A stretch of DNA of 64,000 bases, taken from Chitinispirillum alkaliphilum. GTDB taxonomy: Bacteria; Fibrobacterota; Chitinivibrionia; Chitinivibrionales; Chitinispirillaceae. Of this stretch, positions 1 through 64,000 are shown piece after piece. The stretch covers positions 1 through 64,000 of the forward strand of contig LDWW01000001.1 of NCBI GenBank assembly GCA_001045525.1, written 5' to 3'. The notes beneath the pieces are model-generated. The model did no database searches. It was given only the letters and a program-made list of their open reading frames with translations, and was not told where the DNA came from. A program made the translations under genes and the position numbers. Numbering within the stretch: the stretch's first letter is position 1; each line of letters opens with the position of its first letter.

Positions 1-736
1 GTACAGCACGGGGGCACGCTTTAGGTAAGCGATATTGTAGCCCTTTAGAGTGAAAGATCATATGTAAAACCTTAGCTAATGTTAAGTGTGTAGTTTAAAA
101 CACAAAAGAAGGGTTTTGCCAAAACATACCGCCCGGGTAAACCGCGCAAGGGGGGACGGAAGGTGGCGCTTTCTTAAGTGTCAGTGCCCTCCCAGAAGCG
201 GAGTCTTCGAAGCGCTATAAACGTGGCACCGAGGAGGAATCCCGATTTCAATCGGGAAGCCTGTAGGAGAACCGGTGCCGTCTTCGACATGCGCCCAAAT
301 CATTTTAACTCTTCCTCTTACTCTATACAAAACAGAAAATCAATCAGAATTATTTGGATGGGAAAAGCCTTTCCCTCGCTGCAGCTCCCTCTTCGGAGGA
401 CCTCATCGGGATATTCCGCTACCCTTTCAATGCGGTCGTACATCACGGGGGCAAATTGAAACAATGTGGCGATTCCTCTAATGACTGGTGAATTTTGTTG
501 TAAAGGGGCCTTAGGAACGGTCGGGGCAGAAATCAGGAAAAAGAGAGGAACGTTAAGTGTTTGATACAGATAACTGGTGTCTGCGTCCACAAACATCCAA
601 AGTTAAATCCTGCTGACAAACAAGGCTCCCCAGGTTGTATCTTTTAGCATTGGGAATAAAAAGCAGGTACTTTGTATGTGTGTTATGCTGGTGTGAGACA
701 GAATATTATTCCAATAAGGATAGGGAGATAAACCAT
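1..736. other. Leader region without a protein gene
   Basis: No reading frame here looks like a real protein: the frames are short, overlap one another on both strands and lack ribosome binding sites. The left part, 115-282, is an element that recurs at 59883-60041 and is listed separately. The part from about 300 to 700 shows no recognisable gene, tRNA or terminator. The ribosome binding site of the next gene lies just before 737. Confidence 0.6.
115..282 (-). ncRNA. HEARO / IscB omega-RNA-like element, copy A
   Basis: Read on the minus strand, this stretch shares ordered conserved blocks with 59883-60041. The block at 259-282 matches 59883-59906 at 21 of 24 bases, and the block at 157-180 matches the region ending at 60003 at 19 of 24, with every difference a transition. 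Further matches are CGAAGAC (203-209) and a GTTTAC-type block (137-143). A stem GGCACCG/CGGTGCC encloses an inner ATTCCCGATT hairpin, which argues for a folded RNA. The order ACAGGCT, CACCT, GTTTAC recalls from memory the HEARO RNA that accompanies IscB nucleases. No IscB reading frame is visible in the 110 bases left of it, where one would start. Strand and identity are inferred. Confidence 0.45.
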
Positions 737-2242
737 ATGCAAAATAAACAGATAATAATCATAGGTGGCGGCATTGCCGGCTTATCTGCGGGATCATATT
801 TAGCTCGCAACGGGTATCAAACCCTGATTTTTGAGAAACACTCCGTACCGGGGGGCCTTTGTACCGCATGGAAACGCAAAGGGTATACCATTGACTACTG
901 TATTCATTGGCTGCTTGGAACTAAGAAGGGTACCGGTTTTGACAAAATCTGGGATGAGCTTGGAGCGTTTGTACATGATGATGGAAGCAGAAGTGCAATT
1001 TGTAACTTTGAAGATTTCACCAGAATCGATTTGCCCAACGGAGATACCCTGACTCTTTACAGCGATGCAGACAAACTTGAAAAAGAGATGCTTCGGGTTG
1101 CTCCTGAAGATAAAGTGCGAATCGTCTCGCTTTGTCGGGATATTCGCAGAATGTCAAAGGTGAAGTTTCCTGTAGACTCCCGTGCCTTAGAGAAGGTGAA
1201 ATGGATGGGCTATCTGCTTGCAAATATTGGTTCATTTTCCTCAATGATAAAACATATGCGCACACCTCTTTCAACCTTCATCTCAGGTTTTAAAAATCCT
1301 TATATGCGTCAAGCATTGGGGGCAGGAGTCCCGCAGGACTGGAGTACAGCAGCTCTGCTGTTCGGGTTGGCTGTTCAGCACACCAGGGGAGCTGGTTACC
1401 CTGTGGGAGGATCACTTCGGTTTGCAAAAAACATGGAACGTAACTACCTTAATTTTGGGGGACAGATTCGTTACAATGCTCCTGTTGCATCTATCATTGT
1501 GGAGCAGAATAAGGCTGTTGGAGTCCGACTTGAAAATGGTGAGGAAATCCGGGGTGAGTATGTGGTTTCTGCTGCAGACGGCCATGAAACACTCTTTGAA
1601 ATGCTTGGGGGGCGCTTTTTGTCTGAGAAGCTTAAACACGCCTACAGTTCTTTTCCCCTCTTTCCCTCCTCTGTTTTCCTTGGTTTTGGAGTAGCCAAAG
1701 ATTTTTCTGAATTTCCACATTCTATCAATATTGCAACCGATAATTATTCTCTCCCAGACGGTACAAAACCACCTTTCATTTCTTTGACAATATACAATTT
1801 TGATCCAACACTGGCCCCTGAGGGAAAAACCGTAATCACTGCTCTTATCAATACCTGGAACGATCTGTATTGGAGAGAGCTGGCTCAGTCTGACAGGAAA
1901 AAATATGAGCAGGTTAAAAAAGAGATTGAGGAGCGTGTTTTAGATATTATAGAAAAGAAGCTTGGCAGCATTCGCGAATTTATTGAGGTAAGTGATGTCT
2001 CAACTCCCCACACTGTTCACCGGTACACTGGTAACTGGCGTGGAAGCTATGAGGGCTTTGGTATCACACCTGAGACGTTTTCTGCCAAATTGCCAAAGAC
2101 TCTTCCCGGCTTAAGCAATTTCTTTATGATAGGACAGTGGACAACTCCGGGAGGAGGCTTGCCTCCCGCTGCAAAGGATGGGCGTGATCTGGCGCAAAAA
2201 ATATGTAAACTGGATAAGAAAAAATTCAGAGAAACAGTATGA
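737..2242 (+). CDS. Phytoene desaturase / carotenoid isomerase-like FAD oxidoreductase
   Basis: This 501-residue protein begins with a dinucleotide-binding signature (IIGGGIAGLSAGSYLARNGY, then E of FEK) and carries the family C-terminal FAD motif (FMIGQWTTPGGGLPPAAKDG). These place it in the CrtI/carotenoid-isomerase/RetSat-like NAD(P)-binding group, which desaturates, isomerises or saturates polyene lipids. ATG 737 is preferred over an upstream in-frame start because the glycine-rich motif follows directly and a GGGAGAT ribosome binding site precedes it. No crtB, crtE or other carotenoid gene is nearby, so the substrate is open. It converges on the hydrolase gene 18 bases downstream. Confidence 0.85.
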   Translation: MQNKQIIIIGGGIAGLSAGSYLARNGYQTLIFEKHSVPGGLCTAWKRKGYTIDYCIHWLLGTKKGTGFDKIWDELGAFVHDDGSRSAICNFEDFTRIDLPNGDTLTLYSDADKLEKEMLRVAPEDKVRIVSLCRDIRRMSKVKFPVDSRALEKVKWMGYLLANIGSFSSMIKHMRTPLSTFISGFKNPYMRQALGAGVPQDWSTAALLFGLAVQHTRGAGYPVGGSLRFAKNMERNYLNFGGQIRYNAPVASIIVEQNKAVGVRLENGEEIRGEYVVSAADGHETLFEMLGGRFLSEKLKHAYSSFPLFPSSVFLGFGVAKDFSEFPHSINIATDNYSLPDGTKPPFISLTIYNFDPTLAPEGKTVITALINTWNDLYWRELAQSDRKKYEQVKKEIEERVLDIIEKKLGSIREFIEVSDVSTPHTVHRYTGNWRGSYEGFGITPETFSAKLPKTLPGLSNFFMIGQWTTPGGGLPPAAKDGRDLAQKICKLDKKKFRETV

Positions 2243-2260
2243 GATCCGGCCAGTTCCCTC

Positions 2261-3721
2261 TTATCGGCGGGAAAAAAAGTTCATAAGAATTTTTTTGATA
2301 TCTTGATTGTTTGTCAAAGAGAGCGTTTTCATGCCAGAATTACTAAAAAAATAGGTAGAAAAAAGTGTATCAAATCCGGTGCGCTGTGCAGGTTCAGAGA
2401 CAAAATTGGGGAAGTGATAGCCCTCATCGGTAATCTGGATCTCTACTGGTGAAAGATTGATGTAGGTATAAATACCATAGTTATGGACAGAGCCTGACCA
2501 GGGATTTGCAGATCCCTTATAGAGATAAAACCATGAGGGAAGTTGGGCTTCTTCAAAAACAGCAAGGACGCTTTTTAACCATAACTGTGCATCAAAGCGG
2601 GGCTGCTGATGATTGACACCAAATTCATCAACAATCACCGGAACACCATGTTTTTTTCCAAAATCGATGCGGGGAGCGATAAACTCTCTCATGGCAGATT
2701 TGAAAAATTCACCAGAATAACCATCCTTACCTCTGGGCCTTGCTCCTTCACTGCAGAAGTCGTAGGGTACATAGGCAGAGAACGCGTAGACGATATTCGG
2801 ATCATCTATTTTATAGAAAAACTCAACTCCATCTCTTCTGAAATCAGAAGAGGCGCTCCAGATAATTCCCTGTTCTCCTGTATCTGTTACCATTCTTTTA
2901 AGAGTCGGTGACCAATACCTCTCACCGGGATTTGCTTCCCTGCTAAAAGCGGTGTGAACAATGATAATTCGATGAGGATCAAGAGCGCGAATAGCTGCAA
3001 CAAGCTCCTTTGTACGCTTTACAAAAACGTCGTATCCGCCTTCTGCAGCAGAAGGAACACGCGGCTCCACATAGATTTGATAGCCTGCGATTCCGGAAAT
3101 CCCTTTCAGTTCATTGGCAACATAGATCCACCAATCACGATGTTTAAAGAATAGTGTAGAGTCTTCAAATATCGTCTTAACCCGCTTATCACCATGTTTT
3201 TTATCTTCGTAATGCGCCACGGAGAGATTTAAGCCCGGTCCGAAATGAAGTACCGGAACAACATAGATTCCCATACTGTTAAATCTCTCTATATGACTCT
3301 TGAATTGTTCCATGTTCTTTTCTCTGAGCGGATTATCCTTTTCAAATACACTGTAGGAAAGCTCATAGCGAACAAGGAAAGGGGAGAGATGCTCAATATT
3401 CTTAAAGTCAATCTCCTGAAGGCTATAGGATGGAAATTTTTTCTGTGGCAAAAAAGGGTGTTCACCCAATTCGTTAAGACTGTCGGAGACCGGGTATTGC
3501 CAATATCCCCACGATTCGTTTGTTATGTGTAATCCGGTGAACGCGACCCGCTTTCCAGTTTGATCAACTATGCTGTCCCCACTCACCGAGAGACGGGGCA
3601 GAGGTTCTGCAAAACCTGAAACACCGAGTGCTGCAAACAAAGCAAGAGTTAGTATCCCATGCCTTATTAGAATTTTTATTACGTGGTGATTATCCATAAG
3701 TAGACTTGTCCTCAATTTCAT
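2261..3721 (-). CDS. Secreted GH5-like glycoside hydrolase
   Basis: The product of up to 486 residues starts with a signal peptide (hydrophobic stretch about residues 18-37, cleavage after GFA). The body reads as a (beta/alpha)8 hydrolase: an N-terminal VDQTGKRVAFTGLH segment typical of GH5, a candidate acid/base Glu219 in IYVEPR, a VYAFSAYVPY barrel strand, and a candidate nucleophile Glu366 in VIVDEFGVN. The usual Asn before the acid/base Glu (NEP) is Val here, which is odd for clan GH-A. The substrate cannot be read from sequence; a beta-glucan or mannan would be usual. ATG at 3697 is an alternative start with GAGG upstream. Confidence 0.7.
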   Translation of the reverse strand: MKLRTSLLMDNHHVIKILIRHGILTLALFAALGVSGFAEPLPRLSVSGDSIVDQTGKRVAFTGLHITNESWGYWQYPVSDSLNELGEHPFLPQKKFPSYSLQEIDFKNIEHLSPFLVRYELSYSVFEKDNPLREKNMEQFKSHIERFNSMGIYVVPVLHFGPGLNLSVAHYEDKKHGDKRVKTIFEDSTLFFKHRDWWIYVANELKGISGIAGYQIYVEPRVPSAAEGGYDVFVKRTKELVAAIRALDPHRIIIVHTAFSREANPGERYWSPTLKRMVTDTGEQGIIWSASSDFRRDGVEFFYKIDDPNIVYAFSAYVPYDFCSEGARPRGKDGYSGEFFKSAMREFIAPRIDFGKKHGVPVIVDEFGVNHQQPRFDAQLWLKSVLAVFEEAQLPSWFYLYKGSANPWSGSVHNYGIYTYINLSPVEIQITDEGYHFPNFVSEPAQRTGFDTLFSTYFFSNSGMKTLSLTNNQDIKKILMNFFSRR

Positions 3722-3969
3722 GTAGCCTTAACTACGGTTTGTTTGGGCCAAATTAACGTTAAAACAGAGTGGCAGAGATTGCAGAAAATTCTAATTTTGA
3801 CCCGTTCTCTTTGTTCAGTGAAAGGTTATCATTGCTCTTTGATTCAATATACCTGTTCTAAACTCCAACAATCAAGAGTAGCCTCAATGAGGTAAAAGCA
3901 CAGCAGATCATTAGCGTAACCCGGAGGAAAGACTGTCCAGGCTTTGGATGTCTCCCTCCTCGTTTATCA

Positions 3970-6402
3970 TCACTTTTCAGATTTGCTATGCCTCTTAATA
4001 TTTCTCCTGTAGCCCGATTTCGCCTTTTGGGCCAGTAACAACAGTGCGGTTAGTGGTCCAAGGAGTGCTGCCATCGCGCCCAGGCCAATATTGCCGGAAA
4101 GCTGAAACCCGAAATTGTCATCGAAAGGGTTGTCGTTAACCAGATAGGTCCAGGTGGCACCAGCTGATTTTTTATGGAATGGTATTCCTTTCTCCTTATT
4201 CTCAGATACCAGTTTCAGAACCTCCTGGGCAGTTGCGGTATCGACACTTTGAAGCATAGCATGAAACATCTCCAAGGTAAGTTTTCTGAATTCAAAAAGC
4301 GGGTCTTGAGATCCATACCGCCTTAGATGGATAAAATCCTGAATATCTCTGATCTCTTCAAGAAAAACAGACCATGCCTTGTCGAGATGATACAGATACA
4401 GTTCTCGTATTGGTTTATCGCATTTGTCGCTTAGCCAGGTGCTAAAATTATCATTTCCCCTAAACAGCTCATGGTCTCTGCACATTTTTAGGGCATACGG
4501 GGTATTAAGTACCTCGTCTCTATGTTTTTTGATAATGTTTCGCTGCTGTTCGAGGAGTACAGAATACTTGTACAGTGTAAGCTTTATTTCAAGGTTCTGA
4601 CCCTCAATGATTCGTTGTACCCTGTCAATTTCTTCCCATAATTCTCTACAGGAGTTCATTTCTTCTTCAGAGTCGGGAATCCCAAAAGGTAGCAGCTCAT
4701 CAAGTTTGTATTTGACAAAAAGTTCATCTTCCAGGCTGATGAAAAATTTGGAACACCCATGATCCCCCTGCCTTCCAGCTCTTCCCCGAAGCTGCTTATC
4801 TATTCTGCTGCTTTCGTGGCGGTTTGTTCCTATCACCAGAAGCCCTCCCAGAGCCGCCACCTCATCTCGCTCCCGGTTATCAGAACCGCCCAGCCGTATA
4901 TCGGTTCCTCTTCCTGCCATATTGGTAGATATGGTAACAGCTCCTCTCCGTCCTGCCTGTGAGATAATTGAAGCCTCTCTGGAGTCATCTCTGGCATTCA
5001 GTACTTCACAAACAATTCCCCGTTTTCTTAATTCAGTTGCAAACTCCTCAGATTCAGTAATGGAGCTGGTCCCCACAAGAACCGGTCTCCCAGTGGAATG
5101 TACATCTGAAATCTCTTTGAGAAGAGCTGCGTTCTTCTCTTGCTTTGTTCTATACAGCGTATCGGGTTGGTCCAGTCGAATACAGGGTCGATGGGGTGGA
5201 ATAACTACAATGTGGAGCCCGAAAACGAGACGTAACTCCTCCTGAGCCTGTTCAGCTGTAGCAGTCATACCGCTTTTAGCCGGGTGCAGATTTATAAAAT
5301 GTTGCAGTGTGATGGAATTAAGGATGACTCCTCCCGGCATGACTGTGCACCCCTCCTTGGCTTCTACTGCAGCCTGCAGACCGTCAGGCCAACGCCTTCG
5401 ATCGGCAGTCCTTCCCGTGAACTCATCAACCAACACTACTCTGTCACTCTTTACTATATAATCTCTGTCGCGTTGGAGCAGGTGTTGAGCATGCAGCGCA
5501 TGGTAGATTCTCGAAAGGAGTCTGCTGTTACAATTCTCGTACAGATTATCGAAGCCAAAGTGTTTCTCTATCTGCTCTGTACCTTTTTCTGTCAAGGTGC
5601 AATTGCGGCTATACTGGTCAAAATCAAAATCCACTCCCGCTTGTAACTTCTTTACCGCATCGGCGGCTTCAACACACCCCTGTGCCTGCTCTTGAGCATC
5701 ACCAGCAATTACAAGCGGTGTTCGCGCTTCATCAATGAGAATAGAATCAGCTTCATCCACGATGGCAAAAGGAAAACCTCTTCGCACACAATCTTCAGGA
5801 GTGTACACCAGTCCATCTCTCAGGAAGTCAAAACCCGATTCACGAGCTGTTAAATAGGTGATATCTTTATTATAAGCCGACCTGCGCTCTTCGCAACTCA
5901 TCCCCTGATTGATATATCCTACTTTTTTCCCCAGAAAATCAAAAACAGGTCCCATCCACAGAGCGTCTCTGCGTGCCAGATAATCGTTGAAGGTAAAAAT
6001 ATGCACACCATTTTTGGCCAGAGACTGAAAATAGGCAGCGAATACAGCTGTTAACGTCTTACCCTCACCAGTCTGCATCTGGGCGATTTTTCCCTCATTT
6101 AGAACCAGTCCTCCCACAATCTGTTCATCAAAGGGTACAATTCCCAGAACCCTCCTGATTGTTTCTTTCACCAAAGCAAAGGCCCTGATCTCCATAGATT
6201 CTTTAGTCTCCTGCCCGGAAAATTTACTGGTTAAATCCTGAGACATACTTTTAAGATCTCTGTCGCTTAGGGCTGATAGTTTTTCAGACTCACTGTTTAT
6301 CTGCTTTACTTTTCTTATATAATCAGAAATTGTATGAGTTACAGTATTTCCGTTTAGACGATTTACCAATCTATTTACATGTTTAACAATACGTGATTTC
6401 AT
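3970..6402 (-). CDS. SecA-like preprotein translocase ATPase (SecA2-type paralogue)
   Basis: This 810-residue protein keeps the SecA motor: Walker A MQTGEGKT (109-116), FNDYLARRDA, DEAD box (216-219) followed by SILIDEARTPL, GMTATA, NMAGRGTDI and QLRGRAGRQGD. SecA drives unfolded proteins through SecYEG. Several motifs deviate from the housekeeping form (GMTATA for GMTGTA). The C-terminus lacks the Cys-rich zinc tail and instead has a 20-residue hydrophobic segment (about 772-791) followed by a Lys/Arg-rich end, suggesting a membrane-anchored accessory SecA. Start 6402 is set by a strong AGGAGT 4 bases upstream; a longer in-frame ORF has no such site. A small secreted protein gene lies directly upstream on the same strand. 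Confidence 0.88.
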   Translation of the reverse strand: MKSRIVKHVNRLVNRLNGNTVTHTISDYIRKVKQINSESEKLSALSDRDLKSMSQDLTSKFSGQETKESMEIRAFALVKETIRRVLGIVPFDEQIVGGLVLNEGKIAQMQTGEGKTLTAVFAAYFQSLAKNGVHIFTFNDYLARRDALWMGPVFDFLGKKVGYINQGMSCEERRSAYNKDITYLTARESGFDFLRDGLVYTPEDCVRRGFPFAIVDEADSILIDEARTPLVIAGDAQEQAQGCVEAADAVKKLQAGVDFDFDQYSRNCTLTEKGTEQIEKHFGFDNLYENCNSRLLSRIYHALHAQHLLQRDRDYIVKSDRVVLVDEFTGRTADRRRWPDGLQAAVEAKEGCTVMPGGVILNSITLQHFINLHPAKSGMTATAEQAQEELRLVFGLHIVVIPPHRPCIRLDQPDTLYRTKQEKNAALLKEISDVHSTGRPVLVGTSSITESEEFATELRKRGIVCEVLNARDDSREASIISQAGRRGAVTISTNMAGRGTDIRLGGSDNRERDEVAALGGLLVIGTNRHESSRIDKQLRGRAGRQGDHGCSKFFISLEDELFVKYKLDELLPFGIPDSEEEMNSCRELWEEIDRVQRIIEGQNLEIKLTLYKYSVLLEQQRNIIKKHRDEVLNTPYALKMCRDHELFRGNDNFSTWLSDKCDKPIRELYLYHLDKAWSVFLEEIRDIQDFIHLRRYGSQDPLFEFRKLTLEMFHAMLQSVDTATAQEVLKLVSENKEKGIPFHKKSAGATWTYLVNDNPFDDNFGFQLSGNIGLGAMAALLGPLTALLLLAQKAKSGYRRNIKRHSKSEK

Positions 6403-6521
6403 AGTCACTCCTTTATGAGCACTTAATAGCAAAGTTGAAGCAACCGTAACGTGCATACCGTTACACTTTGCCATTAAATTGTTAGTGTAAAATTTTGACA
6501 ATTACAATTGCTGGAATCGTT

Positions 6522-6890
6522 TTATCCTGCAAAACTGTCATCATCGGAGTGACTTTGAGGCCTCTTTTGAGGAAGGGAAAGAGATGAGTTACGATGGAAA
6601 ATTCTATGATTCTTGAGTACCAGAATAAAAAGTTGATCCTTTGAAACAGATAATTGCTTCTGTAATTTGTTATAGCTTTCAGTGGGATGAGGTACCTGAT
6701 GAATATCTCCGGATGTGAAGTTCAGGCGGTAATCGGGGGAGTGTGACAGAACAAGGGTAACCGCTGTATGTGGAATAAAAAATTGAGTCGTTTCTGAATA
6801 GAAACTCATTGAAGAAATACTCAGAAATAGGCAGACTGCGGCGTCTTGGATTGCTCTTCTAAGCTTTTGGGGTTGAAGGTACATTTTCAT
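6522..6890 (-). CDS. Hypothetical small secreted or membrane-anchored protein
   Basis: A short frame of about 122 residues lies 119 bases upstream of the secA-like gene on the same strand. From the proposed start it has a basic N-terminus and a hydrophobic stretch ending near MSFYS that looks like a signal peptide, followed by a Ser-, His- and Lys-rich body. I recognise no family. Ribosome binding sites are weak: ATG 6884 has AGAG at a normal distance, and a longer form could start at 6950. Co-orientation with the SecA paralogue makes a substrate or partner role possible, but that is a guess; it could also be a chance frame. Confidence 0.35.
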   Translation of the reverse strand: MKMYLQPQKLRRAIQDAAVCLFLSISSMSFYSETTQFFIPHTAVTLVLSHSPDYRLNFTSGDIHQVPHPTESYNKLQKQLSVSKDQLFILVLKNHRIFHRNSSLSLPQKRPQSHSDDDSFAG

Positions 6891-7176
6891 ACTCTTTTCT
6901 GATATCAGAACTGTGTAATAGGATTTGGTTATATGCAATTTTGAGACCATTTCCTAAATGAACTCTGGAGGGCTTTTTAACCGTGCTTGTTGTTTCATAA
7001 CAGATCGGATTGTTTCATTATGGTACTTTAATATCAATAAAAATTATCTGTTTGAAACGCCAACTTATATGGTAAATCGGAATTCATGGGGATTTACCAT
7101 AGTCAAACTGTTCATTACGGTATAACAATTGCTCCCTTGGCTTTGTAAAAACCGATTGAATACAGCTCCGGGCGCT

Positions 7177-7887
7177 ATGTCTAAGGTAAGCAGAAACAAA
7201 ACCGATGATGTCTCAAGTAGAGACATCCACCTCCAGCGCTACGAAAACAGATTTGAGACGCCGGTAAGAATTCTTGGGCTTATCTGGCTGTTGCTGGTGC
7301 TCTATGAACTGATTATCGGAATCCATCCTCTCGTTACTGCCGCTATCTATGTTATCTGGGCTGTTTTCGTTGCCGATTTTCTAATCCGGATTAGGTTGAG
7401 TCCCCACAGAGTTGTTTTTCTTAAAAAAAATGTATTGACTGTTTTCTCCCTTATGGTTCCAGCTCTGCGCTTTCTCTATTTTCTGAGAGTATTAAGAGCT
7501 TTCAGGCTCTTACGGGGAATGCGTCTGGTAAATGTAGTCGGAACCCTCAATCGCAGTAAACGTACTTTAAGAACTTTTCTGGGGACACATCACTCTGGCT
7601 ATGTGATTGTACTCACTTTGCTTGTGACACTCCTGGGTTCAGCAGGAATGTATGCCTTTGAAGGTGGAAAACAGGAAAATGGTGGTATAGAAACATACTG
7701 GGATGCGCTCTACTTTACCTCAATGATAATGGTAACAATCGGTCCTCAAGCCTGGCCTGTAACAGCTGAAGGGAGATTTCTAAGCGTGCTGCTTGCTCTT
7801 TATGCATTTGCGGTGTTTGGGTATATAACGGCAGTACTGGCCACCTTTTTTATAGGGCAGGACAGAAAAAGAGTGGAAGTGAAATGA
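7177..7887 (+). CDS. Voltage-sensor-type ion channel subunit
   Basis: The 236-residue protein has the layout of a six-helix voltage-gated-like channel. Four hydrophobic helices are followed by an S4-like segment with Arg at 98, 104, 107, 110, 113 and 116, one every third residue. Then come a fifth helix, a pore loop with WDALYFTSMIMVTIGPQAW, and a last helix (FLSVLLALYAFAVFGYITAVL). The position of the potassium filter TVGYGD reads TIGPQA (187-192), so the Tyr-Gly-Asp part is missing and K+ selectivity is doubtful. Start 7177 skips a poorly supported TTG at 7129; the ribosome binding site is weak either way. Confidence 0.8.
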   Translation: MSKVSRNKTDDVSSRDIHLQRYENRFETPVRILGLIWLLLVLYELIIGIHPLVTAAIYVIWAVFVADFLIRIRLSPHRVVFLKKNVLTVFSLMVPALRFLYFLRVLRAFRLLRGMRLVNVVGTLNRSKRTLRTFLGTHHSGYVIVLTLLVTLLGSAGMYAFEGGKQENGGIETYWDALYFTSMIMVTIGPQAWPVTAEGRFLSVLLALYAFAVFGYITAVLATFFIGQDRKRVEVK

Positions 7888-7946
7888 GTCTCTGATTTAG
7901 ATTTTTTGTCAACATGATTCATCTTCCGGCTTATTCTGAAAGCATA

Positions 7947-9707
7947 TCACCCGTCAAAAGATAAATTCACCAATATATCTTCACCCCATAGAGGATATGG
8001 TACATTCGCCTTAACCGTAACATTGTGCATACCTCCACTCACTTGCGTAACTAAAACTTCTGCAATCTGCCCAGCCGGTGTTACTTGAATCTTACGGCAC
8101 ATTAGTTTTGCCAGTGATGCTGTGATAAGCGCTTCCAGTTCGTTGCAGGGAAGAGCCTTATGGTTTTCGATGATACCGGCGCTTATACGGTAAATGTGTC
8201 CTGCCATAAGAAGTGATGGGATCGGGTAATTACTATTTCCATACGTCTTAGTTCCGTCAAGTTCGATAGAGAGTGTGCCGGGTGTGCAGTTGACAGGGGT
8301 CAACCCTGAATCGCTCATATCCCACACCTGATCGCCCGATAGAGAATTAACACTGGTTTGGGTTTTGCCGGAGTTAAGATCTGTATAGCAATGTAATGCA
8401 GAAATTTCACTCAGTTTTGCTTTGTGCTGGAATTGCATTATGTTTTCGGTACCCAGTTCTGCTGCAAGCTCTGTCACCATTGATACAATAACCGAAGATG
8501 CGGATCCACAGGGCATGAGCTGGGGTTGGTGATTTTCCCTGAAGTTAAACCCCTTTACAGAAATACCATCGGGACCATACGATGAACGCAGGTAAAAGCT
8601 GTTGGCAGCAATTATCAACCAGTCTGCTTCTTCTTTGTTTCGCAGTTCCCGCCAAGTCTCATACCCGCATCCGTTCAATGTTGACTGAATGCTTGGAACT
8701 GAAGTCCTTAGAGAATAATAATGGGGTGCACCGAAAAAAGCGGCATCGGCACTTAAAAGCATAAGTGTTTGGGTGGAGGCTGCTGCCTGCGCCAGATTGA
8801 GAGCCATTTTGTGATCGGGTGCACTACGATCGAAGGGATGAAGAGAGGCAACGAGATCCGGAGCTGTTTTGCCTTCATACCATATAGGTTTAAAAACTGT
8901 TTCAAGAAGGGTTGTGTCAAGAGCCTGCTTTTCGCAGGTAATGACTTCAATGGTGATGTTCGCTCGGAAATCGGTTCTGTCAACAATGAATTTCAGCTCT
9001 CGCCATGCGGTTTCAAGTTTCAGAAAATCCGGGTGATGGAGAACTTCATTTATTTGCATTTCTAAAATGGCATCTACTGCATCAATAATTGTCTGTACCT
9101 GATTGCCTGAACCCGGTCTTTGCGGCTGTGTTTTGGTTTCTGAGCCTGAGACCATTTTCTCTGAAGTTCCAGATCCGTTGGATAAATTGTGTGTAGGAAC
9201 AGTTGTATCCATCATTGAAAGTATTGCATCAAGGGGGTTTTGTGACTCCGGATCAGAAGTGTTGCTGTTATGGGAATGAGCGGTTTGGGTAATTTGACTT
9301 GATGGAAAATCTGGAAGAGCCGTAATCTTGTTGTAAATAGAATTGGGGAGAGGATGTCTATGAATTAATTCTGAGAGTGATTGAGGATCGATCGCTCCCT
9401 GACGATATAAACCAAGCTTGTCTCTTATTTGGAGTAACCAGGCCAATTCAGGTATCTGTGTGACCAGTGCATCTGGAGTGAAATCTTTGATTGCAGAAAA
9501 ACCAAGTGATACGTCCAGATGTTTAGCATCAGGCTGGCAGAAGTTTTTCACTGGGAAGTTCAAAGTCGGTTTTAGAGCTTCGAACAGATCTCTGAAACTG
9601 TTTTTGTCAATTGTGAATGTTTGGTTTAAACTATTACCGGGTGTGAAATTACCAGCAATTACTACACTCCACGGACTGAGCTGTTCGATAGGTGAAGTTG
9701 ATTCCAT
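7947..9707 (-). CDS. Fused TssB-TssC contractile sheath protein, orphan
   Basis: This 586-residue protein joins the two sheath subunits of type VI-like contractile systems. Residues about 15-130 resemble TssB/VipA (FRDLFEALKPTLNFPVKN, then IKDFTPDALVTQIPELAWLL). Residues about 205-586 resemble TssC/VipB, with the hallmark HHPDFLKLETAWRELKF at 224-240. A Ser/Thr/Gln/Asn-rich linker of about 70 residues connects them. In normal systems these are separate genes whose products polymerise into a tube that drives an effector spike. The TssC part is about 100 residues shorter than usual. Start 9707 has AAGGAT 6 bases upstream. No Hcp, VgrG, baseplate, TssJLM or ClpV gene is in the window. Confidence 0.75.
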   Translation of the reverse strand: MESTSPIEQLSPWSVVIAGNFTPGNSLNQTFTIDKNSFRDLFEALKPTLNFPVKNFCQPDAKHLDVSLGFSAIKDFTPDALVTQIPELAWLLQIRDKLGLYRQGAIDPQSLSELIHRHPLPNSIYNKITALPDFPSSQITQTAHSHNSNTSDPESQNPLDAILSMMDTTVPTHNLSNGSGTSEKMVSGSETKTQPQRPGSGNQVQTIIDAVDAILEMQINEVLHHPDFLKLETAWRELKFIVDRTDFRANITIEVITCEKQALDTTLLETVFKPIWYEGKTAPDLVASLHPFDRSAPDHKMALNLAQAAASTQTLMLLSADAAFFGAPHYYSLRTSVPSIQSTLNGCGYETWRELRNKEEADWLIIAANSFYLRSSYGPDGISVKGFNFRENHQPQLMPCGSASSVIVSMVTELAAELGTENIMQFQHKAKLSEISALHCYTDLNSGKTQTSVNSLSGDQVWDMSDSGLTPVNCTPGTLSIELDGTKTYGNSNYPIPSLLMAGHIYRISAGIIENHKALPCNELEALITASLAKLMCRKIQVTPAGQIAEVLVTQVSGGMHNVTVKANVPYPLWGEDILVNLSFDG

Positions 9708-10366
9708 TATGAATCCTTTTCTGGTCACTAATATTTCTGAGTTGTTGTTGTCATTGTTAATCTGTACAATATACATGTTGGAAACCTGCTTGCACCATGT
9801 AAACCTATTCCAGGCACCAAACGCGATTTTTGATTTCGTTGCCGTATAGTGATTATAAATTTATATATGGTAAATTTCAGTCTTTGTCCCTGTTACTAAA
9901 AGCACAGGGTTACTTTGATGTGTTTGTGTCTGTTGTGAAAATGGTGGACTTACTTTTTAGATATTTATTGCGCGGGCAAGTATTCAGGACTGTTATAATT
10001 CTCTTTTTTAAGAGATGGGGAGATACTTTTTAGTGCCCCTTATCTGTGTGATCTAATAGGATGAACTACTTTTCTGATCCTCCTAAAGATGAACTTCATA
10101 ATAATCCCCATTCGGATTGGTTTCTTCTATTGCTGGTGTGTTGACAGGTATTGAATTCAGAAATTACAATATTGATGATGAACCGATAGCAAGGGCATGG
10201 ATTGAATCCATTCACAGATAAATAATGGGTTATATAAAAAAGGTAGATATCAGAGTGGAAGAGGGGTTAGAGAGACTGCATTTCATCTTTGATTCTTTAA
10301 GATGAGATTATTCAGCCTCTCTGTATTCTTAATGGCAGCCTGTTGCTGTAAAAGGCTCAATTGAGC
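9708..10366. other. Intergenic region, no supported gene
   Basis: About 660 bases between two minus-strand genes. The small frames here have no ribosome binding sites or recognisable content. A short frame near 10140-10230 encodes a tail that ends SIHR and stop, and could be a relic of a decayed gene, but it is too short to assign. No clear terminator or promoter was found. Confidence 0.5.
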
Positions 10367-11893
10367 TTAGGGTATAACTATAGATCTGGATAAAACACCC
10401 CCGATATCCAAAATGTAGGCGCCACTTGCAAGGTTTTTACCGGGATTCCAGGAAATCCGCCCTGTTTCGATTGGAACCACATCATATGACACCATCCTTC
10501 CCTGAGGTGTATAGAGAGTGAGGGGGACTCTGTTGCCATTCACAACCCCTTCTCCTAAGGAAATCTGAAAGCCATTGAGTGTTATCGAAACTTCAGCTCT
10601 TTTGGAGGCTTGTGTTCTGTTACCCTCTGCAACAGAGGTGTACTCTGGCAACGGTACCGGATCGCGAACCCAGGTGATGATATCTATTGGCCTTACAATA
10701 CGAACCATCGGATAGGTGAGTGTGTATTCAAGGAAATCCTCGAACACTTTCTGCCTCTCCCGTGTGTCTGGAGCATTGGGGCATCTTTCGTCACGGTCAG
10801 AGTGAAAATATTCCGAATGTGCTCCGATCATCAGGGGTGCCCGGTTGCCCTCAAGCCTTTTGTGAAATGTAAATTTGAGGATAGCAAGAAACTCCTTGTC
10901 GCTAAGTTCTGCCTCATGCCAGATGTTGTAGTCAAACAGGGTTATTTTTCCGCTTTCAGAATTAAACCAGGGGATATTTTTGGCAATTTCGGATCTGATA
11001 CAATGTTCAATTCCGTATCGGGCAGCCTCTTCCTGGGAAGGGACCAGGGCTACGTGATTTGGGAGCTGCCATAATCCGGGAACTTTTGGTACGGTGAAAT
11101 GGTCTGAGTTATCTGGGTTGCCCCGCCAGCTTTCTGTATGCCCCGGGCTGCCATTGTCAAGTGTGTAGGGCCAGCGGAAATTGGTTCCGTCATGTTCCCG
11201 GTGATTACCTTCCTCAATGGTACAGTCATAGATTATCCCTTCCTCTTTAAGCGTCGGAAACAGAGAATCGCCATAGGCAAGAAAAGGTGTGCGGAAACCT
11301 ACTATGTCTCTGCGGGGAATACCTGAACCAAAATCACTGCTTTCAGCCTGCATCCACAAGGGCATGGTATCGGGGGCAAGAGGTTTTGTCATCCAATCCA
11401 TACAGGTTTGAATTTCGTTTCTCCATATATCAGCTGTTGCCCTGACCAGGTTTTCGCTATGGCTGTGGGTATGATTTCCAATTTCATGTCCATCCTCATA
11501 GAGCTTATTCCACATTCTTCTTATAAGTGCAGGATTATCTCCGTTGTATCCGGATGCATAATATGTTGTATTATAAAAGGCAACTCTCGCAGGTGTCCCG
11601 TCAAAGGTCGCAGGATTTCCACTGCCGGCAGGATTGGTCAATGTTCTGAAATATTCAAGAGCCCAAAGCATTCCTTCCGGGTATTCAATGACTACAGTAT
11701 CGCTTCTGGGAATTCCTGACCGGGAGTTATCATCAAAACCTATTGTGATGAACATGGGGACTTCGTCAGCTTGCAAACCACCAGGGGGGTTTTGGGACGG
11801 AGGAACATTGTCCGTGTAGTCGTAGGTATAAATCCAATCATGACTGAATCCTAAGGATACCAGTATAGCTATTACTGCCGAAATTTTTTTCAT
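10367..11893 (-). CDS. Secreted polysaccharide deacetylase with C-terminal sorting domain
   Basis: The 508-residue product has a signal peptide (MKKISAVIAILVSLGFS) and a NodB-type carbohydrate esterase 4 fold. The first motif is FITIGFDDNS, with the catalytic/metal Asp pair, and the zinc motif is EIGNHTHSHS. Such enzymes remove acetyl groups from chitin, peptidoglycan or xylan. The last 60 residues (LYTPQGRMVSYD, then ISWNPGKNLASGAYIL) resemble the FlgD-like C-terminal domain that targets proteins to type IX-like secretion, which fits an exported enzyme. Start 11893 is chosen because GGGAG lies 8 bases upstream; the ORF extends 15 bases further without a better site. Confidence 0.85.
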   Translation of the reverse strand: MKKISAVIAILVSLGFSHDWIYTYDYTDNVPPSQNPPGGLQADEVPMFITIGFDDNSRSGIPRSDTVVIEYPEGMLWALEYFRTLTNPAGSGNPATFDGTPARVAFYNTTYYASGYNGDNPALIRRMWNKLYEDGHEIGNHTHSHSENLVRATADIWRNEIQTCMDWMTKPLAPDTMPLWMQAESSDFGSGIPRRDIVGFRTPFLAYGDSLFPTLKEEGIIYDCTIEEGNHREHDGTNFRWPYTLDNGSPGHTESWRGNPDNSDHFTVPKVPGLWQLPNHVALVPSQEEAARYGIEHCIRSEIAKNIPWFNSESGKITLFDYNIWHEAELSDKEFLAILKFTFHKRLEGNRAPLMIGAHSEYFHSDRDERCPNAPDTRERQKVFEDFLEYTLTYPMVRIVRPIDIITWVRDPVPLPEYTSVAEGNRTQASKRAEVSITLNGFQISLGEGVVNGNRVPLTLYTPQGRMVSYDVVPIETGRISWNPGKNLASGAYILDIGGVLSRSIVIP

Positions 11894-12095
11894 GAATGTA
11901 TCTCCCATTGTTTTTGACAGAAATATTGAGGTTTAATGAATAATATATAGTAATAGATAGGAAATATCATGCGTATTTTAAAATATTTTAATCGTAACTA
12001 TTGAGTGGTCTGAAGGATTCGGGAGAGTATTTATTTTCTATCGGAAAATTGCCTGAGCAGAGATTAAAAAATAAGGATTTTATGTTTGTAGATAC

Positions 12096-12131
12096 CCGCT
12101 GCCCGGTTAATATAAAAAACCAGGCCAGCGG
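12096..12131 (-). terminator. Hairpin downstream of the P-type ATPase gene
   Basis: CCGCTGCCCGG and CCAGGCCAGCGG form an imperfect inverted repeat around an A/T-rich loop, 30 bases past the ATPase stop codon. No long T tract follows on the minus strand, so its strength as a terminator is uncertain. Confidence 0.4.
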
Positions 12132-12160
12132 TCATTTAATGTGATATGGAGTAAAATACT

Positions 12161-14914
12161 CTAAGCATTACTTTTTCGTGCTGCAAGCCATCTCCAGATT
12201 GCTTTTTCCAGCTCTACGAGCAGGAATACCGCTATAGAGGCGATGATTATTATGATCCAATGATTCCATCCAATCGGAGCACTTCCGAATAATACCTGCA
12301 TGGGCCCGGTATATGTCCAAATGAGCTGGAGTATAATTACCAGCCCTATGGCGATCAAAACCGGACGGCTGCCAAAAATCCCTTTTAGTGATAATGAACT
12401 GTTTATAAGAAAGCGGCTGTTGATCAGATAGGCGGCAGTAGCCATAACGAGAAGATTGACTGCTGCAGACCTGGCAACCTCCTCTGGTACTCCTTCTATA
12501 TTAAGCTGCCACATAAACATACCATACACTCCCGCCAAAAGCAGGATGGAAACAAAAACAACGCGCCAGAGTAGAAATGTATCCAAAAGCGGTGCGTTTG
12601 GATCACGTGGTTTGCGCTGCATCAGGTCTGTTTCCCCCTTCTCAAAGCCAAGCGCCAAACCAAGTGTTATGGCCACTATCATATTTACCCATAATGCCTG
12701 AACAGGTGTAACCGGAAGCATCGTACCTCCTATGACGGCAAGAGCAATCGCGGATCCCTGACCACCATTGGTAGGTAACAAGAAAAGGATAGTTTTTCTT
12801 ATATTGTCGTATACTTTTCTGCCCTCTTCTATTGCATTGACAATGCTTGCGAAGTTGTCATCTGCCAAAACCATTTCAGAGGCGTCTCTTGCAGCCTCCG
12901 TACCAGTGACACCCATCGACACTCCTACATCGGCTCGTTTTAGAGCAGGGGCGTCATTTACCCCATCGCCGGTCATGGCACAAACTTCTCCCTCAGCCTG
13001 TGCAGCTTCAACCAGACGGAGCTTGTGCTCGGGGGCGGCCCTTGCATATATGTCAACTTCTTCGATACGGCTTCTTAATTGCTCATCGGAAATTTTCTCG
13101 ATCTCTTTTCCTGTCATGGAATGCTCTGTTTGACGAAGGCCGAGCTTTGCTCCTATGGCGCGGGCTGTTAATGCATGATCACCAGTGACCATTACCGGAC
13201 GAATTCCGGCACGGAGACATTTCTCTATCGCTCCAATGGCAGCTTCCCTTGGCGGATCAAGAAGTCCGACCAGTCCCAGGAATACAAGATCTGACTCAGC
13301 ACTTTTTTCATTCAGCTCTGTGTTGCCATCAACTGTTTTTTCTGCCACCGCAAGGACCCTCAGACCCTGGGAAGAAAGCTTTTCCATTCGTGTTTCCCAT
13401 TCTTTGCTGTTAAATTCTTTTTCGCCCTTTGGAGTGATAACCTTCTTACACATTTCAAAGATTCGGTCCGGTGCACCTTTTACATGGATTCGGGTTTCCC
13501 TGGGGCTTTTGTCAAGGGTCGCCATATATTTCCGTTCTGATTCAAAAGGGATGGAGTCTTTGCGTTCCCACTCTTTTTGAAGCGTTTTAAGATCATAGCC
13601 AGCCTTGGCAGCTGCTACAATCAGTGCTCCTTCGGTTGGGTCTCCGTTAACTTTCCACTCCTGATCCTCTTTGTAAATACTTGCATCATTGCACAAAGCT
13701 CCTGCGATCAGAAATCGGCTAAGCACCGGATGCTGATCCGGATTGATCTTTTCTGTATTTCCATTTTCCTGGTTTTCGGTTTTTTCTCCATTGAGGAAAA
13801 ATTCTCCCTCAGGGGCAAAACCGATTCCCGAAATCTGAATCTCACTGTCACCAAGAGCAATATTCTGCGCAGTCATTTCGTTTTTGGTTAGGGTACCGGT
13901 TTTATCTGAAAATATGGTTGTAGTGGAGCCAAGTGTCTCAACGGCTGGCAATTTACGGATTATCGCGTTGCGGCGTGCCATAGTCTGAACACCCAGGGCC
14001 AGGGTAATGGTAACAATCGCAGGTAGCCCTTCAGGAATCGAAGCTACCGCAAGTGCCACACTGGCCATAAACGCTTCGGTAAGAGGCAGGCCGTGTACCA
14101 GTACTCCAATCAGACCCACAACGGCCGCTGCACTTATGATTATTATAGCCAGTTTTTTTCCTGCCTTATTGAGATGGCGCAATAGAGGGGTTTGAATTTT
14201 TTCGACCTCCTGAAGCATCTCGGATATGCGTCCTATTTCAGTGCTGCTTCCGGTCTCCACAACCAAACCCTTTGCTTTACCCTGTACAGCCATGGTTCCT
14301 GCAAAAGCCATATTGCTGCGATCGGCAAGATCTGTATCCTCTTCCACTTCCTGAACCGACTTGTCTATGGGTTCAGACTCACCCGTTAGGGAAGCTTCCT
14401 GAGTTCGAAACCGGTTTGCTTCAACAAGCCGCACATCAGCAGGAATCCGATCTCCACTTTCTACAATGACAATATCCCCTGGAACCACTTCCTGGGCAGG
14501 TATTTCCCTGGTCTGACCCGAACGGATTACGTTAGCCATTGGTGAGAGCATGCCCTTTATGCTCTCCAATGCACTTTCCGCCTTTCCCTCTTGAATAAAA
14601 CCAACCAGTGCAATAATTATAACAACACCAAAAATTGCCCCGGCATCTATTGGGTGTCCAAGTAAAAGGCTTGCTATTCCGGCAATTATGAGGATAATCA
14701 TGAGTACATTGTTAAACTGGTCCAAAAGGCGTTTCCATGAGGGACGTTTTTTCTCCTGACGTAACTGATTTGGGCCGTATTGCTCAAGTCGTTGTGCAGC
14801 TTCATCTTTACCTAAACCGCCGGGGGAGGTTTTTTGCAGATTAAACGCTTTTTCTGTCGAATAGGAGTGCCAGGGTGTCTTTTTCTGATCGTGATGTGAA
14901 CCATTGGTACTCAT
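12161..14914 (-). CDS. Calcium-type P-type cation-transporting ATPase
   Basis: This 917-residue protein is a P2A-type ATPase that pumps cations, most likely Ca2+, out of the cytoplasm. Motifs in order: N-terminal cation-ATPase domain, actuator motif SLTGESEPI, helix-4 motif [15 protein letters not shown], phosphorylation motif [13 protein letters not shown], nucleotide-binding KGAPDRI, hinge [17 protein letters not shown], and about ten membrane helices with a conserved [15 protein letters not shown] stretch. The PEGLP signature separates it from heavy-metal and proton pumps. ATG 14914 has AAGGAT upstream and is better than the adjacent TTG at 14917. It stands alone, and the gene on its 5' side is divergent. 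Confidence 0.93.
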
Positions 14915-15324
14915 CAAGTATCCTTTCGTTTATCTTGTGTGATTTGCAAATGGTCGCTTCAGGATAGAATACCTTTCGGTATAAATCAAAGGAGATGCTG
15001 ATTTGATGAATTAAACAATCTACTTTAGCTTTTAAATAATACCCCTGATTTAGAGCAAAAAATGAGCCATGTAGCAGAACTGCTTTTCTGTATTGAAATT
15101 CTATCTCGTTGCCCACCCGATACTGATCCTGTGCCTGTAAAAAAAAAACATAAAAAGAGTAACAAATCCTTTGGATACCAAGTCTAAATAGCTGTAGGAA
15201 AGGGTATTTGGTTTTTATTCAATAACTGGCTGCTTGAGTTCCCGGGATCAGTGCGAAATTTATTTGGGTCAAAAACAAAGCTCTTAGTTTAGTCACACAT
15301 ATTTTTTTTTCAGGAGTTGTAGAA
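14915..15324. other. Divergent intergenic region
   Basis: About 410 bases separate the ATPase gene (leftwards) from the Spy-like gene (rightwards), so promoters for both should lie here. An A-rich run near 15140 and a T-rich run just before the 15312 ribosome binding site stand out. I see no confident -35/-10 pair, operator repeat or RNA gene. Confidence 0.45.
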
Positions 15325-15729
15325 ATGAAAAAAGCAACATTAATAACACTTGCGGTCTTGGCCCTTAGCTTCACGGTTTATGGAAGACAATGCGGCGGAA
15401 ACTTTAAACAGCGGCTCAGCAGACTAAAATGTGAATTCGAACTTTCATCAGAACAAATTCAAAATATCACACCCATATTCAGAGAAAGATCAGTTCAGAT
15501 CAAAACCCTCAGAGATGATAAAACGCTCGATTCTGCTACCAGAAGAACTCAGATACAGGAAGTCATAGCATCAGCAAACGAAAGTGTTCGTGCTGAACTG
15601 ACTTCAGAGCAGCAGTCGCGGTTTGATGAGATGATGAATCACAGAAGGGGGCGTTGCGAACAGAGGGTTAGACACGGGCGAAGAAAAAGGGGGGATACGC
15701 GAACTGGCAGGAATAAGTGTTGTAGGTAA
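15325..15729 (+). CDS. Spy/CpxP-like periplasmic protein
   Basis: A 134-residue protein with a signal peptide ending near TVYG and a mostly helical, charged body. It holds an LSSEQ motif and an LTSEQQSRFDEMM motif, the LTxxQ repeats of the Spy/CpxP family. Members are small periplasmic chaperones or envelope-stress sensors. The C-terminus is unusually Arg/Cys rich (HGRRKRGDTRTGRNKCCR), which could bind nucleic acid, metal or envelope polyanions. AGGAG sits 8 bases before the ATG. It is not close to a two-component regulator, though a sensor kinase lies two genes downstream. Confidence 0.7.
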   Translation: MKKATLITLAVLALSFTVYGRQCGGNFKQRLSRLKCEFELSSEQIQNITPIFRERSVQIKTLRDDKTLDSATRRTQIQEVIASANESVRAELTSEQQSRFDEMMNHRRGRCEQRVRHGRRKRGDTRTGRNKCCR

Positions 15730-15932
15730 ACCCTCCTCTCATAAACAAACCCCAACCTTTTAACCGCACGAAATTAGATCGGATATGTAAAAATTTGCAT
15801 ATCCGGCTTATACTGGTGTACAAGCATTTCTGTTTTCACCTCTTTAAAAAGCTCTATAAAGTTATGCTGATAAATTATTTTATTGTTCTACACGGCTAAT
15901 CTTATGCATTTACAAGTTGAGGACAGGCAGAT

Positions 15933-16526
15933 ATGGACAGATTGAATCGGTTGCGTGATGTTTTGAACAGACATGGTTTTGAGGCAGAGGTTTTCAAAAC
16001 CAAAGAGGATGCTTCCGGGAAGATACTGGAGACGGTAAAAGGGTGCACTGTTGGATTCGGTGGATCAATGACGCTGAGAAGTATGGGTGTTATTGATAAG
16101 TTAAAAGATTGTGCAAAAACTGTCTTTTCTCATCTGCCGGGTGGGGCAGGAGAAGATGAAAGAAACGCTCTGACTTCAGATTATTATTTAACTTCAGCTA
16201 ATGCCGTATCTGAAGATGGACAGATTGTGAATATTGATGGTACCGGTAACCGGGTTTCTGCTACATGTTTTGGACCCGCAAGGATAATTTATGTTATCGG
16301 GAAAAACAAAATAGTTGAAGATCTGAGTGATGCGATGGCAAGATCAAAATTTGCAGCTGTTAAACTTGCAAAGTACTACGAACGCAATACTCCATGTGTA
16401 AAAACCGGCAGATGTGAAAACTGTTATTCTTCGGGTTGCATCTGTTCAATAACAACGATACACCGCAGAAAACCGAATGGAATCGATGTGTCAGTTTTTC
16501 TTATTGATGAGGAACTGGGGATGTGA
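15933..16526 (+). CDS. LUD-domain protein (LutC/YkgG-like)
   Basis: The 197-residue protein matches the LUD (DUF162) fold: a GCTVGFGGSMTLRSMGV stretch near residue 40, SANAVSEDGQIVNIDGTGNRVSA in the middle, and GPARIIYVIGKNKIV. Relatives in lutABC and ldh operons act in L-lactate oxidation. This subgroup ends with a Cys cluster, TGRCENCYSSGCICSI, which suggests a bound metal or Fe-S centre. No LutA or LutB partner is adjacent, so it is a stand-alone member of unknown role. GAGG upstream of ATG 15933 supports the start. Confidence 0.8.
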   Translation: MDRLNRLRDVLNRHGFEAEVFKTKEDASGKILETVKGCTVGFGGSMTLRSMGVIDKLKDCAKTVFSHLPGGAGEDERNALTSDYYLTSANAVSEDGQIVNIDGTGNRVSATCFGPARIIYVIGKNKIVEDLSDAMARSKFAAVKLAKYYERNTPCVKTGRCENCYSSGCICSITTIHRRKPNGIDVSVFLIDEELGM

Positions 16527-16687
16527 TTGAAATTCCCATGCATTGATAAGGTTTTACTCAGGAAAAACAACTGTGGGTGAAAGCGCCTGGTTCAGGTCTT
16601 CCCGTGAGACTATTCCTTCAGGTCCGATTATCCCCGGACATACTGTACATAGACTGTAAATTCCATATTGAATAAGAGTGGAAAAAC

Positions 16688-19381
16688 ATGGGTGAAAAAA
16701 TATTGCACTGTTATGATGACAAGCACCAATGTGATAAATACATACGTGCGATTCTGGAAACTACTGCCGAGGGATTCTTTTCGGTTGAAGCGTCTTCTCA
16801 AAGAATAATCGATGTCAATGATAGATTTTGCACAATGTCAGGGTATAACAGAGATGAAATTCTTCAGTTATCAGTATCCGATATTGAATACGTACTCGAC
16901 AATGCGCAAATCGACAAACAAATTCAGGAAGTTATAAACAAGGGATCTGAAATATTTGAAACAAAGCACAAAAGAAAAAATGGTGCTGTCTATGAAGTAG
17001 AAATATCTGCCTCATATCTTGACTTTTCTATTGACAAGATTATCTGTTTTTGCAGAGATATCACAGAGAGAAAGAGAAAAGAAATCGCGTTAAAACACAG
17101 TGAGGAAAAGTATCGCTCAATTGTAGAGTGTGTTAACGATGTGATTTACCGCCTTACCCCAGAAGGTATCATCTCATTTGCATCTCCCAACTGGCCAGAT
17201 AAACTGGGTCACTCTTTGGATGAGGTCCTTGGAGCTTCATTTGAGGCATTTGTACATCCCGGGGATGTTGGGATATGCAGAGATGCAATAAATGGTATGG
17301 TTGCGCAAAAAATGAGCGGGAGTGGGTTGGAGTTTCGTGTTACACATAAGAGCGGACAGTGGCTGTGGTATGTTTCAAATGCATCTCCCCAATTCGATTC
17401 TCAGGGGCGTGTAGTTGGCATAATAGCAGTGGGGCGCTGTATCGATGAACGCAAAAAAATGGAACAGGCACTTCGTAAAAGTGAAGAAAGATTTAGAAAC
17501 GTAATTGACGCTGCAGAGGAGTTTGTGTATGAAGTAGACACTTATCTCAGGGTAACATTTATAAGCGATAAAGTGAAAGATGTTCTCGGGTATGAGGCAA
17601 AAGAGATCATTGGAAAAAGTCTGTTTGATTTCCTGGGTGATAATGCTGATGTTCCGGGGATTAAAACAACACTGAACCACATTGTCCGGAACAGAAAACC
17701 TATTCGCGGTATGGAATATTGCTGTAGCACAAAATGTGGACAAAATCGTGTTTTGTTTGTAAACGCTCTGCCGTTTTCCGATGAAGAGGGGGAGATTGCA
17801 GGGTATCAGGGTACGGTTGAAGATGTAACTTGTCGCAAAACTGCTGAAGAATCTCTGCGTCAGAGTGAAGAGAAATACCGCGCTATATTTGACAAGTCAG
17901 TCCAGGGCATGTATCTCCATGACTTTGAGGGTAAAATAATAGATGTTAACCAGATGGCATGTGAGCAGTCCGGATATTCAAGAGAAGAGCTCTTGTCAAA
18001 GACAATCTTCGATTTCGGGCCGATAGTAATTAAAAACGATGGCCGCTCAATAGAACATTTAATGAGAGAGTGGAAAACCTGGAACCCTGGTGAACGGGTA
18101 ATTCTGGAACTGGAAAGTCGCAAAAAAGACGGGAGGGTTTATACTGTTGAGATCTCAACAGGTGTAATCCGCTATGGACAGCGAAATCTTATTCTTGCAC
18201 TGGCTCAGGATATTACTGTACGAAGAAAAACAGAAGAAAGCCTTTTGAATATTCAGAAACTTGAATCCTTGGGGATTCTTGCCGGTGGTATTGCACACGA
18301 TTTCAATAACCTGCTTACCGGTATTTTCGGATTTATAGATATGGCAAGGAACGAAACCAGTGATGAAAGTGTAAGGGGATATTTAACTGAAGCTGTGGAA
18401 TCAATTGATAGAGCGAGGGGGTTGACAAATCAGTTGCTTACTTTTGCACGGGGGGGAGCCCCGGTTAAAAAACCGTGCAACATGCCCTCATTTATTAAAA
18501 AGACAGCTCTTTTTGCGCTCAGTGGTTCTAAACTCTCCTGCCGGTTTGGGTTACCGGATGAATTGTGGATGTGTAACATAGATGCCGCTCAGATTGCGCA
18601 GGTTCTTGACAACATTATTATTAATGCCATCCAGGCAATGCCTTCGGGAGGGGAAATTGAAATATCTGCTGTCAATACTCCAATAAGGCCCGAAGCTCAC
18701 CCTAAGCTCTCAGCCGGCGATTATCTCAGGATAACCATAAAAGATTATGGAACAGGTATTCCTGAAAATATTCAGACAAAAATATTTGACCCTTTTTTCA
18801 CAACCAAACTCAATGGTCATGGACTGGGACTTGCTACAAGTTTTTCTATTATCAAGCGACATGGTGGTTGCATAGAAGTTGAGTCAGTACCTGGCAAGGG
18901 AAGTGTATTTTTCCTCTACATCCCAACCTCCAGGGAGAGTATACCCGGGCAACCCCAGAAAATATCCAGAGCACACAGGGGCACAGGGTGTATACTGGTT
19001 ATGGATGATGATGAATTGATTCAGGCTACCGTTAAAAATATGCTCAAAATGCTTGGTTATACATCCCTGAGTGCAAAAGAGGGAGCTGAGGCGATTGAGA
19101 TGTTTTATGCAGATCATAAGGGGGAGAGGAGAATTACAGGGATGATTTTTGATCTGACAATACCGGGGGGTATGGGGGGATTGAAAGCTGTTACAGAGAT
19201 CCGCAATACTGACAGGGAAATTCCGGTAATTGTGGCAAGCGGTTATGCGGATGATCCAGTTATAGCAAACCCCGAACGCTATGGTTTTACCGCAAGTATC
19301 TGTAAACCATTTAGGGTTTCTGAATTAGCAGAAGTCCTTGCTGTTAATTGTAACAAATCTGATTGCATTTCAAACGAATAA
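16688..19381 (+). CDS. Multi-PAS hybrid sensor histidine kinase with receiver domain
   Basis: This 897-residue protein has no obvious membrane helix, so it is probably cytoplasmic. Four PAS/PAC units fill roughly residues 15-520, each ending in a DITERK-like PAC tail. A HisKA-like domain follows with phospho-acceptor His537 (GGIAHDFNN), then a HATPase domain (NIIINAIQAMPSGG, DYGTGIPENI, GHGLGLATS). A receiver domain closes the protein, with phospho-acceptor Asp822 in MIFDLTIPGGMGG and Lys in CKPFR. The GIAHDFNNLL type is common in orphan hybrid kinases. No response regulator gene is adjacent; the neighbour 27 bases downstream is an acetyltransferase. Confidence 0.92.
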   Translation: MGEKILHCYDDKHQCDKYIRAILETTAEGFFSVEASSQRIIDVNDRFCTMSGYNRDEILQLSVSDIEYVLDNAQIDKQIQEVINKGSEIFETKHKRKNGAVYEVEISASYLDFSIDKIICFCRDITERKRKEIALKHSEEKYRSIVECVNDVIYRLTPEGIISFASPNWPDKLGHSLDEVLGASFEAFVHPGDVGICRDAINGMVAQKMSGSGLEFRVTHKSGQWLWYVSNASPQFDSQGRVVGIIAVGRCIDERKKMEQALRKSEERFRNVIDAAEEFVYEVDTYLRVTFISDKVKDVLGYEAKEIIGKSLFDFLGDNADVPGIKTTLNHIVRNRKPIRGMEYCCSTKCGQNRVLFVNALPFSDEEGEIAGYQGTVEDVTCRKTAEESLRQSEEKYRAIFDKSVQGMYLHDFEGKIIDVNQMACEQSGYSREELLSKTIFDFGPIVIKNDGRSIEHLMREWKTWNPGERVILELESRKKDGRVYTVEISTGVIRYGQRNLILALAQDITVRRKTEESLLNIQKLESLGILAGGIAHDFNNLLTGIFGFIDMARNETSDESVRGYLTEAVESIDRARGLTNQLLTFARGGAPVKKPCNMPSFIKKTALFALSGSKLSCRFGLPDELWMCNIDAAQIAQVLDNIIINAIQAMPSGGEIEISAVNTPIRPEAHPKLSAGDYLRITIKDYGTGIPENIQTKIFDPFFTTKLNGHGLGLATSFSIIKRHGGCIEVESVPGKGSVFFLYIPTSRESIPGQPQKISRAHRGTGCILVMDDDELIQATVKNMLKMLGYTSLSAKEGAEAIEMFYADHKGERRITGMIFDLTIPGGMGGLKAVTEIRNTDREIPVIVASGYADDPVIANPERYGFTASICKPFRVSELAEVLAVNCNKSDCISNE

Positions 19382-19408
19382 TCATCACTGCAGAAAAGTG
19401 AGCGAATT

Positions 19409-20023
19409 ATGAACAGCTTGTACAGGTTGAGAAAAAGAGAAATTTCAAAAGCAGGAGATGTTTTGGCTGATGCATTTCTCAATGACCCGGTATGGACAAA
19501 GGCATTTGAAGGAGAAGCTGATTTTGATAAAAAGTTCAAATCATTTTCGGAAACCCCTCTTCGCTATGCTTTAAAATACGGGGAGGTGTACGCTTCATCG
19601 GAGTGTCTGGAAGGGGTAGCGGCATTGGTTCCGGGGCATCTGGCGGAAATGACTCCCTGGAGAATGCTTCTGAGTAGCTCCATGATTACAGGAATAAGAA
19701 TGGGGTCAGTTGCAAGTAAAAGGCTTATGCCTTTATGGCTTGTCATGTCTCATCACCGAAAAGAAATCACTGCGGGAAAAGATTTTTTGTACCTGATGAT
19801 TATTGGTGTCGCTTCTAAATTCCAGAAGCAGGGGTATGGAAAGAAGCTGCTGAACAGTATTATCAGAAAAAGTGAGAGTGAAGGTAAAATGATCTATTTG
19901 GAAACTGAAACAGAGGAAAATGTCGCTATATATGAGAAGTTTGGGTTTGAGGTGGTGAAAAAGTTCACCGTTCCCATCTTTGAGCTTCCAATGTGGATCA
20001 TGATCCGGCAACCCAGGGGCTAA
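19409..20023 (+). CDS. GNAT family N-acetyltransferase
   Basis: The 204-residue protein has the GNAT acetyl-CoA site in YLMIIGVASKFQKQGYGKKL, matching the Q/RxxGxG/A loop, followed by NVAIYEKFGFEVV, the usual strand-helix end of the fold. It transfers an acetyl group from acetyl-CoA to an unknown amine; the length resembles small-molecule acetyltransferases. It follows the hybrid kinase by 27 bases and may be co-transcribed. The last codons and the stop form part of a strong hairpin (20012-20031). It converges on dxs. Confidence 0.85.
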   Translation: MNSLYRLRKREISKAGDVLADAFLNDPVWTKAFEGEADFDKKFKSFSETPLRYALKYGEVYASSECLEGVAALVPGHLAEMTPWRMLLSSSMITGIRMGSVASKRLMPLWLVMSHHRKEITAGKDFLYLMIIGVASKFQKQGYGKKLLNSIIRKSESEGKMIYLETETEENVAIYEKFGFEVVKKFTVPIFELPMWIMIRQPRG

Positions 20024-20031
20024 CCCCTGGG
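20012..20031 (+). terminator. Hairpin overlapping the GNAT stop codon
   Basis: CCCAGGGG (20012-20019) and CCCCTGGG (20024-20031) form a perfect 8-bp stem with loop CTAA that holds the TAA stop. It sits between two converging genes. No T tract follows on either strand, so it may act as a transcript-end stabiliser rather than a classical terminator. Confidence 0.5.
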
Positions 20032-20044
20032 AGTCTTAAAGCTA

Positions 20045-21967
20045 TTATGAACTGGACAGCTCAGTCTTTTCTGCGATGCACTGAGGTTTTATCCGAAGAA
20101 AACGGCTGATTTTTTTCATCATCGAATCGGTATCGAGCCCATGTTCTTTTTTCAGCATCGCAACATCTCCGTGCCCGACAAACAGGTCAGGAAGTCCGAT
20201 CCGCATAATTTTCGGAGGCGATTCAAGCTCCATCTCCTCTGCAAGCTCCATCAACGCAGAGCCAAAGCCGCCGGGGAGTGCGTTGTTTTCAAAAGTAACA
20301 ATATGGGGATGATTTGAAAAAATTTCACGGTAGAATTCTTTACTGAGCGGTTTTGCGAACCGGGCGTCAACCAAGGTCGTTTCGATCCCCTCTTCTGCAA
20401 GCTTGTCGTGAACGGACTTTGCATCAGAATAACTGTCACCAATCGATACCAGGGCGCAGTTTTCCCCTCTGGCCAGAATTTCTGGAGTACCGATGTTCAG
20501 CTGGGTGAAAGGAAGATCAGTCGGTGCCCCGGTGCCACATCCTCTCGGGTAGCGAATAAATACGGGGCCATCCTCATATTTTACCGCGGTGTACATCATA
20601 TCCCGCATCTCTTTTTCATCTTTTGGTGCCATAATTACTGCCCCTGGCACAGTCCTTAAATAGGAGATATCAAACATTCCGTGGTGAGTGGGACCATCAT
20701 CCCCAACCAAACCAGCCCGGTCGAGGCAGAAAATAACATTGGTTTTGTCGAGTGCAACATCCTGCATAACCTGATCATACGCTCTTTGCATAAAGGTCGA
20801 ATAGATTGCCACAACGGGTTTAAGCCCCTTTAATGCCAGCCCTGCGGCAAAGGTAACAGCGTGCTCCTCAGCTATTCCCACATCGAAGAATCTTTCGGGG
20901 AAAGTACTCTTAAAGCTGTTTAGGCCTGTCCCATCGGGCATAGCAGCGGTAATCGCTACCAGATTTTCACACTGGTGTCCCAGTTCGACCATTGAATTAC
21001 CGAAAATCTCACTATATGAAGGAGGAGCTGGCTTTTTGATCACATTACCGGTATTGGGAGAGAACTTGCTGATACCGTGGTATTTGGTGGAGTTCTCTTC
21101 CGCATAGCTGTATCCCTTACCCTTTTTGGTAATGGTATGGATAAGAACCGGTCCGTTGGTTTCATTTCTTACAAAATCGAAGATTTCTTTCATTTCTGAT
21201 ATGTTGTGTCCATCCACAGGACCTATGTACCTCAGCCCCATATCCTCAAATAGTTTACCTGGGATAATCACATGCTTTATGGCATCATCCACGGTCCTTA
21301 CTATCGAGCGTAAACCTTTGCCGACATTGGAGAGGTTGCCCAGAAGTTCCCAGATTTCAGTTTTGAGTTTGTTGTAGCGCTTATCGGTGATAACTCTGGT
21401 GAGGTAACGCGAAAGAGCTCCCACATTTTTTGCGATGGACATTTCGTTGTCATTGAGAATAACGGTCATTCGTGTGGAGCTTGACCCCAAATTGTTGAGA
21501 CCCTCGAGTGCAAGACCGCCGCTAAGGGAACCATCTCCGATAACGGCAACAACAGAGTGGTCCTCTTTCCTGAGATCCCTTCCGATTGCAAGGCCGAGTG
21601 CGGCGCTGATCGATGTGGAGGCATGACCAACTGAAAAATGATCATACTCGCTTTCGGAGATCCTTGGGAAACCGCTTATTCCCCCATACTGTCTGAGAGT
21701 GTTGAAACGCTCTTTTCTGCCGGTGAGAATTTTATGAGCGTAAGCCTGATGCCCCACATCCCAAACGATCTTATCTGTAGGTGTTTTGAAACAGTAGTGA
21801 AGTGCTATGGTTAATTCTACAACTCCTAAGCTGGAGGCAAGATGACCACCGGTTTTGCTTACTGAATGAACCAGAAAATCACGAAGTTCCTGGGAAAGCT
21901 CACTGAGCTGCTCAGCAGACATATCTCTGAGGTCAGATGGTGATTGTATTTTATCTAAAAGACTCAA
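20045..21967 (-). CDS. dxs: 1-Deoxy-D-xylulose-5-phosphate synthase
   Basis: A 640-residue thiamine-diphosphate enzyme that condenses pyruvate and glyceraldehyde-3-phosphate in the first step of the non-mevalonate isoprenoid pathway. Clear family signatures: HLASSLGVVELTIALHY, DVGHQAYAHKILTGR, the ThDP motif GDGSLSGGLALEGLNN, DVGIAEEHAVTFAAGLA, and DRAGLVGDDGPTHHG. TTG 21967 is the preferred start: AAAGGA lies 6 bases upstream and the product then begins SLLDKIQSPSDL, as Dxs proteins do. The longer frame from 21982 would swallow that ribosome binding site. It stands alone, convergent with the GNAT gene and divergent from tgt. Confidence 0.96.
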   Translation of the reverse strand: MSLLDKIQSPSDLRDMSAEQLSELSQELRDFLVHSVSKTGGHLASSLGVVELTIALHYCFKTPTDKIVWDVGHQAYAHKILTGRKERFNTLRQYGGISGFPRISESEYDHFSVGHASTSISAALGLAIGRDLRKEDHSVVAVIGDGSLSGGLALEGLNNLGSSSTRMTVILNDNEMSIAKNVGALSRYLTRVITDKRYNKLKTEIWELLGNLSNVGKGLRSIVRTVDDAIKHVIIPGKLFEDMGLRYIGPVDGHNISEMKEIFDFVRNETNGPVLIHTITKKGKGYSYAEENSTKYHGISKFSPNTGNVIKKPAPPSYSEIFGNSMVELGHQCENLVAITAAMPDGTGLNSFKSTFPERFFDVGIAEEHAVTFAAGLALKGLKPVVAIYSTFMQRAYDQVMQDVALDKTNVIFCLDRAGLVGDDGPTHHGMFDISYLRTVPGAVIMAPKDEKEMRDMMYTAVKYEDGPVFIRYPRGCGTGAPTDLPFTQLNIGTPEILARGENCALVSIGDSYSDAKSVHDKLAEEGIETTLVDARFAKPLSKEFYREIFSNHPHIVTFENNALPGGFGSALMELAEEMELESPPKIMRIGLPDLFVGHGDVAMLKKEHGLDTDSMMKKISRFLRIKPQCIAEKTELSSS

Positions 21968-22216
21968 GAGAATTCCTTTCAATCTATGTAGTAGACCGTT
22001 TATCAGGTGTTTGCGATGAAAACTCCTGGTGTGTGTAAAAACGCTCCAATTATTGTAATTTCAAGGTTGATTACACATCGGGAGCATCTTTTCGCCGCAG
22101 ATATTGGAAATTCAGGATCTCCGCCTAACACCGGTGAAACAATAAAGATAGCTAATTAAATTGTTTCTGAGCAAGGCATTTAGTAATTAGAATACCTGTT
22201 TTCATTTTTGGGATGA

Positions 22217-24375
<2,159 letters not shown>

Positions 24376-24383
<8 letters not shown>

Positions 24384-24783
24384 TCGCGAATGGGAAATTC
24401 AAAATGCGAGTCATGCAGAAATTCTCTCCCATTTGAATAAGTATGGTGTGGTAAACAAGGACAGATCAGTGCCAGGGAAGAAAAAACAAAAACAGAGCAG
24501 GAAAGTAAAAAGGGTACGCAGGAGTGTAAATCTGCATGGTCTCACATCAGAAGAAGCTGCAGTAAAGGTTCGTTTTGCCATAGAGAGCTGCCGCAAAGCC
24601 GGGATAAAGGAGCTTCTGATAATTCATGGCAGAGGGATCCATTCAGATCTGGAGAGTGGACCGGTTTTAAAGAATATGGTAAAAAATATGCTGAGAGTTG
24701 AGCTTTGTATGCAGATCAGGCATTTTCAAACTGCCCGTCAATGTGATGGGGGAGAGGGAGCCACACTGGTACACCTTACCTGA
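24376..24783 (+). CDS. Smr-domain protein
   Basis: A 135-residue protein with a basic linker (residues about 29-50, rich in Lys/Arg) followed by a complete Smr domain: VNLHGLTSEEA at the start and LLIIHGRGIHS at the second conserved site. Smr domains are associated with nicking or cleavage of nucleic acids, in MutS2 and in stand-alone ribosome-rescue endonucleases. The LHGLT and HGRG motifs are both intact. It is the last gene of the tgt operon, overlapping the previous gene by 8 bases, and its 3' end overlaps the convergent glycosyltransferase gene by 8 bases. Confidence 0.85.
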
Positions 24784-25921
24784 GTTTGTTCTGCAGTGCA
24801 TTGCAGTAGTGTGAAAACTGTTGTTGTGCACTTTTCTTCCAGCTGTAGTTTTGTGCGCTTTTATAGGCTTGGCAACGAATTTTTTCCAGGAATTTATGAT
24901 CCGAAATCAATTTCTCCAGTGCCTCTGTAAGCTCTTCTGAGCTGCCCGGAGAAACCAGTATTCCGTTAATGTTTTGCTGCAGCAGTTCCAGTGGGCCTTC
25001 GATTGCACTTGCAACAGGTGCAAGGCCGCAAGCCATTGCTTCAAGGAGAGTCAGGCCGAAGCCTTCTGAGAGGCTGGGAAGAATCTTTATATGACAATCC
25101 TTCAGATGTTCCGGGAGATTCTCATGTTTAAATGAGGATGCTACTTTGATTCTGTCGTGAAAATCTGAATTGAATCTCTCAAGAACCCGCTCTCTTTCGC
25201 ACCCGGTTCCAAGAAAGTAAACTTCGACAGAACGGTGACTTTCAAGAATTTTGGAAAGAGCCGGGATGCTGAACCCGATCCCTTTCCTTTGAATAAAAGA
25301 TCCGATCTGAACTACTCTGATTACCCGGCTTGCTGAATTGTCAAGTGGTGTAAAAGGGAGATTGAGAAAAACATCATCGATCCCGTGTGAGATAAGGATA
25401 TTTTTTTCTGGCTGGATTTTTAGTTTACTTTTGGAGTAATTCGATTCCTGGGTGTTGAGCATAAAGTTCAGGTCTGATTTTTTAAGACACAGGGAACATA
25501 CCCACAATCGTATGCTCCCGCGATATAGATGATAAAACCATCTGAGTGTGACCCTGTTCTGTTTAGCTTCTTTCCTGAGCATCGCGTGAACCATATGTTC
25601 CAGGCCATGACTTCTTGTGACAAGCAGTGGACGTTTTGAAAACAGAAAGGGAGAAATTATTGCCCATATCCAGCAGTCACCGGTCGAAGCATCGATGATG
25701 TCGATTTTTTTCCTGATTACAAGAGACACAAGGTGTGCTGCCAAAAAAAAGGGATAAAGTATCTCTTTAAGTGAATTGCTGAGGAAGGAAGGCAGATTAT
25801 CATAGGAGTAGAATAATACACAGTGTCCCATGGCACGGTACTGATCCCCCATTCTCAGAACAGAACCCGAGGCTCCTGAATTATAGGAAAGATGGTGATG
25901 GATAGAGAGCAGGATTCTCAT
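24776..25921 (-). CDS. Glycosyltransferase family 4
   Basis: The 381-residue protein has the GT-B layout of family 4. The N-terminal half opens with MRILLSIHHHLSYNSGASGS, and the C-terminal half holds the nucleotide-sugar site LPSLSEGFGLTLLEAMACGLAPVAS (EX7E pattern). It would add a sugar from an NDP-sugar to a lipid or glycan acceptor at the inner membrane face. A hydrophobic helix near residues 55-68 may contact the membrane. It lies 12 bases downstream of the large outer-membrane fusion gene on the same strand, so the two are likely co-transcribed. Confidence 0.87.
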   Translation of the reverse strand: MRILLSIHHHLSYNSGASGSVLRMGDQYRAMGHCVLFYSYDNLPSFLSNSLKEILYPFFLAAHLVSLVIRKKIDIIDASTGDCWIWAIISPFLFSKRPLLVTRSHGLEHMVHAMLRKEAKQNRVTLRWFYHLYRGSIRLWVCSLCLKKSDLNFMLNTQESNYSKSKLKIQPEKNILISHGIDDVFLNLPFTPLDNSASRVIRVVQIGSFIQRKGIGFSIPALSKILESHRSVEVYFLGTGCERERVLERFNSDFHDRIKVASSFKHENLPEHLKDCHIKILPSLSEGFGLTLLEAMACGLAPVASAIEGPLELLQQNINGILVSPGSSEELTEALEKLISDHKFLEKIRCQAYKSAQNYSWKKSAQQQFSHYCNALQNKLR

Positions 25922-25933
25922 CTTTTTTTAGCT

Positions 25934-28870
25934 TTACTCCAGCCAGTCATTGCCTTCACTGTTGATAATCCTTTCATCTCTGCCGCTGAGAAGATCCACC
26001 CAGCGGACCGTAGAGGTGCCATCCTCAGTTTTTCTGTTATATACAATCCGGGGGCGCTGATTGAAATATAGAAAACGGGGGTTGGTTTCGTGCCAGTTTT
26101 TCAGGCCGGTAGTGGTGATAAGTTTGCGAAACCGGTGCTCCTTGATATCGACCATGTTAAGATCAAGAAAATTGACACCGGAAGAAAAAATGATAGTCCT
26201 TGAATCATTCGTCCAGCAGAAATCCTCTACGTAGGAGTTTGTGGTAATCTGAACATGTTCTGAACTCTCTCTGTCATAAACCCAAAGATCCCTTCTTTGC
26301 CCTATGCTGAATCGATCCGAAATATAGGCTATGTAGCGGCCATCCGGGCTGAACGCGGGAGCAAAAAAATTCGCGTTAAAATCTGTCAGACGCCGGGGGG
26401 CAGTACCCGTGGTGTTGGTTAAAAATATCTGCTTGTGTCCATATTCATCCGAAATGTACACAAGCAGCTCTCCATCTGGTGAAAAACTGAATGAGTGTTG
26501 GGAGGAAGAGTCATTTTTAATGACCGGGACTGTTTCTTCACTAAGAGATGCAGGGGTTTTATATATACTGCCGACCTGTGAACCGCTGTCTGCTGCGGAG
26601 AAGTATATCCATTTACCATCACCTGAAAAACGGGCTTCCAGAACATTCTTGCCTTTCACAACTTCTCTTCTTCGGAAATTTTTCAGTTTCAACACCTCAA
26701 GTCTGACATTCATCAGTTCCCGGCAGCCTGTAAGGTATAGGGCTTTTCCTGTTTCGAAGGAAATTTCCGGGCTGAAACTGTTAAGTGAATAAGGAGTCAG
26801 AGGAAGTTCTGCCAATTTCTCCATTGTTTTCAGGAATGCCTGGGGTGCACCGTTGCGGTCTGTAACAAACGGAACGATTCCCCTGGCAGATTGCTGCGAA
26901 TGGATATCTATGCCAGCCTTTTCTAACTCAATAGTTGCGGTGACCTGGTTTTTCATTTGTTCCAGCACAGAGTCCGGCTCTATACTCCCAAGAACCGGGT
27001 ATAGTCGGTGTTCTGTTGATATCAGTTCTCTCTCGCGGTTAAACCTGAGAGAAAGAGCACCGACAAACCTGCCCTCGCTTCCAGCTGAAAGGATAATGGT
27101 AGATCCAACCCTCATAGGGGACTCAAATCGTTGGTTAAGGTTTGCGCAAATGATTATGTCAAGTTGAGGGGCGGCTCTGGCAATCTCTGTGATATTTTCC
27201 CAGGTATCGTGGATCACTGCAATTCTAAGGTCACTTCTAAGTGCCTGGGGGCTGCTCAGAAGTGCTGAAATGTGTTCTTTGACGCTCTCGATGTTATTGG
27301 AGTATGTTACAGTTTCCCCAAGGATATTCACAGCAAATATCTGGTAGCCATTTTTTTCTATGATTGATTGCTTCACCATCTCGGATGGAAGCGGGATATG
27401 TGAATTGGACAGAACAATATCAGATTTGCCTGTAAGGTCACGCTCAGAAAAGATCTCCCCGAGAAAAAGAAGTTCACCCCGGCCTGGTGCAATTATATCA
27501 AATCCCATATGGGTATAGTACTCTTTTGCGAGCTGGACTCGTAAGGGGTGGGTAGATTCATTTACTATGTTCCCCACATCGAGAGAGAACGCTGTCCGGT
27601 AAGCCGATCTGAGATTGTTTACAAGTGCACCTTGTCTTGATATCCCTCCAAGAGCATCCGCAGAAGGAGGCATGGGAACGAACCGTCCCTGTAAGTTTCC
27701 GGAGTAGATTAGCCCGATCTCAAGGTTTTCTCTTCGTAATGCCTCTGATCTCATTCTGCTTAAAAGTGTATGTGTATGCCAGTGATTTGGTTCTGCCCTT
27801 AGTGCTTTTGTGGCGTTATGTCTGGCAAGTCTGTTTCTGCCGTTATCGAAATGATACAGCGCAATCTTGTAATACTCGTCAGCAGTTCTGGGTTGGATTT
27901 CATCTAAATGAAGAAAAATATCTGCTGCCCAGACTAATCCGAAATCTCCAGACTGGAGTTTCCACCCGGCATCGAATCCATATTTTTCACCCCTGAAACC
28001 CACTCCGGCGCTTAGTCCGTTAATGCTTACCTTGTTTCCCGCGCTGTGTTCGTATCCCGAGCGCAGGAAAATGGAGGGACCTGCACGCAACTCAGAGCTG
28101 ATACCTAAAACAACGGGTTCATCGGCAGTTTTCTGTATGCCGGCTCCGATTTCAAGATCAAACATGGGAGAAGAATCCTCTTCACCTCTGAACGGGTGGA
28201 AGTTAATTGAAGCGCCTGTCTGGATAGGTAGTGGATGTGACCGGCCGCCACCGTATGACATTGGTGTTCCGGCATTAAGGAGGTAGATGCGTCCTGAAAG
28301 CATATCAAAAGGTTTCACCAGCAGATCTGCTCCTGCAGAAAATGCTCTTCCTGCATCGATATCGAGTCTGCTTTCCACATAGGAAGCATTAACTCCAAAG
28401 CTTAGTTTTCGGTTGAAAAAAGGCCTGGCAAAAGAGGCTCCAAGCACATATTCGAAGTATTTTGGATCGGAGGGGTTCTCGTCGATATCACGGGCATATT
28501 TAAATTGCCCGGAGCTCAGGAATCTGAAATAAAACCCGAATGTACCCACATCCAGGAGAGGGAATGTGGCACCGGCGTACTCTTTTCTAAGCCCCATGAG
28601 CCATTCAAGATGACTTATGGCAAATTGATTCTGAAAGGTAAGGGCGCTGTTTGCAGGAAAAAACGGAAGATCAGTTGCACACATTGATCCAGATGAGGAC
28701 ACAAGCCCTCGGGAGAGTTGAGAGGCAGATGAGGGAATAGAGAGAAACGCAGCAGTGGTGTTACCGCTGTTTTTACCATAAAGATCAGTCCACCACTCCT
28801 GTATGCTGCTTTGGGGGGAGGTGGGTATTAAAAACAGAAATGAAAACAAAAATAGAAAATATCTGGCCAA
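25934..28870 (-). CDS. Outer-membrane fusion: PorV/PorQ-like barrel, UshA-like domain, PD40 propeller
   Basis: This 978-residue protein has a signal peptide and three parts. Residues about 25-330 look like a PorV/PorQ-type beta-barrel (NTTAAFLSIPSSASQLSRG near the start, alternating aromatic strands). A short TPR-like helix pair (DEYYKIALYHFDNGRNRLAR) follows. Residues about 380-665 resemble a calcineurin/UshA-type phosphoesterase (LEIGLIYSGNLQGRF, ALGGISRQGALVNNLR, FSLDVGN). Residues about 720-970 are TolB-like PD40 propeller blades (FSPDGELLVYISDEYG, FSPDGRYIAYISD). The Asp/His metal set of the phosphoesterase is incomplete: the first motif reads YSGNLQGR where D-x-H would be expected. Role unknown, probably envelope-associated. 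Confidence 0.7.
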   Translation of the reverse strand: MARYFLFLFSFLFLIPTSPQSSIQEWWTDLYGKNSGNTTAAFLSIPSSASQLSRGLVSSSGSMCATDLPFFPANSALTFQNQFAISHLEWLMGLRKEYAGATFPLLDVGTFGFYFRFLSSGQFKYARDIDENPSDPKYFEYVLGASFARPFFNRKLSFGVNASYVESRLDIDAGRAFSAGADLLVKPFDMLSGRIYLLNAGTPMSYGGGRSHPLPIQTGASINFHPFRGEEDSSPMFDLEIGAGIQKTADEPVVLGISSELRAGPSIFLRSGYEHSAGNKVSINGLSAGVGFRGEKYGFDAGWKLQSGDFGLVWAADIFLHLDEIQPRTADEYYKIALYHFDNGRNRLARHNATKALRAEPNHWHTHTLLSRMRSEALRRENLEIGLIYSGNLQGRFVPMPPSADALGGISRQGALVNNLRSAYRTAFSLDVGNIVNESTHPLRVQLAKEYYTHMGFDIIAPGRGELLFLGEIFSERDLTGKSDIVLSNSHIPLPSEMVKQSIIEKNGYQIFAVNILGETVTYSNNIESVKEHISALLSSPQALRSDLRIAVIHDTWENITEIARAAPQLDIIICANLNQRFESPMRVGSTIILSAGSEGRFVGALSLRFNRERELISTEHRLYPVLGSIEPDSVLEQMKNQVTATIELEKAGIDIHSQQSARGIVPFVTDRNGAPQAFLKTMEKLAELPLTPYSLNSFSPEISFETGKALYLTGCRELMNVRLEVLKLKNFRRREVVKGKNVLEARFSGDGKWIYFSAADSGSQVGSIYKTPASLSEETVPVIKNDSSSQHSFSFSPDGELLVYISDEYGHKQIFLTNTTGTAPRRLTDFNANFFAPAFSPDGRYIAYISDRFSIGQRRDLWVYDRESSEHVQITTNSYVEDFCWTNDSRTIIFSSGVNFLDLNMVDIKEHRFRKLITTTGLKNWHETNPRFLYFNQRPRIVYNRKTEDGTSTVRWVDLLSGRDERIINSEGNDWLE

Positions 28871-29031
28871 GTTTTATGCGCCTCTCCAAATGTACCGCAA
28901 TATGAACCACTCATATCATTATATAATATCGGTTAACAGAGATAAAGGCATTAGATAAGAGGTGAATTTTTTTTTAAAACCGATTTGCCATATCCGTTTA
29001 GCCTAACAGAAATCAGAATCGCCAAATCTAC

Positions 29032-29973
29032 TCAACTGCGAAAAAATATCCTGTTCCCGATTGTTTCACTGGTCACCAGTCCCTGTTCTGTCAACGATTC
29101 CAGAAGTTTGGAAATATCGTTTACTGTCATACCCAGGGTTGTTGAGAGATCCTCTATAGTTGATGGACGCCGCTTGAGAGTGGAAATGACAGATGATGCG
29201 TGAATCTGTAGTTTAGTTGAGTCAAGTGGTGGAAAATTTCTGGATATTATCTCCACCGGAAGAGGTTTAAGAAAGTCTGCAACTCTGCTCAGCTGTTCCG
29301 GAGTTGCTGCTTTGAGCCAGCTGCAAACGCCTGGCCTGTCAAGTGTGTTGAGCTGGACACGTGTAGGATTTATTCTTTCTATAGCTTGCTTGAAAAGTAA
29401 AAGTTCCTCTTCTGTATCATTAACCTGCGGAACTATAAATACTTCAAGCCAGATTTGCCCCTTAAACTCCCTGGAGAGTTTTTCCAACCCTTCAATGATC
29501 ATATCTGAATCTGAAGAGACAACTGGTTTGTTTATCTTTTCAAAAACATGTTGCGACACTGCATCCAGAGATGGCAAAATCAGATCACAGAGAAGAACTT
29601 CACTGCGAACTTCCGGAAGATGAAAAAATGTGCTGTTTGAGAGAAGTGCTGTTTTCACCGCCGGAAAATTTGATTTCAGAAACTGAATAACCGAGCTCAG
29701 GCCTGTATGGAGTGTGGGTTCACCACTACCACCGAAAGTCACATAATCAACTTCCGGGTGTTGGGAGAGATATTCTTTTAGTTCAGAGATGATCCCCTCT
29801 GTGGATACATACTCTTTGCGCTGTGCGGTCAATTCGGTGGTAGCACCACATTCACAATATATACAATTAAGTGTGCAGGTTTTAAACGGTACCATATCCA
29901 CACCCAGCGATATTCCAAGTCTTCTTGAGCGCACCGGACCGAAAATATGTCTGAAATTCCTGATTTTTTGCAT
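29032..29973 (-). CDS. TYW1-like radical SAM protein with C-terminal winged helix
   Basis: The 313-residue protein begins FGPVRSRRLGISLGVD and has the radical SAM cluster site CTLNCIYCEC (Cys-x3-Cys-x2-Cys), then VTFGGSGEPTLH, as in the COG0731 wyosine-type family. Residues about 255-313 add a winged-helix domain (TIEDLSTTLGMTVNDISKLLESL). Members in bacteria are usually uncharacterised; roles in tRNA or cofactor modification are proposed. It is alone on its strand, with about 160 bases to the barrel fusion gene and a divergent gap of about 240 bases to tcdA. The ribosome binding site before 29973 is weak. Confidence 0.85.
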   Translation of the reverse strand: MQKIRNFRHIFGPVRSRRLGISLGVDMVPFKTCTLNCIYCECGATTELTAQRKEYVSTEGIISELKEYLSQHPEVDYVTFGGSGEPTLHTGLSSVIQFLKSNFPAVKTALLSNSTFFHLPEVRSEVLLCDLILPSLDAVSQHVFEKINKPVVSSDSDMIIEGLEKLSREFKGQIWLEVFIVPQVNDTEEELLLFKQAIERINPTRVQLNTLDRPGVCSWLKAATPEQLSRVADFLKPLPVEIISRNFPPLDSTKLQIHASSVISTLKRRPSTIEDLSTTLGMTVNDISKLLESLTEQGLVTSETIGNRIFFRS

Positions 29974-30209
29974 AATGGTATCTATCCGTTTTCGTTAATT
30001 TATATTTAAAAAACAATATACAATCTGCTAATCCATTATTGCTGTGGATAATACAGCTCTTTAAAATTGCATCACAGCTAAACGTTCGCTATCTGATTAA
30101 CCGCTTTATGTACAAATTGTCCTAATCTCCGTTCTAAATCAGCAATTAATTATTTTCTAATTACGTACTACTGATTTTTACCAGAATTTTCCTCTTTAGG
30201 AGATTGAAA

Positions 30210-31070
30210 TTGTCATCTTCCCATGCATTTCATAGAATGGAACTGTTAATCGGCGCCCAAAGCCTTGGGGCACTGTCTGAAATATCTGTTATTCTCTTCG
30301 GAGTCGGTGGGGTAGGCAGCTGGTGTGCCGAAGCACTTGTGCGTTCGGGGATTAGTAATCTGACGTTGGTGGATTCTGATCTTGTGTGTGTAACAAATAT
30401 TAATCGTCAGGTTCAGGCTACTACCCGTACGGTTGGATGTGTAAAAGTTACAGAGCTGGCACAACGTCTAAAAGAGATCAATCCTGATGCACAGGTCACT
30501 GCGATTCAGCGAATCTACAATAAGGAAAGTCAGGGCGACTTTATTCTCTCAGATTATGATTACGTAATTGATGCAATCGATAGTTTGACAAGTAAGGTCA
30601 GCCTTATTCAGTCTGCGTATAACTATGGTGCCACGGTATTTTCCGCCCTGGGAGCTTCATGTAAACTTGATGCTTCACGTATCCGTACCAGTTCGATATG
30701 GGATTCATACGGGTGCAGGCTGGGAAAACTGGTCAGGAAACGATTGCGCAGACGTGGCTTTAAGGGGGATTTTCTCTGTGTGTGGAGTGATGAGGTGTTG
30801 CCGGTGTTTCCCGTCAGCAGTGGGTGCGGAACTGGAGACTGCGTGTGCCCCAAACAGGCGAAGGGCGGTAGTGATGATACCCTGGTTCATGAATGGTGCA
30901 GTAAGAAAAAACAGATTAATGGTTCCGCTGTCCACATAACTTCAATTTACGGATCCATGCTCGCCGGGTTACTGATACAGGACGTGGTAGAGAAATCTTT
31001 CTCAACTACTCAAGCACAAAGTTATGATTCACCATCAAATTTAAAAGAGAACAGGATGCTGAATGTCTGA
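30210..31070 (+). CDS. tcdA: tRNA threonylcarbamoyladenosine dehydratase (TcdA/CsdL-like)
   Basis: A 286-residue E1-like ThiF-fold enzyme that uses ATP to cyclise t6A-37 of tRNA. Motifs: FHRMELLIGAQSLGAL, the ATP site ILFGVGGVGSWCAEALVRSG, DSDLVCVTNINRQ, DYVIDAIDSLTSKVSL. Family members also keep RKRLRRRG. TTG 30210 is chosen because AGGAG lies 7 bases upstream; TTG 30204 would be too close. It is the first gene of a four-gene operon and overlaps the next gene by 8 bases. Confidence 0.92.
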   Translation: MSSSHAFHRMELLIGAQSLGALSEISVILFGVGGVGSWCAEALVRSGISNLTLVDSDLVCVTNINRQVQATTRTVGCVKVTELAQRLKEINPDAQVTAIQRIYNKESQGDFILSDYDYVIDAIDSLTSKVSLIQSAYNYGATVFSALGASCKLDASRIRTSSIWDSYGCRLGKLVRKRLRRRGFKGDFLCVWSDEVLPVFPVSSGCGTGDCVCPKQAKGGSDDTLVHEWCSKKKQINGSAVHITSIYGSMLAGLLIQDVVEKSFSTTQAQSYDSPSNLKENRMLNV

Positions 31071-32016
31071 CAGAGACACCCTGATAACAGATGTAAACAA
31101 GGGAGAATTCTGGAAGCCCTGTCCCGGGACTTCGAAGGAGTATTTCTGCTGTGGGTATCAGATTATTACTCCACTTACGGGCTGTGGGATGTACTGCAGC
31201 TACTGTATTCTCCAGGCTTATTTTGGGCACAGCCATCAGGTGCACTACTCCAACTTTGAGGACCTGCAAAGAGAGGTCGCTCAGAAAATGGAGGGGAGAA
31301 AAGGTATTGTAAGGTTTGGAACTGGTGAATTTGCCGATAGCTTATATCAGGAAGACAATCTTGGATTGTGCAAAAAGATTGCCGCACTGCTCCAACCTTA
31401 TGACAATGTACTTGTGGAATTTAAAACAAAAAGCACCTGTATTGACACTCTTTACAGAATTGAGCAGCCCGGGAAGGTCGTTATTGGGTTCTCACTTAAT
31501 ACCGACAGAATGATCCGTTCTCTGGAGGAAAAAACAGCATCTTTGATCCAGCGCCTTGAGGCTGCACAGAAATGTGAAAAGATGGGTTTTTATCTTGCCT
31601 TCCATTTCGATCCTATGGTATGGCACAGAGAGTGGGAGACAGAGTACAGGAATGTGGTGAGAATAATTTTCGACTACATTGAGGATCCTAAAAAAATTGC
31701 CTGGTGCAGTATGGGTGGATTCAGAACCATGCCTTCACTGAAGGGAATCTTGAGAAAAGAGGGAAAGGATTTGCCTCTCTTTTCTGGTGAGATGATACAT
31801 GGGGCAGATGGAAAGCTAAGATATCCAAGACCCCTAAGAGTGAAGTTTTATCGGGCAATGAAAGAGGAGTTTGAGAAGTTTGATCCTGATATAACTCTCT
31901 ATATGTGTATGGAGAGCAGAGAGGTTTGGGAAGCGTCCGGTATGATCACAAGAATTCCGGGCGGGCTTAAAAAGTATCTTGATCTAAGAGCAAATGAGAT
32001 ACTCCGGGGAGGGTGA
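31063..32016 (+). CDS. Spore photoproduct lyase-like radical SAM protein
   Basis: The 317-residue protein starts with CPGT, then FCCGYQIITP, then the radical SAM cluster motif CGMYCSYCILQAYF (Cys-x3-Cys-x2-Cys). The middle has GTGEFADSL and VEFKTKS, and the end DITLYMCMESREVWE. This matches the SplB-like family, whose founding member repairs the thymine spore photoproduct in DNA. Nothing in this window suggests sporulation, so a different photoproduct or a non-DNA substrate is possible. It overlaps tcdA by 8 bases. Confidence 0.85.
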   Translation: MSDRDTLITDVNKGEFWKPCPGTSKEYFCCGYQIITPLTGCGMYCSYCILQAYFGHSHQVHYSNFEDLQREVAQKMEGRKGIVRFGTGEFADSLYQEDNLGLCKKIAALLQPYDNVLVEFKTKSTCIDTLYRIEQPGKVVIGFSLNTDRMIRSLEEKTASLIQRLEAAQKCEKMGFYLAFHFDPMVWHREWETEYRNVVRIIFDYIEDPKKIAWCSMGGFRTMPSLKGILRKEGKDLPLFSGEMIHGADGKLRYPRPLRVKFYRAMKEEFEKFDPDITLYMCMESREVWEASGMITRIPGGLKKYLDLRANEILRGG

Positions 32017-32067
32017 TTCATGAATCCTGGAAAAACAACAATCCCTGAGAAGGGCTGAGGAAATATT

Positions 32068-33408
32068 GTGCTTACAACCCCTGAGAATATGAGAAAGTTA
32101 TTTTCGGATTTGATGCAGGACTCCGGTGCTGTTATTCAGAGCATGTACTCAAGCGAGAATTCGTTCACCAGGAAATTTATCGAGTTCTTTGCATTCTGGA
32201 AAATTGTATTTACAGAATATAGTCGGAACCATTATATCACAAGGGCATCGGCAATTGCCTTTGTGCTCCTGCTCACATTTATACCGCTCATTGCGACCGC
32301 CGCATTTATGTTTGCCAGTATAACAGAAGTCAATCCTGAGCAGGTAGAACATGCTTTAAAACTGTTCTTACCCTTTGCTCCACAGGCTCTGATGCAGCAT
32401 ATTAACACCTTCTTTGTTAATGCTCAAAGCCTAAGGGGGATCGGGATAGGGGTTTTGATTTTTATGGCAGTGGGGTTATTCGGAACTGTAGAAGAGGCCT
32501 TTAATTCCATATACAAGGTGGTTAGAGCCCGCTCTTTCTTTGTAAGACTTCGTACCTTCACTATGGTTATGGTTTACAGTCCCATTCTCTTTTTGGCATC
32601 CTTCCAGTTCAGAAGAAGCAACTGGTTTGAAATTGGATCCAATGAGTTTATCTTTCTTGAGGCTCTTCCATTTCTGCTTACCGCACTTGCATTTACTGTT
32701 ATGATCTGGTTTATACCAAATACAAAGGTGCGCTTCCGCTCAGCTCTTTTAGGCGGAATTCTTGCCTGTCTGCTATTTGAGCTTGAGAAGTGGGGTTTTG
32801 GCTATTATGTAAAAATTTCAATGCAGACCCACATTATTTATGGCACATTTGGAATACTGCCTTTCTTTCTTGTATCTCTTTTCTTTGCCGCTATTTTACT
32901 CCTTTTTGGCGCTCAGGTTGCCTATGTGCATCAGAACTTCAGGCCTCTGTTAAGAACAAAAAAATGGGACAGACCGGTAGAGGCATACAGAAATTACCTT
33001 TTGATAAGGATGCTTATAGATTGTGTCAGGGCGTTTATTAAAAAAACATCACCCCCCACAATTGATTATTTCTGTAAAAAATATGAGCTGACGCAAACTC
33101 AGGCGAATCGGTTTGTACAATGGTTGATCGAGCAAAAATTTATCTATCAGGTGGATGGGGTAGAGGCATTTGTTCCAGCACGGGACTTCTCCACCTTATC
33201 TGTCAGGACCGTTTATGAAGCAATAGAGGACCAGAACAGGTATATTTCTTATGTACCCGATGACTTTGTTCGCAAATATATTGAAAAGAACGTTATCGGA
33301 TGCAGGGATGATAGTTGTGAGAAAAAAAATATGAGTTTTTTAACCCTTGTTGAAATTCTTGAAACGGGAGAGAAAAATGAGCAGGAGATTGCCTGCATGG
33401 TAAGCTGA
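32068..33408 (+). CDS. YihY/BrkB family membrane protein with C-terminal winged helix
   Basis: The 446-residue protein has six predicted membrane helices in residues about 45-305, with the family signatures YITRASAIAFVLLLTFIPLI and GIGVLIFMAVGLFGTVEEAFN. The C-terminal 140 residues form a soluble winged-helix-like part (YELTQTQANRFVQWLIEQKF). The family was once called ribonuclease BN by mistake; its function is unresolved. GTG 32068 is the start, with GAGG 8 bases upstream. It is the third gene of the tcdA operon, 51 bases after the SplB-like gene. Confidence 0.85.
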   Translation: MLTTPENMRKLFSDLMQDSGAVIQSMYSSENSFTRKFIEFFAFWKIVFTEYSRNHYITRASAIAFVLLLTFIPLIATAAFMFASITEVNPEQVEHALKLFLPFAPQALMQHINTFFVNAQSLRGIGIGVLIFMAVGLFGTVEEAFNSIYKVVRARSFFVRLRTFTMVMVYSPILFLASFQFRRSNWFEIGSNEFIFLEALPFLLTALAFTVMIWFIPNTKVRFRSALLGGILACLLFELEKWGFGYYVKISMQTHIIYGTFGILPFFLVSLFFAAILLLFGAQVAYVHQNFRPLLRTKKWDRPVEAYRNYLLIRMLIDCVRAFIKKTSPPTIDYFCKKYELTQTQANRFVQWLIEQKFIYQVDGVEAFVPARDFSTLSVRTVYEAIEDQNRYISYVPDDFVRKYIEKNVIGCRDDSCEKKNMSFLTLVEILETGEKNEQEIACMVS

Positions 33409-33441
33409 AAAGAGATACAAACTTAATTGGGGGAGTCTGGT

Positions 33442-33837
33442 TTGAGGGGTTTTTCTGCAAAGGTTAACGTGATTTTCTCTGTTGTGTTGTGTGTTTTTTT
33501 TTCACTTCTCTATTATCTGTTTTATGTTGTATATGGGCTCAATAGTTTTGTAGTTCTTACCTTTCTTTATTATTTGTCTGTTTTGATCTATTATTTCATG
33601 AAACTTTCTGATTTTCACCAGCAAGCAGAGAAGATTCTATTATACAGATTTACAGGCCTGTATCTTCTCTATATTACCGCTTTTTATCTGCTCACCATTC
33701 TCAGCTCAGTTCTGTTATGGTTTTTCACGGAGAGTTTCTTTCATGGAGCAGCAGTAGCTTTTATTTTGACAATAGTAACTGGTTCCATTTTGTTCACCAA
33801 AAGAGATTTTTTGACTAAACGGGCCCTTCATTTTTGA
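33442..33837 (+). CDS. Small hypothetical membrane protein
   Basis: A protein of about 131 residues with four predicted membrane helices: residues about 6-25, 27-45, 65-85 and 92-110. I recognise no family. TTG 33442 follows GGGGGAG at normal distance; an in-frame TTG at 33427 lies before this site and is less likely. It is the last gene of the tcdA operon, 33 bases after the BrkB-like gene. Its final codons (TKRALHF) are encoded within the left arm of the terminator. Confidence 0.7.
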   Translation: MRGFSAKVNVIFSVVLCVFFSLLYYLFYVVYGLNSFVVLTFLYYLSVLIYYFMKLSDFHQQAEKILLYRFTGLYLLYITAFYLLTILSSVLLWFFTESFFHGAAVAFILTIVTGSILFTKRDFLTKRALHF

Positions 33838-33860
33838 AAGAGAGGGCCCGTTTAGTTTTT
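33815..33860 (+). terminator. Strong intrinsic terminator, overlapping a coding end
   Basis: CTAAACGGGCCCT (33815-33827) pairs perfectly with AGGGCCCGTTTAG (33843-33855), and TTTTT follows. The TGA stop of the membrane protein lies in the loop, so the left arm is coding. It ends the tcdA operon before a converging gene. Confidence 0.92.
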
Positions 33861-33872
33861 CTTATGAGAGAA

Positions 33873-35141
33873 TCAGGGGTTTACATGTATGATGGTCATC
33901 GGTCGCCTGTTATGGAGCATCAGTGCTGAGTGATGGTGTCGTGCTCGTCTGAGAATTGATTGTGCACTTGCAAAAGAGTACCTCCCCAGCTCTCTTCTTG
34001 CAACCTCCAGTGCCACTTCAAGCGGATCTTCCCCAAATTGAACAGTTATGTCAGGATCTATACCGCTCATATCGTAGGGTTCTCCGTTTATTGGTCTGAG
34101 CATTGCGTAGGTGACAACTGCAAGACCAGAATCGGGGGTAAGGGTCATAGCCTGACCACGGGCTTTTCCAAAGGTGGTTACACCAATGGTGGTGATGTCG
34201 GGTCTGTTCTCATGGAGAGCTGAAAGCATTATCTCCGAGGCGCTTGCGGTAGCTTCATTAACCAGAATTATGAAATCTCTGTCAATCCCCTTTGCTTCTA
34301 TATCTATAGTGGTCCAGGTTCTTTCAAGTGTTTCTCCGCTATCGGAGTTTTGGACCGGAACCCTTTCAGTTGTTTGAATGATCGGGGTTTGGGGGCTCAT
34401 GAACTGACTGATGACCGGAATTACCTGCTGTACTTCACCCCCGGGGTTGTTTCTTAGATCGATAATAGTCATCTGCGCCCATTCTGTGTCATCCAAAGCG
34501 TTGTTGAATTCTGCGGCGGTGCCTCCCTGTTGTATGGTTTGGGAGAAGAAGGCGCTGATATAGATATAGGCGATATCCTGCTCCAGACTGTCGGTGAAAA
34601 CAGATGGCGAGAGAAATGTATCGAGAGTGACGGTGAAATTTAGCACCTCTGAATCTCTTTTAACGGTAACGGTTCTGGTTTCTCCCACTTCGCCCCGTAT
34701 AAGAGAGGAGAGCTGTTCGGGTGACATACCACTTACCTCCCTTCCGTCAATTTCTACGATTGTGTCGTTTTCCTGCAGTCCGGCATCCTCTGCGGGAGAA
34801 TTCGGGAACACCTCCTCGATCACAAATCCGGGCCCGACAGAATCAAGCCTCACCCCAAATCCAGCTGAGGAGGTGCTGAGGAGGTCTGTCATCTCCCTGG
34901 CCTCATCGGGAGGGTAGTAAACAGTGAATGGTTCCTCAACGCTTGCGTAAAGTTCTGAAGGGTTGCTGAAGTCATAGGGGTCAGAGGGAAGCCTGTCTCT
35001 GAAGAGGAAAAACACATCCAAAAACCTCCAGGCAAACTCGTATTCTCTTCCTGTTAATCTGGTGTCGTTTAGACCTGACACGCAGCTATTTGTAAATATG
35101 AGCATAACGATGCTTAAGAGTATTTTTTTGCCTGGTTTCAT
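33873..35141 (-). CDS. PDZ-containing S41 family C-terminal processing protease
   Basis: The 422-residue protein has an N-terminal export signal ending in FTNSC, a possible but weak lipobox. A PDZ domain follows at about 92-175 (GFGVRLDSVGPGFVIEEVFPNSPAEDAGL). The S41 catalytic region holds IIDLRNNPGGEV, the Ser motif NEATASASEI and the Lys motif TTFGKARGQ. These proteases trim the C-termini of envelope proteins. Both Ser and Lys of the dyad are present. GGGAG lies 3 bases before the ATG. It converges on the tcdA operon. Confidence 0.9.
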   Translation of the reverse strand: MKPGKKILLSIVMLIFTNSCVSGLNDTRLTGREYEFAWRFLDVFFLFRDRLPSDPYDFSNPSELYASVEEPFTVYYPPDEAREMTDLLSTSSAGFGVRLDSVGPGFVIEEVFPNSPAEDAGLQENDTIVEIDGREVSGMSPEQLSSLIRGEVGETRTVTVKRDSEVLNFTVTLDTFLSPSVFTDSLEQDIAYIYISAFFSQTIQQGGTAAEFNNALDDTEWAQMTIIDLRNNPGGEVQQVIPVISQFMSPQTPIIQTTERVPVQNSDSGETLERTWTTIDIEAKGIDRDFIILVNEATASASEIMLSALHENRPDITTIGVTTFGKARGQAMTLTPDSGLAVVTYAMLRPINGEPYDMSGIDPDITVQFGEDPLEVALEVARRELGRYSFASAQSILRRARHHHSALMLHNRRPMTIIHVNP

Positions 35142-35356
35142 ATGCTCCCAGTCCTTTGCTGTAAGTGATGGTACAGTTGATATTTAACTTCACCTATGCA
35201 TTTGCAATAGATGTGCCACAGGTTTTTAATCCAAATTGAGTTTTTTTTGCACGTCTGGCATGTGATTTGAAATAGATAATTCTCTGGCAGGACCAGAACA
35301 GCTTTGTTTACAAGCACACTCTGAACCGGATCAATTTAGACTAAAGCTGAGGGCAT

Positions 35357-38300
35357 ATGAAAAGAAAAAAAAGAATTACCACAAAGCGTTTATCCCTGAT
35401 GCTGCTGTTACTTTTTATACTTCTGTCAAAAAGCTACGGGGATTACTTCGGAAGAAACAAGGTACAGTATGATGATTTCGATTTCAAGGTACTTGAAAGC
35501 GAAAATATGCATATTCATTATTATCCCTCAAAGGAAAGGGCTGCACAGGATGCGGCGCGGATGCTGGAGCGGTGGAATGAGCGGTTGATGGGGATTTTCA
35601 ATATCGCTCTGCCCGATGAGCAGCCCGTAATACTCTACGCTACCCATGCACATTTTCAGCAGACCAATGCAGTTGGGCTCCTGCTACCCCAATCTACCGG
35701 CGGGGTAACTGAGGGTTATATGAACAGGGTAATTCTGCCCCTTACCGGTATTAACAGTTCTAATGATCATGTTTTGGGTCATGAGCTGGTGCATGCGTTT
35801 CAGTTTCAGCTGTTAAGAAGCAGTGAAGGTGGGCTGGCCAGAGGAGGGGAGATGCCGCTTTGGTTTATTGAGGGTATGGCTGAGTACCTCTCCTTAGGTT
35901 CCAAACACCCCCATACCGCTATGTGGATGAGAGATGCAGTATACAATGAGGATCTGCCTCATATAAATCAGCTTGGGAGATATCAGCGCTACTTCCCTTA
36001 CCGCTACGGTCATGCAGTTATGGCCTATATGGCAGGAATGGCAGGGGATGAATCTGTTGGGGATATATTCAAAGGGGTACTCAGATACGGTTGGAGGGGA
36101 GGATTCAGAAGAACTCTGGGAGTTCCTCTCGACACAATCTCCGATCAGTGGAGAAGAGTAACACAAAAACATTTCTCTTCAACCCTCAATGGCAAAACCG
36201 CTCCTGATGAGGTGGGAGAAGAGGTGATTCCCTGGAACCAGATAAACCTCTCGCCCATAATCAGTCCCGATGGTAGGAAAATGGCATTTATGTCTCTGGG
36301 CGAACTCTTCTCAATCGATCTGTTTCTTGCAGATGTTACAACTGGTGAAATAGAAAGAAAACTCCTCAGCTCTCAGGGCGATGACCATTTCGATGCCCTG
36401 AGATTCTTCAACTCCTCAGGGGCCTGGTCACCGGATGGAAAACAGATAGCGGTCGTTGTGTTCAGAGAGGGAAGAAACGATGTGGCTTTCCTTGATGTGG
36501 AGAATGCACAAATTGATAGCATGGTAAAAATCGAAGGTGTGGAGGAGATAACTGATCTTGCCTGGTCACCGGACGGAAACTATTTGGCCATAGCGGGAAC
36601 AAAGGGAGCCATTTCTAATCTCTACCTCTATGAGATCGAAAATGGCAGGGTAGAGCAGCTCACAGATGACAGATATTCGGTACTGCAGCCTGCCTGGTCT
36701 CCCGATGGAGAAAAACTGCTGTTTTCTACTGACCGGGCTTCCGGCACCGATTTCCAGTTCCTCAGATTCGCTCCAAACCGAATCGCTATCTATGATATGA
36801 ATAATACCGGTATCACTACTATGGCTGTCGCTCCATGGGCAAAGCATATAAATCCCCACTTCTCCCCGGATGGGAAAAATATCTACACAGTTGCAAACCC
36901 CGATGGGGTAAGTGATATCTACAGAATAAACCTTGAGAATGGTGAAGTCTATCGGGTAACCTCTGTAACCTCGGGAATAACAGGACTGACAGATCTGTCC
37001 CCTGCAATGTCCCTTTCAACAGATTCCGGAAATATGGTGTTTTCCGTTTTCTCAAGGGGGGGTTACAAAATCAGAAAACTCTCAGGTCAGGATCTCTATG
37101 GAGAACCATTCACTCCTGACCGGGATGAATACACGTTCAACGTTTCTCTCCCGCCTCTGTCAAGACGCGATTCGATTGTCAACGATTACCTTAACGCTTC
37201 TTCGGTCGGACTCCCCCAGACAGAATCCTTTTCAATCGATAATTACTCCCCCAGGCTTCGTCTGCTCTATGTCGGACAGCTCTTCGCAGGCGTCGCAGCG
37301 GACCGGTATGGTGTTGGTATCGGAGGGGGGGCATCTTTCCTTTTCAGTGATCTCCTTGGAGACCATCTCCTTGGGTTGGGGGTTCAGGTTAGCGGAAGAA
37401 TATCCGATATCGGTGCTGAGGCTTTTTACATAAACAGGGAAAACAGGCTGAACTGGGGGGTGAGCTTAAGTCGCATACCCTACATATCCACAACCCTTAC
37501 AGGACGAAGGGATCAGGATAATGATGAAATCTCCTATAGCTTTATCACCAGAAGGATGTTTGAAAACAGGATAAGGGGGTTTGTGGACTACCCGTTAACT
37601 GAAAACAGACGCTTTGAACTCAGCAGCGGTCTTACCCGCTATGGTTACGACTACACTGAAGAACGGTTAAGAGTCAGGGATGGCAGAGTGCAGGATCAGA
37701 CAGAAGTTGATATCGAGGATCCCTCCTCAGTCAGTTTAATACATGGTTCGGTTGCGTATGTGGGAGACTTTTCCTATTTCGGGTTTACCTCTCCAATCAC
37801 CGGACGCCGTTTTCGTCTTGAACTTGAACCTACTACAGGCTCACTCAATTTCCTTTCCGCTTTAATTGATTACAGACATTACATGTTTCTTAACCCTGTT
37901 ACACTGGCGTACAGGTTTTTCCATCTCGGAAGATATTTCGGAGATTCTGAGTCTGACAGGCTTTCACCCTATTTTCTCGGTCTTGAAACGTGGGTAAGAG
38001 GATACAGCCCATTTACCTATGATATGGCTTTTTATCGTGGGGATTATGATTTTTCTGATTACCCGGAGTTTGATCGTCTTGTGGGTTCAAGAGTGGGAAT
38101 TGTAAATATGGAACTGAGATTTCCCCTGTTGGGAACTGATGATTTTGGTTTGATCTCCTTTCCTGCTATTCCTCTTGAAATCGCACTTTTCCTGGATGGT
38201 GGTGTGGCGTGGACAAGTGAAAGTCTGCCAAGGTTACGCTGGGATAGAGAAAATACAGAGGATAGAGTTCCCGTTTTCAGTACCGGAGTGGCTGGGAGAT

Positions 38301-38404
38301 TCAACATCCTGGGGGTTTTGGTGCTGCAAATCTACTATGCATACCCCTTTCAGAGGCCCGATTACAGAGGACACTGGGGATTTATTTTTGCCCCGGGATG
38401 GTAA
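35357..38404 (+). CDS. Gluzincin peptidase - PD40 propeller - outer-membrane barrel fusion
   Basis: This 1,015-residue protein has a signal peptide (about 1-28). A zinc metallopeptidase-like domain carries HELVH (142-146) and a third-ligand candidate Glu172 in FIEGMAEYLS. A TolB-like propeller spans about 285-600 with repeated SPDGK/SPDGE blades (AWSPDGKQIAVV, AWSPDGNYLAIAG, AWSPDGEKLLFS). The rest, about 640-1015, is a BamA/Omp85-like beta-barrel end (SPFTYDMAFYRGDYDF, then VGSRVGIVNMELRFPLLG, final residue Trp). Such fusions are known in FCB-group genomes with unknown role. GAGG precedes ATG 35357. Confidence 0.85.
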   Translation: MKRKKRITTKRLSLMLLLLFILLSKSYGDYFGRNKVQYDDFDFKVLESENMHIHYYPSKERAAQDAARMLERWNERLMGIFNIALPDEQPVILYATHAHFQQTNAVGLLLPQSTGGVTEGYMNRVILPLTGINSSNDHVLGHELVHAFQFQLLRSSEGGLARGGEMPLWFIEGMAEYLSLGSKHPHTAMWMRDAVYNEDLPHINQLGRYQRYFPYRYGHAVMAYMAGMAGDESVGDIFKGVLRYGWRGGFRRTLGVPLDTISDQWRRVTQKHFSSTLNGKTAPDEVGEEVIPWNQINLSPIISPDGRKMAFMSLGELFSIDLFLADVTTGEIERKLLSSQGDDHFDALRFFNSSGAWSPDGKQIAVVVFREGRNDVAFLDVENAQIDSMVKIEGVEEITDLAWSPDGNYLAIAGTKGAISNLYLYEIENGRVEQLTDDRYSVLQPAWSPDGEKLLFSTDRASGTDFQFLRFAPNRIAIYDMNNTGITTMAVAPWAKHINPHFSPDGKNIYTVANPDGVSDIYRINLENGEVYRVTSVTSGITGLTDLSPAMSLSTDSGNMVFSVFSRGGYKIRKLSGQDLYGEPFTPDRDEYTFNVSLPPLSRRDSIVNDYLNASSVGLPQTESFSIDNYSPRLRLLYVGQLFAGVAADRYGVGIGGGASFLFSDLLGDHLLGLGVQVSGRISDIGAEAFYINRENRLNWGVSLSRIPYISTTLTGRRDQDNDEISYSFITRRMFENRIRGFVDYPLTENRRFELSSGLTRYGYDYTEERLRVRDGRVQDQTEVDIEDPSSVSLIHGSVAYVGDFSYFGFTSPITGRRFRLELEPTTGSLNFLSALIDYRHYMFLNPVTLAYRFFHLGRYFGDSESDRLSPYFLGLETWVRGYSPFTYDMAFYRGDYDFSDYPEFDRLVGSRVGIVNMELRFPLLGTDDFGLISFPAIPLEIALFLDGGVAWTSESLPRLRWDRENTEDRVPVFSTGVAGRFNILGVLVLQIYYAYPFQRPDYRGHWGFIFAPGW

Positions 38405-38428
38405 AACTATTCTGCACTACAAACAACC

Positions 38429-38459
38429 GCACCCGTATGAAAACTCTACATGCGGGTGC
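38429..38459. terminator. Hairpin between converging genes
   Basis: GCACCCG (38429-38435) and CGGGTGC (38453-38459) form a 7-bp stem, extended by ATG/CAT pairs inside. It lies between two converging genes. The T tract is poor on both strands. Confidence 0.4.
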
Positions 38460-38677
38460 CCATTATTCCAGTCTCAGAACCCCTAAACTTAGATTAAATG
38501 ATGATTCAGAAAAACAGAGAATAATTCCCTCTTTAGGTGTTCCTCAAAATGAGAACAGTATAAGAACTCAGGTAAACTGCACGAAAAATAAGTGTATATA
38601 ATTTCTGTTCAAAACCGGACTTCGCTATTGAAGTTGCCCGGCCCTGTGTTTTGGGTCGTGGACTGCTTATTGCATAT

Positions 38678-40297
38678 TTAAAAATAAAATCCGCCATAAA
38701 GCGACAACCTCGATCTACCCCTGTCCTCTTTCAGGTCAATTTCGTACAGAGCATCTACTCTGAAAAGCCCAAAAGGATCAAAGTTCCAGTAAATGCCTGG
38801 ACGCAGATGGTGAATTTTCCCTTCGCTCTTCAGAAACTCTTTTGTGTTTGAATCTGGAAATTCATTGCCCGGGACATCATCCTGAAAGACATGGTCAATG
38901 GACCCTCCCCGGGTGTGTGGGTTTCGCTCAATTGAGCTCAGGCGTATTCCCACACTGTTGCGGTTTGAGATTCCCAGATCTGCATATGCCAGCACTGCTC
39001 TTGAGTTTGGCCCAAAAGGGGAGCCAAGAGGCTGATCGAAATGGTCAAACCTGTGACTCCCCCCGTAAAAGTGAGTATACACCCAGGGTTCAACTCTGGA
39101 GTATTCTATGCCTGAAGAGAAATCTTTACCAAACAGTGTTCCATACCAGGCCATACCGGCGGTAATTGCCCATTTGTTACCCCAGTCATCACTGAAGATC
39201 TGCCATGGTGAAAGTATATCATCGATATGAAACTCACCGTAAAAGAGAAAGTTTTCCGGCCAGGTGAGTGAAAAATCAAGGGAGATTGCTGCGTTGTCTC
39301 TGTCACCGAGATAGTGTTCCACGATTACAAAAGGGACAAAAGGGATAAGGTAGGCGATTTCAAGCTGTCTTTCCTGCCGTTCTTCCTTGTAGTAAGCATC
39401 TCTGAGTGAGTTGTGAGGATCATTTGGTCCCTGCTGATCAGTAGTGCTGCCGTTTATGATTATCTCATTAAGTCCCACATGAAGTGCACGCCATCTGCCT
39501 GAAAGTCTGTGTGCATAGATATATTTGCGTTTGTCCCTTTGTGATTGCAGTAATCCTGCGAGATGGTAATACCGTACCGGGCCCATATCCAGTTCTGCTT
39601 TTGCATAGGTGATCGGGGGAGCAAGACCGGAAAGGGTGTTTGGGTAAAACTGTGCTGGTCCGAGCTTGAGGTAATCGATCGCTAAGGCGAGGTCTATTCT
39701 GTTTAAGGAGATATTTATTCCACCCCTTGGCAGGTCTGAAGAGCGAAGGTTTGCCTCTTCGGTGTTTCTGCCATAGAGGTTATAAGGTATACCGTCATAG
39801 GGCTGGTAAGTGCTTGGCCCAAACAGAGTGTCTGAGCGATATTCTGTCCATACATCCACTTCAGAATAAAATGAGAGTATGCCAACATTGCCGCTTAGGC
39901 GGGGATTTATAATCCCTCTGCCCCCAATTGCATCATCATTCAGGCTCCCTTCAACATCACCCAGAAGGTTAAGATTGAAATTAATGTGTAAATCTTTTTC
40001 TTCACTCTGATATGAAAATCCATGAAAAGGGGAGAGCCTTTCCTGAAGTCTCAGGAGTTCGTACCGTTCCCTTGGACTTAGTGAACGGCTGTTGTATAAT
40101 GAGTCAAGAGCCTCTGACAGTACCTTTGTGCCGAAAGGCTGGATTCCCGGATCATGGGGATAAAACCCGTATCGGGTTTGCATTCGGTGGAAAAATCTGT
40201 CTAATGCAGGATCAATCCTTACAGAAGGGTTATACTCCGCAGATGAATGGACAAAAATTAAAAATAACAGTGAGAAGGCAAGTGCGATCTGTTTCAA
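38678..40297 (-). CDS. Wzi-like capsule assembly outer-membrane protein
   Basis: The 539-residue protein has a signal peptide ending near HSSA, a helical N-terminal part, and then a long beta-barrel pattern that closes with SLYGGFYF, an aromatic C-terminal residue typical of outer-membrane barrels. The segment WRALHVGLNEIIING resembles the conserved loop of Wzi-type capsule-anchoring proteins. No capsule cluster is nearby, so export or surface anchoring of another polysaccharide is possible. TTG 40297 is the start, supported by AGGAG about 9 bases upstream. Confidence 0.65.
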   Translation of the reverse strand: MKQIALAFSLLFLIFVHSSAEYNPSVRIDPALDRFFHRMQTRYGFYPHDPGIQPFGTKVLSEALDSLYNSRSLSPRERYELLRLQERLSPFHGFSYQSEEKDLHINFNLNLLGDVEGSLNDDAIGGRGIINPRLSGNVGILSFYSEVDVWTEYRSDTLFGPSTYQPYDGIPYNLYGRNTEEANLRSSDLPRGGINISLNRIDLALAIDYLKLGPAQFYPNTLSGLAPPITYAKAELDMGPVRYYHLAGLLQSQRDKRKYIYAHRLSGRWRALHVGLNEIIINGSTTDQQGPNDPHNSLRDAYYKEERQERQLEIAYLIPFVPFVIVEHYLGDRDNAAISLDFSLTWPENFLFYGEFHIDDILSPWQIFSDDWGNKWAITAGMAWYGTLFGKDFSSGIEYSRVEPWVYTHFYGGSHRFDHFDQPLGSPFGPNSRAVLAYADLGISNRNSVGIRLSSIERNPHTRGGSIDHVFQDDVPGNEFPDSNTKEFLKSEGKIHHLRPGIYWNFDPFGLFRVDALYEIDLKEDRGRSRLSLYGGFYF

Positions 40298-40810
40298 TAT
40301 CCTGGCTCCTGAAAAAAACGAGGCATGTTCATGAAGTTACCGGCTTTGTGTTGAAGAAAGAATTAAAAACATAAATCAAATAAACAATATTATTGCAGAT
40401 GCTTGTATTATTCAAGATATATTTATCCCTGTATTTAAATCAACACCTTGAAAATGACCAATCTGCAGATTTATTTATCTTTGCATTTGGATTGGGGGAA
40501 CAAAGGGATAAACAGTTGCAGAGTCCATACCATCATAACGGAACCCATTTATAATCTCTTAGAAAAAACAGGGGCCTGCAGTATCCTGAAAAACCCTGTT
40601 GCTCACAACTGCTTTTTTGAATCCAAAGCAGCTTCATTTTGTTATGTTGCGCCTCAGTTGTGCAACTGCTTTTCCCCACACTGTGCAAAAGTGGTCTAAA
40701 TGCCCGAAAACAGGAAAAAACGGCTAAGAAAGTAGCACATTTGCCCTTTTTTGTACAGGATGATAATTGGATCATTTTCAATTAATTGGGTGCGGTACAG
40801 TGAATTTTTT
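40298..40810. other. Intergenic region, no supported gene
   Basis: About 510 bases between two minus-strand genes. The small frames have no ribosome binding site or recognisable content. Two loosely similar GTTG/CAACTGCTTTT segments (about 40598-40612 and 40657-40672) and a short inverted repeat are the only structure I see; neither is strong. Confidence 0.5.
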
Positions 40811-42391
40811 TTACTTCAACTTTACCCTGTCAATAAAAAAGTCAAAAAATTCTCCCCTCCCAGCCCTGATCTCTACCTTAATATCACTCTCACTGTTTCC
40901 ACCTGATGGCAGGGGGAGTGTGAATCTTTCCCATGAGTTTGTCCTCGGTTCAAAATAACGGGGAACGCTTGTTTGTGTAAAATAAGGCGCATTGAAGTAT
41001 ACCCATTCACCATCTTCGTATCGTATTCTAAACGAAATTTTGCCGCTCCCCCTAAGATCCAGGGCAAGGGAAGTTGCGTGCGGATCAGGGAGAAGTCTGC
41101 ATTTTGCAGCACTGACATTTCGGGTTGGATGTTTACCGGAAATTCTGAGGGAATAGTTTCCAGATGCGGGTTTCAGTGTATCTCTGCGTACGGTGAATTG
41201 TGAGTTGGCAGAAACCCATCCATCTTTTCCGGTTTCAAATTCACCCAAAACAAAGCGCAGGGAACAGGCGGTTTCTTCCATAATCAAATCGGTATCAAAT
41301 GTATAGGGGTGCCGCACAAACCGGGCTTTTATCGGCAGGTGGTCTGAATAGCCTCTGCCTGAGTGGTATCGTTCTCTTCCGCGGAAATGCATCTGCCAGC
41401 GGTAGGGCACTCCATCCCTGAGCAGTTTGCCATCCCAGCAGAAAGCTTTAAAGGAATTGTCGAGGTAGGAAAACCCGCTGCTGTTAAAAAGTGAAGAGGG
41501 CAAAAGTATATGGTCAAGGGTTTGACCTGCACCTCTGAAAATATAGCTCCACCTGTCCTTTTCCGGAAGTTCGAGCCACAGATTATAGTGAAGCAGATTT
41601 TCGGTGTTACTTTTGAGGTCATATTTTTGTGTGTAACTTATGGTGAAACACCCCGGAGTCGTTTGTGCAGTTCCCAACAGGTGATTTATACCTGTTTTCC
41701 CTTCTGTATCATTGAAACCTTCAGTATGGAAAGTAACATACTCGTTGTAATTGGAGTTAAGGTCACCCAAAATGATATAGTCTGTGTTTTTATCCAAAGA
41801 AAGAAGTCGCTCTTTTAAAATGGATGCAGCTTTCAGCCTGTTTGATTCCGGATTGAATTTGGAAGGCCAGTGGTTTATAAACAGTTTGAGAGTGTCATCA
41901 CCCACCAGTATATCAGCTTCAAGAATTGCACGCACCCGCCTTCCTGAGGAGAAGGGTACTGGGTGGCTTTGGGTTCCGGTGATTTTGAATTTTGATAGCA
42001 GTGCAGTTGTAACGGCTGTGGTGGATTCCCCTGTTGCCATATAGGGGAAATGGTCCCCTCTGTTTCTGAGTGTATCCCGAAGTTGTCTGAGGACTCTTCT
42101 GTTTTCGATCTCGCACAGTGCAAGTATATCTGCATTGAGAGCCTGAAGAACATCTGCGGTGTTTTGTGTTTTTGTAATCTGAATATCCCGGGTCCAGTTA
42201 AAGGCGTTTGGGACATATTCAGGGTATTCTGTACCGTCTTTGTAAAAGTCAAACAGATTTTCAACATTGTAAAAAGCAATGGTTATGGTATCGGGAGCAG
42301 GGGATAACGAAATGGGTTCAGGGGGCCGCCTGCAGGAGGCAAGATAGACACAGAGAAGGAGTGCGTACAGGAGAGTACAAGTCTTATTCAT
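40811..42391 (-). CDS. Lipoprotein: endonuclease/exonuclease/phosphatase domain plus C-terminal beta-sandwich
   Basis: The 526-residue protein has a lipoprotein signal with lipobox YLASC near residue 20. Residues about 33-360 match the EEP (DNase I-like) superfamily: IAFYNVENLFD, ILALCEIENRRVL, IILGDLNSNYNEY and YSDHLPIKARF, covering the Asn, Glu, Asp-x-Asn and Asp-His catalytic positions. The C-terminal 155 residues look like a carbohydrate-binding beta-sandwich (SLRFVLGEFETGKDGWV to the end). The enzyme is probably anchored to the outer membrane and could act on extracellular DNA or a phosphoester. AAGGG lies upstream of ATG 42391. Confidence 0.85.
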   Translation of the reverse strand: MNKTCTLLYALLLCVYLASCRRPPEPISLSPAPDTITIAFYNVENLFDFYKDGTEYPEYVPNAFNWTRDIQITKTQNTADVLQALNADILALCEIENRRVLRQLRDTLRNRGDHFPYMATGESTTAVTTALLSKFKITGTQSHPVPFSSGRRVRAILEADILVGDDTLKLFINHWPSKFNPESNRLKAASILKERLLSLDKNTDYIILGDLNSNYNEYVTFHTEGFNDTEGKTGINHLLGTAQTTPGCFTISYTQKYDLKSNTENLLHYNLWLELPEKDRWSYIFRGAGQTLDHILLPSSLFNSSGFSYLDNSFKAFCWDGKLLRDGVPYRWQMHFRGRERYHSGRGYSDHLPIKARFVRHPYTFDTDLIMEETACSLRFVLGEFETGKDGWVSANSQFTVRRDTLKPASGNYSLRISGKHPTRNVSAAKCRLLPDPHATSLALDLRGSGKISFRIRYEDGEWVYFNAPYFTQTSVPRYFEPRTNSWERFTLPLPSGGNSESDIKVEIRAGRGEFFDFFIDRVKLK

Positions 42392-42625
42392 TCTCTTGCC
42401 CTTAAAGCTGGGTGGCAGGGATTACCTAATTGAGAATATATAAAATGGGAAAGTATGAAGTGGAAGGGGATTGTATTTGAACTGTTTTTTTGGGCATTCT
42501 GAAACTTAACACACTCAAACATAAGTATAAGAACACTCCTAAATGTCTCGAATCTTATTTGTTGTGTTTACATATACAATTTTTTATATTCACATTCAAA
42601 TCAAATCCGGAAAGGACGGAGTTTT

Positions 42626-43913
42626 ATGCTTGTCAAAATTGTTGCATTTGTTCTTTTATCGCTTTCTTTTCCAGCGCAGGCTTTATTATATCAAGCTGGT
42701 ATAACATCGGAGTTTCCTTCAGGTGCACGTTCATTGGGTATGGGAGAGGTTGGTGTTGCACTGGCCAATGATGAGAACGTCTCATTTTATAATCCAGCGG
42801 GTCTTGGGTTCTTCAACCAAAGATGGCAGGGAGGAGCAGTTTGTAGGTTCTCTGAAATACTTTTGCCAGTTCTCCGCATTCCTGGCCTGTGGCATAAAAA
42901 ATTCGCTGCCGTTTATCAGCCTGCAGGATTAAGAGCTGGGGGGTTCGCTATTGATCTTAATATCTTAAATTTTGGAAGAACAGAAGACATTTCGGGAATA
43001 AGAATTAATGATAATTATGAATATGTAATTAGTGCAGGATGGGGTTACCAGTTCCTAAAGACGGAAAGGGCAAATCACAGTGCTGGTATAAATATGAAAT
43101 TTATTGAATCAAACCTTTTCGAATATTTTCCTCAAATGGAAGCAATGTCTGACTCCTTAGAATATTACTATGTTAAGGAAGGTGATTACTATGTTAGTTA
43201 TTCAGATAGGGGGATGTATTTTTACGAACGGGATAAAGGCGGGTATTACAGGACACATTATGAACCTGCTAATTTTCAGGGAAAAACATTTGCATTTGAT
43301 TTAGGATATTTGGTAAACTGGAACAGGTCCATGCGCTTTGGGGTAACACTGGTAAATATTGGTGCACCAATAAAATATTCTTTGGAGTTACTTGAAGATT
43401 CTCTTGTAGTCGTTTGAATCTGAAAACGTTTTAAGGCCTTTACCATTTGGTATAAATCTGGCACTTGGATATCATGATGAATTTGACATCAATCAACTTC
43501 GTGCTTTTGAGGTAAGTGCAGAAATCCGATTGCACCGTGATTTTGCAAGAAGATTCTATGATGGTAAGCGCCCGGATCCTTTTTACCGGGCTTTCTACAA
43601 AAGCTTTGATACTACATTCAATGCGTTCATGGATCAGTTTCAAGTAAATATGGGCGCTGAAGCGGTTTTCTTGAATACCGGAATCTTGAGATCTGGAGTG
43701 TTGTATGATTATTCCGGCCAGCGGCATGAATTGCAGTCTGGCCTGGGGCTTAGAATGTTTAACCATTTCCAAATTGACCACTACATAATATACGCTCCAG
43801 AAGGTTTTTGGAGAAATCATGGAAAAAGACATAAACAATGGGGGATTAGTTTCACTTTTTACAACATGCTCAACTGGAGTGAACAGGATAAACGCTGGTG
43901 GAGAAGAGGCTGA
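42626..43913 (+). pseudogene. PorV/PorQ-like outer-membrane protein gene with a frameshift
   Basis: The first frame (42626-43417) encodes a signal peptide, then FPSGARSLGMGEVGVALAND and FYNPAGLG, the hallmark start of PorV/PorQ barrels. It ends at a TGA right after a strand ending LELLEDSLVVV. The next frame (+1) carries on without a break from about 43410 (SFESENVLRPLPFGINLALGYHD) to the stop at 43913, giving a normal barrel of about 428 residues in all. The shift occurs at GTT-TGA-A. Either a one-base insertion (mutation or sequencing error) or a programmed +1 shift explains it. AGGACGGAG precedes ATG 42626. Confidence 0.8.
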
Positions 43914-43969
43914 TTACTCCCAAGTGATGTCAAATTCGGGGTACCTTTTTCTGGAATGCCTCTGCGTTC

Positions 43970-44006
43970 TGCAACTCTTTAATCAGAGAGTTGCAAATTT
44001 TTTTTC
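43970..44006 (+). terminator. Intrinsic terminator after the PorV-like gene
   Basis: TGCAACTCT (43970-43978) and AGAGTTGCA (43987-43995) form a 9-bp stem followed by AATTTTTTTTTC. It lies 57 bases past the stop of the second reading frame, so that frame belongs to the transcription unit. The rest of 43914-44254 holds no gene. Confidence 0.85.
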
Positions 44007-44254
44007 TGCATTCTCTTCGATTTTTCTGGAAAACGGACTTTGTTCCCTCTAAATAGCTGCAGAAAGTTTTTGCTATCGGGTTAATCCTTTTTCACTGCAC
44101 AATTTTCCCCCGTAAACTCTACACCCGACCCTTCTTCACTCCCGCATATCTCACCAGCTCAAAACTTAAACTTCTGCGGGTTGCTTTATTCGGAGGGAAA
44201 CTGATATTTTTTGATTGTGATTACATTGTATGCAAAATAAAAGGAGCTTTTATA

Positions 44255-46441
44255 GTGAAAAAATCACTGATCGTTATGGTGTTATTTCTGGCGGGAGCTT
44301 CAGAGCTACTGTCAGGATCTTATTTCCCCTATCCGGTGAACTGGAGTGGTGTACCTTTCTTACAGAACGGAGATTATGAAGAGGCGCTGGCCCAGTGGAC
44401 AACAGGTGAAGTTTCTGACACCTCATACCATTTCTTCAAACTTGGGCTTTTGCATGTCAGAAAAGGTAATTATGATGAGGCCGCTTCAAAATTCAACGCT
44501 ATAATTGAAAGGGAAAGCGAGTTAGCTCCTTTGGCCTTTGAGCAGATGGCTTTTCTGCACACCCAGCAAAAAATGTACAGTGAAGCACTGGGCTTTTTTG
44601 GGAAGATGTTTGACTACACACTTCCAGATGGCTTTCGAGATCATATTTTCCAAAATGTTCATGATCTGATCTCTCTTGATACCAGTCTTAAGACCAATGA
44701 TTCCTGGTTTGATGATTACAAAAGGTGGGAAATCAAGATGTTAGCTGTAGGGATTGGTGAGTACCTGGTTCACTGTGATTCGCTTATCGGGTCTGAACAA
44801 TGGGATTCGCTTGCTTCTTCACTAACCAATACTCTGCCATTACTCGATTCCCGCGGACGTTGCAGGGCCATTTCACATTTAGCAGCTTCACTTTATGAAC
44901 CGGAGGCTTTAACGGGTGAATTTCTCTTTTCTATGGCTAAATGGGCACATGAATGCAGACATAACGTCATAGCTGATCAGCTCTTATCTTCTGCCCGCAG
45001 CAGAGAGGATTTTTCGACTGCTGTGAGAGCGAGAGATGCTTTGCTTCTGGATGCAGATATTGCATTTGGCAGAGGACAGTTTGACAGGGCTGCCCGGCTA
45101 TACCAGAACTACGATCGCAGGTTTGGTAACGAATCCCGGGTCGTTATGCAGATAGCCCGGGCATATCGCCGTAAGGGAGACCGGGCGAGTGCAGATCGCT
45201 GGTATGATGCTCATTTGCGCGTTTTCCCTTCACATGCCAGTTCGCAGGAGATACGCTGGCTGAGGGCCTGGGATCATGAAATCGCAGGAAACTACAGGCA
45301 GGCAGCCACAAAATATCGCCAGATTATGGCCCGTTCAACCGGCAGACGTGCCCAGGAGTCACATTTGCGCCATGCTTTGTGTCATTACAGGCTGGGAGAA
45401 TATGATTCGGCAGTAAAGCATCTTGGCGATTTTATGAAAAAATACCCCCGGTCAACTTTTTTGTGGGCTGCGATGTTCTGGCAGGGAAAGAGCTATCTTG
45501 CCCAGGACAGAAATGACGATGCGTTCAGATTGTTTAGAAATCTCAGCAGACTCGATCCGGCAGATTACTATGCACACCGCGCTCGCCAGATTATGAAAGA
45601 GCAGGGTGAGGAAGTATCGGAAATGAAAATTTGGGCGACATCCGAAAATCCTGAAGTGCATGCCTGGCTTGATTCCATATCACCCTCATCCAAAAAGCCG
45701 CTCACCAGGGCTGATAGCCTGAATTTGCGCTTTGGTGCTATATTGGCTCTGCAGGGCAGACCTGAACTTGCGGATATATTTCTGGGATACCTTGAGCGCT
45801 CTTACCATGGAAACCTGAGGCTTCAGTTTGATCTTGCCAATATTTACTCGATGGCTGGTTCTGAAGCGCTGGCTTTCAGTGTCGCCAGGCGCCTGGCGTG
45901 GCGCATTCCCGTAGAGCACAGAGAGAATATGCCGGTTTCGATCTATACGCTTATGTACCCTACATTCTATTCTGAGGTCATAACTGAATATGCCCGCAAG
46001 TTTGAAGTGGATCCACTGCTGGTAAGCTCTGTGATGCGTCAGGAGAGTATATTTGACAAGTTGATTGTTTCTCCTGCAGGAGCAATAGGGTTGATGCAGA
46101 TTATGCCTGCAACTGGGAGAATGATCGCTTCTGAACGGAATGAGGTTTTTGAGGTCGATTCTCTTTATAGCCCTGTACTCAATATCCGTTTTGGTACCTA
46201 TTACATAAATAAACGGCTGAACCAGTTTGAAAACAACAAGGTCCTTATGCTTGCCTCCTACAATGCGGGACCGCATAATGCACAGAGGTGGTATAATCGT
46301 AACAAAGATTCTGAGTTTGATCTGTTTGTGGAGGATATTGGTTTTACTGAAACCAGAAATTATATAAAAAAGGTACTTGGAAACTACTGGACCTATCAGC
46401 AGTTATCAAATTTACCGGAATATTCCGGGTTTGGGTTATAA
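44255..46441 (+). CDS. TPR-containing soluble lytic transglycosylase
   Basis: The 728-residue protein has a signal peptide (about 1-20), a long TPR-like superhelix (about 40-560, for example LGLLHVRKGNYDEAASKFNAI), and a C-terminal lysozyme-like SLT domain. The catalytic Glu597 lies in VMRQESIFDK, followed by SPAGAIGLMQIMPATG and ASYNAGPHNAQRW. This is the Slt70 layout: periplasmic cleavage of peptidoglycan with release of anhydromuropeptides. GTG 44255 is the start, with AAGGAG 8 bases upstream. Confidence 0.93.
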   Translation: MKKSLIVMVLFLAGASELLSGSYFPYPVNWSGVPFLQNGDYEEALAQWTTGEVSDTSYHFFKLGLLHVRKGNYDEAASKFNAIIERESELAPLAFEQMAFLHTQQKMYSEALGFFGKMFDYTLPDGFRDHIFQNVHDLISLDTSLKTNDSWFDDYKRWEIKMLAVGIGEYLVHCDSLIGSEQWDSLASSLTNTLPLLDSRGRCRAISHLAASLYEPEALTGEFLFSMAKWAHECRHNVIADQLLSSARSREDFSTAVRARDALLLDADIAFGRGQFDRAARLYQNYDRRFGNESRVVMQIARAYRRKGDRASADRWYDAHLRVFPSHASSQEIRWLRAWDHEIAGNYRQAATKYRQIMARSTGRRAQESHLRHALCHYRLGEYDSAVKHLGDFMKKYPRSTFLWAAMFWQGKSYLAQDRNDDAFRLFRNLSRLDPADYYAHRARQIMKEQGEEVSEMKIWATSENPEVHAWLDSISPSSKKPLTRADSLNLRFGAILALQGRPELADIFLGYLERSYHGNLRLQFDLANIYSMAGSEALAFSVARRLAWRIPVEHRENMPVSIYTLMYPTFYSEVITEYARKFEVDPLLVSSVMRQESIFDKLIVSPAGAIGLMQIMPATGRMIASERNEVFEVDSLYSPVLNIRFGTYYINKRLNQFENNKVLMLASYNAGPHNAQRWYNRNKDSEFDLFVEDIGFTETRNYIKKVLGNYWTYQQLSNLPEYSGFGL

Positions 46442-46475
46442 ATCTGAATTTTTGGCAGATTATACTGTATATTGT

Positions 46476-46507
46476 AAAACAGTAGGCGTTACATATTTTA
46501 CTGTTTT
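46476..46507 (+). terminator. Hairpin after the lytic transglycosylase gene
   Basis: AAAACAGTA (46476-46484) and TACTGTTTT (46499-46507) form a 9-bp stem whose right arm ends in T residues. It lies 35 bases past the stop codon. Confidence 0.5.
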
Positions 46508-46544
46508 GTTGTGGGTGAAGATTTAAGCAAGGGAGGGACGGTCT

Positions 46545-47486
46545 ATGTGTAAGTTAATGATTGTACTGTTGATTTCGGGAGTTTTATTTGGTGGTTACGG
46601 AAGAGCTGACTCGGTCTGTTATATGCAGCCGGTAGGTTGGAAAATTTTCTCTTCTGAGACACCAGTAAGCAATTTTACTGTTCAGGGAAATCTGCTCTGG
46701 TATTCAAATGAGGAAGGAGTTTTCTCGTTTGATAAAAGACGTAACACGCTTCAGAGTTACTCAGATTTGGGTGGTATTTCAGCCTCTGATGTCAGCAGTA
46801 TGACCGTTGATGCCGCAGGACGGGTTTGGATTGGAGGACCTGAAGGGGTTGCGGTCAGAGATGGTGGTTTTAAAGTTTACAACGAACAGAATGGGCTTCC
46901 TGCCAGCAACGTGCTCTCTCTTGTGGCACAGACCTCAGGTCCTGTTTGGGTGGGTACAGAAGACGGATTGGCTCAGTACAATAACGGAAACTGGGTGATA
47001 TTCAAAACTGAGGACGGCTTGGCCAGTAACAGAATTCAGGCTCTGGCAGTTGATAGCAGTGGCTCTGTTTGGGCTGGAACAAATCGTGGAATATCTGTTT
47101 ATAACGGAAGTAACTGGACCACTTACGATATGAATAACGGCTTATCATGGAATGATACCAGAGCCCTTGCAGTAGACAGCAGGGAAGGCACGGTCTGGGC
47201 TGCTGTCGGCGAGAGAGATATTAACTGTTTCAATGGTGAAAACTGGCGCATTTTTATGCAGATTGAACCTGATATTACTTCGATAATGGCAGACACACAC
47301 AGCAGAATTTGGTTTGGCACCAAAAACGGGTTATTGCGATTCAATGGTCAGGAGTGGATTGATGACTCGGAGAGGTTTGGTTTCCAGGTAGAGCAGGTTT
47401 CAGGGATGTATAGGGATAGTCAGGGGAATCTGTGGTATGGAATCGAGTCGGGAGTGCTGAAATTCGATAATCCTTACCCTTTTTAA
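46545..47486 (+). CDS. Secreted beta-propeller of the two-component-regulator type
   Basis: The 313-residue protein has a signal peptide ending near GRADS and about six repeats of a propeller blade (GRVWIGGPEGVAV, GPVWVGTEDGLAQY, GSVWAGTNRGISVY, SRIWFGTKNGLLRF, GNLWYGIESGVLKF). This blade type normally forms the sensor half of hybrid two-component systems in Bacteroidota. Here it stands alone, with no kinase or membrane helix, so it may bind a glycan or another envelope protein in the periplasm. GGGAGGGA precedes ATG 46545. Confidence 0.85.
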   Translation: MCKLMIVLLISGVLFGGYGRADSVCYMQPVGWKIFSSETPVSNFTVQGNLLWYSNEEGVFSFDKRRNTLQSYSDLGGISASDVSSMTVDAAGRVWIGGPEGVAVRDGGFKVYNEQNGLPASNVLSLVAQTSGPVWVGTEDGLAQYNNGNWVIFKTEDGLASNRIQALAVDSSGSVWAGTNRGISVYNGSNWTTYDMNNGLSWNDTRALAVDSREGTVWAAVGERDINCFNGENWRIFMQIEPDITSIMADTHSRIWFGTKNGLLRFNGQEWIDDSERFGFQVEQVSGMYRDSQGNLWYGIESGVLKFDNPYPF

Positions 47487-47694
47487 TCGGCATGGTAATT
47501 GCGATTATAGACTTCCGCTCTGGGTTTGGAGCTCCCTTTTCAGGATTGTAAAGTTGTTTTAGGCAGTAACTGTAGTTCAAAATTTCCCAAATTTGCAATT
47601 TCACTATGCAGGTTTGGGAATTAGTTTTTGCAGGGCCAAAAAAATATTACTGAACAATTTCATCATCTGCTTTTCAGGGAGGAGTTTTATTCGT

Positions 47695-48822
47695 ATGGGA
47701 AAGATCAAGATAGCGATTGTGGGGGTAGGTAATTGTACCAGTTCTCTTCTCCAGGGCATAGAGTATTACCGCAACAGAAGTGCTGAGGAGGCTATAGGAC
47801 TGATGCACTGGGACATCGGTGGGTATTGTCCCGGTGATATCGAAGTTGTTGCGGCTTTCGATATAGACAGACGCAAAGTAGGTATGGATATTAACAGGGC
47901 AATTTTTTCCAAACCCAATTCTACCACGGTTTTCTGTCCCGATATGCCCGAGTCAGGAGTGGTGGTTGAGATGGGACAGGTGTTGGACGGGGTTTCAGAG
48001 CATATGGCTGACTATGACGAAAATGAGTCATTTCTCATGTGTGAAAATGAACAGCCGGATCAGCAGAAAGTAGTACAGATCCTTAAAAACTCCGGTGCTG
48101 AGATGTTGCTTAATTATCTGCCGGTCGGTTCTGAGGAAGCTACAAGATTCTATGCCCAATGTGCTCTGGATGCCGGAATGGGTTTTATAAACAACATTCC
48201 CGTCTTTATTGCAAGTGATCCGCAGTGGGCGAAAAAATTTGAAGAGCAGAATTTGCCGATCATTGGAGATGATATCAAGGCTCAGCTGGGCGCAACTATC
48301 ACTCACCGAACCCTTACTGATCTTTTCAACAAAAGGGGAGTGAAGCTTGAGCGCACATATCAGCTTAATACCGGCGGAAACACCGATTTTCTGAATATGC
48401 TTAATAAAAGCAGACTCAAATCAAAAAAAGAGTCCAAAACGGAAGCGGTTCAGGCTGTAACTGCACAGCGACTTACAGACAGAGATATTCATGTGGGACC
48501 AAGCGATTACGTTCCCTGGCAAAACGATCAGAAGATATGTTTCATCCGTATGGAAGGAAAAATGTTCGGTGATGTTCCAATGAATCTTGAGTTAAGACTT
48601 TCTGTTGAAGATTCGCCCAATTCCGCAGGTGTGGCGATAGATTCTATTCGCTGCTGCAAACTGGCACTTAATGCCCGCAGGGGTGGAGTGCTCAATGCTC
48701 CCTCATCATATTTCTGTAAACATCCCCCACGTCAGTGTACCGATGAAGAGGCATACAGAGGAGTTGAGGAGTTTATAAAAGAGTACAATGTGCAACCAAC
48801 AGAATCAGTTTTACGTGTTTAG
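47695..48822 (+). CDS. ino1: Inositol-3-phosphate (myo-inositol-1-phosphate) synthase
   Basis: The 375-residue enzyme isomerises glucose-6-phosphate to inositol-phosphate with a tightly bound NAD. It shows KIAIVGVGNCTSSLLQGIEYYR at the start, then INNIPVFIASDP, GDDIKAQLGATITHR, QLNTGGNTDFLNM and SEDSPNSAGVAIDSIRC-like motifs (here VEDSPNSAGVAIDSIRCCK). The length matches the short prokaryotic form. ATG 47695 has AGGAG about 10 bases upstream and begins right at the Rossmann strand; the frame extends 35 codons upstream without support. No phosphatidylinositol synthase is adjacent. Confidence 0.93.
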   Translation: MGKIKIAIVGVGNCTSSLLQGIEYYRNRSAEEAIGLMHWDIGGYCPGDIEVVAAFDIDRRKVGMDINRAIFSKPNSTTVFCPDMPESGVVVEMGQVLDGVSEHMADYDENESFLMCENEQPDQQKVVQILKNSGAEMLLNYLPVGSEEATRFYAQCALDAGMGFINNIPVFIASDPQWAKKFEEQNLPIIGDDIKAQLGATITHRTLTDLFNKRGVKLERTYQLNTGGNTDFLNMLNKSRLKSKKESKTEAVQAVTAQRLTDRDIHVGPSDYVPWQNDQKICFIRMEGKMFGDVPMNLELRLSVEDSPNSAGVAIDSIRCCKLALNARRGGVLNAPSSYFCKHPPRQCTDEEAYRGVEEFIKEYNVQPTESVLRV

Positions 48823-48844
48823 AAAACTCAAAAGTTTTTCTAAA
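48818..48844. terminator. Bidirectional hairpin covering both stop codons
   Basis: TTTAGAAAACT and AGTTTTTCTAAA form a nearly perfect stem that spans the stop codons of both converging genes, with T-rich arms on either strand. Confidence 0.5.
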
Positions 48845-50753
48845 GCTGTCTTAACTGATCTATCAGCTCTCTTCTGCTAAAAATATCCCGCATTATTACC
48901 GGCCGCTTGGGATTATCCGCCGGAAAAATGGCCAAAAATGGGATGCTGCGTGAACCTAAGTGTTCAAGCAGCTCTCTGGCTTCGGGATTATGGCCTGTTA
49001 TATCAGCCCGAAGAAGCACTGCATCCTTTTCTGCAAACAGTTTCCGGACCTCCCTGGTTTGAAGAACTGTGATGTCGTTATATCTGCAGTTCATGCACCA
49101 CGCAGCTGTGAAATTCAGTACAACATTTCTGCCCTCTTCATGCGCAAGGCGAAGCAGTGCTGGAGAGAAATCAACCCAATCATTTCCGTATGAGCCTCCG
49201 GATGTTTGCCCGATCACAGCAGATGTAGGCCTTATGAATATTGCTATGCTTGCAGCGCAAATAGAGAGGGTGATTGCTCCGACAAACAGTTTCTTTCTCA
49301 AATGTGTACCAAAAGGTGCAAATCTTTTCTGTATCGCTATTGCAAGGGTGAGTGAAGCACACACGGCTACGGTGCCAAGAATCCGTTCAGAAGGTAATCC
49401 GATCATCAGATAGATTGAAAATCCAAGGAGCAAAAACCCCATTGCATATTTTACATCCTGCATCCATTTGCCAGGTTTAGGCAGAAGTTTCATTACCCTT
49501 CTGCTGGAGGATATAATCACATAGGGAAGGGCCATTCCTACCCCCATAGAGAGAAAAATCACATAAATCACAGATGGCGGCTGAAGAAGCGACCAGGCCA
49601 ATACTGCTCCAAGAAAAGGTCCGCCGCAGGGGGTCGCTAAAACGGTGGCCATCATGCCTCCAAGAAAATCTCCTGCCATGCCCTTTTTCTGACTTTTCTG
49701 ATTGAGATTACTAACAGAGGATGGAAGAAGAATTGTATACATATCAAATAAACCGAGTGAAAAGAGGAAGACAAGTATTACAATCGCTGTAAGGATATTG
49801 GGGTTCTGGAACTGTTCCCCCCAGGAAAATCCTGCAAACCCGGCAAGTGTAGCCAACAGGAGAAATACAGCGATTATACCACTGGAGAAAACCAGACTTC
49901 TGATTATGATCTCCCGTTTGGAGTTTTTGGTGCTTTGGGAAAGGGAGAGGGTTTTCATCCCCAGAAGTGGAAATACACATGGGGTTACGTTAAAAAACAC
50001 CCCGGCAATAAACGAAAACAGAAGAGCGAGCCAAAGATTGTAATCCTTTTTTTCCTCTGTCGGTCTATAGTTCCACTCAGAAACACCCCCCTCTGCGGTC
50101 CCTATCTGACCAAGAAAATCTATGTCATCAATTGGCTGCTCCGGGGCAAAAGGGAGGGTGGACAGGGAATTTTCCGCCAAATCATACCCTACTTCTCTGA
50201 TCGTGAAGTCCATAGGTTGTAACTTTGGCAAAAAACTGCTGCCCTGCGGAATCGCAGAAAAGGGGGCAAAACTGCTTGCGGGATTGAGTGTTACGGAGAA
50301 TTTTTCTTCTGCAAACACCGGAATGCAGGATTCCAGGCAAATTAGCCCGTCAATATAGACCTTACTTTCAATGCTCTCTTCCTGTTGCGGTGTAATTACT
50401 CCAGCAAAAAGAAAATGCGCCTCTTTCTTGTAGGCCCAAACCCAGTCCCCCACAGGAGGATCGAACCTTGTCGCCTCTTCTTTCCTCAGTTCGCTCCACT
50501 CTATTCCATCATGCTGCTCTATGCTGATTTGAAGGGGTTTACCGATTCCCGGTCCCAGTGGATTTGCATAGAGATAGTGTTGGGGGGGGATTTCAACTTC
50601 AAGCAAAAGATAGATCGAGTCACCCGCCCTGTATTCTTGTTTATCTGTGGTTAGGGAAAGGGTGATATCCTGAGTGTATACAGCGGACGTAATTAACAAC
50701 AAGAGAACGAGAGTCTGGATAACGTACAGTTTAATTTTCATGAGAATACACAC
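48840..50753 (-). CDS. dsbD: DsbD-like thiol:disulfide interchange protein
   Basis: The 637-residue protein moves reducing power from cytoplasmic thioredoxin to the periplasm. An N-terminal signal is followed by a periplasmic domain with a Cys pair (LICLESCIPV). A membrane core of about eight helices holds the two functional Cys (VTPCVFPLLGMK and ATPCGGPFLGAV). A C-terminal thioredoxin-like domain has AAWCMNCRYND. All three Cys pairs are intact. A GTG start at 50753 lies 4 bases after AGGA; ATG 50741 is the alternative and would begin MKIKLYVIQTL. Confidence 0.92.
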   Translation of the reverse strand: MCILMKIKLYVIQTLVLLLLITSAVYTQDITLSLTTDKQEYRAGDSIYLLLEVEIPPQHYLYANPLGPGIGKPLQISIEQHDGIEWSELRKEEATRFDPPVGDWVWAYKKEAHFLFAGVITPQQEESIESKVYIDGLICLESCIPVFAEEKFSVTLNPASSFAPFSAIPQGSSFLPKLQPMDFTIREVGYDLAENSLSTLPFAPEQPIDDIDFLGQIGTAEGGVSEWNYRPTEEKKDYNLWLALLFSFIAGVFFNVTPCVFPLLGMKTLSLSQSTKNSKREIIIRSLVFSSGIIAVFLLLATLAGFAGFSWGEQFQNPNILTAIVILVFLFSLGLFDMYTILLPSSVSNLNQKSQKKGMAGDFLGGMMATVLATPCGGPFLGAVLAWSLLQPPSVIYVIFLSMGVGMALPYVIISSSRRVMKLLPKPGKWMQDVKYAMGFLLLGFSIYLMIGLPSERILGTVAVCASLTLAIAIQKRFAPFGTHLRKKLFVGAITLSICAASIAIFIRPTSAVIGQTSGGSYGNDWVDFSPALLRLAHEEGRNVVLNFTAAWCMNCRYNDITVLQTREVRKLFAEKDAVLLRADITGHNPEARELLEHLGSRSIPFLAIFPADNPKRPVIMRDIFSRRELIDQLRQL

Positions 50754-50931
50754 AAATTCCTAAAAAAACCTGAAATATCTGATTGCCTTATTTATCTTAT
50801 TATAAGATAGTATGTGATTGACTGTTTGAAAATCATTATCACTCACTTAAAAGTATAATTATTATATCAGTACGGCTGGTACACTGACTTTGAAAAGCTA
50901 TATTGATGAATTTGACTTTGATTAACATATA

Positions 50932-50961
50932 TTGCAAAAATCTGTAAATTCCCGATATAAT
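50932..50961 (+). promoter_or_regulatory. Candidate promoter for the giant secreted protein
   Basis: TTGCAA (50932-50937), an 18-base spacer and a perfect TATAAT (50956-50961) lie 57 bases before ATG 51018. Confidence 0.5.
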
Positions 50962-51017
50962 ATCTTCTCCTGAAAAAATATATTGTTGATATCAGCAGTT
51001 TTTAAACGCTTTAGACC

Positions 51018-54000
51018 ATGAGGTGTATTTTGAAAATACGTTCTGCATTAGTTCTTTTGTTGTTTCTGTTTGCGGCTGTGTTTGCAGGTGGTGGTTTTGA
51101 ACTCGACACACTTGCTGGGTGTGTGGGTAACCCGACAAATACAGATAGAAACAGGCTGAGAATAACAAATTACACCAACCAGCCATTATCAATAAAAGGG
51201 TTCAGGGCCAATATCAATGATGCTGTCACTGGTATCAGTGCATGGGACCCCATAGGAGAGCTCCTTGTCATTAACGATGGTAATTTAGTTCCCGGTACAA
51301 GACGATGGGAAATCGTGTTTTCCGGGATGGCCAACAATAATCATTTCGCAGCCGCAGGCAGCAGGGGATTTCTGCTCAACCCCCAGAACCTCGCTTGGGA
51401 TGATGATTATACCCATTGGACGCCTTTTAATCCTCAGTGGCTTGTAAAAATCGGTTCTTTTGGATCCGGAAGGAGTTTTAAGGATATAGATTCCATTTCG
51501 CTTGATTCGCTTGCGATTTTGGTGCAGCAGCCCTGGTTTTATGATCCTTCAATATATGTTCCCGATACTTTGCTTGGGGACAGGGGAGGTCCTGCCAGTG
51601 CGGGTTTTATAAATACCTGGTATGACCAGGAGGCTGACAGTGCTCTGTGGCAGATACAAATGTGTCACACTGATGCATTTCACCAGAATGGAGAATGGGT
51701 TTATTTCAATCCGCTAATAATGGGTCAGCAGCATCCAGAATGGGGCGAAGGTCCCATGTATGCCATGGCACTGGGTATGATTACCGAGTATTTCAATCTC
51801 GATTGGATGCTCTGGGCTGCATCAGCTACAAATGAGAGCATGGCTGCAATGGAGAGTGCCAATTTCCTTGGTAACTGGGGTGATGTTAACAATGTGGAGC
51901 CCGGAGGGATATCCCGGTATATTGCCTATGACAATGACGTTTCCATGGGACCTAATCACTGGGAAGAGCCAACCTACAGGGATGTTATATGGCCAGGGTT
52001 TCCCCAATTTTTCCCTCATGATCCCACTTACGTACACTCTTCCAAATATTCAACCACACCAGGGACCGGAGATTGTGTGGGTAATTCACCACAGATCGCC
52101 AATGCAATGCTCATCAATTCTGTATACATTTGGTATACACATGCGCTTCTGTATAACTCCACCTCATTTTATGCCGATTATGCCTTCAGAAATGCCGCAG
52201 ACCCGGAAATGGCTGCAAAACTTTTCCTGGCTATGTGGAATGGTGGAAGGAATTCAGTAGATCCGTTTCTGGCTGACTTAATGGATGTTCACATGAACAA
52301 TCCCAATATTCATGGGGAAAATGATATTGGCAATGATTACATAGAACTTGTATACCGAGCTTTGGTTCCTATGCAGGATGGTAGCAGAAAATCTGTTGTA
52401 AATGGTGGTGACAAAGAGGTGTTCGATGCACCCATTTCTCTGCGTGAAATAGAGTGGTTTTACTTTGGCGACGGGGGTAATCCTTCTGAAGGGGTTCTCG
52501 GAGCGGGTGGAATTTTGCATCATTTCAAATTCGATTATGATCAAAGAGTAGCTATTTGGGACAAGATTCTGCAAGGGTTCAATATTCTCAATAAACAGGG
52601 GCCGTTCAGTCAGGATGGCAACATCTCCCTCCGCTATGACTGGCTTGCACTTATGCGCGTGGTGAAGGGTGATCTTGATCTGACCATTCCCACCCCCATA
52701 AACGATGAATTTATGACCTGGGTGCAATTGCGCTCTCAGACAAATGTAATTGAGGATTACGGCGGACCTGTAATTGAAAATGAATACCCGTTTTTAAGAC
52801 AGATCTCCCGTACTGTCCGTAACGATTCCCTGCTTTTGAGATTTGATGTGGAGGATGAGACCTATCTTGATATCGAATCCTCTGCTGTCCTTGAATGGAC
52901 AAATGATCCGGACTGGGGTAACTGGCGACGGGGCAGACTTGTCGCCGGAGACACTTTGCAGGCGATATATGAAATCGGCTTATCAAAGGAACAGGTTCTC
53001 CAGATCGCCCCTGAAGGGCAGAGTGTTACCGCGTGGGTGCGTGGTGCAGACCGCAATCTGAACGCCACGGTTGATACGTTCTCAATATTCTGGGAAGTTC
53101 CCAACCGTTTGGTTGTGTTCTATGGGGACACTGCCGGGTATGATCAGAATGCAGAGCTTACCGGTCAGGTAGGTCAGCGGCTTCCGGTGGTGATCAGGGC
53201 TCTAAGCGGTGTTGATAACCAGGTTATGACAAACGTAAACTCCACAGTAAGTCTGCAGCTTAGCTCCGGTCTTGTAGCTTACACTGCAGAATCCGAAGGA
53301 GAACAAATTTCGCAGATAAATCTCTCATCTGGCCAGGCGCGCATATGGGTAACCGGTGTTACGGCAGTAAATAATGGCAGCATTACAACAGTGCCTCTCG
53401 AACATCCTTCTCTACACTCCGGTTCCAGGTCGAGGATATTCTTTGGAACAACAGAAACCAAGATCGACTACGGTGAGGTATACGCTGATAATGGCTATGG
53501 GAGAGTCGATAGACTCGAGGTCCATTACAAACAGGACCTCACTCAGGAAACATTGCCCGACTCGGTAGTGCTATACTGGCCTTCTGTTGAATCTGGCCAG
53601 AGCAGAATAGCTTTCAGAGAGCATATGACTCTCAATCCTGCGGACAATGCAAACGTTACAGTCCGCTTTGCCGATCCTTTTCCGGAGGAGATCACTACTT
53701 TCAGTGGAACTGAAGTGCTGGCGACTCACTTTTTTACAAACCCCCATTCTCCCGGAGCTGCACCAGTAGAAATACCTTTTCCGGTTATCGACAGAGTCGG
53801 TCCGTTGATTTCTACCGCTCAGGTGACCGAAGTTTCAGCTCCCGGTATAGATACTCTGATTCTTACTTTCTCAGAACAGCTTGATTTAACTACCCTGACA
53901 GGACCCAAACTACTGTTAAAAAAGCAGGGCAGCGGACTTGAGATCCCTTTGACTGTGCAGGATATTTTACCTTCCGGTGGGGAAGTTAAGCTGGTGGTTG

Positions 54001-56846
54001 ATGGCATTGGTGAGAATTCTCCGGTCTCAGGTGACTCTCTCAGATTTAATCCCGGAAGTGGGGTGCGGGATTCCCGGGGTGCGGAAATTAATGATATGAA
54101 TCGGGCAGTGGTAATTGGCTTGCGTCCTGAAAATGATTTTCTGGTCAAGGTATACGATATACAGGGGCAAAACCGCCGGGATACTGTAACAGTTGGTGAA
54201 CATGTTGTTTTGAGGGTAAAACCACGTGTTGCCGGGCAGTACGACTTTGACAAGCAGATCGATGACGTGTGGATCGGTCTGCAATCAGGGCATACTCTTT
54301 TTGACGCATCAGATCATTCTTCTGCAGTGCACATCCAATCCATTCCAGCATTTGATCATGTGGAAAAGGAGGTGGTGTTCACAAAAGTGCCGTCTGGTGG
54401 TGTGGAAGTGATAAGTGCTGCTGATCAGCTGGATAACCCTGCATTTTTTGGCGTCTCGGGAGAAATCGTTATACTTCCGGCAGAACCTGATCGTGTGGTA
54501 TTCATCGATCCACCTTCAGGGGGTGTATCTGTTATCAACCCTGATCAGCCTCATCTGGTAGCGCTTCAGGTTCTTGACCGGTATGATAATGCCGTAAATC
54601 AGCCGGTGCAGATTTCGGTGGAAAGCCTTGAGCCTCAGACCGGCAATATCGGAGGTGATGCACAGAGGTATACCGATAACAACGGGATTGTGCATTTTGA
54701 TGTGGTCGTAACCGGAGGGGGAAGAGATGACATGTTTACAATCAGAGCAACCCTCCTGCACAATGGCCACACAGATGATGCTCTCTTAAGGGTGGGCAGA
54801 GACAGGGACCGGCTCACAATTTTTTATGCTGATACCCTGGAGTACAGTGAGCATACTGAGTTGCGTGGTAATACTGGAGAGAGACTTCCGGTAGTAATAC
54901 GTGCCATGGGTGGTGAGGATGGCAATCGGATTATAGCGGAAAGAAATAATCGAATACAATTTGAACTCCACGATGGACTCATACTCTTTGGCTCAGAGGA
55001 TGCTGATGAACCGCTCACAGAAGCAGCCCTGAACTCAGGAGAGCTCAGAGTTTGGATAACCGCAGTAACAGAAGTGGTGAATGGCAGTATAGAGGTATGG
55101 CCGGTTGAGGATCAAACTTTACTTTCGGGTGCCCGGGCAGGGGTGTTCTTCGACATGGTTTCTGAACTCATCGAACACGGAGTTGTGTTTGCAGATAACG
55201 GTGATGGCCGTGTGGACAGGATGGAAATTTACTATCGCAGGGAACTGGATGTACGGCCCGATTCGATTGAGCTGTTTTGGCCGCAAAGAGACGGAGAGCA
55301 CAGAAGAGTGGTTTCGGGGGATTATCATCTGAGACTCAATTCTCCGCAACATCTGACTGTGATATTCAGTGATCCCTTTCCAGAAGAAATTACCACCTAT
55401 AGTGGCAGCAGGGTGCTTGGGACTCATTACTATAACAACCCTTTGACTCCGGATGCTCAGGGAGAGCGCATTCCGTTTACAGTTATTGACAGTGTCGGAC
55501 CTCTGATAAGTACAGGTCTGGTGTCAGAAAAGTTCAGACCGGGAGTGGATACACTTCTGCTCACTTTTAGTGAGCCGGTAGTACGTGAATCCCTCATTGG
55601 ACAGACGCTTTTTCTCAGAAAACAGGGAGCTCAGACAGAAATCCCTTTAACTGTGATGCAGGCGATTAGGCTTGGAGATCTGTACAAGCTCATTATTCCG
55701 GATATGGGAGAAAATGCACCACGGAAGGGGGATTTTCTCAGATTTCACCCAAGAGGGGGAGTTTTTGATGCCAGGGATGGAGCAGGTGTACACTCTTCAA
55801 ACCGTCCTGTGCAACTCCGTTTGCGCCCTATTCCTCCCGAGATAGATTCTGCATTCTATTATGATACCAATGCTGATGGTGAGGTTGACAGGGTAGTGGT
55901 ATGGTTCAATAAAGAGGTGGTACCCCGGAATGTCAGGGCAGTATTTGGCTGGCGGGAAAGCAGAACCGATACTCTCTTCGGTGATGTTTCCCTTTCAGGG
56001 GATAACAATTCAGCAAGTTTTGATGTTCGGGGTGTATTTGGTGATGAAACAGCCAATCTGACATCTGGAAGAATGTATGTTTCCCTCACACACTCTGATT
56101 ACGATCCCGAGTTTGGGATAAGTCAAAGTGGTATATCTGATCGGGCTGCCCCCGTGCTTACTGCTGCAAGCTATCTCCCGGGAAGAGTGCTTGAAAATGG
56201 CCGGATTGCTGAAGATACGCTGATTGTCACCTTTACCGAAGATATTCAGGAAACCTCACTGCCTTCAGATCCGTTCAGGTTTATTAGGCACACAAACAGT
56301 GTAATGCAGGAATATTCCCTTAATCTTCGATACTACAAAAGAGATGGGCTAAGGTATTATTTCGTTGTGGAGCCGGTTAACCCGGGTGATATCACTCCGC
56401 ATACCGGGGATTCAATATATATTGCGTATAATGCAGGCCTTGCAGACAGGCTGGGTAATATTCAGGATAATCCCGGCAACAGAAGAGTGTTGTTACAGTC
56501 TGAAGAGGCTGAGATCAATTGGAGCTTTGTGATAGGACCAAACCCTTGCAGTAAAACTACTTATTGCAATGAGATGTTTATTAGGATCGACTCTGATCGT
56601 CCTGGTGTTGGGGATGATGTTCATCTGAAATTAGATCTGGCCATATATGACAGGCTGGGAAATGTGGTATACCGGGATGAGGTATATGGTATCAGGCCTG
56701 GGTTTCAAAAAAGCGTATGGAATCTGAGGAATATGAATCAAAGATCCGTAAGTACTGGGACCTATTTGCTGATAGTAACAGTAACTGAAACAGAAAATGA
56801 GAATGTATTGGTCAGAGAAAGAGTTAAATTTGGGGTTGCACGGTAA
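51018..56846 (+). CDS. Giant secreted repeat protein with type IX-like C-terminal domain
   Basis: The 1,942-residue protein has a signal peptide ending near VFAGG. Residues about 30-150 look like a beta-sandwich (LRITNYTNQPLSIKGFRANI). Residues about 190-650 form a region I cannot assign, with many aromatic and acidic residues. A module of about 340 residues then occurs twice (696-1037 and 1264-1604), with matching FADPFPEEIT/FSDPFPEEIT and VGPLIST sites. Invasin-like segments lie between the copies. The end (FVIGPNPCS, then WNLRNMNQRSVSTGTYLL) matches FlgD-like sorting domains of FCB-group secreted proteins. A surface enzyme or adhesin is likely. Confidence 0.85.
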   Translation: MRCILKIRSALVLLLFLFAAVFAGGGFELDTLAGCVGNPTNTDRNRLRITNYTNQPLSIKGFRANINDAVTGISAWDPIGELLVINDGNLVPGTRRWEIVFSGMANNNHFAAAGSRGFLLNPQNLAWDDDYTHWTPFNPQWLVKIGSFGSGRSFKDIDSISLDSLAILVQQPWFYDPSIYVPDTLLGDRGGPASAGFINTWYDQEADSALWQIQMCHTDAFHQNGEWVYFNPLIMGQQHPEWGEGPMYAMALGMITEYFNLDWMLWAASATNESMAAMESANFLGNWGDVNNVEPGGISRYIAYDNDVSMGPNHWEEPTYRDVIWPGFPQFFPHDPTYVHSSKYSTTPGTGDCVGNSPQIANAMLINSVYIWYTHALLYNSTSFYADYAFRNAADPEMAAKLFLAMWNGGRNSVDPFLADLMDVHMNNPNIHGENDIGNDYIELVYRALVPMQDGSRKSVVNGGDKEVFDAPISLREIEWFYFGDGGNPSEGVLGAGGILHHFKFDYDQRVAIWDKILQGFNILNKQGPFSQDGNISLRYDWLALMRVVKGDLDLTIPTPINDEFMTWVQLRSQTNVIEDYGGPVIENEYPFLRQISRTVRNDSLLLRFDVEDETYLDIESSAVLEWTNDPDWGNWRRGRLVAGDTLQAIYEIGLSKEQVLQIAPEGQSVTAWVRGADRNLNATVDTFSIFWEVPNRLVVFYGDTAGYDQNAELTGQVGQRLPVVIRALSGVDNQVMTNVNSTVSLQLSSGLVAYTAESEGEQISQINLSSGQARIWVTGVTAVNNGSITTVPLEHPSLHSGSRSRIFFGTTETKIDYGEVYADNGYGRVDRLEVHYKQDLTQETLPDSVVLYWPSVESGQSRIAFREHMTLNPADNANVTVRFADPFPEEITTFSGTEVLATHFFTNPHSPGAAPVEIPFPVIDRVGPLISTAQVTEVSAPGIDTLILTFSEQLDLTTLTGPKLLLKKQGSGLEIPLTVQDILPSGGEVKLVVDGIGENSPVSGDSLRFNPGSGVRDSRGAEINDMNRAVVIGLRPENDFLVKVYDIQGQNRRDTVTVGEHVVLRVKPRVAGQYDFDKQIDDVWIGLQSGHTLFDASDHSSAVHIQSIPAFDHVEKEVVFTKVPSGGVEVISAADQLDNPAFFGVSGEIVILPAEPDRVVFIDPPSGGVSVINPDQPHLVALQVLDRYDNAVNQPVQISVESLEPQTGNIGGDAQRYTDNNGIVHFDVVVTGGGRDDMFTIRATLLHNGHTDDALLRVGRDRDRLTIFYADTLEYSEHTELRGNTGERLPVVIRAMGGEDGNRIIAERNNRIQFELHDGLILFGSEDADEPLTEAALNSGELRVWITAVTEVVNGSIEVWPVEDQTLLSGARAGVFFDMVSELIEHGVVFADNGDGRVDRMEIYYRRELDVRPDSIELFWPQRDGEHRRVVSGDYHLRLNSPQHLTVIFSDPFPEEITTYSGSRVLGTHYYNNPLTPDAQGERIPFTVIDSVGPLISTGLVSEKFRPGVDTLLLTFSEPVVRESLIGQTLFLRKQGAQTEIPLTVMQAIRLGDLYKLIIPDMGENAPRKGDFLRFHPRGGVFDARDGAGVHSSNRPVQLRLRPIPPEIDSAFYYDTNADGEVDRVVVWFNKEVVPRNVRAVFGWRESRTDTLFGDVSLSGDNNSASFDVRGVFGDETANLTSGRMYVSLTHSDYDPEFGISQSGISDRAAPVLTAASYLPGRVLENGRIAEDTLIVTFTEDIQETSLPSDPFRFIRHTNSVMQEYSLNLRYYKRDGLRYYFVVEPVNPGDITPHTGDSIYIAYNAGLADRLGNIQDNPGNRRVLLQSEEAEINWSFVIGPNPCSKTTYCNEMFIRIDSDRPGVGDDVHLKLDLAIYDRLGNVVYRDEVYGIRPGFQKSVWNLRNMNQRSVSTGTYLLIVTVTETENENVLVRERVKFGVAR
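53104..54129 (+). repeat. Internal duplication, module 1 (coding)
   Basis: Encodes residues about 696-1037 of the giant protein. It aligns end to end with module 2 (54808-55831): RLPVVIRA, then YADNGYGRVDR, DPFPEEITTFSG and DTLILTFSE recur in the same order. DNA identity is visibly lower than protein similarity, so the duplication is old. Confidence 0.85.
54808..55831 (+). repeat. Internal duplication, module 2 (coding)
   Basis: Encodes residues about 1264-1604 of the giant protein. The landmarks that match module 1 are RLPVVIRA, FADNGDGRVDR, DPFPEEITTYSG and DTLLLTFSE. A segment of about 225 residues separates the two modules. Confidence 0.85.
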
Positions 56847-56899
56847 GATAATTGTATATAAAACGCAAATATGCGGGTCGTGACTGTAGAGTGCTAAGA

Positions 56900-57700
56900 T
56901 TGAAAATACTATATCACTCTGGAGCTGGCAGCACAAAGGCAATTGCTGAGATCTTCAACTATAAACTGAGCAGCTTGTTTGTATGTGATATTGAGCAGAT
57001 AGATCTGGAGTATGAATATAGCAACTTGTTACTGTATGATTTTCTGATATTTGGTTTTCCCACATATCACTGCGAAGCAAGCAGGTCAATGGCAGAATTT
57101 CTAAATCAGATGCCTGAGTTATCAGAATCAAAAAGAGCTTTTGTTTTTACAACGTGCGGCCTCTTTTCAGGAAACACATTAAGGGAATTCATTAACGCCT
57201 GTAATGACAAAAATATTGTTGTTTGCGGATACAACACATATAAAGCGCCAGCTACAGATGGAGCATTGCTGCTTCCACCCATAAAATTCATGTTTGAATA
57301 TGGTAAAAATGTGCCCAGGAAAATCCTTAATGATTTGAACTCCATAAATAACATATTGAAGGGTAATGAAAGGTATTCCAAATGTCCCAGGTTTAAACTG
57401 TATACAATTTTGAATTTCCCCAATAAATATTTTGGCAAACGCTATAAACACAAATTCAAAATTATTGAGAACAGGTGTGTAAGGTGTGATACTTGTGTGA
57501 AAGAGTGTATGCGGAAATGTTGGAAACGGGCAGATGGAGGATTAACCTTCGATATGCATAGCTGCGAATCCTGCCTTAAGTGTATACACCACTGTCCTTC
57601 TTCGGCAATTGTATTGACTAAAAACACGGCCAAAAAGAAAAAGATGAACAGCTCGTTTTATGAGCAACAGAAAAATAAGATTTTTCAGGAGATAGAATGA
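56900..57700 (+). CDS. EFR1-type flavodoxin/ferredoxin protein
   Basis: The product of about 266 residues starts LKILYHSGAGSTKAIAEIF, a flavodoxin-type FMN loop. It continues with a flavodoxin-like fold (FGFPTYHCEASRSMAEF, FTTCGLFSG). It ends with two 4Fe-4S motifs, CVRCDTCVKECMRKCW and CESCLKCIHHCPSS. The EFR1 family couples FMN to Fe-S clusters for electron transfer. TTG 56900 gives the start usual for the family; in-frame GTG 56891 and TTG 56852 are alternatives and none has a strong ribosome binding site. It begins 53 bases after the giant gene and could be read through from it. Confidence 0.8.
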   Translation: MKILYHSGAGSTKAIAEIFNYKLSSLFVCDIEQIDLEYEYSNLLLYDFLIFGFPTYHCEASRSMAEFLNQMPELSESKRAFVFTTCGLFSGNTLREFINACNDKNIVVCGYNTYKAPATDGALLLPPIKFMFEYGKNVPRKILNDLNSINNILKGNERYSKCPRFKLYTILNFPNKYFGKRYKHKFKIIENRCVRCDTCVKECMRKCWKRADGGLTFDMHSCESCLKCIHHCPSSAIVLTKNTAKKKKMNSSFYEQQKNKIFQEIE

Positions 57701-57867
57701 GTATGCCCTCACATATAAAACTCTTTCCAGATGCTTTCAAGGTATATGCCACCATATTGCGGTCAAGTTAAACTCATAGTCCACGCTTTACCTATGCCGC
57801 AGAGCCGAAATGCCCGTTTGATAATTTTCCGAAAATGCGTCACATGTCTCTAAATGCAGGATATATT

Positions 57868-57897
57868 TTGACAAAAGGACTTACCGCACAATATTAT
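57868..57897 (+). promoter_or_regulatory. Candidate promoter for the ABC exporter operon
   Basis: A perfect TTGACA (57868-57873), an 18-base spacer and TATTAT (57892-57897) lie 77 bases before the TTG start at 57975. Confidence 0.6.
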
Positions 57898-57974
57898 GGA
57901 AACTGATGTATTAGAATATAGCAGAAGCTAATGAGGGTTTTGTAAGCTGATAAATAATCCGGGAGTGGTTCAAA

Positions 57975-58895
57975 TTGGCTGACATAATTGAGGTTGATTG
58001 TTTACAAAAAAGTTTCGGAAGCATCAAAGCGGTAGATGGTGTCTCCTTTACTGTAGAGGAAGGGACACTGTTTTCTTTTCTGGGCCCAAACGGAGCAGGA
58101 AAATCAACAAGTATCGCTATACTCTGCACCTTGCTCTGTGCCGACAGTGGTGAAGCACGCATTGCAGGGTATCGGGTGGGTAGTGAAGATAATGCTGTTC
58201 GGCGCAATATCGGTGTTGTATTTCAGGACTCACTTCTGGACCCCCTTCTGACTGTAAGTGAAAACTTAACCGCGCGGGCATCATTCTACGGTATCAGAGG
58301 ACAAGAGCTTAAAAAGCGGTGCAGTACTGTAACTGAGATTCTTGGAATAGGGGAGATTCTCAGGCGTCCCTACAAAGTACTTTCCGGTGGTCAGCGCAGA
58401 AGAGTTGATATCGCAAGGGCACTTCTCAACACTCCCAGAATACTGTTCCTTGACGAGCCCACAACCGGCCTTGACCCTCAGACACGAATCAGGGTATGGG
58501 AGATTATCAGGGATCTCCAAAAAGAGGAGAAACTGACGGTCTTTCTAACCACTCACTATCTTGAGGAGGCTTCACGGAGCGATGATGTCGCGATCATTGA
58601 CAACGGAAAAGTTGTTGCAAGGGGTACACCTGATAATCTGCGCCTAAACTACAGTTCCGATAAACTGCTCTTTATTGCAAAAGACAACAGGGTGTTTGAA
58701 AAACGAATGCTGGATTGTGGTCTGCCTTTCACAAAAAAGGGCGATACCTACCGGATAGCAGTGAAGGACAGCTCTCATGCAATGTCGGTTCTAAAACAGA
58801 ATGAGGATATTATGGCTGGTTTTGAGGTGATAAGGGGAAGTATGGATGATGTGTTTATCGCTATCACCGGCCATACTATAAGGGATGAGGGGTAG
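57975..58895 (+). CDS. ABC transporter ATP-binding protein (DrrA-like)
   Basis: The 306-residue ATPase shows Walker A GPNGAGKST, Q-loop VVFQDSLLDPLLTV, signature LSGGQRRRVDIARAL, Walker B ILFLDEPTTGLD and the switch His in FLTTHYLEEA. The C-terminal part (LLFIAKDNRVFEKRML) is the extra domain of DrrA-type drug or lipid exporters. TTG 57975 is the start, with GGGAG 9 bases upstream. It is followed after 2 bases by the permease gene, so the two form one export unit driven by the promoter at 57868. Confidence 0.92.
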   Translation: MADIIEVDCLQKSFGSIKAVDGVSFTVEEGTLFSFLGPNGAGKSTSIAILCTLLCADSGEARIAGYRVGSEDNAVRRNIGVVFQDSLLDPLLTVSENLTARASFYGIRGQELKKRCSTVTEILGIGEILRRPYKVLSGGQRRRVDIARALLNTPRILFLDEPTTGLDPQTRIRVWEIIRDLQKEEKLTVFLTTHYLEEASRSDDVAIIDNGKVVARGTPDNLRLNYSSDKLLFIAKDNRVFEKRMLDCGLPFTKKGDTYRIAVKDSSHAMSVLKQNEDIMAGFEVIRGSMDDVFIAITGHTIRDEG

Positions 58896-58897
58896 CT

Positions 58898-59779
58898 ATG
58901 GGAGCGATATGGGGGCTGGTGGTCAGAAATCTGAAAGTTTACCTTCGTGACAGAGCTGCAGTATTTTTCTCTTTTTTATCGATGCTTATAATCATTGGTC
59001 TTTACGCACTCTTTCTTGGTAAATCTCAGGTTAACTATGTAAAACAGCAGGTTGGCGACATAGAGGGAATACGGTTTCTTGTTGATTCCTGGATAATGGC
59101 AGGCCTTCTGGCCGTTAACTCCGTGACTATCGGACTTGGCGCTTTGAGCACCATGGTGCAGGATGGTGAGGGGAGAAGTCTCAATGATTTCCTTGTCGCC
59201 CCAATAAGAAGATCCCATATTGTGGCCAGTTATCTAATAGCTTCGTGGTTGATTGGAATCATACTGAACAGCGCCGCATTTATCATCGGTCAGGTGTACA
59301 TAGTTGCAGGCGGAGGGGAGATACTTTCGTTTGTTCCCGTAATGAAAGTGATCGGACTGTTGTCACTCTGTGTCATATCTTCATCCACCATTATCTTCTT
59401 TGTCGCAACATATATGAAAACCATGAATTCATACGGCGCTCTGACCGCGATTCTTGGAACCGTGATCGGGTTTGTTACCGGGGTATATGTTCCGCTGAGT
59501 GTCATGCCTCCTGCTGTACAGAAAGCAGCATCTTTTGTGCCTGCTACTCATGGGGCGGCTGCATTGAGACAGGTTTTTATGGATCGGCCTGTTGAGATTG
59601 TGTTCGGTGAAAGTCAGCCCGAGCTGATCTCAGGCTTTATGGACACCATGGGGGCAAATCTTTACATCGGGGGGAGTCCGGTTGGTATGACTGCGATGAT
59701 TGGGGTGTTGCTGCTCTCTGGTCTGCTGTTTCTTTCCCTTTCGGTGATTCGGCTTTCGCGGAGTGGAGCTCAGCGGTAA
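58898..59779 (+). CDS. ABC-2 type transporter permease (DrrB-like)
   Basis: The 293-residue membrane protein has six predicted helices and the ABC-2 layout: a cytoplasmic start (RNLKVYLRDRAAVFFSFLSM), a middle loop DGEGRSLNDFLVAPIRRSHI, and a late conserved stretch GFVTGVYVPLSVMPPAVQ. It pairs with the ATPase encoded directly upstream to export a drug-like or lipid substrate. GAGGGGTAG overlaps the end of the upstream gene and provides the ribosome binding site. Confidence 0.9.
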   Translation: MGAIWGLVVRNLKVYLRDRAAVFFSFLSMLIIIGLYALFLGKSQVNYVKQQVGDIEGIRFLVDSWIMAGLLAVNSVTIGLGALSTMVQDGEGRSLNDFLVAPIRRSHIVASYLIASWLIGIILNSAAFIIGQVYIVAGGGEILSFVPVMKVIGLLSLCVISSSTIIFFVATYMKTMNSYGALTAILGTVIGFVTGVYVPLSVMPPAVQKAASFVPATHGAAALRQVFMDRPVEIVFGESQPELISGFMDTMGANLYIGGSPVGMTAMIGVLLLSGLLFLSLSVIRLSRSGAQR

Positions 59780-59882
59780 GCTGCACACGGAGGTTCTCAG
59801 GTTTAAACTTAACACTTCTTAATCTTTCGGGAGACTTGATCAATACTGCACATGGTTTGACGAGCTTTGGTGAGCTGCCTAG

Positions 59883-60041
59883 GACGGCACCGATTCCCGT
59901 ACAGGCTCTCCCGCAGGATGCGCATTGGCGTCAATTTAAGGGCTGCGCGAAGACGCTCTGACCCTTTGAGGGTACTGGACGCTTAAGAAAATGTCACCTT
60001 CCAGGCAATCTGTCGCGTTTTACTCAAGCAGTTTACGCAAA
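59883..60041 (+). ncRNA. HEARO / IscB omega-RNA-like element, copy B
   Basis: This stretch repeats the minus-strand element at 115-282. Conserved blocks, in order: 59883-59906 (21 of 24 bases identical), CGAAGAC at 59948-59954, GAGGGTACTGGAC (59968-59980), the block ending at 60003 with CTTAAGAAA and TCACCTTCC, and CGCGTTTTAC at 60014-60023. Unconserved bases between the blocks keep hairpins (for example GACCC/GGGTA around TTTGA). From memory, the order ACAGGCT, TCACCT, GTTTTAC resembles omega-RNAs of IscB. No nuclease gene follows; the next frame is a FecR-type gene. If the identity holds, this is an orphan guide-RNA-like element. Confidence 0.5.
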
Positions 60042-60113
60042 CACGGCATACCCACTTATTCTGTTTTGAGTAAAAAAATCTCATTTGGAGCTTGAAACTA
60101 CATATTTTATACA

Positions 60114-60142
60114 TTGACACAGTAAGCCTATTAGTTTAACAT
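60114..60142 (+). promoter_or_regulatory. Candidate promoter for the FecR-like gene
   Basis: A perfect TTGACA (60114-60119), a 17-base spacer and TAACAT (60137-60142) lie 52 bases before ATG 60194. Confidence 0.55.
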
Positions 60143-60193
60143 TAAGAAGTTTGGGAAAAATCTCCGGTAATATTTTTATTTCAGGAGGATGTT

Positions 60194-60903
60194 ATGTCTA
60201 AAAAGGTCGTTGTCTGTTTTGGTTGTGTTTCTTCTGCCACTGTGTCTGACAGCTTCGCAGAAACCAGCCGGGGAGATTACTGTAATTATTGGGTTTGCTC
60301 AGATGCAAGGAAGTAAAGAGGGGCCCTGGGGGGCCGCTAAGGGTAGGGATGAATGTATATGAGAACAATATTATAAAAACAGATCAGGAGTGCACGGTAG
60401 AGATCACCTGCTTCAACGGAGGGGTCACCAGAATTACTGAATCTTCAACGGTGAAGATTTTTGGATCCGAAAAAGGAGATAGCAGAAGGTCTGGAGCATC
60501 GGTTATTGCCTGAAAGGTGTGGGCAAACATGCGGGCAGTAGTTGTTTCTGACAAGGAATCGGTGATTGTACAAACCCCAACCGCAACAGCCGGGATCAGA
60601 GGGAGTGTTTTCAGAGTTGATGTGGAAAATGACTCCTCAACGGATGTTTTGGTGTATCAGGGGACTGTGGTTGTTAGGCCTGAAGCTTTGAATCAGAGAG
60701 ATGCAGGGCGTAGGCAAACGGGAAAAAGGCAGGAACTTGAAGGCCCGGAAGGGATTGAGGGACCAAGGGAGGTTACTCTTGAAGATTGGATTACAATTGT
60801 AGCCGGACAGCAGCTGAGGGTAGACAGGTCTGGAAGTTTCAGCGCCTGGCATTTTGACAGAAAAAGAGATGCCGAAAATAGGTGGGTAAACTATAACACG
60901 TGA
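60194..60903 (+). pseudogene. Decayed FecR-domain secreted protein gene
   Basis: An AGGAGG ribosome binding site and ATG 60194 open the gene, but the product can be rebuilt only by joining frames. After MSKKV a +1 shift gives a signal peptide (LSVLVVFLLPLCLTASQ) and ITVIIGFAQMQGSKEGPW. A second +1 shift at a run of G near 60331 gives PLRVGMNVYENNIIKTDQ. An in-frame TGA at about 60511 replaces an expected Gly before KVWANM. The rest (VQTPTATAGIRGSVFRVDV) is a typical FecR end. Three lesions mean loss of function, unless the two indels are sequencing errors. Confidence 0.85.
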
Positions 60904-60932
60904 TGCAGCCCTAAATTTGGGTGATTATTAAT

Positions 60933-60960
60933 ACCGGGCATTACACCGGGTGCTTTTTTT
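60933..60960 (+). terminator. Weak terminator after the FecR-like gene
   Basis: ACCGG and CCGGGT form a short stem with one bulge, followed by GC and seven T. It lies 30 bases past the final stop and just before the ribosome binding site of the next gene, so readthrough or attenuation between the two is possible. Confidence 0.45.
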
Positions 60961-60983
60961 GAGGAACATTTTCAGGAGTGAAT

Positions 60984-61775
60984 ATGATTTTTCGTCGTCT
61001 GATCATCTCTTCGGTTTTGTTGTTTTCTTTGGCATCGTATAATTCACCTGTGGCTAATGTGTCAAGTCAGAGGGGTAGTATAGATTGGCAAAACAGAATT
61101 CTTACTGTGACCGGGATTGGAGCCCCGCCTGCCGATGGCCCGGATGCGTCTAAAAGACCAAATGCCATAAGAGCCGCTCAGGTAACTGCGATGCGGGATG
61201 CTCTGGAAATTTTGAAGGGAGTTTCTCTTACTTATGACAGTGACCTGGTCAAATCCCAGATCGAGGGGTACATTGAAAATTTTGAGCAAAATGGTAATGC
61301 CCGGTATATGTCAGATGGAACCGTTGAGATTACATATAATATCCCTCTTCAGGGGAGAAACCTAGATTTGCTTCTCCCCGACAATGTCAAAGATATCCCG
61401 CAAATCAGATTAGCCGAAGAGGGGGTTACTCCTTTGGTAACCGGGGTGATTGTGGATTGCAGGGAACTTGAAATAGTTCACTCGGTTTTACCGATGCTCT
61501 TCGATGAATCGGGTAGTGTTGTATACGGACCACAATATGTAAGCCGTCAATGGGCTTTAAAATGGGGTACAGCAGGGTTCGCTTCAGATTTGGATGAGGC
61601 AAAAGCAATGGTTGAGAGAATCGGTCAAAACCCTGTTGTGGTAAGAGGTATATCAACTGCAGGCATAGAAAAAACCGGTGCTACTATTTCAAACGAAGAT
61701 GCTGCTATAGTACTTGGGTTTCAGAGAAATCTTCCTGTACTTAATCAGTGTCGTATAATATTTGTTACAGATTAG
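60984..61775 (+). CDS. LPP20-like secreted protein
   Basis: A 263-residue protein with a signal peptide (about 1-18). The segment ILTVTGIGAPPADGPDASKR followed by NAIRAAQVTAMRDALEILKGV matches the LPP20-like fold found in several envelope proteins. The C-terminal half (TPLVTGVIVDCRELEI, FDESGSVVYGPQYV) is conserved in similar proteins of unknown role. ATG 60984 has AGGAG 5 bases upstream and is better than GTG 60978. It is the second of three same-strand genes for related envelope proteins. Confidence 0.75.
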   Translation: MIFRRLIISSVLLFSLASYNSPVANVSSQRGSIDWQNRILTVTGIGAPPADGPDASKRPNAIRAAQVTAMRDALEILKGVSLTYDSDLVKSQIEGYIENFEQNGNARYMSDGTVEITYNIPLQGRNLDLLLPDNVKDIPQIRLAEEGVTPLVTGVIVDCRELEIVHSVLPMLFDESGSVVYGPQYVSRQWALKWGTAGFASDLDEAKAMVERIGQNPVVVRGISTAGIEKTGATISNEDAAIVLGFQRNLPVLNQCRIIFVTD

Positions 61776-61843
61776 ATCGCTTGCATTGAAGTAAGCTATT
61801 GGAATAAATAACCGGAGTAATAAATACACAGGAGAATGGTGTT

Positions 61844-62986
61844 ATGGGTAAGTTGAAAATCTTTTTGTTTGTTCTGGTGTTTATGATGTCACTTGCGGCA
61901 TCAGCTGAGGAGGCGGTGACTGTTGAGGCTGAAGGGATTGGCAGAAACAGGGCTGAGGCAGTACTTAATGCTCAGAGAGCTGCGGTTGAAACCGGTATCG
62001 GAACAATAATTCAGTCAGAAACAGAAATACGTAATTTTATGGTGAACCGGGATGTTGTGCTTACCCGCACGGTTGGGGCTGTGAGGTCCTATGAGATCTT
62101 GTCTGAGAGCGGCACAGAAGTGGATGGGAATATTACCGTGAAGATAAGGGCCACAGTATCCAAATCCCAGATCAGGGATGATTTGGCAGCACTTCAGATT
62201 CTCTTAGAGACAATGGATAAGCCCAGAGTGATGGTAATGATTCAGGAGAGCAATATGGAAGACAATTCTCCGGGACAGATTGCTGAAACTGAGATATTGA
62301 ACTTCCTTTCCGAAAAAGGGTTTAATCTTATAGATCCCGGTGTTGTTCAGCAGCTTAAACAACATGAGAAAGCAATGCAGGCTCTTGAAGGAAATACTGC
62401 TGCAGCGGCTGTGATCGGTGCAGAAGCTGGAGCTGACATGATTATTGTTGGAAGTGCGGTAAGTCGGGCTGCAGAGGGAGTAAGTGTTAATCTTGGTGGG
62501 ATGGTTTCCTGTCAGGCAGATGTTTCAATAAGAGTGGTTGTGTGTGCAACGGCAAGTGTGGTCACAGCTAAAAGTGAACAGTCTGCAGCTGTACATGTCA
62601 GTGCTCAGTCTGGCGGAGCAAGAGCCATAGCTCAGGCTGCACGTAAGGTTATGGATACCTACATTCTTGACAGAATAGTCTCCTCCTGGCAGGATGCAAT
62701 AAATAATGGTTTACCTCTTAGAGTTGTGGTCAGTGATGTGAACTCTTTCAGTGCCACCAACACCATCATCAGAAATTTAAGAGAGGTCAGTGGAGTAGTA
62801 AATGTTACAAACCGGGGATGGAATCAGGGGACTGGGTTAATGGAGCTGGAGGTTGTATACAAAGGTAATACTTACGGACTCTGCGAAATAGTTGATGGTA
62901 TGGTAATGGCCGACCGGTCATCTCTTATGGTTACCGGGGTAACTGCAAATGGTGCAAGGCTTGCCTATAGAGCAGCATCACAATGA
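61844..62986 (+). CDS. FlgT-like / LPP20-like secreted protein
   Basis: The 380-residue protein has a signal peptide ending near SAAA (MSLAASAEE). Residues about 22-110 match the FlgT N-terminal / LPP20-like unit (VEAEGIGRNRAEAVLNAQRAAVETGIG). A middle domain follows (KPRVMVMIQESNMEDN, AGADMIIVGSAVSR), as in FlgT-like and curli-assembly-like proteins. The end, about 295-380, is a separate small domain. FlgT helps assemble the sodium-driven flagellar motor ring in Vibrio, but no flagellar gene is nearby. AGGAG lies 9 bases before the ATG. Confidence 0.75.
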   Translation: MGKLKIFLFVLVFMMSLAASAEEAVTVEAEGIGRNRAEAVLNAQRAAVETGIGTIIQSETEIRNFMVNRDVVLTRTVGAVRSYEILSESGTEVDGNITVKIRATVSKSQIRDDLAALQILLETMDKPRVMVMIQESNMEDNSPGQIAETEILNFLSEKGFNLIDPGVVQQLKQHEKAMQALEGNTAAAAVIGAEAGADMIIVGSAVSRAAEGVSVNLGGMVSCQADVSIRVVVCATASVVTAKSEQSAAVHVSAQSGGARAIAQAARKVMDTYILDRIVSSWQDAINNGLPLRVVVSDVNSFSATNTIIRNLREVSGVVNVTNRGWNQGTGLMELEVVYKGNTYGLCEIVDGMVMADRSSLMVTGVTANGARLAYRAASQ

Positions 62987-63032
62987 TACAGCAAAAGTAA
63001 TCTGAACCGTAAACAATATTGAGTAAGTCATC

Positions 63033-63063
63033 AAAGGCACTGTAACAGTATTACAGTGCCTTT
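63033..63063. terminator. Perfect 13-bp inverted repeat
   Basis: AAAGGCACTGTAA (63033-63045), loop CAGTA, and TTACAGTGCCTTT (63051-63063). No T tract beyond the stem follows on the plus strand. It lies between the FlgT-like gene and the NmrA-like gene and may be a terminator or an operator. Confidence 0.6.
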
Positions 63064-63078
63064 GGCATATATGGTAGG

Positions 63079-63089
63079 AGGAGGTGATC
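63079..63089 (+). promoter_or_regulatory. Full-length Shine-Dalgarno sequence
   Basis: AGGAGGTGATC is complementary over 11 bases to the usual 16S rRNA tail. A TTG at 63092 follows at 7-base spacing and is in frame with ATG 63164, so it could start a form with 24 extra residues. Confidence 0.6.
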
Positions 63090-63163
63090 TGTTGGTTGGT
63101 ACAGATGTTGCCTTTTCTTTATTCATATATACAGTGCAATCAGAAAAATGCAGGAGTGGCTCT

Positions 63164-64000
63164 ATGGTTGTAGTAACCGATGTAATGAGTCAGATAGGTT
63201 CCAGATTAGCGGTTAATCTGATCCAGAGAGGTGAAACGGTAAGAGGTATTGATGAATCCAGGCAGCATATGGCTTACCTCATAAGCGAAGGTGTACACGC
63301 TGCTATGGGGGATATTGCTGATCCGGCTTTTCTTCAAAGCACACTTAAAGATGCTCATTCCCTATTTCTTATATATCCGCTGCGCTCTCAAATGGAAAAC
63401 TTCCGCAAAACATTCAGTGATATTACTCATTCTGTAATAAAAAGCGTAAGAGATGTCCCGCTAAGAAATATTTACCTTCTCTCAACTATGGGGGCTGATG
63501 ATGAGGAGGAAGCAGGATTTCTGTATGCCTTCAAACAAGTTGAGGAGCAGCTTGAAATTCTCAATTTAGAAAATCTCATAACTTTCAGGGGCGGGTATTT
63601 TATGGATCATATTCTGGCCAAAATACCTTTAGTAAAACATCGCAATATGCTGGCTGATTGTATAGATGGCAACGCTGAGTTATACCTTAGCCATCCCCGG
63701 GATATTGCTGCATCAATGGCACAAATACACGCCGGGAAATCACATTTCGGACGGTCTAAGGTTGAACTCTACAGCGATAAACTGACAATGAGGCAGGTAA
63801 CAAAAATTATCGGTGATGCCATAGATGAACCTGAGCTGATATATCAGACCGCGTCTGACAAGGAAATGAGGGAGTATTATCTTCAGACAGGATATTCAAT
63901 CTCAATGGCAAATTGTCTTATTGAAACAGCTCACGGCATAAGCAGGGGGGCTGTTTCACCTTCACTGATCGACCCTTCAACTCCAAACTGTTCGACAAAA
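63164..64000 (+). CDS. NmrA-like NAD(P)-binding oxidoreductase, 3' end cut by the window
   Basis: The frame is open to the last base, giving at least 279 residues. It begins MVVVTDVMSQIGSRLAVNLI, an atypical dinucleotide-binding loop in which the usual Gly-rich stretch reads DVMSQIG, then RGIDESRQHM and a GDIADPAFL segment, as in NmrA-like members of the short-chain dehydrogenase superfamily. YLLSTMGADDEEEAGFLYAFKQVEEQL and LITFRGGYFMDHI continue the family pattern. ATG 63164 has AGGAG 7 bases upstream and matches the family start; TTG 63092 is possible. Members act as NAD(P)H sensors or quinone reductases. Confidence 0.75.
   Translation, partial: MVVVTDVMSQIGSRLAVNLIQRGETVRGIDESRQHMAYLISEGVHAAMGDIADPAFLQSTLKDAHSLFLIYPLRSQMENFRKTFSDITHSVIKSVRDVPLRNIYLLSTMGADDEEEAGFLYAFKQVEEQLEILNLENLITFRGGYFMDHILAKIPLVKHRNMLADCIDGNAELYLSHPRDIAASMAQIHAGKSHFGRSKVELYSDKLTMRQVTKIIGDAIDEPELIYQTASDKEMREYYLQTGYSISMANCLIETAHGISRGAVSPSLIDPSTPNCSTK

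Follow-up and report, generated by a model that had tools for sequence, protein, structure and literature searches.

We analysed a window of 64,000 nucleotides at the start of contig LDWW01000001.1 of Chitinispirillum alkaliphilum, in which one gene on the minus strand (25934..28870) encodes a protein of 978 amino acids in a single open frame. The frame begins with TTG, and the upstream sequence read carries an in-frame stop two codons 5' of this start. A signal-peptide-like N-terminus, judged by eye (~residues 1-21, 28808..28870), is followed on the same strand by a PorV/PorQ-type outer-membrane barrel (~residues 25-325, 27896..28798), a TPR-like helical hairpin (~residues 330-370, 27761..27883), an UshA-like metallophosphatase domain without metal ligands (~residues 372-650, 26921..27757), and a TolB-like PD40 beta-propeller (~residues 665-978, 25937..26878) in which about seven blade-like repeats can be made out by eye. 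The frame lies exactly where the original prediction put it; the order of barrel, UshA-like domain and propeller given there is confirmed by NCBIfam and Pfam matches, and the same order is kept phylum-wide. The G+C content of the window is 44.3%, and that of the strain ACht6-1 genome is given as 42.9% (PMC4814513). Searches of the organism's own genome covered 160 contigs and 4,434,773 bases.

The original prediction staked its reading on a barrel within residues 25-330, and domain prediction places one there: the NCBIfam model NF033709 (PorV_fam) matches residues 38-306 of the window protein at E 6.4e-21 and 75.3 bits, below the curated cut-off of 90 bits. The scan took in nine of the ten distant homologues, every one of which exceeds this cut-off (95.6-116.2 bits). 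For eight of the nine the match extends almost to the end of the profile (positions 323-325 of 326); L128 instead has a best stretch that stops at profile position 196, plus a second one. Within the order, 18 of 23 aligned members match PorV_fam at E 0.001, and two of the five that do not match have no barrel. A beta-strand pattern for residues 25-325 is also borne out by the alternation of hydrophobicity over residues 100-325 in 33 aligned homologues (z = 4.7 against 500 shuffles), with the UshA-like part (z = -0.36) and the propeller (z = -0.74) of the same homologues serving as controls. By these profile matches the barrel is related to the PorV/PorQ family, of which PorQ is the nearest named member. 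In all nine distant homologues the PorQ model scores higher than the PorV model (55-84 bits versus at most 38 bits), and neither these proteins nor the window protein, at 28.2 bits, reach the 220-bit cut-off of the PorQ equivalog NF033711. The window protein differs from the family in having about 650 more residues after the last strand.

It differs further at the start of the barrel, where an NPA motif is a feature of the FadL-type hatch. All ten distant rows of the alignment carry NPA (or, in one, NPS), whereas none of the 21 barrel-bearing rows of the window's order does, and the barrel of this order may therefore have lost PorV/PorQ-like action. The aligned rows thus describe a barrel that is changed in the window's order, and yet no other part of the chain is better conserved within that order: the median identity to the window protein is 44% for the barrel, 34% for the UshA-like domain and 36% for the propeller. 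AlphaFold2 models built from a two-row alignment are too poor for use (mean pLDDT 37.7 for the barrel part and 44.6 for the rest). Foldseek with the low-confidence barrel model (pLDDT 37.7) ranks porins at the top at E 0.018 or worse; the second low-confidence model retrieves S9 peptidase and TolB propellers and adds little to the sequence evidence. The helices of the TPR-like hairpin are modelled at a block pLDDT of ~74-80, and Pfam TPR gives a weak match at residues 330-366.

The domain that follows the hairpin is akin by profile to the N-terminal domain of UshA and the 5'-nucleotidases. Searching with the profile of this part gives E 4.5e-17 for the nucleotidase 3ivd and E 0.01 or better for 30 other chains. 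In the window protein, NF041198 (UshA_like_PCGU) matches residues 372-619 at E 3.1e-13, far below its cut-off (49 of 275 bits), and the same model is matched by 22 of the 23 order members and by 9/9 distant homologues. In contrast to the UshA-like (seleno)protein families NF041198 and NF049981, the window domain is fused between a barrel and a propeller and, by eye, lacks the Cys/Sec motif at the PCGU position. Other UshA-like genes came to light in these searches. One in the organism's own genome (L091; G000:C12:75750-76502), of 791 aa and with homologues in relatives, combines an UshA-like domain containing a C-x-C motif with an extended C-terminal region, which appears thioredoxin-like by eye; another (L098; G041:C96:69691-70494) has an in-frame TGA, which fits the selenoprotein form of the family.

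We counted the metal-ligand columns in 33 rows aligned to 3ivd, 23 from the order and ten from distant homologues, with the ligands named D-x-H, GD, NH and GH-x-H/Q after the E. coli UshA pattern. In place of the first metal-binding Asp, 32 rows have Asn and one has Gly. Neither the His of D-x-H nor the first His of GH-x-H is present in any row, and two rows retain the Asn of NH. The Asp of the GD motif is replaced by Asn in 26 rows, Glu in two and Arg in one; the four rows that retain it are distant homologues. One ligand-equivalent His is kept in 21/33 rows and one Gln-equivalent in 18/33; the GG..R motif is intact throughout the 33 rows. Judged by the UshA/5'-nucleotidase ligands, the dinuclear metal site is absent in 33/33 rows, so the incomplete metal motifs first noticed in this one protein are a property of the whole family. 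Because the fold is kept across the phylum without a metal site, the aligned sequences identify the domain as a conserved pseudoenzyme, one that would have lost catalysis and most likely serves as a binding surface.

The C-terminal propeller is matched by Pfam PD40 in three stretches (E 3.8e-18) and by the TolB propeller model TIGR02800 at residues 698-921 (E 3.2e-21), and all 23 order members match TIGR02800. This likeness to TolB is confined to the propeller, for the N-terminal domain of TolB is unmatched in the window protein: the best stretch covers profile positions 193-408 only, at 75.7 bits versus a cut-off of 343, and the genome has a separate TolB-like gene.

BLAST of fetched loci identified relatives of the window protein in 29 of 60 related genomes. 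Of those relatives, 21 span barrel to propeller and six are shortened, mostly at contig ends; those of two genomes in one genus (G004 and G013) are barrel-less and start with a signal-peptide-like stretch of their own. A query of residues 280-480, which covers the junction, found matches in 42 of 167 phylum genomes at E 1e-6, and 39 of these matches start in the barrel. Two more are of the barrel-less G004/G013 type, and that of G157 starts in the TPR stretch of a protein whose profile match covers the full length. The fusion also occurs in four other families, in ten genomes (G041; G063 and G151; G157; G158-G163), with barrel, UshA-like domain and propeller in one frame by whole-chain profile. 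Genome searches found no fusion gene in any of the five f7 genomes or in either g7 genome, and the Fibrobacter-like (g24) genomes among the 60 searched gave propeller matches only, with no fusion. A scan beyond the phylum with narrow patterns returned one full-length relative and five partial matches in the propeller region. Since the domain order is conserved across the phylum, recurring throughout the order and in ten genomes spread over four further families, the three-part fusion is, on this comparative evidence, not a product of chance. The portions consulted of the literature on PorV, PorQ and PorZ, on the Fibrobacterota type IX secretion system (T9SS) and on UshA-like selenoproteins contain no account of such a fusion, and the protein adds an extra-domain variant to the known PorV/PorQ-type barrels.

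Gene neighbourhoods were compared in the window and 28 further regions, of which 24 show the downstream neighbour and five stop at a contig edge. An Smr gene directly adjoins the fusion gene in 11/24 loci and lies behind one small open reading frame in a twelfth; nine loci have other downstream genes. A GT4 gene adjoins in only three (the window, G001 and G006), and in two of these, the window and G006, it is itself followed directly by the Smr gene, which suggests that GT4 was inserted late between genes that had long been neighbours. In the window the GT4 gene begins 12 bp downstream of the fusion gene, and the shared transcript proposed at the outset is therefore likely, although it carries no conserved meaning. 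The link to surface glycans that had been drawn from it is unsupported by the synteny, and we rejected it. No known T9SS genes occur among the nameable neighbours in the 28 regions and ten distant regions (L076 being in both sets), in a survey in which most genes were compared with each other rather than scanned against family libraries. In G157, lpxK and a DUF2225 gene are among the neighbours of the homologue; a propeller-like neighbour, PorZ-like by eye, was dropped because it matched neither NCBIfam nor Pfam.

The organism does possess the T9SS translocon. SprA scores 446.9 bits in a search of its own genome with neighbours, against a cut-off of 200, and is above cut-off in 57/60 genomes searched. 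The same genome yields 13 PorV_fam matches in about ten genes. A 341-aa member is nearest PorQ (106 bits), and the barrel of a 794-aa member (L043; G000:C23:29598-31979) is nearest T9SS PorV (132 bits, cut-off 250). L043 has a Reg_prop propeller with a weak PorZ match (35 bits) inserted near the start of its barrel, and at E 1e-40 a homologue of it turns up in 48 of 50 genomes, Fibrobacter-like genomes included; by these matches, it may be the PorV of the phylum, fused to a PorZ-like part. Because the usual PorV and PorQ seats thus seem taken, the window protein would be an extra member of the family. In a further protein (L050; G000:C2:155244) of at least 710 aa, TPRs with a weak match to PorW/SprE come after a PorV-family barrel, which makes C-terminal extension of these barrels a recurrent feature of this genome. 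The premise that accessory barrels of this type are normally single-domain is accordingly weak here, with both L043 and L050 carrying large soluble parts.

Three other genes on the plus strand of the window touch on these families. A PorV-family barrel at 42602-43900 is split over two open frames (304 aa and 167 aa) by a frameshift between ~43381 and 43452; since the source genome is described as pyrosequenced (PMC4814513), an assembly error is possible. A 1017-aa protein at ~35351-38401 (L007:433-3483) has a PD40 propeller and, by eye, a peptidase-like N-terminus (HELVH) and a barrel-like C-terminus. At 46683-47120, a 319-aa frame gives a weak PorZ match (27 bits).

Even-stranded barrels of this type have both ends facing the periplasm. 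Since the extra domains are placed after the last barrel strand, the TPR-like, UshA-like and propeller parts should be periplasmic rather than exposed at the surface, as judged from outer-membrane protein topology. Our modest preference is for a periplasmic scaffold that is anchored in the outer membrane, has no catalysis and lies at the periphery of the T9SS. The PorQ-like, FadL-type barrel would sit in the outer membrane, and the chain would exit its last strand on the periplasmic side, bearing the TPR-like hairpin, the dead UshA-like domain and the TolB-like propeller. The last two would then offer surfaces for binding and keep partners in the periplasm or on the peptidoglycan beside the barrel. 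Such an arrangement would work like the separate PorP and PorE of type IX secretion, in which a barrel is described as binding a periplasmic partner that combines TPR and propeller and extends to the peptidoglycan (PMC9143113, PMC7192894). The likeness lies in an outer-membrane barrel combined with a periplasmic TPR and propeller (PMC9143113), whereas the window protein is one chain, uses another barrel family, adds the dead UshA-like domain and lacks the CRD of PorE. The OmpA-like peptidoglycan-binding end, also a PorE feature, was not found in the window protein with Pfam or NCBIfam.

The scaffold reading is supported by the retention of the architecture in the order and four other families, and by the loss of the ligands in every row that keeps GG..R. 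The barrel-less versions in G004 and G013 favour it as well, for in these the barrel is dispensable for the C-terminal part. So do the PorV_fam and PorQ scores of the nine distant homologues, the widespread SprA and the precedent of PorP with PorE. It is weakened by the lack of T9SS neighbours, by the absence of the gene from many T9SS-bearing relatives (f7, g7 and the listed g24 genomes), and by other proteins of the same genome that resemble genuine PorV and PorQ more closely. The missing OmpA-like end, the want of a usable structure model and the loss of NPA throughout the order weaken it further. A specific T9SS role for the window protein is plausible but conjectural.

Among other explanations, the barrel might pass a hydrophobic ligand, with the dead UshA-like domain binding it as a periplasmic acceptor. 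The barrel belongs to the FadL-type family, whose proteins are described as 14-stranded with an N-terminal tail that threads the pore (PMC12611786). The hatch motif kept by the ten distant homologues and the glycine motif retained in the dead domain would also suit an importer, but we consider one unlikely given the loss of NPA in 21/21 rows, the two genomes that dispense with the barrel, and the lack of transport genes among the conserved neighbours. The TolB-like propeller could instead point to outer-membrane assembly or a Tol-Pal-like link outside the T9SS, and a FadL-type protein, BamG, is reported as a BAM subunit in Flavobacterium (PMC12611786). Against this quite unlikely role, the genome has the separate TolB-like propeller gene (420 aa) and also a BamG-like protein, and the BamG model is unmatched by the window protein. 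The original prediction offered an outer-membrane scaffold or sensor, with a hinted link to surface glycans. Of these the scaffold is our best guess, whereas an outward-facing sensor is disfavoured by the domains that follow the last strand. In Porphyromonas, PorQ is reported to keep PorZ, a propeller protein, at the surface (PMC5562754), and this precedent and the nearby GT4 gene would fit such a placement, but the expected periplasmic location and the rarity of that neighbour make it distinctly improbable. An active hydrolase with an unusual metal site is highly improbable, for the partly kept His and Gln equivalents and the GD-motif Asp of four distant rows are set against the first Asp and two His ligands lost in every row and an Asn surviving in two.

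The T9SS has been studied almost exclusively in Bacteroidota, yet Fibrobacterota, among them members that break down chitin and cellulose, carry it too. It is conceivable, if doubtful, that Fibrobacterota fused T9SS parts that are separate in Bacteroidota, with the window protein combining a barrel, a TPR-propeller anchor and a dead-phosphatase docking module, and a second PorV-family barrel containing an internal PorZ-like propeller. The protein would offer a clear example of how a metallophosphatase fold can be turned into a module for binding, and a phylum-wide barrel with a covalent periplasmic arm would provide a ready handle for fishing out outer-membrane partners.

What the first reader, a model, noticed from the sequence alone, without database searches (positions are those of the whole stretch)
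59883..60041. Repeated structured element resembling an orphan IscB omega-RNA (HEARO)
Two diverged copies, here and at 115-282 on the other strand, keep ordered blocks (21 of 24 and 19 of 24 bases by direct count) separated by variable spacers that still fold. Differences in the second block are all transitions. This is the pattern of a conserved RNA, not of a coding repeat. The motif order ACAGGCT, TCACCT, GTTTTAC fits my memory of omega-RNAs, but no IscB or TnpB frame is near. A FecR promoter lies downstream of the element, so it is not that gene's leader. Stand-alone guide-like RNAs acting with a distant nuclease would be new or little described.
Basis: partly seen in the sequence, partly recalled or inferred. 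Interest (0 to 1): 0.85.

Follow-up and report, generated by a model that had tools for sequence, protein, structure and literature searches.

The report
Structured end of an IS1182 transposon
The two repeats are not orphan guide RNAs of IscB but copies of a conserved, RNA-like folded segment that sits between the transposase gene and the tip of an IS1182-family jumping gene, and that survives in about 65 orphan copies in this Chitinispirillum genome.

Summary
The repeat is real and much larger than reported: at least 65 copies in this genome (almost certainly Chitinispirillum alkaliphilum ACht6-1), with relatives in seven other Chitinispirillia genomes. A covariance model built here finds both window copies (59866-60016 +, 83 bits; 144-298 -, 140 bits). 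Pairing is conserved through compensatory change: 22 of 24 pairs change on both sides, 374 cells against 106 in shuffles. So a fold is under selection.

It is not HEARO. No Rfam family matches even at E=5, and the genome shows no TnpB or IscB gene (the IscB searches had weak controls). In relative G016 the segment lies inside a complete IS1182-family insertion sequence: terminal inverted repeat, folded segment, 3' end of the convergent transposase gene, other inverted repeat. Relics with the same order occur in G000 and G025. The reported copy keeps a decayed inverted repeat 35 bases upstream and the last transposase codons with their stop just downstream. It is an IS1182 end relic. The other copy belongs to a secondary ~390-bp repeat unit that spread and formed tandem arrays.

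What the fold does is unknown; I favour an IS-encoded structured RNA, with a DNA hairpin role as main rival. I found no description of it.

The parts
59831..59845 (+). Decayed terminal inverted repeat of the IS1182-type element (GAGACTTGATCAATA against GAGRCTGTCTCAAAA, 4 mismatches)
   Evidence: 35 nt upstream of the core; clear G000 copies of the inverted repeat lie at 33-34 nt, and the columns align. The match alone is weak (4 of 107 shuffled upstream stretches reach 4 mismatches or fewer); the spacing makes it credible.
59866..60016 (+). Structured core, window copy A (the reported finding)
   Evidence: Covariance model R1: 83.2 bits, E=1.2e-16. This copy was one of the 17 sequences in R1, so the score is inflated; its independent BLAST matches are.
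59978..59995 (+). Hairpin P4 of copy A (GACGCTT AAGA AAATGTC): 7 pairs with one C-A mismatch and one G-U, AAGA tetraloop
   Evidence: Read directly from the sequence at the position of helix 6.
60017..60055 (-). Remnant of the 3' end of the IS1182 transposase gene: ...G-Y-A-V-F-A-stop, stop codon complement TTA at 60033-60035
   Evidence: Aligned with transposase relics at G000:C2 (..G-V-N-A-V-F-T-stop) and G000:C21.
144..298 (-). Structured core, window copy B
   Evidence: Covariance model R1: 139.9 bits, E=2.8e-29; this copy was not in the training set.
1..452 (-). Longer repeat unit around copy B, with direct repeats GTACA(G/T)CACGGGGGCA at 1-17 and 436-452; position 1 is the contig start, so the unit may be cut
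   Evidence: Read directly; C2, C34, C40, C44, C65 and C69 copies match the same tail and are followed by the same start.

Best explanation
The element is the subterminal non-coding segment of a group of IS1182-family insertion sequences found in the class Chitinispirillia (Fibrobacterota). In a complete copy the order is: terminal inverted repeat (GAGRCTGTCTCAAAA), 14-24 nt spacer, a folded core of about 130-210 nt, the 3' end of the convergent transposase gene, the gene, and the second inverted repeat. Window copy A (59831-60055) is a decayed relic of such an end: inverted repeat, core and the last transposase codons. Copy B (144-298 -) lies in a secondary, transposase-less repeat unit derived from the core, which spread and formed tandem arrays. 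Shown: the fold, its covariation, its place in the IS, and the relic nature of copy A. Inferred: the fold acts as RNA, read from the tip of the IS towards the 3' end of the transposase gene, and serves the IS by controlling transposase expression or binding the transposase. I put about 0.45 on an RNA of that kind, 0.25 on a hairpin acting as DNA, and the rest on other roles. The confidence below is for the identity as an IS1182-borne segment, not for the function.
For: Covariation: 17-sequence alignment, 95.6% of cells paired, 54 double-change cells against 19 shuffled; 115 distinct sequences, 93.4% paired, 374 against 106 (0 of 500 shuffles), 22 of 24 pairs with changes on both sides, slid structures collapse. 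Complete IS in G016:C380: both inverted repeats, core at 8864-9012 +, transposase at 9031-10440 -, NCBIfam IS1182 347.5 bits over a cut-off of 270. A second copy is 88% identical over 1042 bp and a third is truncated to 345 bp. Transposase relics lie beside the core in the same convergent order in G025:C37, C33, C34 and G000:C21; at G000:C2 the core is internally deleted but the inverted repeat is kept. Copy A aligns with the G000 relics through the transposase stop codon. Inverted-repeat-like motif within 70 nt upstream in 16 of 107 copies, against 4 of 107 shuffled. A ~390-bp unit sits inside the C2 transposase relic, while the paralogous C21 relic shows the site without it. Strand: G-U or U-G cells 251 against A-C or C-A 65, which leans to the core strand, but most of this comes from two near-constant columns.
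Against: Most copies lack the inverted repeat and any transposase remnant, and no intact IS1182 transposase is left in G000, G001 or G006, so the spread of the orphan units needs another agent or an extinct one. One IS1182 relic with different inverted repeats (G011:C242) and four IS1182 elements on plasmids show no match to the model, so the core belongs to a subgroup. Single-sequence folding is not exceptional (z -0.1 for copy A, -1.4 and -1.5 for two others). Transcription was not tested. The alignment was fitted to the model, which inflates the percentage paired.
Confidence: 0.85

Rival explanations
1. The fold works as DNA: hairpins or cruciforms near the IS end are recognised by the transposase. 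IS1182-family members are known to act on palindromic targets.
For: IS1272, assigned to the IS1182 family, replaces inverted-repeat targets, and other family members target palindromes (PMC5678879). The G000 array units also carry several other palindromes.
Against: The outermost helix joins bases about 150 nt apart and encloses several hairpins, which is more typical of RNA; a near-constant G-U pair is kept on one strand. The strand test is weak.
Confidence: 0.25
2. Orphan IscB or TnpB omega-RNA (HEARO).
For: Multi-copy structured non-coding element; HEARO RNAs are also known without a neighbouring nuclease gene (from memory).
Against: No Rfam hit at gathering or E<=5; no TnpB, and no IscB found, in the genome; the core sits in an IS1182 element.
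Confidence: 0.02
3. A bridge-RNA or seekRNA-like cofactor: the IS1182 transposase uses the structured RNA to choose or hold DNA.
For: The placement, a structured non-coding segment between the recombinase gene and an IS end, parallels IS110/IS1111 (PMC11187229, PMC11208160). Three plasmid IS1182 elements also have 157-187 nt between stop codon and inverted repeat, and that of ISCfr1 folds well (z -3.2 and -2.7).
Against: IS1182 transposases are DDE enzymes with inverted repeats and need no guide. Near-identical cores in G025 sit in unrelated flanks, so no loop appears to encode the target. The non-coding segments of ISKpn6 and the Bradyrhizobium element do not fold beyond shuffles on the gene strand.
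Confidence: 0.08
4. A REP/BIME-type repeat mobilised by RAYT (Y1) transposases.
For: The genome has six Y1 transposase loci, and the arrays with palindromes and tail-to-tail copies look BIME-like.
Against: No core copy lies near any of the six Y1 loci; four of them are flanked by their own different repeats. The core is instead linked to IS1182.
Confidence: 0.05

Closest known systems
IS1182-family insertion sequences (NF033551; ISCfr1, ISKpn6, IS1272)
   Same: Transposase of the family (347.5 bits over the cut-off), terminal inverted repeats, a 3' non-coding stretch of similar length between the stop codon and the inverted repeat.
   Different: Here that stretch is a conserved fold with heavy covariation; the model does not match the four plasmid IS1182 loci tested, and I found no description of such a fold.
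IS110/IS1111 bridge RNA / seekRNA
   Same: Structured non-coding segment inside an IS, between the recombinase gene and an end.
   Different: A DDE enzyme instead of DEDD; no evidence of guide loops or of an RNA requirement.
HEARO / IscB omega-RNA (RF02033)
   Same: Transposon-linked structured RNA with many orphan copies.
   Different: No covariance match, no IscB found, different transposon family.
MITEs and BIME-type intergenic repeats
   Same: Short transposase-less repeat units, dispersed and in tandem arrays.
   Different: The units carry a multi-helix core derived from an IS1182 end and mostly lack that IS's inverted repeats.

Membership tests
HEARO / IscB omega-RNA | Match to the HEARO covariance model | tested here: not met
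   cmscan of the window at gathering thresholds: 0 matches; five loci with many copies at E<=5: no HEARO.
HEARO / IscB omega-RNA | IscB or TnpB gene nearby or in the genome | tested here: not met
   PF07282 0 matches with a working control; NF040563 0 matches, controls ring but none over the cut-off; PF14239 0 matches with a silent control. The IscB part therefore rests on weaker controls.
IS1182-family insertion sequence | IS1182-family transposase in the element carrying the core | tested here: met
   G016:C380, NF033551 347.5 bits, cut-off 270; relics beside the core in G000 and G025.
IS1182-family insertion sequence | Terminal inverted repeats at both ends | tested here: met
   AGACTGTCTCAAAA and its inverted copy bracket core and gene in G016:C380; only one, decayed, in window copy A.
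IS1182-family insertion sequence | Window copy A derives from such an IS | tested here: met
   Alignment with two G000 relics continues past the core through the transposase stop codon.
IS1182-family insertion sequence | Target palindrome replaced or duplicated | not tested
   No recent insertion with an empty site of the complete IS was found.
Conserved structured RNA | Covariation beyond controls | tested here: met
   shuffled and slid controls.
Conserved structured RNA | Transcription | not testable with these tools
   No RNA-seq is available here.
Bridge RNA / seekRNA | Loops complementary to target or donor DNA | tested here: inconclusive
   G025 copies share nearly the same core in unrelated flanks, which speaks against target-encoding loops; no systematic search was made.

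The most novel reading that the evidence does not exclude
A group of IS1182-family DDE transposons encodes its own structured RNA next to one end, and the transposase or its expression depends on it: an RNA component in a DDE insertion sequence, possibly with counterparts elsewhere in the family (ISCfr1 has a similar-length, well-folding segment at the same place).
Probability: 0.25. Interest if true: 0.8.

Novelty: new variant of a known kind. Interest (0 to 1): 0.5.

Why it matters
It replaces a guess about orphan guide RNAs with a traceable origin, and it points to a little-noticed feature: a fold maintained by compensatory change inside a classical DDE insertion sequence. RNA parts of insertion sequences are so far known mainly from IS200/IS605 and IS110/IS1111. 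If the IS1182 segment is transcribed and needed, RNA involvement would reach a family common on Klebsiella and Enterococcus plasmids. It also explains contig breaks and about 65 repeats in the Chitinispirillum type genome.

Tried and rejected
Rfam on the window and, permissively, on five loci: only chance hits. IscB and TnpB searches: none found. Link to Y1/RAYT transposases: the six loci hold no core copy and four have repeats of their own. Plasmid and phage collections: no DNA match. Pattern matches in Clostridia, Bacteroidales, Actinomycetota, Zixiibacteriota and a methanogen: weak or no match to the model and no element context; judged chance, mostly coding. Integron attC arrays were considered because of the tandem arrangement and dropped, from memory of the attC boxes: the ends do not show them and the spacers hold no cassettes. 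A reverse-strand coding repeat was rejected because insertions of 4, 13 and 23 nt shift the frame. First-pass RNAalifold on a sequence-only alignment gave a weak covariation term because the two versions of hairpin P4 were misaligned. IS1182 elements on plasmids: no match to the model.

Full report
Where the window lies. The window is the start of contig 1 of a 4,434,773-base genome in 160 contigs. A draft of 160 contigs, about 4.43 Mb, with an N50 contig of 123,925 bases is reported for Chitinispirillum alkaliphilum ACht6-1 (PMC4814513), and contig C12 here is exactly 123,925 bases, so the window almost certainly comes from that strain. The same-genus relative G001 appears to be Chitinispirillum sp. 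CSBr16_98 and G025 the Fibrobacteres bacterium fen_1185 (contig lengths and sequences).

The observation. The two blocks are real. Genome searches with the two window copies return 39 and 62 matches. After a covariance model was built, 65 copies on 30 contigs pass E<=0.01. Many lie at contig ends and on small contigs in tandem arrays of about 320-405 bp per unit, some in tail-to-tail pairs.

The fold. Alignment of 17 copies from three genera shows four helices: P1 (GCGCC/GGCGC, GCGCA/TGCGC, GCGGC/GCCGC) closing the whole element; a 5' hairpin (TGCCG/CGGCA); P2 (GGTGCCT/GGGCACT, GGTCCCT/GGGGACT, GGTATGT/GCATACT); and P4, a 7-bp hairpin whose arms differ completely between copies (GGCACTT AAGA AAGTGCC; GGACAAT AGGA ATTGTCC; GCACCTG AGTA CAGGTGC). 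Measures: 95.6% of cells paired; 54 double changes against 19 shuffled. With 115 distinct sequences from eight genomes: 93.4% paired, 374 against 106, 22 of 24 pairs with changes on both sides, and slid structures drop below 46%. In distant copies P1 becomes GCGTT/AACGC (L197, L202) and P2 becomes GTCTCG/CGAGAC (L204), read directly. The fold is therefore selected. G-U cells outnumber A-C cells 251 to 65 on the core strand; most of the excess comes from two columns, so the strand is a lean, not a result.

Not HEARO. Rfam gives nothing on the window and only unrelated chance hits at E<=5 on five loci. TnpB is absent with a working control; IscB is not found, with weaker controls.

Origin. A search of 121 relatives finds the element in eight genomes (own G000, G001, G006, G011, G016, G025, G031, G033) and in none of the other 113. 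In G016 two copies share 1042 bp at 88% identity, well beyond the core. That stretch holds the 3' part of a 469-aa transposase gene on the opposite strand, an IS1182-family enzyme (347.5 bits, cut-off 270). In G016:C380 the element is complete: AGACTGTCTCAAAA, core, transposase, TTTTGAGACAGCCTCTG. The same order is found with transposase relics in G025 (C33, C34, C37) and in G000 at C21; at G000 C2 the core is internally deleted but the inverted repeat and the transposase end remain. The core is thus a regular part of this IS subgroup. It is not in every IS1182: the G011:C242 relic has other inverted repeats (GGGGCTGGGTCATAATCC) and no core, and four plasmid IS1182 loci do not match.

Window copy A. 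Aligned with the two G000 relics, copy A continues past the core: GTTTTACTCAAGCAGTTTACGCAAACACGGCAT against GTTTTACCCAGGCAGCTTACGTAAACACGGCAT. On the minus strand this reads G-Y-A-V-F-A-stop against N-A-V-F-T-stop of the relic. Thirty-five nucleotides upstream of the core lies GAGACTTGATCAATA, four mismatches from GAGRCTGTCTCAAAA, at the spacing seen in clear copies (33-34 nt). The reported element is a decayed IS1182 end.

Window copy B and the arrays. Copy B has no such inverted repeat. It belongs to longer repeat units that carry the core plus other palindromic modules. One such unit of about 390 bp lies inside the C2 transposase relic, while the paralogous C21 relic shows the site without it, so the unit itself moved. 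No intact IS1182 transposase remains in G000. What spread the units is open.

How it may work. The place (between transposase stop and inverted repeat), the covariation and the conserved unpaired motifs (ACCGGTTCTCC, GGCTCG) favour an IS-encoded RNA that regulates or assists transposition. IS1182-family elements are also known to act on palindromic targets (PMC5678879), so a DNA hairpin role is a serious rival. Three plasmid IS1182 elements have 157-187 nt between the stop codon and an inverted repeat; that of ISCfr1 folds better than shuffles (z -3.2 and -2.7), those of ISKpn6 and the Bradyrhizobium element do not clearly. Homology of these segments is not shown.

Limits. Only open-access papers were searched, so 'undescribed' means not found there. 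The percentages paired come from an alignment fitted to the model; one search does not have that bias, but its structure was chosen on the same alignment. Copy counts depend on a fragmented assembly.

Noticed in passing
window 1-17 and 436-452: Direct repeats GTACA(G/T)CACGGGGGCA flank the unit around copy B. The adjoining GTACGACCGCATT.AA.GGGTAGC motif also follows a core copy in another genus (G006, L106), so it may be a second conserved module.
   Followed up: partly
L094 1133-1293 and 1955-2115 (G000:C34): A 154-aa Y1 (IS200/RAYT-like) transposase gene is flanked by 161-nt direct repeats 92% alike; other Y1 loci (L095, L096, L098) have different flanking repeats. Possible RAYT repeat families.
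   Followed up: partly
L061 3888-4829 (G000:C71): A Transposase_31 (YhgA/Rpn-like) gene lies next to the core arrays; its 3' part is duplicated in tandem (4611-4858 and 4942-5189, 96% alike).
   Followed up: no
G000:C2:291500-291950 (L066): A ~390-bp core-bearing unit sits inside an IS1182 transposase relic; the paralogous C21 relic shows the site without the insertion.
   Followed up: partly
L241 1072-1278 (G025:C34) and core copies in G006 and G000: Loops of the core tolerate inserted modules: 78 nt in G025, 19 nt in G006, and a 23-nt module (TTCGGCCAGGCTCACTGTAAACT) present or absent in G000 copies, as if modules are swapped between copies.
   Followed up: no
L271 1972-2128 (ISCfr1 on an E. 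coli plasmid): The segment between the IS1182 transposase stop and the inverted repeat folds better than shuffles (z -3.2 and -2.7 on the two strands), with an outer stem enclosing hairpins.
   Followed up: partly
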